The translations under genes were made by a program, and so were the position numbers. A DNA stretch of 39,077 nt from Beijerinckiaceae bacterium. GTDB lineage: Bacteria > Pseudomonadota > Alphaproteobacteria > Rhizobiales > Beijerinckiaceae. Positions 1-39,077 of the stretch are shown here, in pieces. Position 1 is the first letter of the stretch, and the number at the start of each line of letters is the position of its first letter. The stretch spans positions 1 to 39,077 of the forward strand of contig CANGFE010000021.1 of NCBI GenBank assembly GCA_947453155.1. The letters are read 5' to 3'. Under the pieces are notes generated by a model. That model ran no database searches. It was given only the letters and a program-made list of their open reading frames with translations, and was not told the origin of the DNA.

Positions 1-443
<443 letters not shown>

Positions 444-734
444 TTACTTGCCGAGGACGCCCATGATGTCGCTTTCCTTCATGATCAGCAGGTCCTGACC
501 GTCGAGCTTGACCTCGGTGCCAGACCACTTGCCGAACAGAACGCGGTCACCAGCCTTCACGTCGAGGGCGACGAGCTTGCCGCTTTCATCGCGGGCGCCG
601 GGGCCAACAGCGACCACTTGGCCTTCCTGCGGCTTTTCCTTGGCGGTGTCAGGGATGATAATGCCACCCTTGGTCTTCTCTTCGCTTTCAATGCGCTTGA
701 CGACGACGCGGTCGTGCAGGGGACGGAACTTCAT
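444..734 (-). CDS. groES: Co-chaperonin GroES (Hsp10)
   Basis: Lid protein of the GroEL folding chamber, cytosolic, seven subunits per ring. The 96-residue product begins [14 protein letters not shown] and has the mobile-loop segment [16 protein letters not shown] (about residues 16-31) that docks to GroEL, followed by the usual beta-barrel pattern ending MGVLGK. The length matches the family. An upstream in-frame extension to 779 exists, but the start at 734 fits the universal GroES N-terminus and has AGGAAA upstream. It is the first gene of the groES-groEL operon. About 70 bases of leader separate it from a CIRCE operator, so HrcA repression and RpoH activation are both expected. Confidence 0.98.
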
Positions 735-806
735 GGTCTCTTTTCCTTTGACTGAGGCGCCGGGACCGGCCGCCTCCATACAGCGGGAAGCTTCTTGGGA
801 AGCCTG

Positions 807-833
807 TTAGCACTCACATGATTGGAGTGCCAA
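807..833 (-). promoter_or_regulatory. CIRCE operator (HrcA binding site)
   Basis: Inverted repeat TTAGCACTC, nine-base spacer, GAGTGCCAA. Both arms match the CIRCE consensus (TTAGCACTC-N9-GAGTGCTAA), with one mismatch in the second arm. It lies just downstream of the predicted heat-shock promoter and upstream of groES, the classic position for repression by HrcA. Confidence 0.95.
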
Positions 834-846
834 CAGTCGGCTTTGG

Positions 847-875
847 AGATAGGTGGGGGGCTTCACGGCGTCAAG
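847..875 (-). promoter_or_regulatory. Heat-shock (RpoH-type) promoter for groESL
   Basis: On the minus strand CTTG (875-872) is followed by 18 bases and then CCTATCT (853-847). This matches the alphaproteobacterial sigma-32 consensus CTTG-N17/18-CYTATNT. The predicted transcription start would fall a few bases before the CIRCE element. The -35 also reads TTGACG, so some housekeeping sigma-70 recognition is possible. Confidence 0.75.
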
Positions 876-905
876 GAGCAGCTAAGACAAAAAAAATGCT
901 GGTTA

Positions 906-2423
906 ATGCGCCTTGCCATGGCGCGGATGCAGAGCCAACGACCGCCTCATGCTAGAAAGAGCCAACCGCCCGCCCGAAAAGACCGCGCAGCCGTGCTCGT
1001 AATTTCTATTAACATATTCAATTTGCTGGTGAATTTCTTCATCGGCCTGGTCGTCGCGGCCTTTCTGGGGCCCGATTCCTTTGGCCGTTTCGCCGTCGCT
1101 CTGGGCGCGGGCAGCCTGCTTCAAGCGCTTTTCTTCGGCTGGCTGCGTTTGGCAGCCGCCCGATATTATTCCGAAACCGCACGCACAAGCCGCCCAGATC
1201 TGCGGGCAAGCCTCGATAGCGCCTTCTGGGCCTTGGGCGGGATGGCTTTGGGCCTTGGCGCCATCGGAACCCTGGTCGCGCCGCTGGCGGGCCTCGATCG
1301 GGACCTCGTTTTCTGGGCTTTGGCCTTTTGCGCCTGCAATGGCGCTTTTGAATATCAGCTCGCTTTGCTGCGCGCCCGTTTCGATGACCGCGCCTATGCC
1401 CTGCTGATCTTTGCCAAAAACATTCTCTCTCTGGCGCTCACGGCGGGCGTGGCTTGGGCGACCGCCTCGCCGGGCCTGACTTTGGCGGGGACAGCGGCGA
1501 GCGTTGCGATCTCGACCCTTTTGCTGCATGCGCGACTGAAAGATCCCCACGCGCGACAGGCCCAAAGCAATATGGCCACCATCCGCGAGACGCTCGCTTA
1601 CGCGCTGCCTTTGTCTTTCTCGCTCATTCTGTTTGCTTTAATCCCGCTCGCCAATCGGGCACTGGGCGCGCGTTTCAGTGATTTTGCCGAAGCGGGCCAA
1701 TTGGCGCTCGCGCAAGATGTTGGCTTGAAACTCGTGCTCACCATTGGCACGGCGATGGATCAACTCCTGTTCCAGCTTGCCGTGCGCGAACATGAAACGG
1801 GCGGGCGCAGCAGCGGCCAAGCTCAAGTTGCCTCGAACATGACCCTCATGGCGGCGCTTTTCATGCCCGCCTTGGTTGGCACATGGCTCGTTCTACCGAG
1901 TTTTGAAGTGCTGATCATTCCCCATGAATTCCGTGGCGACTTCGCCAATGCACTGACCATTCTTCTGCCCGGCCTCGTCTGCTATGGGCTGATGACTTTC
2001 GCGCTGGCACCGGCCTTCCAGATCGCGCAACGCACATGGCCCGTCATTGCGGCAGCCGCCAGCGCCTGCCTTGCCGATGTGCTGCTGCTGATGCTGCTGC
2101 CGCCCAGCTGGGATGTCGATATGCTCGCACTCGCCCAGTCAGGGGCGCTGATGTGCGGCTTTCTCACACTTTTGGCGCTTTCGCCTCTGGCCAAACCAAC
2201 CTGGCCCAAGATGCAAGACCTCCTCGGTCTCCTCGTTGCAACAGCGGCCATGACAGGCTCTGTCTGGCCATTGCGCGATATGGCGCCCGGTTTGAGCGCG
2301 CTCATGACACAAGCGGCCCTGGGCGGATTCATCTATCTCATTGTGCTATTATCTTTTGATGTCGCGGGTTTACGTCAGAACATCAAAAATTGGCGCAGAT
2401 TTTTGTCGCCCTCAAAAAGCTGA
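906..2423 (+). CDS. Wzx-like polysaccharide flippase / lipopolysaccharide biosynthesis membrane protein
   Basis: Polytopic inner-membrane protein of about 505 residues with a pattern of roughly a dozen or more hydrophobic helices, starting at LVISINIFNLLVNFFIGLVV and continuing to the C-terminus. The N-terminal topology and the AAFLGPDSFGRFAVALG segment resemble Wzx/MATE-fold flippases (polysaccharide biosynthesis protein family), which move lipid-linked sugar units across the membrane. The start is uncertain: a TTG at 822 inside the CIRCE element opens the longest frame, ATGs occur at 906, 918 and 927, and none has a clear Shine-Dalgarno. No glycosyltransferases lie nearby, so the substrate cannot be inferred. 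It is transcribed divergently from groES. The assignment is by overall resemblance, not by a diagnostic motif. Confidence 0.75.
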   Translation: MRLAMARMQSQRPPHARKSQPPARKDRAAVLVISINIFNLLVNFFIGLVVAAFLGPDSFGRFAVALGAGSLLQALFFGWLRLAAARYYSETARTSRPDLRASLDSAFWALGGMALGLGAIGTLVAPLAGLDRDLVFWALAFCACNGAFEYQLALLRARFDDRAYALLIFAKNILSLALTAGVAWATASPGLTLAGTAASVAISTLLLHARLKDPHARQAQSNMATIRETLAYALPLSFSLILFALIPLANRALGARFSDFAEAGQLALAQDVGLKLVLTIGTAMDQLLFQLAVREHETGGRSSGQAQVASNMTLMAALFMPALVGTWLVLPSFEVLIIPHEFRGDFANALTILLPGLVCYGLMTFALAPAFQIAQRTWPVIAAAASACLADVLLLMLLPPSWDVDMLALAQSGALMCGFLTLLALSPLAKPTWPKMQDLLGLLVATAAMTGSVWPLRDMAPGLSALMTQAALGGFIYLIVLLSFDVAGLRQNIKNWRRFLSPSKS

Positions 2424-2569
2424 CAATCCCACTATCTTAGAAACGACAAATTTCGTCGCGATGAAGCTTCGCCAAATTTATAATTATATAAAATACTGAA
2501 AGCAGTACATTTTTCTCGTAACAAGAACGCACTGCGCAGATACACTTAGCTCTTAAAGAGTTGAGCAAA

Positions 2570-2920
2570 ATGCAGTTTCGTCAAGACTATACCCACTTTG
2601 CTATGCGCAGGTTGAAACTATGTCGTATGGAGCGACAATGTTTCAAAGTCTCTCCGCAGATTCCGCTCGAAGTGTTTTTGCTCCTCGGCGCCAATCATGG
2701 CGCTTTGCCACTCAGCGAGATATACGAACAAATCCCGGCGACGGAAAAAGCCATCCGGCTTCATCTGCACAGCCTGGTCTCGTCGGGCTTGATTGCGGAA
2801 CAACAGGGGCGTGAGGACAAGCGCTCCAAAGAAATCGCGCTCACCAACAGCGGCTTTGAAATGTTGTCCAAGTATGTCGCGGAATATAAAGACTTCCGCC
2901 TTGCTGAAGGCAGCGAATGA
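2570..2920 (+). CDS. Small winged-helix (MarR-like) DNA-binding protein
   Basis: A 116-residue protein with a single winged helix-turn-helix: the helix pair LPLSEIYEQIPATEKAIRLH is followed by LHSLVSSGLIAEQQ, a basic wing (GREDKRSKEIALT) and a C-terminal helix. This arrangement matches MarR/PadR-type regulators but lacks the long dimerisation helices of full MarR proteins. The N-terminus is unusually basic and cysteine-containing. The ATG at 2570 is preceded by AAAGAG about 10 bases upstream; a TTG at 2561 and later ATGs are alternatives. The gene is monocistronic, preceded by an AT-rich stretch and followed by a strong terminator. The target is unknown. Confidence 0.7.
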   Translation: MQFRQDYTHFAMRRLKLCRMERQCFKVSPQIPLEVFLLLGANHGALPLSEIYEQIPATEKAIRLHLHSLVSSGLIAEQQGREDKRSKEIALTNSGFEMLSKYVAEYKDFRLAEGSE

Positions 2921-2921
2921 A

Positions 2922-2950
2922 AAGGGCCGCAAAATGCGGCCCTTCTTTAT
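2922..2950 (+). terminator. Rho-independent terminator (works on both strands)
   Basis: AAGGGCCGC and GCGGCCCTT form a perfect nine-pair stem with loop AAAAT, followed by CTTTATT. It sits between the winged-helix gene (plus) and the DUF2076 gene (minus, stop at 2954). The A-run on the other side of the stem lets it serve the converging transcript too. Confidence 0.85.
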
Positions 2951-2953
2951 TCC

Positions 2954-3643
2954 TCACGTATCAAACGAGCCGCCATCGCCGCCGGAATCCCAGCTGCTGC
3001 CACCATCATCATAGGAGGCGGGCTGGATGTAATCACTGCCCGCTGAGGGCGTGGACGGGGGATCAAAAACACCACCCGTAATATCCTGCGAAGCATTGCT
3101 TGCGGATGCGCCTGCATCATTGCCCGCAATGCCATGCGTATTATTGTTGCCAGAGAAAAGCGACGACAGGGAATTGGCGAGCAAGACGCCGCCTGCCACG
3201 CCGGCTGCCATGCCCAAAGCATTGCGCAAGAACGAGCCGCCTTGCGGCGCTGCCGCCTGTTGCTGTTGCGCATAAGAGGGTTGCGGCACAGAAGGAACAG
3301 AGCCTGCGCCCCACGGACCCGTCGGGCGCGGTGCGCCGGTGGAGGGCACAGAGCCACGCGCACCGCCGCCAAAGACTGAGCCGAGAAAACCGCCTGATGC
3401 GGGCGCGGCAGCGGTCTGTTGCTGCTGAGCCAGATTGCGTTCCAATTCTTCAATTCGTGCGACGGCCTTTTTTAATCCCTCTTCCTGCACGATCACGGCT
3501 TGCGCCATGAGATAGGGCGCATAGGGCTGGGCGCGGACTTGCTCGGCAATGAAAGCCTCAGCCTCGGGATCACGTGTATTGCCGGAGGCCGAGCGAACCC
3601 GATCGAATAATTCGGTCAGAAGCTGGCGTTCATCAGGGGTCAT
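2954..3643 (-). CDS. DUF2076 domain-containing protein
   Basis: A 229-residue protein starting MTPDERQLLTELFDRVR, the typical opening of the DUF2076 family. The first ~85 residues form charged helices, including GLKKAVARIEELERNLAQQ (coiled coil). Gln/Ala/Pro/Gly-rich low-complexity sequence follows, with one hydrophobic segment (FLRNALGMAAGVAGGVLLANSL) resembling a glycine-zipper membrane helix. The tail is Asn/Ser/Gly/Asp-rich and ends GGDGGSFDT. The biochemical role of the family is unknown; members are annotated as periplasmic or membrane-associated. The start at 3643 has AAGGAA upstream and matches the family N-terminus, so the longer frame to 3730 is rejected. It is divergent from the HPF-like gene. 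Confidence 0.85.
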   Translation of the reverse strand: MTPDERQLLTELFDRVRSASGNTRDPEAEAFIAEQVRAQPYAPYLMAQAVIVQEEGLKKAVARIEELERNLAQQQQTAAAPASGGFLGSVFGGGARGSVPSTGAPRPTGPWGAGSVPSVPQPSYAQQQQAAAPQGGSFLRNALGMAAGVAGGVLLANSLSSLFSGNNNTHGIAGNDAGASASNASQDITGGVFDPPSTPSAGSDYIQPASYDDGGSSWDSGGDGGSFDT

Positions 3644-3807
3644 CGGAACCGTTCCTTCAAAGGTCAGCGCAAAGCGCCACAGCACGAATATGGGGGCGCT
3701 TGGGCGCGCGTAAAAGCCCCCTCCCCGCAATCTCTCTTCACGCCTGCGTCAGGACGCAACCGCCCGCGCGCGCCGCGCATTGCCCCACAGATGGGCAGGA
3801 GATGACC

Positions 3808-4173
3808 ATGATCGTGAAGGTGGACACGCCTCTAATCACGTTTGAAAGCAACAACCACGATATCGGGGATGCGTTGCGCCAGCATGGGCGCAGCGAGATC
3901 GAGAAAATGGCGGAAAAATACTTCGACCGCCTGATCTCAGCCTCGGTCCATTTCAAAGAAGAGGGAATCACGACCCGCTGCAGCGTGACCGTGCAGATGG
4001 GCGGCCTGCCCATCATTTCGGGAGAGGCGAGCGCAAAACATTTGCGCTTCGCCCTGGATCAAGCCCTCGACAAGGTCGCCACCCGTCTGCGGCGGATGAA
4101 GCGCGAGCTTAGAGAAGATAAGCCCGCGCGTCTTGATAAGGGCGTACTGCCAGATGGCAGCCGCGTGCGGTGA
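3808..4173 (+). CDS. Short ribosome hibernation-promoting factor / RaiA-like protein
   Basis: A 121-residue basic protein with the beta-alpha-beta-beta-beta-alpha pattern of the S30AE (HPF/RaiA) domain: IGDALRQHGRSEIEKMAEKY (helix 1), ISASVHFKEE and TRCSVTVQMGG (strands), then FALDQALDKVATRLRRMKRE (helix 2). The family binds the 30S decoding centre and silences idle ribosomes. It lacks the C-terminal dimerisation domain of long HPF proteins. The ATG at 3808 has AGGAG six bases upstream; an ATG at 3802 lies too close to that site. It is not beside rpoN/ptsN, where the main alphaproteobacterial HPF gene normally lies, so it is likely a second paralogue. The stop lies 4 bases from the converging H1-like gene. 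Confidence 0.75.
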   Translation: MIVKVDTPLITFESNNHDIGDALRQHGRSEIEKMAEKYFDRLISASVHFKEEGITTRCSVTVQMGGLPIISGEASAKHLRFALDQALDKVATRLRRMKRELREDKPARLDKGVLPDGSRVR

Positions 4174-4177
4174 CGCC

Positions 4178-4891
4178 TTAGACCGGACGGCCCGCCAGAT
4201 AGGCCACAGCATCGCCAGCTTCAGGCAGGCTCGCCACCCATGCCGCCGTCATAGCAGAGGCGCCAGCGTCAGCTGCTGCGCGTGCCAATTGTTCTGCGGC
4301 ATCATCATGGCCCTGCGTGGCCAGACGCAAAGCTTCGACTGCCGTCACACCGGTTGCAGCATCCGCATGGAGCAAGGCTTTCACCAAATCAGCCAGTGAA
4401 GCGCCTTTGCGCGGACGCGTCGGCTTCGACACTTTGGTGCGGACGGAGACTTTGCGGGCAGACGACGTCTTCGGCGTTTCAGCCAGACGCGCACGGCCCG
4501 GACGGGCAGGCTTGCGAACGGCACGCGAAACGGACGCCGGAGCGGCTGCCTTCTTCGTCACTGCCTTCTTCGTCACTGCCTTCTTGGCCGCAGCCTTCTT
4601 GGGCGCTGCCTTTTTTGCAGCCGTCTTCTTCACGGCCTTTTTGGCGGAAGATTTCTTGGCGGCCTTTTTAGGGGCTGCTTTCTTGACGGCTTTCTTGGCC
4701 GTTTTCTTGGCAGCTTTTTTGACAGCCTTCTTAGGAGCCGCTTTCTTGGCAGCTTTCTTGGTCACCTTCTTGGCAGCTTTCTTGGCTGACTTTTTAGCAG
4801 CCTTCTTGGCTGCAGCCTTTTTCGTCGCTTTTTTCGGCGCCGCTTTTGCTGCTGCCTTCTTTGCCGTTTTCTTCTTCGCCGCTTTTGCCAT
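4178..4891 (-). CDS. Histone H1-like Lys/Ala-rich repeat protein
   Basis: A 237-residue protein. Residues 1 to about 120 consist almost wholly of tandem KKAAKK/APKKAAK repeats, as in bacterial H1-like proteins and AlgP. Residues 120-165 are Arg/Pro/Ser-rich. The last ~70 residues form a non-repetitive, Ala-rich helical domain (SLADLVKALLHADAATGVTA onward). The basic tail should bind DNA or RNA without strong sequence preference; the C-terminal part may be a separate interaction domain. The start at 4891 has AAGGAG at good spacing. The gene begins only 13 bases after the glcF stop on the same strand, so it may be co-transcribed with glcDEF. The repeat array is prone to length change between strains. 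Confidence 0.85.
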   Translation of the reverse strand: MAKAAKKKTAKKAAAKAAPKKATKKAAAKKAAKKSAKKAAKKVTKKAAKKAAPKKAVKKAAKKTAKKAVKKAAPKKAAKKSSAKKAVKKTAAKKAAPKKAAAKKAVTKKAVTKKAAAPASVSRAVRKPARPGRARLAETPKTSSARKVSVRTKVSKPTRPRKGASLADLVKALLHADAATGVTAVEALRLATQGHDDAAEQLARAAADAGASAMTAAWVASLPEAGDAVAYLAGRPV

Positions 4892-4904
4892 GGACTGAAA
4901 CTCC

Positions 4905-6242
4905 TTATTGCGCAGCCATCATAGTCTCAGGTTGCTTAAGGAATCCAAACTGCGCAAGAGGCTCTGGGATCGGCCCACCATTGGCCCAATCGACAAATTC
5001 AACCGTGTGAACCACCGGCACGCCGCTGCCCGATGACAATTGGGTCATGCAACCAATGTTTCCGGTCGCCACAGCCATCGGCTTGGTGCGCGCGATATTG
5101 GCCAGCTTGCGGGCTTTCAACTGGCCTGCGATCTCGGGCTGCAACATGTTGTAAGTGCCCGCAGAACCGCAACAAATATGCCCTTCCGGCACATCTTTCA
5201 CGACAAAGCCCATCGCCTTCAAAAGACGCTTGGGCTCGTCGCGCAATTGTTGCCCGTGCTGCATGGAACAGGCCGAATGATAGGCGAGAACCTGCCCCGT
5301 TTCGCGTACGGGCTTCAGTTCCAAAGTCACAAGATATTCACTGATATCTTTGGCAAGCGCCGACACGCGCGCCGCCTTTGGCGCATAAGCGGCATCATCG
5401 CGGAACATGAAGCCGTAATCTTTCACTGTCGTGCCGCAGCCCGATGCCGTAATGAGAATCGCATCCAGCCCACCGCGGTCAGCTTCGGCCAGCCATAAAT
5501 CAATATTGCGGCGGGCAAAGCCCAGCGCGTCATGCTCTTGGCCCATGTGATGGACGAGCGCGCCACAGCAGCCCTCCCCCTTCACATCCACCGCCTCAAT
5601 ACCATTGCGCGCCAAAAGCCGGCGCGTGGCGGCATTGATGGAAGGTTTGAGAACCGGCTGCGCGCAACCTTCGAGAATGATCACGCGCCCGCGCTTGGCG
5701 CCTTGCACAGATACGATCTCTGGCACGGCGCGCGCCGGAAATTGCAGCGGCGCCAGATCGATCATGGCGGCCAGTCGCGGACCGAGGATCGGCAGACCTG
5801 CAATAAAAGGACGCAAAGGCTTCATCAGGATCGCACCAGCTGCCGCCAGCCGGAACCGCTCGCGATGGGGCAGAATGAACCGCAAAAGCGCACGCAAGGC
5901 GCGATCTGGCAAAGGGCGCTTATAGGTCTGTTCAATATAAGCGCGCGCATGGTCGACCAGATGCATGTAATGCACGCCAGACGGACAGGTGGTCATGCAA
6001 GACAGGCAGGACAGGCAGCGGTCGATATGCTTGACCACCTCCGGCGTCGCCGGTTTGCCATTCTCCAGCATGTCCTTGATGAGATAGATGCGCCCGCGGG
6101 GTGAATCGAGCTCGTCGCCCTTCAGCAAATAGGTCGGGCACGTCGCGGTGCAAAAGCCGCAATGCACGCAGCTGCGGAGGATCTTTTCAGATGCCTCCAT
6201 CTGCGGCTGTGCCAATTGTTCCGGTTTGAAATTGGTTTGCAT
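4905..6242 (-). CDS. glcF: Glycolate oxidase iron-sulfur subunit GlcF
   Basis: Electron-transfer subunit of the membrane-associated glycolate dehydrogenase, passing electrons from the flavin subunits to the respiratory chain. The 445-residue product has two 4Fe-4S motifs, C25-C28-C31-C35 and C76-C79-C82-C86, each followed by proline. Two cysteine-rich CCG domains follow (GEGCCGALVHHMG in the middle and EGHICCGSAGTYNML near the C-terminus). Length and order match GlcF. It is the third gene of the glcD-glcE-glcF unit, starting three bases after glcE ends. The reaction is glycolate to glyoxylate; related enzymes also take D-lactate. Confidence 0.95.
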   Translation of the reverse strand: MQTNFKPEQLAQPQMEASEKILRSCVHCGFCTATCPTYLLKGDELDSPRGRIYLIKDMLENGKPATPEVVKHIDRCLSCLSCMTTCPSGVHYMHLVDHARAYIEQTYKRPLPDRALRALLRFILPHRERFRLAAAGAILMKPLRPFIAGLPILGPRLAAMIDLAPLQFPARAVPEIVSVQGAKRGRVIILEGCAQPVLKPSINAATRRLLARNGIEAVDVKGEGCCGALVHHMGQEHDALGFARRNIDLWLAEADRGGLDAILITASGCGTTVKDYGFMFRDDAAYAPKAARVSALAKDISEYLVTLELKPVRETGQVLAYHSACSMQHGQQLRDEPKRLLKAMGFVVKDVPEGHICCGSAGTYNMLQPEIAGQLKARKLANIARTKPMAVATGNIGCMTQLSSGSGVPVVHTVEFVDWANGGPIPEPLAQFGFLKQPETMMAAQ

Positions 6243-6245
6243 GGC

Positions 6246-7463
6246 TCACACCCCCGCATACATGCGGCCGGGATTGAAAATCCCGTCAGGATCAAAACTC
6301 TGCTTGATGCCCGAGGTCACTTTCATCAGCGCCGCACCCAAGGGGGCAAAGACATCCTGGGTTTTGCGAATGTCGTCGGGTGCACGCATCAGCGTGGCAT
6401 GACCATGGGCTTCGGCCACAGCCGCGCGGATCCGCAAAGCACCAGCATCATCGCCCGGCATGACCGCGAGCCAGATAAGCCCGCCGCCCCAATCATAAAA
6501 ATAACGCGCGCCCAAGCTCTCCGAAATCGCCCGCATGCAGGCGGTTGCCTTATGAGCTGGCAGCGAAAGTTTCCAGATCGCCGGACCATGCGCCTTGGCC
6601 AGCGGCTTCACTTGCGCAATGTCGCGCCAGAGCGCGGCGCTCACCTCACCCTCAAGGCGACGCAGCGCGCCGAAGGGCGCCAAGCGGTCTGTGAGTTTTT
6701 GCGCGCGATAGGCGAGCGAGACGTCATCGCGCTCGAGACGCAACAACGTCTGCGCGCCCGTGCCGTCATGTCCTGTGGGCAAATGCGCGGCACCGCTCAC
6801 TTCGAACGGCGAAGACAAAGCCGAGCCCATGGCCGCAATGGCGCGCTCATCATCGAGGCCATCGAGAATGAGCGTGGCTTGCGCCTGCGGGCGCGGCAGA
6901 AGTTTGAACGTCACTTCTGTCAGCAGGCCCAAAGTGCCATGCGAACCACAGGTGAGTTTCACCAAATCAAGACCGGTGACATTTTTCATCACGCGGCCAC
7001 CCGATTTCACGGCTTGCGCTTCGCCATTGACGAGACGCACGCCGATCAAAGCATCGCGCGCTGCGCCTGTCTGGATGCGCCGCGGGCCTGACAGGTTACA
7101 CGCCGCTATAGCGCCAATCGTCGGCTCGCCGCTCGTGCCGTAAAGCGCGCGATAATCGGCGGGCTCGAAAGGCAACATCTGGCCTTTGGCAGCAAGCGCT
7201 GCTTCGACTTCCGCCAAAGGCGTGCCCGCACGTGCGGAAATGACCAGTTCAGCGGGCTCATAAAGCGTAATGCCAGTCAGGCGGCGCGTGGACAGCACCG
7301 CATCAGCGGGCACGGGACGGCCGAGCCCCGCACGCGTGCCGCCACCTTCAATCGCCAGCGACCAGCGGTCTAGACGCGCTTGTTTGACGATAGCGCAAGC
7401 CTCTTGCTCGCTTTGCGGCTCCAGCCGCTGCATCAACTGCGTCACGATTTCAGTTCCTGCCAT
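6246..7463 (-). CDS. glcE: Glycolate oxidase FAD-binding subunit GlcE
   Basis: Second flavin subunit of glycolate oxidase, 405 residues. It has the FAD_binding_4 (PCMH-type) pattern: RWSLAIEGGGTRAGLG, LSTRRLTGITLYEP, the pyrophosphate-contact segment GEPTIGAIAACNLSGPRRI and GGRVMKNVTGLDLVKLTCGS. The C-terminus ends FDPDGIFNPGRMYAG, the usual closing motif of this oxidase family. The ATG at 7463 overlaps the end of glcD by 14 bases, which supports translational coupling; the longer frame to 7745 would lie inside glcD and is rejected. It acts with GlcD and GlcF as one complex. Confidence 0.95.
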   Translation of the reverse strand: MAGTEIVTQLMQRLEPQSEQEACAIVKQARLDRWSLAIEGGGTRAGLGRPVPADAVLSTRRLTGITLYEPAELVISARAGTPLAEVEAALAAKGQMLPFEPADYRALYGTSGEPTIGAIAACNLSGPRRIQTGAARDALIGVRLVNGEAQAVKSGGRVMKNVTGLDLVKLTCGSHGTLGLLTEVTFKLLPRPQAQATLILDGLDDERAIAAMGSALSSPFEVSGAAHLPTGHDGTGAQTLLRLERDDVSLAYRAQKLTDRLAPFGALRRLEGEVSAALWRDIAQVKPLAKAHGPAIWKLSLPAHKATACMRAISESLGARYFYDWGGGLIWLAVMPGDDAGALRIRAAVAEAHGHATLMRAPDDIRKTQDVFAPLGAALMKVTSGIKQSFDPDGIFNPGRMYAGV

Positions 7464-8877
7464 CGAGCGGAAAGACTTTGGCCGGATTGAGCAGCCATTG
7501 CGGATCAAACACCGCGCGCACGCGCATCTGCTGGCGCAAATCTTCTTCCGTAAATTGATAGCGCATGAGATCGCGCTTCTCGATGCCCACGCCATGCTCG
7601 CCGGTAAGGCACCCGCCCGCGTCAACGCAGAGCTTGAGCAATTCCAGCCCGATATATTCGGCAGATGCCGCGGATTTGGGATCATTGACATCAAACATGA
7701 TGAGCGGATGCATATTGCCATCGCCCGCATGGAACACATTGGCAACGCGATGACCCGCGGCCGCGCAAATCTCGCCCGTGCGTTTCAGCACATAAGAGAG
7801 CTGGCCGGTCGGCACAGTGCCATCCATGCAAATATAATCAGCCAGACGCCCTGTTGCGCCGAAAGCTGATTTGCGACCCTTCCAGATAGCGGCTGTTTCC
7901 ATCGCGCTTTTGCTTTCGCGCACGACGCGCACATTGTGCTGCTTGGCAATGTCGATGATTTTGGCGAGCTGCGCATCCATCTCGACAGCAGAGCCCTCGA
8001 CCTCGATGATCAGCATGGCGCCTACATCCAGCGGATAGCCCGCCTTGGCAAAAGCCTCACAAATAGCAATGGCTTCTTTGTCCATGAACTCCATAGCGAC
8101 AGGAATAATGCCCGCCCCAATAATGGCGGCAACACAAGCGCCCGCTTCTTCGCTGGTGTCAAAACCAAAGAGCACGGGGCGCGCATCTTCGGCCATAGGC
8201 AGAATCCGCACCACAGCTTCCGTCACAATACCAAGCTGGCCTTCGGAGCCGACCATCACGCCGAGCAGATCATAGCCGGGCGCATCCATCGCCTCGCCAC
8301 CGAGATCGAGAATGGTGCCATCCATCTGCACCATGCGCACGCCCAGAACATTATTTGTCGTCACACCATATTTCAGACAATGCGCACCGCCTGAATTCAT
8401 GCCGATATTGCCGCCGATCGTGCAGGCGAGCTGCGATGAGGGATCGGGCGCGTAGAAAAAACCTTCCGCTGATACGGCTTCGGTGATCGACAGATTGGTG
8501 ACACCTGCCTGCACACGCGCGGTGCGATTGGGAAAATTCACATCAAGAATACGATTGAGTTTCGACAGGCCCAGCACAATTGCATCGGTCTGTGGAATAG
8601 CGCCGCCCGACAAAGACGTGCCAGCACCCCGCGCCACCACTTTCACGCCCTGCTCATGGCAAAAGCGCAGAACGGCAGAGACTTCTTCCGTTGTTGTGGG
8701 CAGAGCAACGGCCAAGGGCACGCGGCGATAGGCGGTGAACGCATCCGTCTCGAAAGCGCGGCGCTCATCCTCGGTGGTGATCAGCGCCTCGGGCGGCAAG
8801 AGCGGCGCGAGACCGGCCAGAATTTCATCGCGGCGCGCCAGAATGGCGTCGTCCGGCAAGGGGAAGGGAATGGACAT
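7450..8877 (-). CDS. glcD: Glycolate oxidase catalytic FAD subunit GlcD
   Basis: Catalytic flavoprotein subunit of 475 residues. It shows the FAD_binding_4 domain (VVARGAGTSLSGGAIP, GFFYAPDPSSQLACTIGGNI, CLKYGVTTNNVLGVR, YDLLGVMVGSEGQLGIVTEA) and the FAD-oxidase C domain with FHAGDGNMHPLIMFD and GCLTGEHGVGIEKR, where the histidines match the active-site region of the family. It ends FDPQWLLNPAKVFP. It is the first gene of glcDEF. About 90 bases upstream separate it from DUF3422 on the same strand, leaving room for a promoter, although I see no strong one. D-lactate dehydrogenases of the same family are the main alternative; the glcE and glcF partners favour glycolate oxidase. Confidence 0.95.
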   Translation of the reverse strand: MSIPFPLPDDAILARRDEILAGLAPLLPPEALITTEDERRAFETDAFTAYRRVPLAVALPTTTEEVSAVLRFCHEQGVKVVARGAGTSLSGGAIPQTDAIVLGLSKLNRILDVNFPNRTARVQAGVTNLSITEAVSAEGFFYAPDPSSQLACTIGGNIGMNSGGAHCLKYGVTTNNVLGVRMVQMDGTILDLGGEAMDAPGYDLLGVMVGSEGQLGIVTEAVVRILPMAEDARPVLFGFDTSEEAGACVAAIIGAGIIPVAMEFMDKEAIAICEAFAKAGYPLDVGAMLIIEVEGSAVEMDAQLAKIIDIAKQHNVRVVRESKSAMETAAIWKGRKSAFGATGRLADYICMDGTVPTGQLSYVLKRTGEICAAAGHRVANVFHAGDGNMHPLIMFDVNDPKSAASAEYIGLELLKLCVDAGGCLTGEHGVGIEKRDLMRYQFTEEDLRQQMRVRAVFDPQWLLNPAKVFPLDGRN

Positions 8878-8964
8878 GCGTTTGCGCCCGTGTGTGTGAC
8901 TGGCCCCATCATAGCCGATGGGCCGCCAAACAACACTGCGACATCTGTCGCGGACCCGTCACAA

Positions 8965-10248
8965 TCAGTCGAGGTGACGGCCGCGAATCCGGCGCACGAT
9001 GAGGGCAATGGCGATGAGGGCCACAGGCACGCTCAGCGCTGCGGCCACGCCCGGCTCCATTTTCATATAGCCGGTCTCATGAGCGGCCTTGAAGACATAG
9101 GAGAGCAGGCTCACCACATAATAGGCGATGGCTGCAACCGAGAGGCCTTCGACTGTCTGTTGCAGGCGCAATTGCATGCGCGTGCGCTCATTCATGGATT
9201 GCAGCAAATCGCGATTTTGTCGTTCGATTTCAACGTCGACGCGCGTGCGCAACAGGTTCGAGGCGCGCGCCAGCTTGACCGAGAGTTCGCCCATTCGCTC
9301 CTGCAACATATGGCAGGTACGCATGGCCGGTTGCAGACGCCGCGACAGGAAGGCCGCCAAAGTCGGGCGCATGCCAACGGGAGCTTCGCCAATGGCGATC
9401 AGCCGTTGCTGGACAATACCCTCATAGGCGCGGCTGGCGCCGAAACGGAAAGCAGCCGCCGTGGCCTCAGCCTCGACCTTGGCGGCAAGTGCCGTCAGAC
9501 GGTCGAGAAGCGCATGATCATCCGAGCCCCCACCCGCCACGAGAGAATTTGAAATAGACGCCAAAGCCGTTTCCGCTTCAGCCACATCCGGGGCGCGGCG
9601 CTGGGCTTCGGGCAGGCCGAGCAGAGCCAGCAGACGATAGGTTTCGATCTCCAAGAGGCGCAAAGCCAGCGCCCCGGCTGACGCCGGATCGAGCCCGCGA
9701 TCAATCACCAGAATCCGCACAAAGCCGTTGACGGGCAGGAAGTCGCAGCCCACCACGGCGCGCCCACCCAAAACAGTGGAGGCGGCAAGGCTCGACGCAT
9801 CAAACAACTCATCCAGCACCGTCTCTTCGACAGCCCGCAACAGATGCAGATCGACAGAGACGAGATGGCGGCCCGGCTGTTTCAGCCCGGCAAAGGCCGA
9901 GGCGAGATCGCCGGCCGCTGGCAGGAAAGGCGTTTCCGCCCCACCGGGAACTTCCAGCGTATAGGTCACAAATTCGCTGTGCTGCTCGAAGCGCAGGGAC
10001 TGACCGCCCAAGGTCAGGCGAAAATGCTTCGAGCCGGGATCGGGCCCGTGCAGGCCGCGCGCGCGGCAAAATTCCATCAGGTCAGCACGCGCTTCCGCAG
10101 CCTCGGCCGCATCCGTCATAAAGGCGAAATGGATCAGCCGCGCGGGGGTCGGCAGCGGATGGAAGGGGCGGGCATGGACCTCACCCAGAACGGCCGCCCG
10201 TTCCGAATGGGGGGCCAAGGTCGGAAACAGAGAATTAGCGACAGTCAT
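8965..10248 (-). CDS. DUF3422 family membrane protein
   Basis: A 427-residue protein of the DUF3422 family, function unknown. The N-terminal part has the characteristic VLGEVHARPFHPLPTPARLIHFAF segment; the first 16 residues are variable. The middle is soluble and Ala/Leu-rich with long helices. Two hydrophobic segments at the C-terminus (AAIAYYVVSLLSYVFKAAHE and VAAALSVPVALIAIALIVRR) make it an inner-membrane protein with a large cytosolic head and a short basic tail. The ATG at 10248 was chosen because upstream sequence overlaps the divergent lutA leader. It lies between glcDEF and lutABC, which suggests, but does not prove, a role in 2-hydroxy acid metabolism. Confidence 0.88.
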   Translation of the reverse strand: MTVANSLFPTLAPHSERAAVLGEVHARPFHPLPTPARLIHFAFMTDAAEAAEARADLMEFCRARGLHGPDPGSKHFRLTLGGQSLRFEQHSEFVTYTLEVPGGAETPFLPAAGDLASAFAGLKQPGRHLVSVDLHLLRAVEETVLDELFDASSLAASTVLGGRAVVGCDFLPVNGFVRILVIDRGLDPASAGALALRLLEIETYRLLALLGLPEAQRRAPDVAEAETALASISNSLVAGGGSDDHALLDRLTALAAKVEAEATAAAFRFGASRAYEGIVQQRLIAIGEAPVGMRPTLAAFLSRRLQPAMRTCHMLQERMGELSVKLARASNLLRTRVDVEIERQNRDLLQSMNERTRMQLRLQQTVEGLSVAAIAYYVVSLLSYVFKAAHETGYMKMEPGVAAALSVPVALIAIALIVRRIRGRHLD

Positions 10249-10344
10249 GCGGCGCCTCTTATGGCTGACGCGACAATCGTCGCCTTGCCCTCGAACGAAA
10301 CTCAAGCCAATTTGCATACGACACGAAAAGCCCCGGAGATCACC

Positions 10345-11121
10345 TTGACCGCCGCCCCTGCCCGGCCCCGCGTCGGGCTTTTTGCCACCTGTCTGGTTGA
10401 CCTGTTCCGCCCCTCTGTCGGCTTCGCGGCTGCGAAATTGCTGGACGAGGCCGGTTGCGAGGTTTTGGTGCCCCCGCAAACCTGCTGCGGCCAGCCCGCC
10501 TTTAATTCCGGCGACCGGGTGACGGCGCGCGACCTCGCTTTGCAAGTCATGGATGCTTTTTCGGGCTGCGATTACATTGTCGCGCCATCAGGCTCCTGCA
10601 CGGGACAGATGGTGAAACATTTCCCAGAGCTTTTTGACGAGCCAAAACTCGCCATGCGGGCGCGCGCCTTTGCCGCCAAAACCTTTGAGCTCGTCAGCTT
10701 CCTGACCGATGTTTTGAAAGTGACCTCGGTTGAAGCGACCTATGAAGGGCGTGTCACTTATCACGATTCCTGTTCGGGGCTTCGCGAACTCGGCATCCAG
10801 AGCCAGCCGCGCGCATTACTTGCCACCGTCAAAGGCCTTGAGCTTGTCGAGATGAATGAGAGCGATGTGTGTTGCGGTTTTGGCGGCACGTTTGCAGCCA
10901 AATATGGCGAGATCTCCGACACAATCGTGACGAAGAAAACAGCCAATGTCAGCGAAAGCGGCGCGCCGCTTCTGCTCGCCGGTGATCTGGGCTGCCTGAT
11001 GAATATGGCGGGAAAAATCACCCGCCAAGGCAAAGAGATTGATGTGCGCCATGTGGCCGAAGTGCTGGCAGGCATGTGTGATGAGCCGCCGATTGGCGCG
11101 CGCAAGGAGACACGTCGATGA
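10345..11121 (+). CDS. lutA: L-lactate utilisation protein LutA (cysteine-rich CCG subunit)
   Basis: Subunit of the LutABC iron-sulfur lactate oxidation complex (also called LldE), cytosolic or membrane-associated. It has two CCG domains: VPPQTCCGQPAFNSGD near the N-terminus and ESDVCCGFGGTFAAKYGEIS near the C-terminus. The characteristic opening RVGLFATCLVDLFRPSVGFA is present. I favour the TTG at 10345 (258 residues) because CGGAG lies 7 bases upstream and homologues start close to this motif; an ATG at 10261 would add 28 unconserved residues without a Shine-Dalgarno. It overlaps lutB by 4 bases (ATGA) and is divergent from DUF3422. Confidence 0.93.
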   Translation: MTAAPARPRVGLFATCLVDLFRPSVGFAAAKLLDEAGCEVLVPPQTCCGQPAFNSGDRVTARDLALQVMDAFSGCDYIVAPSGSCTGQMVKHFPELFDEPKLAMRARAFAAKTFELVSFLTDVLKVTSVEATYEGRVTYHDSCSGLRELGIQSQPRALLATVKGLELVEMNESDVCCGFGGTFAAKYGEISDTIVTKKTANVSESGAPLLLAGDLGCLMNMAGKITRQGKEIDVRHVAEVLAGMCDEPPIGARKETRR

Positions 11122-12551
11122 CGTTGCATCCGACCACGCCTGATTTCAAAGACAATGCGCATCGTGCTCTGCATGATCCCGAATTGCAGAAAGCGCTCGG
11201 CCATGTGCAGCATGGCTTTATCTATAAGCGCCAATCGGCCGTGGAGCGGCTGCCCGAATTCAAAACGTTGCGCGAATCTGCCCGTGATTTGAAAGATCAT
11301 GTGCTGAAAAATCTCGATCTCTATCTCGAGACCTATGAGCGCAATGTGGCGGCCGCCGGGGGCCAAGTGCATTTTGCGCGCACCTCCGCCGAGGCTTGCG
11401 AAACCATCGTCAATATTTGCAAAAGCCATGGCGCGAAAAGCGTCACCAAGGGCAAGAGCATGGTCTCCGAAGAGATCGGCCTCAATGCGGCCATTGAAGC
11501 TGCTGGCATGCAGGCGGTTGAAACGGATCTGGGTGAATATATCATCCAGCTACGTGGCGAGACGCCCTCGCATATTATTGCGCCTGCTGTGCACCTGACC
11601 AAAGAACAGGTCGAAGGCGACTTCCGTCGTGTGCATACCCATCTTGATGGGGCGCGCGATTTGTCCGAGCCCGTTCAATTGCTGACAGAAGCGCGCGGCG
11701 TGCTGCGCGAAAGATTTCTCGCCGCTGATGTGGGCATTACAGGCGCCAATTTCCTGATTGCAGAAACCGGTACATCGATCATTGTCACCAATGAAGGCAA
11801 TGGCGATCTCACGCAATCTTTGCCCAAAGTGCATATCGTCATTGCATCGATTGAGAAGGTCGTCCCGACGCTTGAAGATGTGAGCCTCTTGCTGCGCGTG
11901 CTGGCGCGCTCAGCCACAGGGCAAGACATGTCGGTCTATACAACGCTCTCGACAGGCCCGCGCCGCGAGACCGATCCCGATGGACCGGAGCATTATCATG
12001 TCGTGCTGGTTGATAATGGTCGCTCGGCGATGCTGGGCACAGAGTTTGAAGACATGCTGCGCTGTATCCGTTGCGGCGCCTGTATGAACCATTGCCCCGT
12101 CTATCACGCGATAGGTGGCCATGCTTATGGCTGGGTTTATCCGGGCCCCATGGGCGCTGTGCTGACGCCGTCTCTCATTGGTGTTGAAAAAGGCGGGCAT
12201 CTGCCCAATGCCTCCACATTCTGTGGACGATGCGAGAGCGTGTGTCCGGTGAAAATTCCGCTGCCCAAACTCATGCGCCATTGGCGCGAGCGTGAATTCG
12301 AGCGCCATCTCACACCGGCCGTGCAACGCTTCGGTCTAAAAATCTGGGCCTTCTTTGCGAAAAATCCGGGGCTCTATTCTTTTGCCAGTCGCGCCGCGAT
12401 GTCGGCGCTCGCTTGGCTTGGTCGTGACAAAGGCCGCTTTGCCTCATTGCCGCTCGCCAAAGGCTGGACGGATTATCGCGATCTGCCCGCACCCCAAGGC
12501 GACACGTTTCAGGCGCAATGGCGCAAGCGCCAAAAGGAGGCCCGCCGATGA
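11118..12551 (+). CDS. lutB: L-lactate utilisation iron-sulfur protein LutB
   Basis: A 477-residue subunit of the LutABC complex oxidising L-lactate to pyruvate. The N-terminal two thirds form the LUD domain (SHGAKSVTKGKSMVSEEIGL; GANFLIAETGTSIIVTNEGN). The ferredoxin-like part carries two 4Fe-4S motifs, C316-C319-C322-C326 and C369-C372-C376 with a further CP pair. The C-terminus has the LutB extension ending in a basic tail. The start overlaps the lutA stop by 4 bases, and the lutC start overlaps its stop the same way, so the three genes are translationally coupled. Confidence 0.95.
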   Translation: MTLHPTTPDFKDNAHRALHDPELQKALGHVQHGFIYKRQSAVERLPEFKTLRESARDLKDHVLKNLDLYLETYERNVAAAGGQVHFARTSAEACETIVNICKSHGAKSVTKGKSMVSEEIGLNAAIEAAGMQAVETDLGEYIIQLRGETPSHIIAPAVHLTKEQVEGDFRRVHTHLDGARDLSEPVQLLTEARGVLRERFLAADVGITGANFLIAETGTSIIVTNEGNGDLTQSLPKVHIVIASIEKVVPTLEDVSLLLRVLARSATGQDMSVYTTLSTGPRRETDPDGPEHYHVVLVDNGRSAMLGTEFEDMLRCIRCGACMNHCPVYHAIGGHAYGWVYPGPMGAVLTPSLIGVEKGGHLPNASTFCGRCESVCPVKIPLPKLMRHWREREFERHLTPAVQRFGLKIWAFFAKNPGLYSFASRAAMSALAWLGRDKGRFASLPLAKGWTDYRDLPAPQGDTFQAQWRKRQKEARR

Positions 12552-13210
12552 GCGCGCGCGAGGATATTTTTGCCAACATCCGCCGTTCGCTGGGTGTGAC
12601 AGGAAACGAGACGACGCGCCGCGGGGCTGTAGCGCAACGGCTTGAACAAACGCCGCGCGGGCCGATCCCTTCACGCGGACAAGGCAGCCCTGCCGCGCGG
12701 CTTGCGACTTTCATCGGCGAAGCGACCCGCGTCTCTGCAACCGTCGTCGTGCTCGACACTGCGCAAGCGGTGCCGGAAGAAATCGTGCGCTTTCTACGCG
12801 AGGCTAATCTGCCGCTAACGCTCAAACACGGCGAAGATGCGCGTCTTTCTGCGCTTGATTGGCAGGCCGCGGGCCTTGAGGTTGCCACAGGCCGCTCTGA
12901 TGGCGCTGATCTCAATGCCGTCACCCATGCTTTTGGTGGCGTCGCCGAGACAGGCTCTCTGGTGCTATTGTCGGGTGCTGATAATCCGGTGACGCTGACG
13001 TTCCTGCCTGACAATCATTTTGTCGTGCTGGCAGCGGCTGATCTCACCAGCGATCTGGAAAGCGTTTTGGTGAAACTACGCCGCACAGGCGCGCTACCGC
13101 GCACGATCAATATTGTGACGGGCCCCTCGCGCTCTGCTGATATTGAACAGACCCTGTTGCTGGGCGCCCATGGCCCGCGTCGCCTGCATATTATGGTGAC
13201 ATTGAACTAA
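12548..13210 (+). CDS. lutC: L-lactate utilisation protein LutC (LUD domain)
   Basis: Third subunit of the LutABC system, 220 residues, a stand-alone LUD domain of the NagB/RpiA/CoA-transferase-like fold. Diagnostic segments are SAREDIFANIRRSLG at the start, HAFGGVAETGSLVLLSG in the middle and NIVTGPSRSADIEQTLLLGAHGP near the end. The ATG at 12548 overlaps the lutB stop (ATGA). A strong hairpin follows its stop at 13221-13252, which may end the operon. Confidence 0.95.
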   Translation: MSAREDIFANIRRSLGVTGNETTRRGAVAQRLEQTPRGPIPSRGQGSPAARLATFIGEATRVSATVVVLDTAQAVPEEIVRFLREANLPLTLKHGEDARLSALDWQAAGLEVATGRSDGADLNAVTHAFGGVAETGSLVLLSGADNPVTLTFLPDNHFVVLAAADLTSDLESVLVKLRRTGALPRTINIVTGPSRSADIEQTLLLGAHGPRRLHIMVTLN

Positions 13211-13220
13211 GCCCTGTCAT

Positions 13221-13252
13221 CGCGCGTTCCCTCTCATTCAGGGAGGCGCGCG
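13221..13252 (+). promoter_or_regulatory. Stem-loop burying the Shine-Dalgarno of the next small gene
   Basis: CGCGCG (13221-13226) pairs with CGCGCG (13247-13252), and TCCCT (13228-13232) with AGGGA (13240-13244), around the loop CTCATTC. The GGGAGG ribosome site of the ATG at 13253 lies inside the right arm. There is no U-run, so an intrinsic terminator is unlikely; a translation-limiting hairpin is the better reading. Confidence 0.5.
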
Positions 13253-13444
13253 ATGAACAAGACAAAATCCGAAAAAGACGACGAACTGACGCGGCAGGAT
13301 GAGGATTCATTCCCAGCCAGCGATCCGCCATCCATCACCCAGCCCAACACAGGCACGGGCGCGCCCGGCAAGCACACATCATCCGACACAGGCGTAGAAG
13401 CAGAGCTTGCTCGCCAGCAAGCGGAAAAAGAGAAGAAGGATTAG
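13253..13444 (+). CDS. Small acidic, disordered protein of unknown function
   Basis: A 63-residue, very hydrophilic protein ([20 protein letters not shown]) with a central [14 protein letters not shown] segment and a Lys/Glu-rich C-terminal helix. I recall the PASDPPS-type motif from small uncharacterised Hyphomicrobiales proteins; no function can be given. It has no membrane or signal segment and is probably disordered. GGAGG lies 6 bases before the ATG but inside a stem-loop. Its stop TAG overlaps the stop of the converging pat-like gene. Confidence 0.65.
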
Positions 13445-16158
13445 ATCGGCAAGCGGCTCGCCAATTGCGGATCATTCTTCAAATCAAGCCGCACCATTTT
13501 AGTGCCTGGCTCATCGGGATCATCGCGCACCAGAAATCCCATCTGGTCGCACATGGCGAGCATATTGCTATTGCTCGCCATGACTTGGCCTTCGACCGCG
13601 TCTAAAGCTTCTTGCGTGGCATATTCGATGATGAGCTTCATCAAATTCCAGCCCAAACCCTGCCCCTTGTAATCGCCGCGCAGGAGAATGGCATATTCAC
13701 CCGCCGTGCCTTCGGCATTTTTGATGAGCCGCACACCACCGATCATCACGCCATCCGGATCAAGCGCACAAAGGGCGAGCGCGCGGGCATAATCAATCTG
13801 CGTGAGACGTGCGACAAAGGCATGCGAAAATTCTTTGACGGGCGCGAAGAAACGCAGGCGCAAATCTTCCGGTGAGACGCTTTCAAAAAAGCTTCGATAC
13901 AGCGCTTCATCTTCGGGGCGCACGGGACGAATGAAAATTTTCTGCCCCGCTTTGAGCCTAATATGGCGCTCCCATGATTTGGGATAAGGCGCGATAGCAA
14001 AGCGCGGATTGGTGCCATTGTGGACCAGCTCCATTGATGGGGCGACCGCCACACGCGCATCAATCACCATGGCGCCCTGCTCATCGGCGACCACGGGATT
14101 GAGATCAAGTTCTCGAATTTCCGGCAAATCGGCCGACATTTGCGAGAGTTTGACGAGCAGCAGAGCAACCGCATCCATATCGGCCGCCGGCTCATCGCGA
14201 TATTTGCGCAAAATTTTGACCACACGCGTCTGCCCGATGAGATCATGCGCGAGCCGCAAATCCAGAGGCGGCAGCGCCAAAGCGCGATCATTGATGACCT
14301 CGACCGCCTTGCCGCCGCGCCCGAAGACAATCACAGGCCCGAAAGTCGGATCATCGGCCAGACCCGCAATCAATTCGCGACCATGCGCACGCGTCACCAT
14401 CGGGTGTACGGTCACACCCTCCAAGCGCGCCGACGGGCGCGCGGCTTTAACGCGCGCCAGCATGTCTTGCGCGGCCTGCGCCACGGCGTCCGAACTTTTG
14501 AGATTGAGCACGACACCACCGACATCGGATTTATGCGTAATGTCGGGCGAGAAAATTTTCACCACACAAGCGCCATGCTCGGCGAGCAATGGCTTGGAAA
14601 GGTCTGCCGCCTCTTGCGGCGTGCGCGCCAGACGCGCGGGCGCGCAGGGAATGTCATAGGCTTCGAGCAGCCCTGTGATCTCGACAGGATCAAGCCAAGT
14701 CTCGCCACGCGCCAAAGCACCGCGCAAGATGCGCCTTGCGCGCTCAACATCAGGCACAAAGTCGGATGGCAGATTGGGCGGCACAGACATCAGCGCTTCG
14801 CGATATTCGCGCCAGCGCACCATATGCATGAAGCCGCGCGTCGCGCCCGAGCGATAATTGGGAATATGCGCTTGTTCAAAAATATGGTCGGTGCGCTCGG
14901 TCGCGCCCAACCAGACGGCAAAGACAGGCTTGGGTGCAATCGCCTTGCGCCGATAGTGATGCACCACATCAGCGACTTCGAGAGCTGCTTCCTCAGAATC
15001 AGACAGAGCTGTCGGACAATGCACAATGGTGATGGCATCATTGGCTGGATCGTCCAGCAATGCCTCCAGCGCCATCCGAAAGCGCCTGGCATTAGCATCC
15101 CCCACAATATCAACCGGATTGGCGCGCGACCAAGTGGCGGGCATGTCTTTCTCGAGACGATCGCGAATATCGGGTGAGAGATCAGCCAGCTTGCCGCCGA
15201 GATCGAGCAGATTATCGGTGGTGATGACACCCAAACCGCCGCCATTGGTCAGAATGGCCAGACGATCCCCCGCAAAAGATTTGATGCGCCCAATTGCTTC
15301 GGCCGCAGCAAAGAGCTCCGAAATATCTTTCACGCGCAAAAGGCCTGCGCGACGGAACGCTGCATCATAAACGGCATCCGACCCTGCAAGCGCGCCGGTG
15401 TGCGTGGCGGCTGCTTTGGCTGCGCGCGGATGTCGGCCTGATTTAATGACGATGACGGGTTTCACGCGCGCGGCTGCGCGCGCGGCAGACATGAATTCTT
15501 TCACGTCACGGATCGATTCCACGTAAAGCAAAATGGCGCGTGTGTGATGGTCGAGCGCAAAATAATCGAGCAGGTCACCAAAATCGATGTCGCACATATC
15601 GCCCACCGACACGAGGCCGGAAAAACCGATGTGGCGCTCATGCGCCCAAGCAAGAAGCGCTGCTGTCACGGCACCTGATTGCGAAATGACGGCGAGATCA
15701 CCGCGCGCTGCCGGATGGGCGGCGAAACTCGCATCCAATCCCGCGCGTGGTGCGAGCACACCCAAGCAATTCGGGCCGACAATGCGAATCCCGCTCGAGG
15801 CCGCGACGCGCGATAATTCATCGGCCAAAGAGCCCGCGCCATGTTGCGGATCGGCGGTAATCACGACAGCTGTCTTCACACCAAAGGCCGCTGCTTCGCG
15901 CACCAATTGCGCCACTGTCTCGCGCGGCGAGGCGATGACGACGAGGTCAGGCGGACTTGGCAGATCGGAAATCTTTTTGACGCAGGGCAGACCGTCAATC
16001 TCAACATAGCGCGGATTAACGAGCTGGATCGCGCCCGCAAAGCCACCTTTGCGCAGATTGGTGAACACCGCATGACCGAGCGAACCCGCACGCGCACTGG
16101 CGCCGACAAGAGCGAGGCTTGCGGGTTTGAAGAGGCGATCAAGGCTGCGGACGGACAT
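13441..16158 (-). CDS. Acyl-CoA synthetase (NDP-forming)/GNAT fusion, Pat/PatZ-like protein lysine acetyltransferase
   Basis: A 905-residue multidomain protein. Order: CoA-binding Rossmann domain (about 1-130; [19 protein letters not shown]), succinyl-CoA ligase-like domains (about 150-460; [33 protein letters not shown]), ATP-grasp domain (about 490-710) and a C-terminal GNAT acetyltransferase (about 738-905; acetyl-CoA loop [14 protein letters not shown]). PatZ/Pat enzymes of this architecture acetylate lysines of metabolic enzymes such as acetyl-CoA synthetase. Unlike E. coli PatZ as I recall it, the phospho-histidine position of ADP-forming synthetases is kept (His253 in THTGA), so the synthetase half may be active. 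It is divergent from the DUF2147 gene, with a palindromic repeat between them. Confidence 0.9.
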
Positions 16159-16231
16159 GAGTGAATTCCTTGCGAGAGGCCCAGCCTAGCCCAGGATTGC
16201 AACCGGTTCTTTGCGCTGCAACAATCACAGC

Positions 16232-16318
16232 CGTCATTGCGAGGAGCGAAAGCGACGAAGCAACCCAGAAGCCGCACGTGAGGCTTTCTGGTTTGCTTCG
16301 CTTCGCTCGCAATGACGG
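16232..16318. repeat. Dispersed palindromic repeat, copy A
   Basis: Imperfect palindrome whose ends are CGTCATTGCGAG and CTCGCAATGACG. The inner parts are AGCGACGAAGCAACCCAGAA and the near-complement TTCTGGTTTGCTTCG. It lies between the divergent pat-like and DUF2147 genes and belongs to the same family as copies at 25001, 25105, 28678 and 32126. Confidence 0.85.
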
Positions 16319-16386
16319 TGGAAAGTTGACGCATTGCTTGGCTTACGGTGGAATGAGTTAAGTAGAATCTTCTGGAGTTTTAGCTA

Positions 16387-16752
16387 ATGCGCCGAATTCT
16401 TCTTGTTCTTTCGGCTCTTGCGATCACTAGCCCTGCTCTTGCCCAGCAGGCGACAGGCCTATGGCTGCGCGAAAACGGGGCCTCGCATGTGCGCATTGCG
16501 CCTTGTGGGGATGCACTCTGTGGCTTTGTCGCTTGGGTGAAAGACCCGGAGCGCGCTGGCGAAATTGGGCTCAAGGTTTTTTACGACATGAAGCCGGCCT
16601 CCCCCGGCACATGGGAAGGCCAAGCCTTCAATCCGGAAGATGAAAAGACTTATACGGGCAAAATGGTGCTCGAAGGTGAAGCGCTCAAAACATCAGGCTG
16701 CGTTTTTGGTGGGCTGATTTGCAAAAGCGTCAACTGGACGCGGCTGAAATAA
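16387..16752 (+). CDS. Secreted DUF2147 family protein
   Basis: A 121-residue protein with a Sec signal peptide: basic MRR, a hydrophobic core and the cleavage site SPALA-Q after about residue 19. The mature part matches DUF2147: TGLWLRENGASHVRIAPCGD, LCGFVAWVKDP, and the closing CVFGGLICKSVNWTRLK. Cysteine spacing suggests two disulfides in the periplasm. The function of the family is unknown; structures resemble small lipocalin-like barrels. GGAG lies about 10 bases before the ATG. Its stop abuts, with no gap, the stop of the converging histidine kinase gene. Confidence 0.88.
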   Translation: MRRILLVLSALAITSPALAQQATGLWLRENGASHVRIAPCGDALCGFVAWVKDPERAGEIGLKVFYDMKPASPGTWEGQAFNPEDEKTYTGKMVLEGEALKTSGCVFGGLICKSVNWTRLK

Positions 16753-19548
16753 TTATTCGGCCAGCACGCGGGTCGGCGGAAACGCCACTTCGACCAATGT
16801 GCCCTCAAGCTTCTTGCTCTTGATCGAGAAAGAGGCGCGATTGGCTTCGATCAAAGCTTTCGTCAGCGGCAGGCCCAGACCCGTGCCACGCGTCGCGCGC
16901 GCAGTCGCAATCTGACGGAAAGGCTCGAGCGCGGTTTCAATCTCGCTGTCGCTCATGCCAATGCCTGTATCCTTGATACGGATGACAGCATGTCCCGCAT
17001 CAGTGAGCGCGGTGGAGACAATCACCTGCCCGCCCTCTTCATTGAACTTCACAGCATTGGAGAGAAGGTTGAGGACGATCTGACGCAGAGCGCGTTCATC
17101 AGCCACAATATTGGGCAGACGCGGCGCGAGCGATTGGCGCACGATCACGCGTTCGCGTGAGGCTTGCGGCTGGATGAGCGAAACACATTCGGCAACGATG
17201 CGATTGGCATCGACCGCATTGAAATTGAGCTCAAGCTTGCCCGCTTCAATCTTCGACAGATCGAGCAGATCATTCACCAAGCTCATGACATGGGCGCCCG
17301 AGGTGTGAATGTCGGTCACATATTCCTTATAGCGCTCATTGCCGATCGGGCCGAAACGCTCTTCCATAATGACTTCAGCAAAGCCGAGGATGGCGTTTAG
17401 GGGCGTGCGAATTTCATGGCTGACTTTGGCCAGAAAATCCGACTTCAGCGCATTGGCCTGTTCAGCCGTGCGGCGCGCTTCTTTCAATTCCTGTTCGGCT
17501 TTTTTCCAAGCCGTCATATCGCGCATCACGGCGCAGAATTTCTGCGCGCCATTGCCGCCGATACGACCCAGCGTCATGAAGACAGGGATCGAGCCACCCT
17601 GACGCGCGCGACCAAAAAGATCACGGCCATCATTCATGAGAGCGGCAACGCCTGAGCCTTTGAGCCCGTCAAAATAATCCTGTGCAAGGGAAGCACTGTC
17701 TTTGGCGAGCAAAAAGGTGAAGGCTTCACCCATCACTTCGCTTTGCTCATAACCAAACAAAGCCTCGCCCGCGCGATTGAGGGCAACAATCTTGCCATCA
17801 TTGTCGAGCACGGCGACGCCATCGGTTGCTGTGTCGAGAATGGCGTGCAATTCGCGCATGCCGCTTTCGGCGGAGCGCAATTCGCCTTCGAGCTCGCGGA
17901 TGCGTTCGGTCACGCCGCCCGCATCAGCGGTGCGGAAGGTCATCAGCGTCGCGGGCGCATTGTCCCATTCGACTTTGCGAATACGCGCTTCAAGCGCGAC
18001 GGGCGCGCCATCGCGGTTGAAAATATGCAATTCATTGCTGTCTTGCAGCGTGTCGCGCGCGCGGCCGCGGAACATGCGCGCCATGCCGTCTTCGCGGAAG
18101 AATTGCGCGGCATCTTCATAGCCCAGCAGATCCATCAACGTGCGGTTGACATAAAGCGCATGGGCATCGCGCGAAACCAGAAGGCCAATTGGCAGGCGGT
18201 CGAGAACCGATTGCACATCTTCCGGCAGATCGACGGGAGGCGCCGGCGGCACGATGGGCGCGACAGGTTCGGCCGCAGCGCGGCTGGCCACTTCAATCAG
18301 ATCGCGAATGGAAGAGGGTGTTGCCGATGCGCGCGGCTCGTCTTTATCTTCGCGCACATTGGCGCCAAGTGCGCGCGCAATTTCGCGGAATGAATGACGC
18401 TCGGCGGGAGAGAGGTTGACCATCTCGTCATCAGGCGTCTCGGGAGCCTCTTCGACGACAGTTTCCTCATCGCGCCGTGACACCACTTGGAAAGGGCGCA
18501 AAGCCACAACATTGCCGGGCACCGAGGGCATATCCGGCATGGGGATCGGCTCAGGCTCGGCGATGGGCGCGGCTTCAGCGGCGGGGGCAGCTTGCGCCTG
18601 CCGCTCCAGCTCTTGCAAGCGCGTGACATGGATCACACCAAAACCGCGATAGCCTTCAAAGCGGCGTTCGCGATCATGCGCGGGCAAAGCCCCCAAAGTC
18701 ACCGGAAAAGCCGCATCGGCATTTTCGACGGGCCAGAGAACTTCCAATCCGCTCCATGTCTCGCCACGCAGCAGCGCATCACGCAAGGCATATTCGGGAT
18801 CGAGATTCAATTCGTCAGCAACATCGCTGAAAGACTGCCCGACAAGGCGGTTCGTCATGCAGCCGATGAAATCGCACAATTCGCCAGTGATCTTCACAAA
18901 GCGATGCGCGCTGTCGGTCTGCCAAAGGAAGCGCACATTGTCGCTGCCTTTGAGGCGCATAGCGATATCGGCCGCCACTTCATCCACGCTCCGACGTGAC
19001 TGCGCAGTCACGACAGGTTGCGGTGTGGGTGCCGCGGGTTTTGGCGCTTCAACGCGCGGTGCTGCTGGCACAACAGGTGCGGGCGGCACGAATGTCGGTT
19101 GCGCAACCTGCATGTTTTCTGGCGCCATCATCATGGCGGAGAGATCAGGCTGTGTCTGTTTGGGGGCGGGCGCGGCAGGCACGCCCAAGATGAAGAGCGA
19201 ATGGGGGCCAATGGTGCGGCGGCAAAAAACAGTGATCATTTGCGCGCGCAGGCCCGAATAGAAGCGCAGCTTTTCCAAACGCGCACCCGCACCCGGCACC
19301 AGACTGCGCGACAATTCCGCCACGCGGCGTGCACCCGGATCGGGCGCGTCAAAAAGGCGACGGGTGATAGCCTCTTCATTGGCGCCGAACAGCGCCTTGG
19401 CGCCCTCATTGGCAAAGAGAACGCGCACGGGGGTTCCGGCGGCCACAAGCAAGGCTCCGCCGGCCTCAATCAAAGAGGCAAAGGGCGGCTCCGACAGAGC
19501 CGCTTCGGCGGCTCGGGTCAGGGCGGGATCGCGCGGGAAGGTCGTCAT
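16753..19548 (-). CDS. PAS-domain sensor histidine kinase of the PdhS/DivJ/PleC type
   Basis: A 931-residue kinase with no clear membrane segment, so probably cytosolic or peripheral. The N-terminal ~160 residues are PAS-like; a Pro/Ala-rich linker and another PAS-like segment (about 190-310) follow. Two recognisable PAS domains span about 444-540 and 565-685. The kinase core has the H-box HEIRTPLNAILGFAEV with phospho-acceptor His711, the N-box ending LLSNAVKF (about 830), DTGIG (about 860) and GTGLGLPL (about 890). The H-box helix continues MEERFGPIGNERYKEYV, characteristic of the kinases acting on DivK/PleD in the alphaproteobacterial cell cycle. A perfect CtrA box lies about 90 bases upstream. 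Which paralogue it is (PdhS, DivJ, PleC) cannot be settled from this window. Confidence 0.9.
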   Translation of the reverse strand: MTTFPRDPALTRAAEAALSEPPFASLIEAGGALLVAAGTPVRVLFANEGAKALFGANEEAITRRLFDAPDPGARRVAELSRSLVPGAGARLEKLRFYSGLRAQMITVFCRRTIGPHSLFILGVPAAPAPKQTQPDLSAMMMAPENMQVAQPTFVPPAPVVPAAPRVEAPKPAAPTPQPVVTAQSRRSVDEVAADIAMRLKGSDNVRFLWQTDSAHRFVKITGELCDFIGCMTNRLVGQSFSDVADELNLDPEYALRDALLRGETWSGLEVLWPVENADAAFPVTLGALPAHDRERRFEGYRGFGVIHVTRLQELERQAQAAPAAEAAPIAEPEPIPMPDMPSVPGNVVALRPFQVVSRRDEETVVEEAPETPDDEMVNLSPAERHSFREIARALGANVREDKDEPRASATPSSIRDLIEVASRAAAEPVAPIVPPAPPVDLPEDVQSVLDRLPIGLLVSRDAHALYVNRTLMDLLGYEDAAQFFREDGMARMFRGRARDTLQDSNELHIFNRDGAPVALEARIRKVEWDNAPATLMTFRTADAGGVTERIRELEGELRSAESGMRELHAILDTATDGVAVLDNDGKIVALNRAGEALFGYEQSEVMGEAFTFLLAKDSASLAQDYFDGLKGSGVAALMNDGRDLFGRARQGGSIPVFMTLGRIGGNGAQKFCAVMRDMTAWKKAEQELKEARRTAEQANALKSDFLAKVSHEIRTPLNAILGFAEVIMEERFGPIGNERYKEYVTDIHTSGAHVMSLVNDLLDLSKIEAGKLELNFNAVDANRIVAECVSLIQPQASRERVIVRQSLAPRLPNIVADERALRQIVLNLLSNAVKFNEEGGQVIVSTALTDAGHAVIRIKDTGIGMSDSEIETALEPFRQIATARATRGTGLGLPLTKALIEANRASFSIKSKKLEGTLVEVAFPPTRVLAE

Positions 19549-19638
19549 GGCCCTCTGGCTACCTCTGGTCCCTCATGGACGCTGTACGAATGGACGCAAA
19601 ACTTGCAGGTCCAAGCCCCCGCAGGGGGGCTTCAGCCC

Positions 19639-19653
19639 TTAATCAATTCTTAA
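19639..19653. promoter_or_regulatory. CtrA binding box (TTAA-N7-TTAA)
   Basis: TTAA, the seven bases TCAATTC, and TTAA again form an exact match to the CtrA consensus half-sites. The box is about 90 bases upstream of the PdhS-like kinase start and about 215 bases upstream of the first phasin, so the kinase is the more likely target. Confidence 0.6.
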
Positions 19654-19741
19654 TCCGCGCCGGGCTTGGGGTCTATGGCGAACCACCGAGGGCGCCAAAC
19701 TCTTTGGAGCTATGATTAAGATCCACAGGTATCAGGGTTTT

Positions 19742-19770
19742 TGTGCACCGCACAATTTTGTTGCGTTGCA
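19742..19770. promoter_or_regulatory. Candidate PhaR/AniA operator: two TGC-N3-GCA palindromes
   Basis: TGTGC-ACC-GCACA (19742-19754) is a perfect five-base inverted repeat, and TGC-GTT-GCA (19762-19770) repeats the core 18 bases further on, over the -35 of the phasin promoter. PhaR regulators of PHB granule genes are known to bind CTGC-N3/4-GCAG-type palindromes, so a repressor site at a phasin promoter is plausible. Confidence 0.45.
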
Positions 19771-19789
19771 CCATTTTCTCGGTTAATAT
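19761..19789 (+). promoter_or_regulatory. Sigma-70-like promoter for the phasin genes
   Basis: TTGCGT (19761-19766), 17 bases, TAATAT (19784-19789). The predicted start near 19796 would leave a leader of about 70 bases before the first phasin. The -35 overlaps the second TGC-N3-GCA palindrome. Confidence 0.5.
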
Positions 19790-19868
19790 CCAAGCAAGTT
19801 GAGTGATTGATGCTTCGCCCCGGCCCGCACACACATTTTGTCAGGGGCAGCCATATTGGAGCAAAACC

Positions 19869-20222
19869 ATGACAAATACATATGAAGTTCCAGCCGAAAT
19901 GCGTGAATTCGCCGAGCGCAGCGTCGCTCAGGCCCGCAAGGCCTTTGAAGGCTTCATGGGCGCCGTCCACAAGACGTCCGACCAGATCGGCACCAATCCC
20001 GCCATTGAAGGCGCCAAGGATGTGTCGTCCAAGGCCGTGACCTTTGCTGAAGCCAATGTGCTCTCGGCTTTCGAACTGGCTGAAAAGCTCGTTCACGCCA
20101 AGGACCCGCAGGATGTTTTCGCCATCCAGTCGGAATATCTCAAGGCGCAGGCCAGCGCATTGGAAAGCCAGTTCAAGGAACTCGGCGAAGCCGTGCAAAA
20201 GGCCTCTGGCGTCAAGAAGTGA
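19869..20222 (+). CDS. Phasin family protein (PHB granule-associated), first copy
   Basis: A 117-residue amphipathic, mostly helical protein with the phasin pattern: VPAEMREFAERSVAQARKAF at the start, then ISxx-type helices (AVTFAEANVLSAFELAEKLV) and the closing AIQSEYLKAQASALESQFKE, which matches the Phasin_2 family. Such proteins coat polyhydroxyalkanoate granules and control their size. The ATG at 19869 has GGAG 8 bases upstream; the longer frame from 19803 is rejected. It is followed 24 bases later by a second phasin on the same strand, with one terminator after both, so they likely form an operon. No PHB synthase or depolymerase lies in the window. Confidence 0.9.
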   Translation: MTNTYEVPAEMREFAERSVAQARKAFEGFMGAVHKTSDQIGTNPAIEGAKDVSSKAVTFAEANVLSAFELAEKLVHAKDPQDVFAIQSEYLKAQASALESQFKELGEAVQKASGVKK

Positions 20223-20246
20223 GTGCAACCGGAAAGGAGCCTTTCC

Positions 20247-20765
20247 ATGCCCACATCTCGGCCCACATCTCGTAAAAACCCCAAAGGCGCAGCGCGCGCT
20301 GCAACACCGGCCACCATGGACGTGACACCGGTTCTGCCCGCGCCTGCCGCCGAAGTTGAAAGCCCGGCGGTGCCGGAAACGCTGCCACACCCCGTGAAAG
20401 AGACCCTTGAGGCCTCAATCAATAAAGTGGCTGATTTTCAGCAACAAATGCGCCAGGTGACGGAAGAAGCCACCGCATCACTGGGTGCAAGTCTAAAGGC
20501 TGTCTCGCAAGGCGTGACCGATCTGAACGTGAAGACGATCGAGGCTTTGCAAGCCAGCGCGGATGCGCAATTTGCTTTCGTGAAGGCCCTGCTCTCGACC
20601 AAGAGCATGTCAGACGCCATCACTTTGCAAAACGAGCATTTGCGCCAGCAATTTGAGACGCTGAATGCAGCGGCCCATGATGTGTCGCACCTGATCCAAA
20701 AGGTCTCGACGCAATCGATCGAGCCGATCAAATCACTGGCAAAAAGCCTGAAAGCCGCAGCTTAA
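20247..20765 (+). CDS. Phasin family protein, second copy with Pro/Ala-rich N-terminal extension
   Basis: A 172-residue protein. The first ~60 residues are a basic then Pro/Ala/Val-rich low-complexity extension (MPTSRPTSRKNPKGAARAA onward). The remaining ~110 residues form the phasin helical region: NKVADFQQQMRQVTEEATAS, IEALQASADAQFAFVKALLS, ITLQNEHLRQQFETLNAAAH and a closing helix PIKSLAKSLKAAA. The ATG at 20247 has AGGAG 7 bases upstream. It probably acts with the first phasin on PHB granules; the basic tail could contact DNA, as in PhaM/PhaF-type phasins, but that is inference. Confidence 0.85.
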   Translation: MPTSRPTSRKNPKGAARAATPATMDVTPVLPAPAAEVESPAVPETLPHPVKETLEASINKVADFQQQMRQVTEEATASLGASLKAVSQGVTDLNVKTIEALQASADAQFAFVKALLSTKSMSDAITLQNEHLRQQFETLNAAAHDVSHLIQKVSTQSIEPIKSLAKSLKAAA

Positions 20766-20791
20766 GCGGCCCTTCCGGCCAAGCCAGCAAG

Positions 20792-20819
20792 AACGGGGCC
20801 CCCAAGCCCCGTTTTTTGT
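20792..20819 (+). terminator. Rho-independent terminator of the phasin operon
   Basis: ACGGGGC pairs with GCCCCGT around a CCCCAA-type loop and is followed directly by TTTTTTG. It lies 27 bases after the second phasin stop. Confidence 0.9.
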
Positions 20820-20892
20820 TTCCCCAGAGGGCCTAAGCCTGTTGCAATGGCAGGCCTTTGCTTTTAGGTTCCGCCCCGCACCGACGTGCCGT

Positions 20893-20969
20893 GCCGCCAT
20901 AGCTCAGTTGGTTAGAGCGCTAGATTGTGGATCTAGAGGTCCCCCGTTCGAGCCGGGGTGGTGGTACCA
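20893..20969 (+). tRNA. tRNA-His (anticodon GTG)
   Basis: A 77-base cloverleaf: acceptor GCCGCCA/TGGTGGT, D-arm AGCTCAGTTGGTTAGAGC, anticodon stem CTAGA/TCTAG with loop TTGTGGA (anticodon GTG), T-arm CCCCG/CGGGG with TTCGAGC, discriminator A73 and encoded CCA. The base at -1 is T, not the usual G, and position 73 is A, not C; this is the derived tRNA-His form reported for many alphaproteobacteria. Confidence 0.95.
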
Positions 20970-21063
20970 TTTTCCCCTAAACAGCCGATATCCTGAGATG
21001 TCTCCCCGTCAGCAGGGGCTGCGGAATCGCGCTCCCCTTAAGTGGGAGGGATGACAAAACAGC

Positions 21064-22146
21064 TCAAGCCCGATCCGCAAACATGCCCACCAGCGCCGCC
21101 TCATTGGCACCCACAATCCCGCGCTCGGTGATGAGCCCGCTGACCAAGCGTGCAGGTGTGACATCAAAACCGGGATTGCGCGCGCCAGATGCTTTCGGCG
21201 TCACGCGGATGGTGGCCAGAGCGCCCTCTTCCGTCTCCCCTGTCAGATGCGTCACTTCGCGAGCATGGCGCTCTTCAATCGGGATTTCGCGCAAGCCATC
21301 GCGCAAAGCAAAATCGATAGAAGATGATGGGGCCGCCACATAAAAGGGCACGCCATTGTCATGGGCGGCGAGCGCTTTCAGATAAGTGCCGATCTTGTTG
21401 CAGACATCGCCCTGGCGCGTCGTGCGATCCGTGCCGACAATCACAAGATCCACCTCGCCATGCTGCATGAAATGCCCGCCCGCATTATCAACAATGACAC
21501 GATGCGGAACGCCGTGCTGGCTGAGTTCAAAGGCAGTCAAAGCTGCGCCCTGATTGCGCGGGCGCGTTTCATCGACAAACACGTGCAGATCAATGCCCTT
21601 GTCATGCGCCTTGTAAATCGGCGCCGTCGCCGTGCCCCAATCGACCGTCGCCAGCCAACCGGCATTGCAATGGGTGAGAAGATTCACGCGACCCTTTTTG
21701 TGCGCGATCTCTTCGATCAAAGCCAGACCATGATCGCCAATGGCCGAACAGACGGCCACATCTTCTTCCGCCATCTCGCCTGCCAATGACCAAGCGGCAT
21801 CGGCCCGCCCACTTGCCTCGAGTGGCAGAAGCGCGTCGCGCATGCGCAGCAAAGCCCAACGCAGATTGACTGCCGTCGGGCGCGTGTCGGCGAGCATTTC
21901 AATGGCTGCATCCATAGCGGCATCATCGGCACGCTCGCGCAGAGCGAGTGCCAATCCATAGGCCGCCGTCACGCCGATCAAAGGCGCGCCGCGCACCTGC
22001 ATATCGGCGATGGCGCGCGCCGCCTCTTGGGCGCTGGTGAGGGACAAGCGTTGGACGCGATGGGGCAGCAAGGTCTGGTCGAGAATCCCGACTTTTCCGT
22101 CTGCTTCCGACCAAATGGTCCGGCAGGGCACGCCATCAATCCGCAT
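21064..22146 (-). CDS. mtnA: S-methyl-5-thioribose-1-phosphate isomerase
   Basis: Methionine-salvage enzyme converting methylthioribose-1-phosphate to methylthioribulose-1-phosphate in the cytosol. The 360-residue product carries the family landmarks [18 protein letters not shown] (near the N-terminus), [16 protein letters not shown] with the active-site cysteine, [20 protein letters not shown], and [20 protein letters not shown] with the catalytic aspartate. It ends [20 protein letters not shown]. The ATG at 22146 has AAGGAG just upstream and matches the family start [12 protein letters not shown]. No other mtn gene lies next to it. It is divergent from the iorA-like gene. Homology to eIF2B-like proteins is the only alternative, and the motifs favour MtnA. 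Confidence 0.95.
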
Positions 22147-22315
22147 CGGGGCTCCTTGAAACTTGCTCAGGCTCTTTTGGCATCCACAGAGGCGAGTTCC
22201 AAGGGGCTTTTGCTTTGACAAAAGGCGCACGCCTCCCCAAGCTCAGACTCGAAGAAAGCCGCCCCTCATCAAAAAGCAAGACGGCTTTCAGGGATGGAAT
22301 CACCAGAGGTCAAAT

Positions 22316-22771
22316 ATGCCGAAATTGAAGGTCAACGGTCGCGCCCAAGAGGTCGCGGTGCCCGACGACACCCCCCTGCTCTACGTGCTGCGCAATGATT
22401 TGAAGCTGAACGGCCCGAAATATGGCTGCGGCCTCTCGCAATGCGGTGCCTGCACCGTGCTCGTTGATGGGCAGGCCGTGCGCTCTTGCGTCACGCCAGT
22501 CGGCTCTGTGACGGGCCAGGACATTACCACGCTCGAGGGTCTGGGCACTTTGGAAAAACCCTCCAAACTGCAACAGGCGTTTATTGATGAGCAGGCCGCG
22601 CAATGCGGCTATTGCATGAATGGCATGATCATGAGCGCGCAGGCGCTTCTCAACAAAAGCCCGAAGCCGAGCGAAGCGCAGGTGCGCTCCGCCCTTGATG
22701 GCAATCTGTGCCGCTGCGGCGTGCATAACCGTGTCGTCCGCGCTGTCATGCGCGCATCGCGGGGAGCTTGA
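22316..22771 (+). CDS. 2Fe-2S subunit of a molybdenum hydroxylase (isoquinoline 1-oxidoreductase alpha, IorA-like)
   Basis: Small electron-transfer subunit, 151 residues, with two 2Fe-2S clusters as in xanthine oxidase-type enzymes. The plant-ferredoxin cluster uses C38, C43, C46 and C58 (CGLSQCGACTVLV); the second cluster uses C97, C100, C132 and C134 (CGYCMNG and CRCG). The start at 22316 has AGAGG six bases upstream. The large subunit begins three bases after its stop, so they form one unit. In this subfamily electrons go to a cytochrome c, not to FAD. The substrate is unknown: N-heteroaromatic compounds or aldehydes are both seen in the family. Confidence 0.92.
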   Translation: MPKLKVNGRAQEVAVPDDTPLLYVLRNDLKLNGPKYGCGLSQCGACTVLVDGQAVRSCVTPVGSVTGQDITTLEGLGTLEKPSKLQQAFIDEQAAQCGYCMNGMIMSAQALLNKSPKPSEAQVRSALDGNLCRCGVHNRVVRAVMRASRGA

Positions 22772-22774
22772 TCC

Positions 22775-24994
22775 ATGAATGTGATGAACCCCACACGTCG
22801 CGCCCTTTTGCAGGGCGGATCGCTCACTCTCGCCTTCTCGCTCGTCCCGCCCGCTCTCGCGCAAAAAGCCGCGAAGCAGGAAGGCGCTCCCTTGCCGGGA
22901 GATTTGAAACTCCACCCCAAAATCTCCTCCTGGCTGCGCATTGAAGAAGGCGGCAAAGTCCGCTTGCTCTTCGGCAAGGTGGAAATTGGCCAAGGCATTT
23001 TGACCGCTGCCGCGCAATTGGCGGCGGACGAACTCGACATTGACATGAAGCGTCTTGTTATCGTGTCGGGCGATACGCGCGTTGTGCCGGACGAAGGTGT
23101 CACTGCCGGTTCGCAGTCGATGCAATATGGCGGTGTGGCTGTGCGCATTGCAGCCGCCGAATTGCGCGCCTATCTGATCGCACGCGCATCTGAAAAACTC
23201 AGCGTTGATGCAGCCAAACTGAAAGTCGTCGACGGCACGATTTCGGGTGGCGGCAAAAGCATCACCTATTGGGATCTCGTCGAGGGCCAGAAGATCGACA
23301 TTGAAGCCACCGGCACGGTGAAAGTGAAAGAGGCCAAAGACCGCCGCTACATCGGCAAGAAGGTCGGCCGTCTCGACATTCCGCCAAAAGCCACAGGCGC
23401 GTTGATCTTCATTCAGGATCTGCGCCCCGATGGCATGTTGCATGGCCGCGTGGTGCGCCCGCCTGCCTATGGCGCCAAACTCGTCTCGGTGGATCGCGAT
23501 GTTGCGACTATGCCCGGCGTCAAGCGCGTGGTGCGTGATGGCTCCTTCTTGGGCGTTATTGCCGAGCGCGAAGAACAGGCGATTGCTGCGACCGATGCGC
23601 TGCGTCGTGCAACCACCTGGGATTTGCCGAAAGATGTGCCGACCAGCGACACAATCTATGATTGGCTGAAGGCGCAACCCGCCAAGCTCATCACCATCAA
23701 GGATGTCGCAAGCCCTCTCGCCGACAAGGCGAAGAAAGTGGTCGAAGCGGAATATCGCCGCCCCTACCACATGCATGCGACCATCGGCCCCTCGACTGCC
23801 ATTGCGACTTTTGCGGGCGACGGTTCCGTGCTGATCCAGACGCATACGCAATCGCCGTTTGAAACCGCGGCAGCCATTGCGCAAATGCTCAATGTGTCGA
23901 AAGACAAAGTGCAGTGCGAGCATTGGCAGGGATCAGGCTGCTATGGCCACAATGCCATGGATGATGCCGCAGCCGACGCCGCCCTTCTCGCGCGTTACGT
24001 GACGGGTCGCCCCGTGCGCGTGCAATGGTCGCGCAATGACGAGCACAAATGGGAGCCCTATGGCTCGGCCATGGTCGTGCGCGTCAAAGCCTCGGTTGAT
24101 GAAAAGGGTGACATTGTCGATTGGGATCACACGATCTGGTCGACCTCGCATGGCACACGCCCCGGCGGTAAGGCTGGCAATCTCTTGCCCGCTCAAACGC
24201 TGGAAAAGGCGCATCCTTTGCCAACCCCCGTCAATGGCGGCGCGCCCAATTATGCGGCCGACCGCAATGGCATTCCGCTGTACGAATTTCCCGGAACGCA
24301 TGTGCGCACGCATTTCGTGGAAAAGCTGGCGGCGCGTGCGTCCTCCACACGCGGGCTTGGCGCTTATGGCAATGTCTTTGCCATTGAGAGCTTCATCGAT
24401 GATCTGGCGCGTGCGGCCAAAGCCGATCCGGTCGAATATCGTCTGCGCTATCTGAAAGACCCGCGTGCACGCGAAGTTTTGCAGAAGACAGCTGAAATGT
24501 TCGGCTGGACGAAGTGGAAGGCAGCCCCCGGCAAGGGGCGCGGCATTGCTTTTGCGCGCTACAAGAATCTCTCGACCTACACAGCCGTTGCGATGGAAGT
24601 GGAAGTCGAGAAGGCGAGCGGCGCCATCCGTGTGAAGCGCGTGTCGTCGGCCAATGATGCGGGCGAAATCGTCTCTTATGACGGCATCGTCAATCAGGTC
24701 GAAGGCGGCATTATTCAATCGCTGTCATGGACGCTGAAGGAAGGCGTGCGCTTTGATGAAAAGGGCGTGCGCAGCGAAGATTGGACCTCTTATCCGATCC
24801 TCACTTTCTCCGAAATCCCGCCGATTGATGTGAAGGTCATTGACCGTCCGGGGCAGCCTTTCCTGGGTGCAGGCGAAGCCTCGCAAGGCCCGACGGGTGC
24901 AGCTCTCGCCAATGCGGTGATGGATGCCACCGGCGTGCGCTTCCGCGACGTGCCGTTCTTGCCGTCGCGGATCAAAGCGGGGCTGATGGCTTAA
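22775..24994 (+). CDS. Molybdopterin-binding large subunit (isoquinoline 1-oxidoreductase beta, IorB-like)
   Basis: Catalytic subunit of 739 residues that hydroxylates an aromatic heterocycle or aldehyde at a molybdenum-cytosine dinucleotide centre. The N-terminus has a twin-arginine signal (TRRALLQGGSLTLAFSLV followed by PPALAQ), so the folded complex should be exported to the periplasm, as for IorB-type enzymes. Recognisable segments are LLFGKVEIGQGILTAAAQLA, VTAGSQSMQYGG, WQGSGCYGHNAMDDAAADAA, SSTRGLGAYGNVFAIESFID, and the catalytic-glutamate region FLGAGEASQGPTGAALANA. Single, not fused, large subunit; length is normal. It lies between mtnA and a 3-hydroxybenzoate/gentisate cluster, but a link in substrate is only inferred. 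A palindromic repeat begins 7 bases after its stop. Confidence 0.92.
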   Translation: MNVMNPTRRALLQGGSLTLAFSLVPPALAQKAAKQEGAPLPGDLKLHPKISSWLRIEEGGKVRLLFGKVEIGQGILTAAAQLAADELDIDMKRLVIVSGDTRVVPDEGVTAGSQSMQYGGVAVRIAAAELRAYLIARASEKLSVDAAKLKVVDGTISGGGKSITYWDLVEGQKIDIEATGTVKVKEAKDRRYIGKKVGRLDIPPKATGALIFIQDLRPDGMLHGRVVRPPAYGAKLVSVDRDVATMPGVKRVVRDGSFLGVIAEREEQAIAATDALRRATTWDLPKDVPTSDTIYDWLKAQPAKLITIKDVASPLADKAKKVVEAEYRRPYHMHATIGPSTAIATFAGDGSVLIQTHTQSPFETAAAIAQMLNVSKDKVQCEHWQGSGCYGHNAMDDAAADAALLARYVTGRPVRVQWSRNDEHKWEPYGSAMVVRVKASVDEKGDIVDWDHTIWSTSHGTRPGGKAGNLLPAQTLEKAHPLPTPVNGGAPNYAADRNGIPLYEFPGTHVRTHFVEKLAARASSTRGLGAYGNVFAIESFIDDLARAAKADPVEYRLRYLKDPRAREVLQKTAEMFGWTKWKAAPGKGRGIAFARYKNLSTYTAVAMEVEVEKASGAIRVKRVSSANDAGEIVSYDGIVNQVEGGIIQSLSWTLKEGVRFDEKGVRSEDWTSYPILTFSEIPPIDVKVIDRPGQPFLGAGEASQGPTGAALANAVMDATGVRFRDVPFLPSRIKAGLMA

Positions 24995-25000
24995 AGGGCT

Positions 25001-25080
25001 CGTCATTGCGAGCGGAGCGAAGCAAACCAGGGGCCTCACGTGTGGCTTCTGGTTTGCTTCGCCTTCGGCTCGCAATGACG
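25001..25080. repeat. Dispersed palindromic repeat, copy B
   Basis: Ends CGTCATTGCGAG and CTCGCAATGACG; inner arms GAAGCAAACCAG and CTGGTTTGCTTC pair. Both arms are of the same type, each with a short side hairpin (GC-GGA-GC on the left, GCC-TTC-GGC on the right). It directly follows the iorB-like gene. Confidence 0.88.
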
Positions 25081-25104
25081 GTGCAGAGGTTGCAATCTTA
25101 GCCT

Positions 25105-25149
25105 CGTCATTGCGAGGAGGGCGTTAGCCCGACGTGGCAATCCAGTGCG
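25105..25149. repeat. Dispersed palindromic repeat, copy C (single arm)
   Basis: CGTCATTGCGAGGAGGGC, a GTTA turn, then GCCCGACGTGGCAATCCAG. It is one arm only; its reverse complement matches the right arm of copy D. It lies 25 bases after copy B and 25 bases before the monooxygenase stop. Confidence 0.8.
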
Positions 25150-25174
25150 CCCGCCTTGCAGAATATGCGCGCGC

Positions 25175-26353
25175 TTAACCGCCGCCATACAACCAAGCAA
25201 TGCCTTCAATCGCCTGCTCGGGCGTGCGGCCTTTCAGCATATTGTCGCGCAATTCCGCAATCGGGCCGCGGGCGTGATAGACGTCACCATAGACGCGCGC
25301 CATCAGCTGCACGCGCGCGGTCCGCAAATAACGCGCGTTCTGATAATCCAGCAAAGCGCCTGGAATATCATCGGGCTTGGCCTCGATCTTTTCAGCCAGA
25401 CACACAGCATCTTCCAGCGCCATACAGGCGCCTTGCGCGAGATATTGCAGCATCGGATGCGCGGCATCGCCAATGAGGGTTGCGCGACCTTGCGACCAGT
25501 TTTTCACCGGCTCGCGATCACACAGCACCCACATTTTCCACACGTCGATCTTTTCCAACATGCGCAGAACCTGCGGCACTTGGCCCTTGAAATGCGCATG
25601 CAACAAAGCGGGATCACCCGCCTGATCCCAGCCTTCCGAATAATGATCGGAATGGAACACGGCGACGAGATTATAAAGCTCACCACGGCGCAGCGGATAA
25701 TGGACGAGATGCGTGCGCGGGCCAGCCCAAAGCACAACATCGGGCTTCCACAAATCTTCCGGCACATCTTCGCGCTTCAACACCGCGCGATAGGCAATGT
25801 GGCCAGAGACGCGCGGCTTACCATCACCCACAATTTTCTGCCGCGTCTTCGACCATAGACCATCCGCGCCAATCATGGCGCAGCCGGTGATGATGCGACC
25901 ATCTTCCATCGTCACAACAACTTCGCCGCCCTTGTCCTCGAAATCGAGCACACGGGCCTGCGTTTCCAGCGTGATGTTTTTCATTTTTTGGCAGGCTTCG
26001 AGAATGATGGCCTGCAAATCCGCACGATGGATGACGGCATAAGTGTCACCAAAGCGGCGCGTCAGATCATCACCCAAAGGCATGCGGGTGATGAGATCGC
26101 CGGTGAGTGCATCGCGCATTTCCAAACCCGTAGGAATGGCGACATCTTCCAAGATGCGCTCACGCAGACCGAGCTTTTTGAAAGGTGTGAACACATTAGG
26201 GCCGAGCTGAATGCCCGCACCGATTTCCTTAAACTCGGATGCCTGTTCGAGCACGTGAACGGCAAAGCCTTTTTGAGCCAAGCCTAGCGCGGCACCCAGA
26301 CCGCCAATGCCGCCGCCCACAATAATGAAAGGCTTGTTGTCAGCCTGCGCCAT
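25175..26353 (-). CDS. FAD-dependent monooxygenase, 3-hydroxybenzoate 6-hydroxylase type
   Basis: Flavoprotein aromatic hydroxylase of 392 residues using NAD(P)H and O2. Motifs: GGGIGG at 13-18 (FAD ADP part), DG motif IGADGLWSKTR around 161-171, and GD motif LIGDAAHPMLQYLAQGACMA around 293-311. Neighbours (gentisate dioxygenase and a maleylpyruvate isomerase-type GST) make 3-hydroxybenzoate to gentisate the most likely reaction; salicylate 1- or 5-hydroxylases are the alternatives in the same family. The ATG at 26353 has GGGAGG 5 bases upstream; the longer frame to 26482 runs into marR. It is the last gene of a GST-marR-hydroxylase unit. Confidence 0.9.
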   Translation of the reverse strand: MAQADNKPFIIVGGGIGGLGAALGLAQKGFAVHVLEQASEFKEIGAGIQLGPNVFTPFKKLGLRERILEDVAIPTGLEMRDALTGDLITRMPLGDDLTRRFGDTYAVIHRADLQAIILEACQKMKNITLETQARVLDFEDKGGEVVVTMEDGRIITGCAMIGADGLWSKTRQKIVGDGKPRVSGHIAYRAVLKREDVPEDLWKPDVVLWAGPRTHLVHYPLRRGELYNLVAVFHSDHYSEGWDQAGDPALLHAHFKGQVPQVLRMLEKIDVWKMWVLCDREPVKNWSQGRATLIGDAAHPMLQYLAQGACMALEDAVCLAEKIEAKPDDIPGALLDYQNARYLRTARVQLMARVYGDVYHARGPIAELRDNMLKGRTPEQAIEGIAWLYGGG

Positions 26354-26364
26354 AAAAACCTCCC

Positions 26365-26862
26365 TCAGATCACATCTTGCCGCGCAATCATGCGCCGCAT
26401 CATATTGGTAAATTGCACACGCTCGGCTGCATCCAGCGGCTCCAGCATGCGTGCTTGTGCTGCGCGCACGAAAGGCTCGCAATCAGCCAGCAATTTCGCG
26501 CCACGACGCGAGAGTTTCAAAAGCTTCACGCGCTTGTCCTGCGGATTGGCGCGCCGCTCAATCAGTCCCTTGCCTTCCATCCGCTCCAGCACATTGCCCA
26601 TGGTGGAGCGATCCATCGCCACAAGTGCGCCAATGCGCGTCGCATCAATGCCCGGATTATCGCGCAAAGCGATCAAGGCGGCATATTGCATCGGCGTCAT
26701 GTCAAAGCCTTCGCATTCTTGCGCGAAGACAGAGACCGCCATTTGCTGCAAGCGGCGGATCAAATGGCCGGGTTTGAGATAGACATCATCCATCCCGCCA
26801 TGCGCGGCATCGCGCACGGCTTCTTCCGGCAACAGATCCGCGAGGCTTGACTCACTCGGCAT
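26365..26862 (-). CDS. MarR family transcriptional regulator of the gentisate cluster
   Basis: A 165-residue winged-helix regulator with the full MarR plan: long N-terminal helix (LKPGHLIRRLQQMAVSVFAQ), DNA-binding core (MTPMQYAALIALRDNPGIDA; RIGALVAMDRSTMGNVLERM), wing (RRANPQDKRVKLLKLS) and a C-terminal dimerisation helix. It sits between the GST and hydroxylase genes, overlapping the GST stop by 11 bases, and 11 bases separate its stop from the hydroxylase start. Aromatic acids or their CoA esters are common ligands of MarR proteins in such clusters, so control of the divergent promoters at 27485-27633 is the natural inference. The start at 26862 was chosen by operon overlap. Confidence 0.9.
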   Translation of the reverse strand: MPSESSLADLLPEEAVRDAAHGGMDDVYLKPGHLIRRLQQMAVSVFAQECEGFDMTPMQYAALIALRDNPGIDATRIGALVAMDRSTMGNVLERMEGKGLIERRANPQDKRVKLLKLSRRGAKLLADCEPFVRAAQARMLEPLDAAERVQFTNMMRRMIARQDVI

Positions 26863-27484
26863 CGGGCTGGCGCTCGGGCAGAGCTGACTGGAAAGCCGGC
26901 AGCGCATTGCAGGCGGCTTCCGCTTCATTCAAACGCGTCCAGCCCGAAAAATCGCAGCCGAAGCGACGCGCATTGGCGAGCTGCGGGATGAGGCAAATGT
27001 CAGCCAGCGTCGGCTTATCGCCAAAGCAGAAAGGCCCTTTTGTGTTGCTGAGCAATTTCTCGCAAGCATCCAAGCCCTGCTGGTTGACGCGGCGCGCCCA
27101 ATCATTGACGTCGGCATCGGTATGGCCAAGCGCCTTCACGGCATTGAGCACGCCTAGGTTTTGAACCGGGTGCACATCGCAAGCAATGGCAAGTGCAAAA
27201 GCCCGCACGCGCGCACGCGCCATCGGATCTTTGGGCAAAAGGGCGGGCTCCGGATGGGTCTCTTCGAGCCATTCGAGAATGGCGAGAGACTGCGTCATCA
27301 ACGTGCCATCGTCGAGCTCGAGGGTGGGCACCAGACCTTGCGGGTTTTTTTCGAGATAGGCGGGCTGGCGCTGGTCGCCATGGCGCAACACATAAGAGGT
27401 CTGATCAAAGGGCATGCCCTTCAAAGCCAGCGCAATGCGCAGACGATAGGAAGCCCCGGACCTGAAAAATCCATGCAGACGCAT
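26852..27484 (-). CDS. Maleylpyruvate/maleylacetoacetate isomerase (zeta-class glutathione S-transferase)
   Basis: Cytosolic glutathione-dependent cis-trans isomerase, 210 residues. The N-terminal thioredoxin-like domain has RSGASYRLRIALALKG (the zeta-class active-site serine motif), NPQGLVPTLELDDG (cis-proline) and MTQSLAILEWLEE (glutathione contact). The C-terminal helical domain includes FCFGDKPTLADICLIPQLAN. With gentisate dioxygenase next door, maleylpyruvate to fumarylpyruvate is the likely reaction; maleylacetoacetate isomerase in tyrosine breakdown is the alternative and cannot be excluded by sequence. GGAGG lies 8 bases before the ATG at 27484. It is the first gene of the minus-strand unit. 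Confidence 0.9.
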   Translation of the reverse strand: MRLHGFFRSGASYRLRIALALKGMPFDQTSYVLRHGDQRQPAYLEKNPQGLVPTLELDDGTLMTQSLAILEWLEETHPEPALLPKDPMARARVRAFALAIACDVHPVQNLGVLNAVKALGHTDADVNDWARRVNQQGLDACEKLLSNTKGPFCFGDKPTLADICLIPQLANARRFGCDFSGWTRLNEAEAACNALPAFQSALPERQPDAE

Positions 27485-27535
27485 TCTTATATCCTCCCGT
27501 GGCGCCTGCAAAAACCGGAGCCCAAAAGGCTCTCT

Positions 27536-27559
27536 TGTCAGACGGCCGATGAATTGACA
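27536..27559. promoter_or_regulatory. Inverted repeat in the divergent gentisate promoter region (possible MarR operator)
   Basis: TGTCA (27536-27540), 14 bases, TGACA (27555-27559), between the divergently read GST and gentisate dioxygenase genes. AGTATAC follows directly. The half-site spacing is compatible with a dimeric regulator, but the arms are short and chance occurrence is possible. Confidence 0.3.
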
Positions 27560-27633
27560 GTATACGGAGGAATTGCGGCGTCAAGCTGCTGCCGGGGGCC
27601 CGAAGGGCCCGGCAAACCCCGAGAGGAAACGCC

Positions 27634-28674
27634 ATGAGCGAAGCCGTTGAAACGCCGCAGCGCCGCGCCTTCTACGACAAGATCGACAAGCAGAATCTGA
27701 CGCCGCTGTGGACTGTGCTCTCCTCCATCATCACGCCGGAGCCCAAATCCGCCGCGCAGCCCTTTCTGTGGAAGTTCGACGAGATCCGCGACTATATGGT
27801 CGAGGCCGGCGGCCTGATCACCGCGAAGGAGGCGGAACGCCGCGTGCTCGTGCTGGAAAATCCCGGCCTGCGCGGCAAGTCGAGCATCACGACCTCGCTC
27901 TATGCAGGCGTGCAGCTGGTGTTGCCGGGCGAGATTGCGCCGGCCCACCGTCACAGCCAATCCGCTCTGCGTTTCATTCTGCAAGGCAAAGGCGCGCATA
28001 CGGCCGTCAACGGCGAGCGCACCAAAATGTCGGTGGGTGATTTCATCATCACGCCGTCCAATTCCTGGCATGACCACGGCAATGAATCCGACGAGCCGAT
28101 TTTCTGGCTTGATGGCCTCGATGTGCCGCTCGTCACGGCGCTTGATGCGTCCTTCTTGGAGCATTGGACAGAGGACGAGCAGCCGATCTCGCGCCCCGAG
28201 GGCGATTCTCTGGCGCGCTTTGGTGCGAACCTATTGCCTGTTGATCAGAAGGTGCGCAATCTCACATCACCCGTCTTCAACTATCCCTATGCGCGCACGC
28301 GCGAAGCTCTGGAAATCATGCGCAAGACGAAGGAATTCGATCCCTGCCATGGTTTGAAAATGCGCTACACCAATCCTGAGACAGGCGATCACGCCATGCC
28401 GACGATTGGCGCTTTCATCCAGCTTCTGCCTAAGGGTTTTACAACGAGCCGCTATCGTTCGACCGATGCAACCGTCTTCACCGTTGTTGAAGGCAAAGGC
28501 CGCACGAAAATAGGCGACAAGACGTTTGACTGGAAGCCGCAGGATATTTTCGTCGTCCCAAGCTGGCATCCGGTTGTGCACGAAGCGGATGACGACGCCG
28601 TCATCTTCTCCTTCTCGGATCGTCCCGTGCAGGAGAAACTTGGCCTCTTCCGCGAAGATCGCGGCAACGCCTGA
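27634..28674 (+). CDS. Gentisate 1,2-dioxygenase
   Basis: Ring-cleaving Fe(II) bicupin enzyme, 346 residues, turning gentisate into maleylpyruvate. The first cupin holds the metal ligands: AHRHSQSALRF (His105, His107) and SWHDHGN (His146, His148). The second cupin (TDATVFTVVEGKGRTKIGD; VVPSWHPVVHEADDD) is partly degenerate, as usual. The closing SFSDRPVQEKLGLFRE is typical of the family. GAGAGGA precedes the ATG. It is divergent from the GST-marR-hydroxylase unit with 149 bases between, and followed by a palindromic repeat and then a terminator. I use no symbol because gtdA, nagI, sdgD and xlnE are all in use. Confidence 0.95.
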   Translation: MSEAVETPQRRAFYDKIDKQNLTPLWTVLSSIITPEPKSAAQPFLWKFDEIRDYMVEAGGLITAKEAERRVLVLENPGLRGKSSITTSLYAGVQLVLPGEIAPAHRHSQSALRFILQGKGAHTAVNGERTKMSVGDFIITPSNSWHDHGNESDEPIFWLDGLDVPLVTALDASFLEHWTEDEQPISRPEGDSLARFGANLLPVDQKVRNLTSPVFNYPYARTREALEIMRKTKEFDPCHGLKMRYTNPETGDHAMPTIGAFIQLLPKGFTTSRYRSTDATVFTVVEGKGRTKIGDKTFDWKPQDIFVVPSWHPVVHEADDDAVIFSFSDRPVQEKLGLFREDRGNA

Positions 28675-28677
28675 TTT

Positions 28678-28776
28678 CGTCATTGCGAGCGAAAGCGAAG
28701 CAATCCAAGGCATAAACCTACCAAGGCTAGCGCTATGGATTGCCACGTCAGGCCTCCGGCCCTCCTCGCAATGACG
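28678..28776. repeat. Dispersed palindromic repeat, copy D
   Basis: Left arm CGTCATTGCGAGCGAAAGCG followed by AAGCAATCCA; right arm TGGATTGCCACGTCAGGCCT followed by a CCGGCCCTCCTCGCAATGACG-like end. The two arms are of different types. It starts 4 bases after the gentisate dioxygenase stop. Confidence 0.85.
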
Positions 28777-28815
28777 GGGCTGGGTTGATCCAGTTACCCC
28801 GGACCTGCGTAACAC

Positions 28816-28851
28816 GAGGGCCTCCCTATTTTGGTGAGGCCCTCGCATTTT
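28816..28851 (+). terminator. Rho-independent terminator after gentisate dioxygenase
   Basis: GAGGGCCTC (28816-28824) pairs perfectly with GAGGCCCTC (28836-28844) and is followed by GCATTTTGC. The next gene (DUF2177) starts 19 bases after it, so it separates the two transcripts; part of it would lie in the DUF2177 leader if that gene has an upstream promoter. Confidence 0.75.
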
Positions 28852-28869
28852 GCAGATGAGAACAGCCCC

Positions 28870-29274
28870 ATGACGCGGATTCTGGCGACCTATGCGGTGA
28901 CGCTGATCGGCTTTCTGATCATTGATTTTATCTGGCTCGGCTTTGTTGCGACGAAATTCTACAAAGAATATCTCGGCGACATGATGCTTGAAAAGCCGCA
29001 GCTGGGCGTCGCTTTCCTGTTCTATGCTCTCTATGCGGCAGGCATTGTTCTCTTTGCCGTTCTACCGGGCTTGGATGCGCGCAGCTGGAGCAAGGCTGCT
29101 ATGCTTGGCGCCGCACTTGGCCTTGTCGCTTACGGCACATATGATCTCACCAATTACGCCACGCTGAAAAACTGGCCGCTCACGGTGACTCTGGTCGATC
29201 TGACTTGGGGCACAGCTGTGACGGCTGCTGGCGCGACGATTGGTTATTTCGTGTCGAATTTAATATTCGACTGA
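28870..29274 (+). CDS. DUF2177 family inner-membrane protein
   Basis: A 134-residue protein with four hydrophobic helices: ATYAVTLIGFLIIDFIWLGF, VAFLFYALYAAGIVLFAVLP, AAMLGAALGLVAYGTYDLTN and VTLVDLTWGTAVTAAGATIG. The motif AYGTYDLTNYATLKNWP in the third helix is the hallmark of DUF2177. Function unknown. The ATG at 28870 follows a terminator closely; no strong Shine-Dalgarno is visible. The stop lies 7 bases from the stop of the converging phosphatase gene. Confidence 0.88.
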   Translation: MTRILATYAVTLIGFLIIDFIWLGFVATKFYKEYLGDMMLEKPQLGVAFLFYALYAAGIVLFAVLPGLDARSWSKAAMLGAALGLVAYGTYDLTNYATLKNWPLTVTLVDLTWGTAVTAAGATIGYFVSNLIFD

Positions 29275-29280
29275 TCGCCC

Positions 29281-29757
29281 CTACAGGCGGCCCATGGGCC
29301 GCCAATCCAGAAAATCTTTGATCTTCTTGCTCAAGCCCTCGCGCACATTGCGATAGGCATCGAGCACATTCTCCCGCGTGCCTTGCACCGCGGTCGGATC
29401 AATCGTTGGCCAATAAATCACGTCCACCGCCATGGTGCGGGTGAATTCGAGCGCGCGATGATGCGCCTCGGGTGACAGGCTGATGATCACATCGAAACTG
29501 GAATCTTCGAGATCCTCAAACGTGTGCGGCTTGTGCTTGGAAATATCGATTCCGAGCTCTTCCATCGCCGAAACCGCAAAACCATCGAGCTCGCCTGCGC
29601 GCACACCAGCTGATGCAAAATAAATGTCGCGGCCGAAATATTGCTTGGCCAGCGCTTCCGCCATCGGCGAGCGCACAGCATTCATCGAACAGGCAAACAG
29701 CACGGATTGCGGCCGCTTGTGCTCAACTTCCGGCGCATCAGGCACATCTTGCGTCAT
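29281..29757 (-). CDS. Low-molecular-weight protein tyrosine phosphatase-like protein
   Basis: A 158-residue protein with the phosphatase P-loop at C23-S-M-N-A-V-R29-S30 (C-x5-R-S), then PMAEALAKQYFG. DAYRNVREGLSKKIKDFLDW forms the closing helix. A conserved aspartate-containing segment (VIYWPTIDPTAV) could supply the general acid. Proteins of this subgroup are often annotated as arsenate reductase-like, but no arsenic genes lie here. It is the last gene of murA-DUF2948-hisD-UPF0262-phosphatase, starting 6 bases after UPF0262. Substrate unknown. Confidence 0.88.
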   Translation of the reverse strand: MTQDVPDAPEVEHKRPQSVLFACSMNAVRSPMAEALAKQYFGRDIYFASAGVRAGELDGFAVSAMEELGIDISKHKPHTFEDLEDSSFDVIISLSPEAHHRALEFTRTMAVDVIYWPTIDPTAVQGTRENVLDAYRNVREGLSKKIKDFLDWRPMGRL

Positions 29758-29763
29758 GCGCCG

Positions 29764-30243
29764 TCAGCCCTTCCAGTGCAGGGCCGTAACAAGGGTAAAA
29801 ATGCGCCGTGCCGTGTCGAAATCACATTCGACCTTGCCATCAAGACGCTCGGCCAAAAGCTTCGCACCATCATTGTGCAGGCCGCGACGGCCCATATCAA
29901 TGGCTTCAATCTGCGCCGGTGTCGCCGTGCGGATGGCCGCATAATAGCTTTCGCAGACCATGAAATAATCTTTGAGGATGCGACGAAACGGCGTCAGCGA
30001 GAGAATATGCGTAACCACGCTATCCCCGCCTTCTTGGCGAATATTGAAGGCGAGCTTGGCCTCATGCAGCGCGATCATCAGCTCATAGGGACCGCCCTCA
30101 TGGCCGGGAACGCCGAAGGAATTGGATTCAACCAGATCATAAATGGCAATGGCGCGTTCATGCTCCTGATCGGCATTGCCGCGGCCGATGGAATTTTCAT
30201 CCAGCAGCACCGCGACAAGTTTTTTCCGATCCGCCGCGCTCAT
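29764..30243 (-). CDS. UPF0262 family protein
   Basis: A 159-residue cytosolic protein matching UPF0262, a family largely confined to alphaproteobacteria: [58 protein letters not shown] and the closing [15 protein letters not shown]. The biochemical function is unknown. It starts 6 bases after the hisD stop and is followed 6 bases later by the phosphatase, so all should be co-transcribed. Confidence 0.92.
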
Positions 30244-30249
30244 CTCACC

Positions 30250-31542
30250 TCACCCGAGATTCATGCGAATGGAGACCGAACGCGCATGGGCGTGCAAGCC
30301 TTCGGCTTCACCCAGCGCCACAGCCGCAGGGCCCAACACGCGCAAAGAATCCGGCGAGCATTTGAGCAGCGAGGTGCGCTTGACGAAATCATTCACGCCA
30401 AGACCCGATGAGAAACGCGCTGAGCGCGCGGTCGGCAACACATGGTTGGAGCCGCCGACATAATCGCCAATGGCTTCGGGCGTATAACCGCCGATGAAAA
30501 TCGCACCTGCATTGGTGATGCGCATGGTGAGATCATCCGCATCCGTCGAGATGATTTCGAGATGCTCGGGCGCTAAGCGATCGATGATGGCAATCGACTG
30601 ATCGAGTGCTGGCACATCAATGATCGCGCCATAATCTTTCCAGCTAGCGGCCGCAATATCACGCCGCGGCAACGTGGCGAGCTGGCCTTCGACCGCCTTG
30701 ATCACGGCGTCACCCATAGCGCGATCCGATGTCACAAGAATGGATTGCGCTGCCGTATCATGTTCGGCCTGCGCCAAAAGATCTGCGGCAATCCATTCCG
30801 GATTGGCGCTGGCATCGGCCATGACGACAACCTCAGACGGACCCGCGATCATATCAATGCCCACCGTGCCGAAAACACGACGCTTGGCGGCAGCCACATA
30901 GGCATTGCCGGGGCCCACAATCTTGGCGACAGGCGCAATGGTCTGCGTGCCATAAGCCAATGCTGCAACAGCCTGTGCGCCGCCGATGCGATAGATTTCA
31001 TCGACGCCTGCGAGTTTCGCCGCAGCCAGCACCAGCGGATTCAAAATGCCGTCAGGTGTGGGCACAACCATCACGATGCGCCCCACGCCCGCAACTTTGG
31101 CAGGCGCGGCATTCATCAAGACGGAGGACGGATAGCTCGCTGTACCGCCGGGCACATAAAGACCGACCGATTGGATGGCCGTCCAGCGCCAGCCGAGCTC
31201 GACGCCTTGCGCATCGGTGAAACGATGATCAACAGGCCTCTGCTTTTCGTGATAGCTGACGATGCGCGTATGAGCGAGACGCAAAGCCTCGAGCGCCTTT
31301 GGCTCGCAAGCCGCCGTAGCCGCTTCGATCTCGGCTTCGGTGACCCGTAGACCACCGGAGAGATCGACGCGATCAAAGCGTTTCGAATAATCGATCAGTG
31401 CCGCATCGCCGCGTTTCACCACATCAGCGATAATGTCGCGCACAGCGACATCCACTTCTTCTGACACTTCCCGCTTCATCGCGAGAAGCGCATCAAAGCG
31501 CGCCGCAAAACCGGGCTCATTCATGTCGAGCCGCATCACCAT
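30250..31542 (-). CDS. hisD: Histidinol dehydrogenase
   Basis: Last enzyme of histidine biosynthesis, a Zn-dependent NAD enzyme oxidising L-histidinol to L-histidine in two steps. The 430-residue product has VGLYVPGGTASYPSSVLMNA, KIVGPGNAYVAAAKRRVFG, DMIAGPSEVVVMAD, the zinc ligands in LLAQAEHDTAAQ and the catalytic Glu-His pair in LAPEHLEI. The start is ambiguous: GTG 31551, ATG 31548, 31542 and 31536 lie close together. ATG 31542 is best placed relative to GGAG (31554-31551, 8-base gap). The gene is apart from other his genes, as is usual in Hyphomicrobiales. Confidence 0.96.
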   Translation of the reverse strand: MVMRLDMNEPGFAARFDALLAMKREVSEEVDVAVRDIIADVVKRGDAALIDYSKRFDRVDLSGGLRVTEAEIEAATAACEPKALEALRLAHTRIVSYHEKQRPVDHRFTDAQGVELGWRWTAIQSVGLYVPGGTASYPSSVLMNAAPAKVAGVGRIVMVVPTPDGILNPLVLAAAKLAGVDEIYRIGGAQAVAALAYGTQTIAPVAKIVGPGNAYVAAAKRRVFGTVGIDMIAGPSEVVVMADASANPEWIAADLLAQAEHDTAAQSILVTSDRAMGDAVIKAVEGQLATLPRRDIAAASWKDYGAIIDVPALDQSIAIIDRLAPEHLEIISTDADDLTMRITNAGAIFIGGYTPEAIGDYVGGSNHVLPTARSARFSSGLGVNDFVKRTSLLKCSPDSLRVLGPAAVALGEAEGLHAHARSVSIRMNLG

Positions 31543-31566
31543 TCGCATCACTCCAACAAATTCGTT

Positions 31567-32025
31567 TCAGTGCCCTTCGGGGGCATCATCGATCGCATGG
31601 CCCGGACGGTGGGCTGCGGCCCAGCGGGGCCCAAGATCGCGCATCTGCGCATCTACGCATTCGACCTCAAGCCGGATGGCCGCGCCGCCCGAAAAGACGA
31701 GCTCAATCGTGCCTGCCGGCGCCTCTCCTTCATGGAAGGCAAGCGAGAGGAGGTTGAGCACCCCTTCCCTATTCGACCGGTCAAAGCCTGTCGAGGCGAC
31801 ACGGGTGACATTGTCAAAATGCAAGCCCGCCCGGCAGCGCTCCATCGAGCCATGCTCGGCGGCCACCCAGTCGAAGCGGGAGGCCAGCAGGGCAAAGCGG
31901 CGCTGGGACGGCAAAAAGGCGAGATCAGCCACCCGGACCACGGCATCCTGCAAATTGGTGGACAGGGCGTGGAGATCTTGCGGCTCGAGCGCAATCAGGC
32001 GCAAAGGCGCCTCGCTCTCGCTCAT
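31567..32025 (-). CDS. DUF2948 family protein
   Basis: A 152-residue cytosolic protein of DUF2948, conserved in alphaproteobacteria beside murA and hisD. Segments: LRLIALEPQDLHALSTNLQD, VRVADLAFLPSQRRFALLAS, RFDWVAAEH and FSGGAAIRLEVECVDAQM. Function unknown. ATGs at 32052 and 32046 would add 7-9 residues; 32025 was chosen because homologues begin close to the LRLIAL strand. A palindromic repeat separates it from murA. Confidence 0.88.
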   Translation of the reverse strand: MSESEAPLRLIALEPQDLHALSTNLQDAVVRVADLAFLPSQRRFALLASRFDWVAAEHGSMERCRAGLHFDNVTRVASTGFDRSNREGVLNLLSLAFHEGEAPAGTIELVFSGGAAIRLEVECVDAQMRDLGPRWAAAHRPGHAIDDAPEGH

Positions 32026-32125
32026 CTTCCCGCCCGATTGATCCATTGCCATGGTGAAACCCCGTCCTGCCACCGTGTTAGCCGCAGGCAGAGGCAGGGG
32101 CAAGCTTTGGCGGACAGCCCCCGCC

Positions 32126-32211
32126 CGTCCTTGCGAGCGGAGCGACGCAACCCAGGGCCCCACATGCGGCTCTGGGTTGCCGCATCGGCCTTTGGCCTCC
32201 TCGCAATGACG
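32126..32211. repeat. Dispersed palindromic repeat, copy E
   Basis: Left arm CGTCCTTGCGAGCGGAGCG followed by ACGCAACCCAG; right arm CTGGGTTGCCGCATCGGCC followed by TTTGGCCTCCTCGCAATGACG-like end. The left arm has one change from the consensus end (CGTCC for CGTCA). It lies between murA and DUF2948. Confidence 0.85.
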
Positions 32212-32225
32212 GCGGAGGGTGCGTC

Positions 32226-33521
32226 TCAGCCCGGCTCGCGCAAGCGCTCGACGGTCGCCCCGCAGGCTTGCAGCTTTTCTTCCAGCTGCTCGAAACCGCG
32301 ATCCAAATGATAGACGCGGTGCACGATGGTTTCGCCCTCAGCGGCCAGCGCTGCAATCACCAGCGACACAGAGGCGCGCAGATCGGTTGCCATCACTTGC
32401 GCGCCTGCCAGTTTCTGGCGGCCTTCGACAATGGCCACATCGCCATCGAGCTTGATACGTGCGCCGAGACGCGCGAGCTCTTGCACATGCATGAAGCGGT
32501 TTTCGAAAATCGTTTCCGTAATGCGAGACGTGCCCTGCGCACGCGTCATCAACGCCATGAACTGCGCTTGCAGATCGGTCGGGAAACCGGGGAATGGCGC
32601 GGTGATCACATCCACGGGGCGAATGACGCCAGGCTCGCGCGACACGCGCAGACCGTCCGCCGTTTCTTCAATGCGCGCACCGGTGCGGCGCAAGACATCC
32701 AGCGCATTGGGCAGAAGATCTTCGCGCGCACCCGCCAACAAGACATCGCCGCCTGTCATCGCCACGGCACAAGCATAAGTGCCCGCTTCAATGCGGTCGG
32801 GCAGCACTTCGTGACGCGCGCCATGCAGCGAAGTGACGCCTTCAATCTCGATGGTCGACGTACCGGCGCCCTTAATTTTTGCGCCCATTTTGATGAGGCA
32901 ATCGGCGAGATCTTTCACTTCCGGCTCGCAAGCCGCATTGGTAATTTTCGTATGGCCCTTGGCCAGAGCCGCCGCCATCAGCGCTGTATGCGTGCCGCCC
33001 ACAGTCACTTTCGGGAAATCAATCACGCCGCCGACGAGGCCCTTTTTGGCATCCGCCAAAACATAGCCGCCTTCAATCTCAATATTGGCGCCGAGCTTTT
33101 CGAGCACCATGAGCAGAAGATCGACAGGCCGCGTGCCAATGGCGCAACCACCGGGCAGCGAGACTTTTGCCACGCCCATACGCGCCAGCAGCGGCGCAAT
33201 CACCCAAAAAGACGCGCGCATGCGCGAGACGAGTTCATAAGGGGCCGTCGTATCGACAATGGTTTTGGCATCGAGATGGATCGTCTGGCCGGCATGAGGC
33301 GCATCGCCCACGCGCTTGCCTTCCAGCCGGTAGTCGACGCCATGATTGCCCAGAATGCGATTGAGCTGGTTGACGTCGGCCAGACGCGGCACATTTTCGA
33401 GAGTCAGCGTCTCAGATGTCAGCAGCGAGGCAATCATCAGCGGCAGCGCCGCATTTTTCGCGCCCGAAATCGGAATGATGCCATTCAGCGGGTTGCCGCC
33501 AACGATACGAATGCGATCCAT
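32226..33521 (-). CDS. murA: UDP-N-acetylglucosamine 1-carboxyvinyltransferase MurA
   Basis: First committed step of peptidoglycan synthesis: transfer of enolpyruvate from PEP to UDP-GlcNAc, in the cytosol. The 431-residue product has the opening [20 protein letters not shown] with the catalytic-loop lysine of GAKNAALP, the active-site cysteine Cys126 in [13 protein letters not shown] (the residue attacked by fosfomycin), and [15 protein letters not shown]. Keeping the cysteine predicts fosfomycin sensitivity at the target level. GAGAGGT precedes the ATG at 33521; the longer frame to 33551 lacks support. It heads the murA-DUF2948-hisD-UPF0262-phosphatase series. Confidence 0.97.
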
Positions 33522-33604
33522 CTTACCTCTCACGCCCTGACGCTTTGCCAAGCACCAAGGCCATCGCCGCAGATCATGGCGGCATTATGGGTTTTATGCG
33601 CCAA

Positions 33605-33775
33605 TCAGCCTTCGTCCCCCGAAGCATCGGGCGCACGGGCGCGGGCCTGTGCCTTGCGGCGCGCCAGATTGGCCCGGAGCGCTTTGGCGAGCCGTTCCTT
33701 GGCCAGCCGCTCTCTTTCCGCCGCCTTTTGATCGGCAGCGGCCGAGCTTTTCTGCTTTTGGGGCGAATCATTCAT
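33605..33775 (-). CDS. Small basic Lys/Arg/Ala-rich protein, unknown function
   Basis: A 56-residue highly charged protein (MNDSPQKQKSSAAADQ at the start), forming one long basic helix: ERERLAKERLAKALRANLAR followed by RKAQARAR, with an acidic end. It lies upstream of murA on the same strand, 83 bases apart. I recall similar small proteins beside murA in Hyphomicrobiales, but no function is known. No strong Shine-Dalgarno is visible; TTG at 33796 is an alternative start. Confidence 0.6.
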   Translation of the reverse strand: MNDSPQKQKSSAAADQKAAERERLAKERLAKALRANLARRKAQARARAPDASGDEG

Positions 33776-33932
33776 GACGATGCCGCAAGACCTCAATTCC
33801 GGGCGCTTTTAGGGGAGAAGAGAGGGCCCTTCAAGCAGCGGGAGAGCCCCGCCCCCGCGCTTGCCATACACCGCCCCCTGTGGCAAAAGCCCCCTCATCG
33901 CGCGCAGGGCCCCGGCCCAAAGGCCCGAAAAT

Positions 33933-34007
<75 letters not shown>

Positions 34008-34124
34008 TTTATCTTCCTTATTGACGCGAACGCCGGCCGTCCTGCCCGTTCCATCACCATTTCGGCCGATAGACGCTTCTGCTCTGGAATGCGCATGATC
34101 CGCGACAGCGATCAGCGCTGCCGA

Positions 34125-35369
34125 ATGGATATGGCCCCGCCTATGGCTCAAGACAGCGACGATGGACTGCGCCGCACTCTCTCGCTCTGGCAGGTGGTGC
34201 TTTACGGGCTGGGTGTCACCATCGGCGCGGGCATTTATGTGCTGGTTGGCGTTGCGGCCGGTCGCAGCGGGTTTTACGCCCCGCTCGCCTTTCTGGTTGC
34301 CGCGGCTCTGCTCTCTTTCACTGCCCTCAGCTTTGCAGAATTAGGCACACGCTTGCCCGTGGCTGCGAGTGAAGCCGCCTATGTCGATGCGGGCTTCCAA
34401 CGCAAATGGCTGACGCTGGCCACGGGGCTCTTTGTTGTCACAACAGCGACCGTCTCTGCTGCCACGGTGAGCGTGGGCGCAGCTGGCTATCTCTTTGTCT
34501 TATGGCCCGCACCGCAACCCCTTCTCATTGTCGTGGTCGTGCTCGGCATGGGCGTGATTGCCTCGCTCACCACAGCGCAATCCGTGACGCTAGCCGGTCT
34601 CATGACGACGATTGAAATTGGCGGCTTGCTCGCCATTGTCGCGGCGGGCTTGTGGAATGCGGATCATCTGGGCGCGGCCTTGCAAGAGACGCCTCTCACA
34701 ATGCGCGATGTGCCATGGGCGGGGCTCGTCTCGACATCGCTGATTGCCGTCTTTGCCTTCATTGGTTTTGAGCATGTGGTGAATATTGCCGAAGAAATCC
34801 GTGATCCGCGGCGCACGCTGCCAAAAGCCCTGTTCATCACGCTGGCGCTGACGGCTCTTCTCTATGCCTCGGTTGTCTTCATCGCTGTGTCTGCCATTCC
34901 GCCGCAAGAACTTGCTGTCGCCAATGCGCCGCTGGCCCGGGTTTACGAGCGGCTGACAGGCCACCCGCTCGGCATGATGAGTGCCATTGCCGTGATTGCG
35001 ACGCTCAACGGCATTATCGTGCATATGATCATGATCTCGCGCGTGCTCTACGGCATGGCGCGCACCGGCGTCCTGGCCGCGGGGCTTGGACATGTGCATC
35101 CGCGCACCCGCACACCTTTGCGCGCCACAGGTCTTGGCATTGTTGTTATTCTCGCTCTGGCGCTGGCTTTTCCGCTGGAAAGATTGGCGCATATTACGGC
35201 GCAAGGAACGCTGGTGATTTTCTTTCTGGTCAATGCCGCGCTCGCCCGCATTCGGCAGAAGGAGGACAGTCTGCCGCCCCATGTTTTTCATGCACCCGCA
35301 TGGGCGCCCTATGCCGGAATGGCCGCAACATTGATCCTGCTTCTGGCGTCCGTGTGGCGGGGAAACTGA
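34125..35369 (+). CDS. APC family amino acid/amine permease
   Basis: Inner-membrane transporter of about 414 residues with roughly 12 hydrophobic helices. The first helix carries the APC signature (WQVVLYGLGVTIGAGIYVLV), and the sixth-helix region has AVFAFIGFEHVVNIAEEIRD followed by PRRTLPKALFIT, typical of amino acid permeases of the basic amino acid/GABA kind. The substrate cannot be read from sequence. Starts at 34089, 34095, 34125, 34131 and 34143 are all possible and none has a clear Shine-Dalgarno; 34125 is a compromise. It follows tRNA-Thr by about 120 bases. The stop is 9 bases from that of the converging UspA gene. Confidence 0.85.
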   Translation: MDMAPPMAQDSDDGLRRTLSLWQVVLYGLGVTIGAGIYVLVGVAAGRSGFYAPLAFLVAAALLSFTALSFAELGTRLPVAASEAAYVDAGFQRKWLTLATGLFVVTTATVSAATVSVGAAGYLFVLWPAPQPLLIVVVVLGMGVIASLTTAQSVTLAGLMTTIEIGGLLAIVAAGLWNADHLGAALQETPLTMRDVPWAGLVSTSLIAVFAFIGFEHVVNIAEEIRDPRRTLPKALFITLALTALLYASVVFIAVSAIPPQELAVANAPLARVYERLTGHPLGMMSAIAVIATLNGIIVHMIMISRVLYGMARTGVLAAGLGHVHPRTRTPLRATGLGIVVILALALAFPLERLAHITAQGTLVIFFLVNAALARIRQKEDSLPPHVFHAPAWAPYAGMAATLILLLASVWRGN

Positions 35370-35378
35370 GCAGAAAAT

Positions 35379-36227
35379 CTAATAAGACATCAATACCGGC
35401 ACGGGCGGATCGGCGATGACGGAACGCGTGACGCCACCGATGATGAATTCCCGAAACCGTGCGTGCCCATAAGCGCCCATGACCAATAAATCCGCGCGCG
35501 TCATGGCCACATGATCGCGCAGCGTCTGGGCAATATCGCCACTGGTGCAGGGCAATTGCGTCAAATGCACATTGCGCGCATGACGCGCGATCCGCGACGC
35601 AATATCGACGCCCTCGATTTGTTTCTCGCGATTGGAATCGCCTTCAATCGTGACGATTTCAATAAAGGTGGCCGCATCGATAAAGGGCATGGCATCGCCA
35701 ATCGCGCGCGCGGCTTTTGCTGAACCATCCCAAGCCACCACCAGGCGCTCAAAAGCGACATTGCCATTCCATTTGGCAGGCAAAAGGATCAGAGGCCGGC
35801 CGGAACTGAACATGAGTTCTTCGATCACCGTTTCAGCAAGACCAAAAAGGCGATCGCGCGATTGCGCAATGCTGATGTCCGAGGCGCGCGCAAAGCCCGT
35901 CAATCTCCGACTAGTCTGCGCATAATCGCCATAGGCAAGCTCGAGCGAAGCCGTCGCGCCTTCCGATTGCGCCCGACGCAAGGCTTCATCGCCGAAGTTT
36001 TTAGCAGCCGCACGACGATCCTCATTCGCTTGATTGAGCAGGCCTCGAACCTCCGTGACCACGACGGCGGAGGGCAGGGTCAAACGCCCCACGCCAAGAC
36101 AAATGTTCAGATGGGCACCATGACGGCAGGCCAGTTGGGTGGCGAAGGCCACAACCGAATGTTCCGGCTCGGCAGCCTCGACCTGCGGCTCAAAAATGGG
36201 GGCAACAAGAATGGTTTTGATCGTCAT
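35379..36227 (-). CDS. Universal stress protein (UspA family), tandem domain
   Basis: A 282-residue cytosolic protein with two Usp folds. The first (about 1-150) starts MTIKTILVAPIFEP and is divergent. The second (about 155-282) has RLVVAWDGSAKAARAIGDAM and LLVMGAYGHARFREFIIGGV, close to the ATP-binding pattern G-x2-G-x9-G of UspA, then SVIADPPVPVLMSY. Tandem Usp proteins respond to starvation or oxidative stress. CGGAG lies 10 bases before the ATG at 36227. Confidence 0.9.
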   Translation of the reverse strand: MTIKTILVAPIFEPQVEAAEPEHSVVAFATQLACRHGAHLNICLGVGRLTLPSAVVVTEVRGLLNQANEDRRAAAKNFGDEALRRAQSEGATASLELAYGDYAQTSRRLTGFARASDISIAQSRDRLFGLAETVIEELMFSSGRPLILLPAKWNGNVAFERLVVAWDGSAKAARAIGDAMPFIDAATFIEIVTIEGDSNREKQIEGVDIASRIARHARNVHLTQLPCTSGDIAQTLRDHVAMTRADLLVMGAYGHARFREFIIGGVTRSVIADPPVPVLMSY

Positions 36228-36314
36228 CAGCGCAAACTCCGGGGAAATCCCGAAGAAATAACGCACGGCACAGGCGAGGGTTCAGAGGATCACGAAAACA
36301 TAACCAGGCGCGCC

Positions 36315-36560
36315 TCAAAGCCCCGTCGAAGACCCGCCGCTCAAGCTTGAAAAGCGGTAGAGGATTTTGCGGTTTGGCCGCTGGTTGTTTTTCGGGCCGA
36401 CCAGAACCCAAATCTCATCGCCCTCGACCTGAACGCCAAAGACGCGCACTTCGGCTGGGCGCAAATTGGTGCAGGGAATATGGCGCGTGCTGCTCTCGCC
36501 TGGGCGCACCACGTCGAGGCGGTTGGCGCTTTCATCATAAATCGCGAGGCCAGCCTTCAT
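36315..36560 (-). CDS. Conserved-looking small protein of unknown function
   Basis: An 81-residue soluble protein starting MKAGLAIYDESANRLDVVRP. Alternating hydrophobic strands (AEVRVFGVQVEGDEIWVLVG) suggest a small beta-rich fold. One cysteine (IPCTNL). GGGAGG lies 5 bases before the ATG, good evidence for translation. It lies between UspA (same strand, 87 bases downstream) and divergent DoxX. I do not recognise a family. Confidence 0.7.
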   Translation of the reverse strand: MKAGLAIYDESANRLDVVRPGESSTRHIPCTNLRPAEVRVFGVQVEGDEIWVLVGPKNNQRPNRKILYRFSSLSGGSSTGL

Positions 36561-36723
36561 GAATACCTCCCAGAGAGAGCGAATCTGCGCTCAGCCTAGC
36601 AGTTATTTCGGGCCGGGCCCCGACCCGCATAGGCACCAAGCCTTCCCTCGGGCGCCTGGCCCCTGTAAACTCCGCCCCAAGGGAATCGAGAAGAACCAAA
36701 AAGATTCCCGCCGAGGAGGACAA

Positions 36724-37185
36724 ATGAAACTCGACCGGGAACCCGCGCTCTTCTTTCCCAAACTCGCGCGCTTTTATGATTTCTCCGTGCCCTTCTCTTG
36801 GGTTGTCGTGCGCTTTGGCGTGGGCTGGGTGCTGGCTGTCCATGGCTATGGAAAAGTCATGCGCGGTATGGAAGCCCAGACCAAGCAGCTCAATGTCACC
36901 GTGCCCTATCTGGCCGATATCAATTTCCCGCTGTCCTTCTTCCTGACCTTCGTCGAGGGCTTGGGCGGCGTCTGCATTATGCTGGGTCTGTTCACGCGCT
37001 TCTTTGCGGCCGCGAATGCCATTGAAATGGCCTTCCTGACCTTCGTTGTCTATTGGGGCAATGGCTTTGGCTGGTTGGCCAAGGGTTATGAATACACGCT
37101 GATGTGGGGCATTTTGTGCTTCGCCATTGCGCTGCGCGGTGGCGGGCCATGGTCCATCGACCGACTGCTCGGCAAAGAGCTTTGA
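36724..37185 (+). CDS. DoxX family inner-membrane protein
   Basis: A 153-residue protein with four hydrophobic helices: FSWVVVRFGVGWVLAVHGYG, LSFFLTFVEGLGGVCIMLGL, AANAIEMAFLTFVVYWGNGF and YTLMWGILCFAIALRGGGPW. The first-helix pattern (RxxxGxxxxxHGxxK) and the ending GGGPWSIDRLLGKEL are typical of DoxX/DoxD-like proteins, linked to redox or thiosulfate-quinone reactions in some organisms but mostly uncharacterised. AGGAGG lies 5 bases before the ATG. A strong terminator follows. Confidence 0.9.
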   Translation: MKLDREPALFFPKLARFYDFSVPFSWVVVRFGVGWVLAVHGYGKVMRGMEAQTKQLNVTVPYLADINFPLSFFLTFVEGLGGVCIMLGLFTRFFAAANAIEMAFLTFVVYWGNGFGWLAKGYEYTLMWGILCFAIALRGGGPWSIDRLLGKEL

Positions 37186-37188
37186 GAC

Positions 37189-37218
37189 AAAAGGGCCGGT
37201 TCATCACCGGCCCTTTTT
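37189..37218 (+). terminator. Rho-independent terminator after doxX
   Basis: AAGGGCCGGT (37191-37200) pairs with ACCGGCCCTT (37206-37215) around TCATC, followed by TTT. It may also serve the converging minus gene that stops at 37222. The same hairpin recurs at 37641. Confidence 0.9.
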
Positions 37219-37221
37219 CAT

Positions 37222-37533
37222 TCAGCATTTCCCGTTACCCTTCACGGAGGGATAGCAGATCAATTGGCCCGCTTTTGCCTTCGCGCAGGTGAATCCGGTG
37301 AGCGGCTTATTGATCGCCTCGACTTGCGCCACATTATAAAAGTTGAGCTTACCCGACTGAACAAGATTCGCGCATGTGTCACTGGCTGTCAGCTTGTAGG
37401 GGCCGGACAATTTCTTCCCGTAGCAGCTTGCCTTTGTGCAATCGAGAACCGCGACCTTCAGATCAGCCGCACGCACGACCGATGACATGCCCAGCAAAAT
37501 GATGGTCGCCGCAAAACAAATCAAGCCACGCAT
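37222..37533 (-). CDS. Small secreted six-cysteine protein, unknown function
   Basis: A 103-residue protein with a clear signal peptide (MRGLICFAATIILLGMSSVV then RAA, cleavage near residue 22). The mature ~80 residues hold six cysteines (in LDCTKASCYG, SDTCANL, FTCAKA, LICYPS and the C-terminal GKC), enough for three disulfides. It is basic and Lys-rich and therefore a candidate periplasmic or extracellular protein. GGAGGGG lies close before the ATG. It is flanked on both sides by the same terminator hairpin (37191-37215 and 37641-37664). I do not recognise a family. Confidence 0.75.
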   Translation of the reverse strand: MRGLICFAATIILLGMSSVVRAADLKVAVLDCTKASCYGKKLSGPYKLTASDTCANLVQSGKLNFYNVAQVEAINKPLTGFTCAKAKAGQLICYPSVKGNGKC

Positions 37534-37639
37534 AGCCCCCTCCAAGAATGAAAGGCCGAGCCTATTCTTTGGAGCTTGGGCAAACCACCAACTGAACGAT
37601 TGACGGAAAGTCAGTCGCGCGCAGTCAGGTTGAAAAGAC

Positions 37640-37668
37640 AAAGGGCCGGTTCATCACCGGCCCTCTTT
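37640..37668. terminator. Second copy of the doxX-type terminator hairpin
   Basis: AAGGGCCGGT, TCATC, ACCGGCCCT, then CTTTAT: the stem and loop are identical to the hairpin at 37191-37215. On the minus strand it follows the 44-residue small gene (stop at 37680) by 12 bases, and the stem is followed there by a short T run, so it most likely ends that gene's transcript. Confidence 0.8.
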
Positions 37669-37679
37669 ATATTGTCGCT

Positions 37680-37814
37680 TTAGTGAATTGGCTCTTCGAG
37701 TGCCGCTGTCTGGAAGACATCGCTGCGGACCACAAAGGCCTCAGCCACAACCAATGTCCCAAGAAAGAGAGCAAGCCCCGCGACCAGACCGGCCACTTCT
37801 GAAAATCTTTTCAT
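37680..37814 (-). CDS. 44-residue membrane microprotein
   Basis: A reading frame too short for ordinary calling: MKRFSEVAGLVAGLALFLGT, then LVVAEAFVVRSDVFQTA and the end ALEEPIH. One hydrophobic helix of about 20 residues follows a Lys/Arg start and precedes an acidic tail, so it is either a single-pass inner-membrane protein or a short exported peptide. GGGGGA lies about 7 bases before the ATG, and a terminator hairpin follows 12 bases after the stop. A ribosome site, a coherent hydrophobic segment and a terminator together support a real gene. Function unknown. Confidence 0.6.
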   Translation of the reverse strand: MKRFSEVAGLVAGLALFLGTLVVAEAFVVRSDVFQTAALEEPIH

Positions 37815-37974
37815 CACAATCCCCCACTGAAAGAGGTCAGACTAGCCGGGACCGATTGAAAGAGACTTACGCCTTCATCGGAAAACCCGTGACATCAGGT
37901 TAACCCCGACCAGTCCTATTGCAGTGCGGAAAGATTGTGTGCGCCGCCGAAATCAGCGGCAGCCTGCCCGAGTC

Positions 37975-38268
37975 TTAGGCTTCAAAACCCTCGACCAGCA
38001 CGAATTCCCCATCGGCAGCGCCGACGCGATGCTGGCGGGCAGCCTGATATTCCGGCGAGTAATAATAAGCACGCGCCTGATCGTAGCTGTCGAATTCCAT
38101 CACCACATTGCGGGTGCGGGCCGTACCTTCGAGCGCCTCATGCTTGCCACCGCGCACCAGCGGGCGGGCGCCAAATTTCTTCACAGCGTCAGCTGTGGCA
38201 GCCGCATAGCGGGCATAGGCTTCCGGATCTTTCACATCCACGCGCACGATGATGTAACCCTTGGGCAT
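37975..38268 (-). CDS. DUF1330 family protein
   Basis: A 97-residue dimeric alpha-beta barrel protein: MPKGYIIVRVDVKDPEAYAR, PLVRGGKHEALEGT, RNVVMEFDSYDQARAYYYSP and EYQAARQHR are the usual DUF1330 segments. The family belongs to the ferredoxin-like antibiotic-biosynthesis monooxygenase superfamily, but a reaction is not established. GAGGAG lies 7 bases before the ATG. It is monocistronic as far as can be seen. Confidence 0.92.
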   Translation of the reverse strand: MPKGYIIVRVDVKDPEAYARYAAATADAVKKFGARPLVRGGKHEALEGTARTRNVVMEFDSYDQARAYYYSPEYQAARQHRVGAADGEFVLVEGFEA

Positions 38269-38452
38269 GCTTTGTCTCCTCTTGCTTAGGTCAGCTCAAC
38301 CGTGGCGGACCATGGCAAGCCGAGCTTACGCTGGCAAGCGCCTTCACCAGAAAGCTTAAGACCTTGGTTGCTGCGCGGCTGGATCGCGGACGAAAGTCGA
38401 TGATCAATTTGCAACAGCACGCAACATTGCGAGACAGCGGATTCATTGGCGC

Positions 38453-38480
38453 TTGTCTCTTCGCGAAACGCGTTTAGCCT
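38453..38480 (+). promoter_or_regulatory. Candidate promoter of the small RNA
   Basis: TTGTCT (38453-38458), 16 bases, TAGCCT (38475-38480). Both boxes are weak but correctly spaced, and a start near 38486 would put the first small RNA hairpin at the 5' end. No better candidate lies in 38269-38485, which otherwise holds nothing I recognise. Confidence 0.35.
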
Positions 38481-38485
38481 TTGAT

Positions 38486-38552
38486 CTGCGCCCTTGGCGC
38501 GTTTCCTCCCCGACTTGAGCCGCCAGGCGTTGCGCCGGCGGCTTCTTTTTTT
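38486..38552 (+). ncRNA. Candidate trans-acting small RNA, MmgR/suhB (alpha-r8)-like
   Basis: About 67 bases with no reading frame: a 5' hairpin GCGCC-CTT-GGCGC (38488-38500), a single-stranded pyrimidine stretch TTTCCTCCCC (38502-38511), and a very strong terminator (AGCCGCC 38518-38524 with GGCGGCT 38537-38543, extended by an inner GGCG/CGCC stem) ending TCTTTTTTT. The terminator's U-run is on the plus strand, yet both neighbouring protein genes are on the minus strand, so it must end an RNA gene. The architecture and the pyrimidine motif match, from memory, the Hfq-bound MmgR RNA of Sinorhizobium meliloti (Rfam suhB family), whose conserved unpaired motif is UUUCCUCCCU. Confidence 0.65.
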
Positions 38553-38555
38553 GAC

Positions 38556-39077
38556 TCAGCGGAAACCAGCGACTGCTGCGACCATGCGCGCTTCGATGCT
38601 ATTGAAACCGTGATAGCCCCAAGCATCGCAAGGATCGCCTTCGGTGATGCCGCCATCAAGCCACGTCACGCGTGCTTTTTTGCCCGCCCATTTCATGAAG
38701 GGTTCAACACCTGCAGGCAGAGTGACGCGGCATCCATCTTGCCGATGATGCACAATCAAGGTCGGCGGCAATTTGTCGGGCGTGCCCAAGACAGTAGAGA
38801 CGTTCAACGAGCGGTGACCGGATTCCGGCGTCAGCATGCCTGACGTCAAAACCAAACGATCAGGCCGCGCGCCTTTGGCAATGCCTTGGGCCGCGCGCAA
38901 TGTGCCGCGGCTTGTGCCAGCCACAATCACGGGGCGTTTGAGTGCGCGCATATATTCAACAGCTGCACTCAAATCCGTATCCGCATCAACAATCAGCACG
39001 AGAAAATTGCGCTTCACAAAATCATCGGCTGTGCGCACCAAAGAATTGCCTTTCATGCGCCCAAGGTGGCCATCCGA
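38556..39077 (-). CDS. Alpha/beta hydrolase, N-terminus cut by window edge
   Basis: The frame stays open to the last base, so an internal methionine at 39056 is not the start; the upstream residues read SDGHLGR in front of MKGNSLVRTADDFV. The visible 173 residues contain the nucleophile elbow VIVAGTSRGTLRAA (G-T-S-R-G), a later aspartate in IVHHRQDGC and a histidine in WGYHGFNSIEARMV, giving a plausible Ser-Asp-His triad. ITEGDPCDAWGYHG gives a cysteine that could pair with DGC. Substrate unknown. The stop lies 3 bases after the end of the small RNA terminator on the opposite strand. Confidence 0.8.
   Translation of the reverse strand, partial: SDGHLGRMKGNSLVRTADDFVKRNFLVLIVDADTDLSAAVEYMRALKRPVIVAGTSRGTLRAAQGIAKGARPDRLVLTSGMLTPESGHRSLNVSTVLGTPDKLPPTLIVHHRQDGCRVTLPAGVEPFMKWAGKKARVTWLDGGITEGDPCDAWGYHGFNSIEARMVAAVAGFR

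Follow-up and report, generated by a model that had tools for sequence, protein, structure and literature searches.

AbcR1 and AbcR2, which control many transport-system mRNAs in rhizobia and their relatives, belong to a different RNA family from the small RNA described here; the latter matches the Rfam family RF00519 instead, and transport mRNAs are likewise proposed as its targets. RF00519, or suhB, is the family of MmgR of Sinorhizobium meliloti (PMC8401924, in part), and the promoters of mmgR and of phasin genes in that species carry the PhaR motif WNWDDNYGCRNYGCRNHHWNW (PMC12542648, in part). According to excerpts of PMC12559287, the single copy found in most species adjoins an N-formylglutamate amidohydrolase (FGase) gene, MmgR has no identified direct base-pairing partner, and it is called open whether carbon metabolism is what every alpha-r8 copy serves. 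The same excerpts describe SisA-D, alpha-r8 RNAs of Caulobacter crescentus: SisA uses the 10-mer of the family to repress the mRNA of a TonB receptor, transporters are frequent among its targets, and its seed is described with an anti-Shine-Dalgarno signature. The word 'tricarboxylate' is absent from the main text of that paper.

Near the end of the window, which is the whole 39,077-nucleotide stretch of Beijerinckiaceae DNA analyzed here, lies a genuine MmgR-type small RNA gene. The window copy resembles MmgR of S. meliloti in size and in its plan of hairpin, unpaired C/U-rich 10-mer, and terminator, and the two are homologous by covariance model. Unlike MmgR, the window copy lies away from the inositol monophosphatase (IMPase)/FGase locus and is without the PhaR operator core, its tenth seed base is C for U, and its hairpin has other letters; its CCC and GACUU are also one base closer together than in the canonical copies from its own genome (G000). 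Like SisA-D, it is one of several siblings with a common seed and unrelated promoters, but the targets shown for SisA are TonB receptors (PMC12559287, in part), whereas those proposed here are TctC/BUG solute-binding protein genes.

Anatomy, family, and conservation of the window RNA

The features of the locus are, by position in the window:

37975..38268, minus strand: DUF1330 gene (PF07045), the upstream neighbor, present at 8 of 10 orthologous loci
38393..38416, plus strand: 24-base upstream block AAAGTCGATGATCAATTTGCAACA, strongly conserved and at a fixed distance from the putative promoter
38453..38458, plus strand: putative -35 element TTGTCT, with TTG[TC] there in 13 of 13 branch sequences
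38475..38480, plus strand: putative, weak -10 element TAGCCT, 16 nt past the -35 element
about 38484..38552, plus strand: small RNA, predicted transcript of ~69 nt (RF00519 match 38481-38558, fold z -3.48, kept in 13 genomes), with an uncertain 5' end at about 38481-38488
38487..38501, plus strand: 5' hairpin GCGCC-CUU-GGCGC plus a U-G pair (consensus fold of 11 sequences)
38502..38511, plus strand: unpaired seed UUUCCUCCCC (DNA TTTCCTCCCC; family motif UUUCCUCCCU), from fold and alignment
38517..38545, plus strand: GC-rich stem-loop of the intrinsic terminator (consensus and single-sequence folds)
38543..38552, plus strand: T-rich tail of the terminator, read from the sequence
38556..39077, minus strand: hydrolase-like gene, the downstream neighbor, cut by the contig end, with a weak Hydrolase_4 match below cut-off

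A sequence-only reading had placed a short hairpin, an unpaired motif, and a strong terminator on the plus strand, and all three are present: the segment 38484-38552 folds at -30.3 kcal/mol (z -3.48), a stability equaled by none of 200 shuffles, and leaves the seed unpaired. In a fold started at 38453 the seed is partly buried, GAAACGCG pairing with CGCGUUUC, because promoter bases are then included. Of the interval 38453-38552 that had been put forward, the part from about 38484 is the predicted RNA and the first ~30 bases resemble promoter DNA. The sole plus-strand open reading frame (ORF) of at least 40 aa that overlaps 38453-38552 (38481-38843, with a TTG start) runs for the most part opposite a minus-strand gene that is kept at the orthologous loci. 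The pairs of the 5' hairpin are almost invariant in the consensus fold of 11 sequences, and covariation supports 0 of 17 pairs in the alignment of branch sequences because the helices hardly vary.

The RF00519 model aligns end to end with the window copy (38481-38558) at 36.9 bits, with an E-value of 3.7e-6 when 401 bases were compared with all Rfam families and 6.1e-6 over the 2.79 Mb genome. The covariance-model search that had been proposed as a check therefore gives a significant match, one that lies below the curated gathering cut-off of 41 bits; an Rfam scan of the window at the gathering threshold returned two tRNAs only. Among the ten window-type copies listed, two reach 41 bits (41.8 in G019 and 41 in G025). 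Some caution on specificity is due, as RF00519 at E 0.001 also matched Thermus composti below the cut-off. The window copy has the rho-independent 3' terminator of the family, and its seed, unpaired and 3' of the hairpin, is identical to the strict 10-mer at 9 of 10 bases, so that we file it as a variant branch rather than as a strict member. Homology of the window RNA to the suhB/mmgR (alpha-r8) RNAs is supported, and its branch illustrates that a covariance-model cut-off is able to hide a conserved lineage.

Close DNA matches to the window copy occur in nine other genomes of the same genus (E <=4e-9, 61 genomes searched), and a degenerate pattern run over a collection of 84,980 species found 10 stretches, all in metagenome-assembled genomes whose titles read Rhizobiales, Hyphomicrobiales or, for four of them, Beijerinckiaceae. 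A covariance model built from these ten stretches and the window copy (R1, 11 sequences) was applied to 51 genomes from this genus and scored 63-105 bits in 12 of them, 11 of which, matched by contig and sequence, hold training sequences and score high by construction for that reason. G072, at 49.5 bits, was taken as a thirteenth on inspection, having the same upstream block and core, and the next scores (47.7 and 46.5) are canonical copies. The window-type branch is thus found in 13 of 51 genomes, with G063 and G072 as the independent finds. It keeps UUCCUCCC[C/G]GACU plus a GCGC-type hairpin, and its locus is kept as well, with the hydrolase-like gene at 8 of 10 orthologous loci, one of them partial. 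Hairpin and motif are conserved in related genomes, as the sequence-only reading would have them: both hairpin and core are almost invariant among orthologues of the 13-genome branch, in surrounding DNA that has diverged. At L064, a small minus-strand gene (4216-4500, 94 aa, without a Pfam match) lies just upstream of the RNA; alignment places this type of gene in six orthologous loci (L064 and L067-L071, with ORFs read for L064 and L067), and it was not seen in the window.

Sibling copies, promoters, and phasins

Own genome G000 (2.79 Mb, 83.6% complete) contains five RF00519 matches, all with E <=4.1e-5, the next match having an E-value of 0.006:

C26 copy, 69.4 bits: between inositol monophosphatase (PF00459) and N-formylglutamate amidohydrolase/FGase (PF05013)
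C93 copy, 66.4 bits: between multicopper oxidase and NAD(P)H-hydrate dehydratase
C19 copy, 56.6 bits: between PrkA and a dihydroxy-acid dehydratase-type protein
window copy, 36.9 bits: beside the DUF1330 gene and the hydrolase-like gene
C5 copy (weak; G000:C5:9591-9664), 33.6 bits: altered core CUCCUCCCUUGACU, beside an EAL-domain gene

The C26 copy is at the MmgR-type position of G000, because PF00459 and PF05013 genes flank it; the window copy is not at such a locus and has no PhaR/AniA operator in its promoter. A 9-base PhaR core lies at -44 relative to the model start in both the C26 and the C93 copy, neither of which has the full 21-base motif, and the core was not found in the 130 bases upstream of the window, C19, and C5 copies. 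Counted over distinct copies, at loci chosen by search rank rather than at random, the core occurs upstream of 39 of 61 other copies, in 30 of the 61 at promoter distance, against a mean of 1.9 and a maximum of 7 in mononucleotide shuffles; among window-type copies it occurs upstream of 1 of 13, far upstream, and of 0 of 13 at promoter distance. The window copy is therefore an extra, changed copy and not the known PHB regulator MmgR of G000. Canonical copies also stand as tandem pairs ~200-300 bases apart in several genomes, including G005, G016, G022, G031, and G033.

A strict scan for consensus sigma-70 promoters found none at the window copy. The ATG of the upstream block (AAAGTCGATGACGAATTTGCAACA and variants) lies 53 bases before the TTG of the putative -35 element in 13 of 13 sequences, and the block may either bind a regulator or open a 25-codon ORF. 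We rejected it as a repeated regulatory element: with up to 3 mismatches it was found in 5 of 37 genomes, with a single occurrence per genome and always at the RNA locus.

The two phasin genes noticed in the window are confirmed by PF09361 matches (E 6.9e-15 and 6.1e-16). The full PhaR motif occurs in the window only at 19738 and 19756 (19738-19776), before phasin 1, and the 18 bp between the two is the spacing at S. meliloti phaP1 (PMC12542648, in part). The phasins look PHB-regulated through PhaR.

Three other accounts of the RNA itself have to be weighed against this record. That the window RNA is MmgR, limiting PHB storage by repressing the window phasins, draws on the RF00519 resemblance and on the presence of two phasins. 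The sequence-only reading, which called the RNA MmgR/suhB-type, is supported for the family and not for the identity, as the copy with the MmgR-type locus and PhaR core sits on C26 and window-type copies are without that core at promoter position, where 30 of 61 other copies have it. Its further suggestion of an action on the phasins finds little in the predicted pairing, which at the start sites is weak (-7.6 kcal/mol for phasin 1 and -11.8 for phasin 2, ranks 30 and 25 among 38 window genes with a generous choice of starts); we rejected the phasins as targets on this ground and consider the whole account very unlikely. The PHB reading belongs to other copies, if anywhere in G000. An origin of the RNA as the 3' end of a longer mRNA with the 25-codon ORF (MINLQQ...), processed from a coding transcript, is somewhat less improbable but still unlikely. 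The conserved block does have a start codon, and the frame is open beyond the -35 element in 12 of 13 branch sequences, but stops in the other two frames are barely commoner (3 of 13 and 3 of 13 versus 1 of 13), TTG[TC] is fixed in place as in a promoter, and codon positions 1, 2, and 3 differ 465, 476, and 517 times, without third-position excess. The codon-position counts do not speak for a coding ORF, and we set that reading aside. Decay of a non-functional MmgR duplicate would fit the low RF00519 score, but given a hairpin and core held almost unchanged in diverged surroundings we give this explanation next to no weight.

TctC/BUG start sites and the shared seed

Taking the homology, the conserved anatomy and locus, the four other G000 copies, and the absent PhaR core observed here together with the target statistics below, we think it probable, though well short of certain, that the window RNA belongs to a branch of the alpha-r8 (suhB/mmgR, SisA-D) small RNAs that is divergent and restricted to one lineage, with a seed that represses TctC/BUG start sites and an input independent of PhaR. 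The RNA would be transcribed from its own promoter, end at the intrinsic terminator, and bind Hfq. Its unpaired UUCCUCCC core, an anti-Shine-Dalgarno look-alike, would cover ribosome-binding sites and so repress translation, a mechanism that is likely by analogy with SisA, on which it is modeled. The main shared targets of the siblings would be the TctC/BUG solute-binding protein genes that belong to tripartite tricarboxylate transporters, and the window copy would be a PhaR-independent input to this network. Parts of the complement GGGAGGAA are enriched in the ribosome-binding sites of these genes. The lead concerns the core common to the siblings and not the window copy alone. Two observations count against the proposal: across BUG sites the canonical seed fits slightly better than the window seed (median pairing energy -16.1 versus -15.2 kcal/mol), and the changed tenth seed base of the window copy is, by eye, not mirrored in candidate sites. 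A literature search found no paper on small-RNA base-pairing with tripartite tricarboxylate transporters, a search on tctC with sRNA and Hfq gave none on the topic by title among the matches listed, and the excerpted parts of PMC5760752 and PMC5688073 hold nothing on TctC regulation.

G000 has 57 TctC/BUG solute-binding protein genes at E 1e-5 within its 2.79 Mb, 56 of them above the family cut-off. The complement of the shared core, GGGAGGAA, occurs 46 times in G000, 3 of these being the RNA genes themselves, and its reversed control 16 times. Among 45 sites that were read (two of them RNA genes), 25 lie 2-13 nt before the start codon of an ORF of at least 60 aa; of these 25 genes, 7 are among the 57 TctC/BUG genes and another two resemble them on visual reading. 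The controls were 262 other ORFs, 33 of them secreted-like, taken from the window and from 15 further stretches of 20 kb each, with starts scored alike. GGGAGG stands in the ribosome-binding site of 28 of 57 BUG genes, whereas the controls have it in 10 of 262 (p 2e-16) and their secreted-like subset in 2 of 33 (p 2e-5). GGAGGA is present in 31 of 57 versus 9 of 262 and 1 of 33. All 8 bases of GGGAGGAA occur in only 7 of 57 versus 1 of 262. The BUG proteins have diverged (the closest paralogue has a median identity of 44%, and 3 exceed 60%), and recent duplication is therefore unlikely as the cause of the shared site. Among the Peripla_BP_6 proteins of G000, GGGAGGA was found in 1 of 7, too few to weigh.

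The signature could instead reflect only strong ribosome-binding sites unrelated to the RNA, and this is the rival that we take most seriously, as a real possibility that nonetheless falls short of an even chance. BUG sites do pair better with the 16S tail than those of other ORFs (median -10.3 versus -6.4 kcal/mol), and part of the signal could therefore come from strong translation alone. Better pairing with 16S RNA is not enough to account for the excess, because the flanking bases shift from the 16S complement to that of the small RNA: among sites with GGAGG, G precedes in 28 of 40 BUG genes versus 10 of 24 others (p 0.04) and A follows in 31 of 40 versus 9 of 24 (p 0.003), where the 16S tail prefers A and U. 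The scarcity of GGGAGG in secreted-like ORFs of G000 also speaks against mere site strength, as does G093, a genome of the same phylum that RF00519 does not match at E 0.01. G093 has at least 34 BUG genes, and both GGAGG and GGGAGG are missing from all of the 24 best-scoring ones. G109, of the same order and with three RF00519 copies, has GGGAGG in 10 of its 24 best-scoring BUG genes and GGAGGA in 4 of 24 (p 0.11 versus G093), a weak A side; in both genomes the counts cover the best-scoring 24 genes and not all. In favor of the strong-site explanation, G093 has a different special site common to its BUG genes, so that a uniform site alone is no proof of alpha-r8 pairing. This site, GGAGACA, occurs in 16 of 24 G093 BUG genes versus 0 of 70 other ORFs of the same stretches (loci L246, L257, L265, L271, and L273-L292), and possibly belongs to another small-RNA network.

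If BUG sites are indeed targets of the shared seed, the alpha-r8 siblings may run a large post-transcriptional switch over TctC/BUG uptake genes in the genus, and perhaps the order, on which carbon-storage signals (through PhaR) and a second, PhaR-independent one (through the window copy) converge. The mRNAs would then have a common ribosome-binding site fitted to the seed, with promoters that differ from sibling to sibling. We hold this wider picture tentatively. Such a site, common to dozens of G000 uptake genes, offers a directly testable answer on the role of the alpha-r8 copies, and could explain why several copies with different promoters are kept in a small genome.

Other partners were considered. 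We rejected a CrfA-like sponge, sought solely as a perfect 10-base complement (RGGGAGGAAA), which has only two occurrences outside RNA genes, against 4 of the control pattern; one lies opposite a long coding ORF and the other at an NMT1-type binding protein gene. On C51 lies a long stretch that is partly complementary, and no Rfam family matches it at E 0.01. The NMT1-type gene keeps GGGAGGAA in all 8 genomes that have both this gene and a window-type RNA, against 0 of 10 other genomes. This association counts as weak because descent also divides the two groups, most or all of the 10 others have canonical copies, and five window-type genomes have no match to the gene. In the window itself, genes for an FAD monooxygenase, a GST-like protein, and a cupin protein lie at 25178-28674 and may form a gentisate cluster. 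The start sites of the GST and cupin genes pair fairly well with the window RNA (-18.5 and -18.6 kcal/mol).
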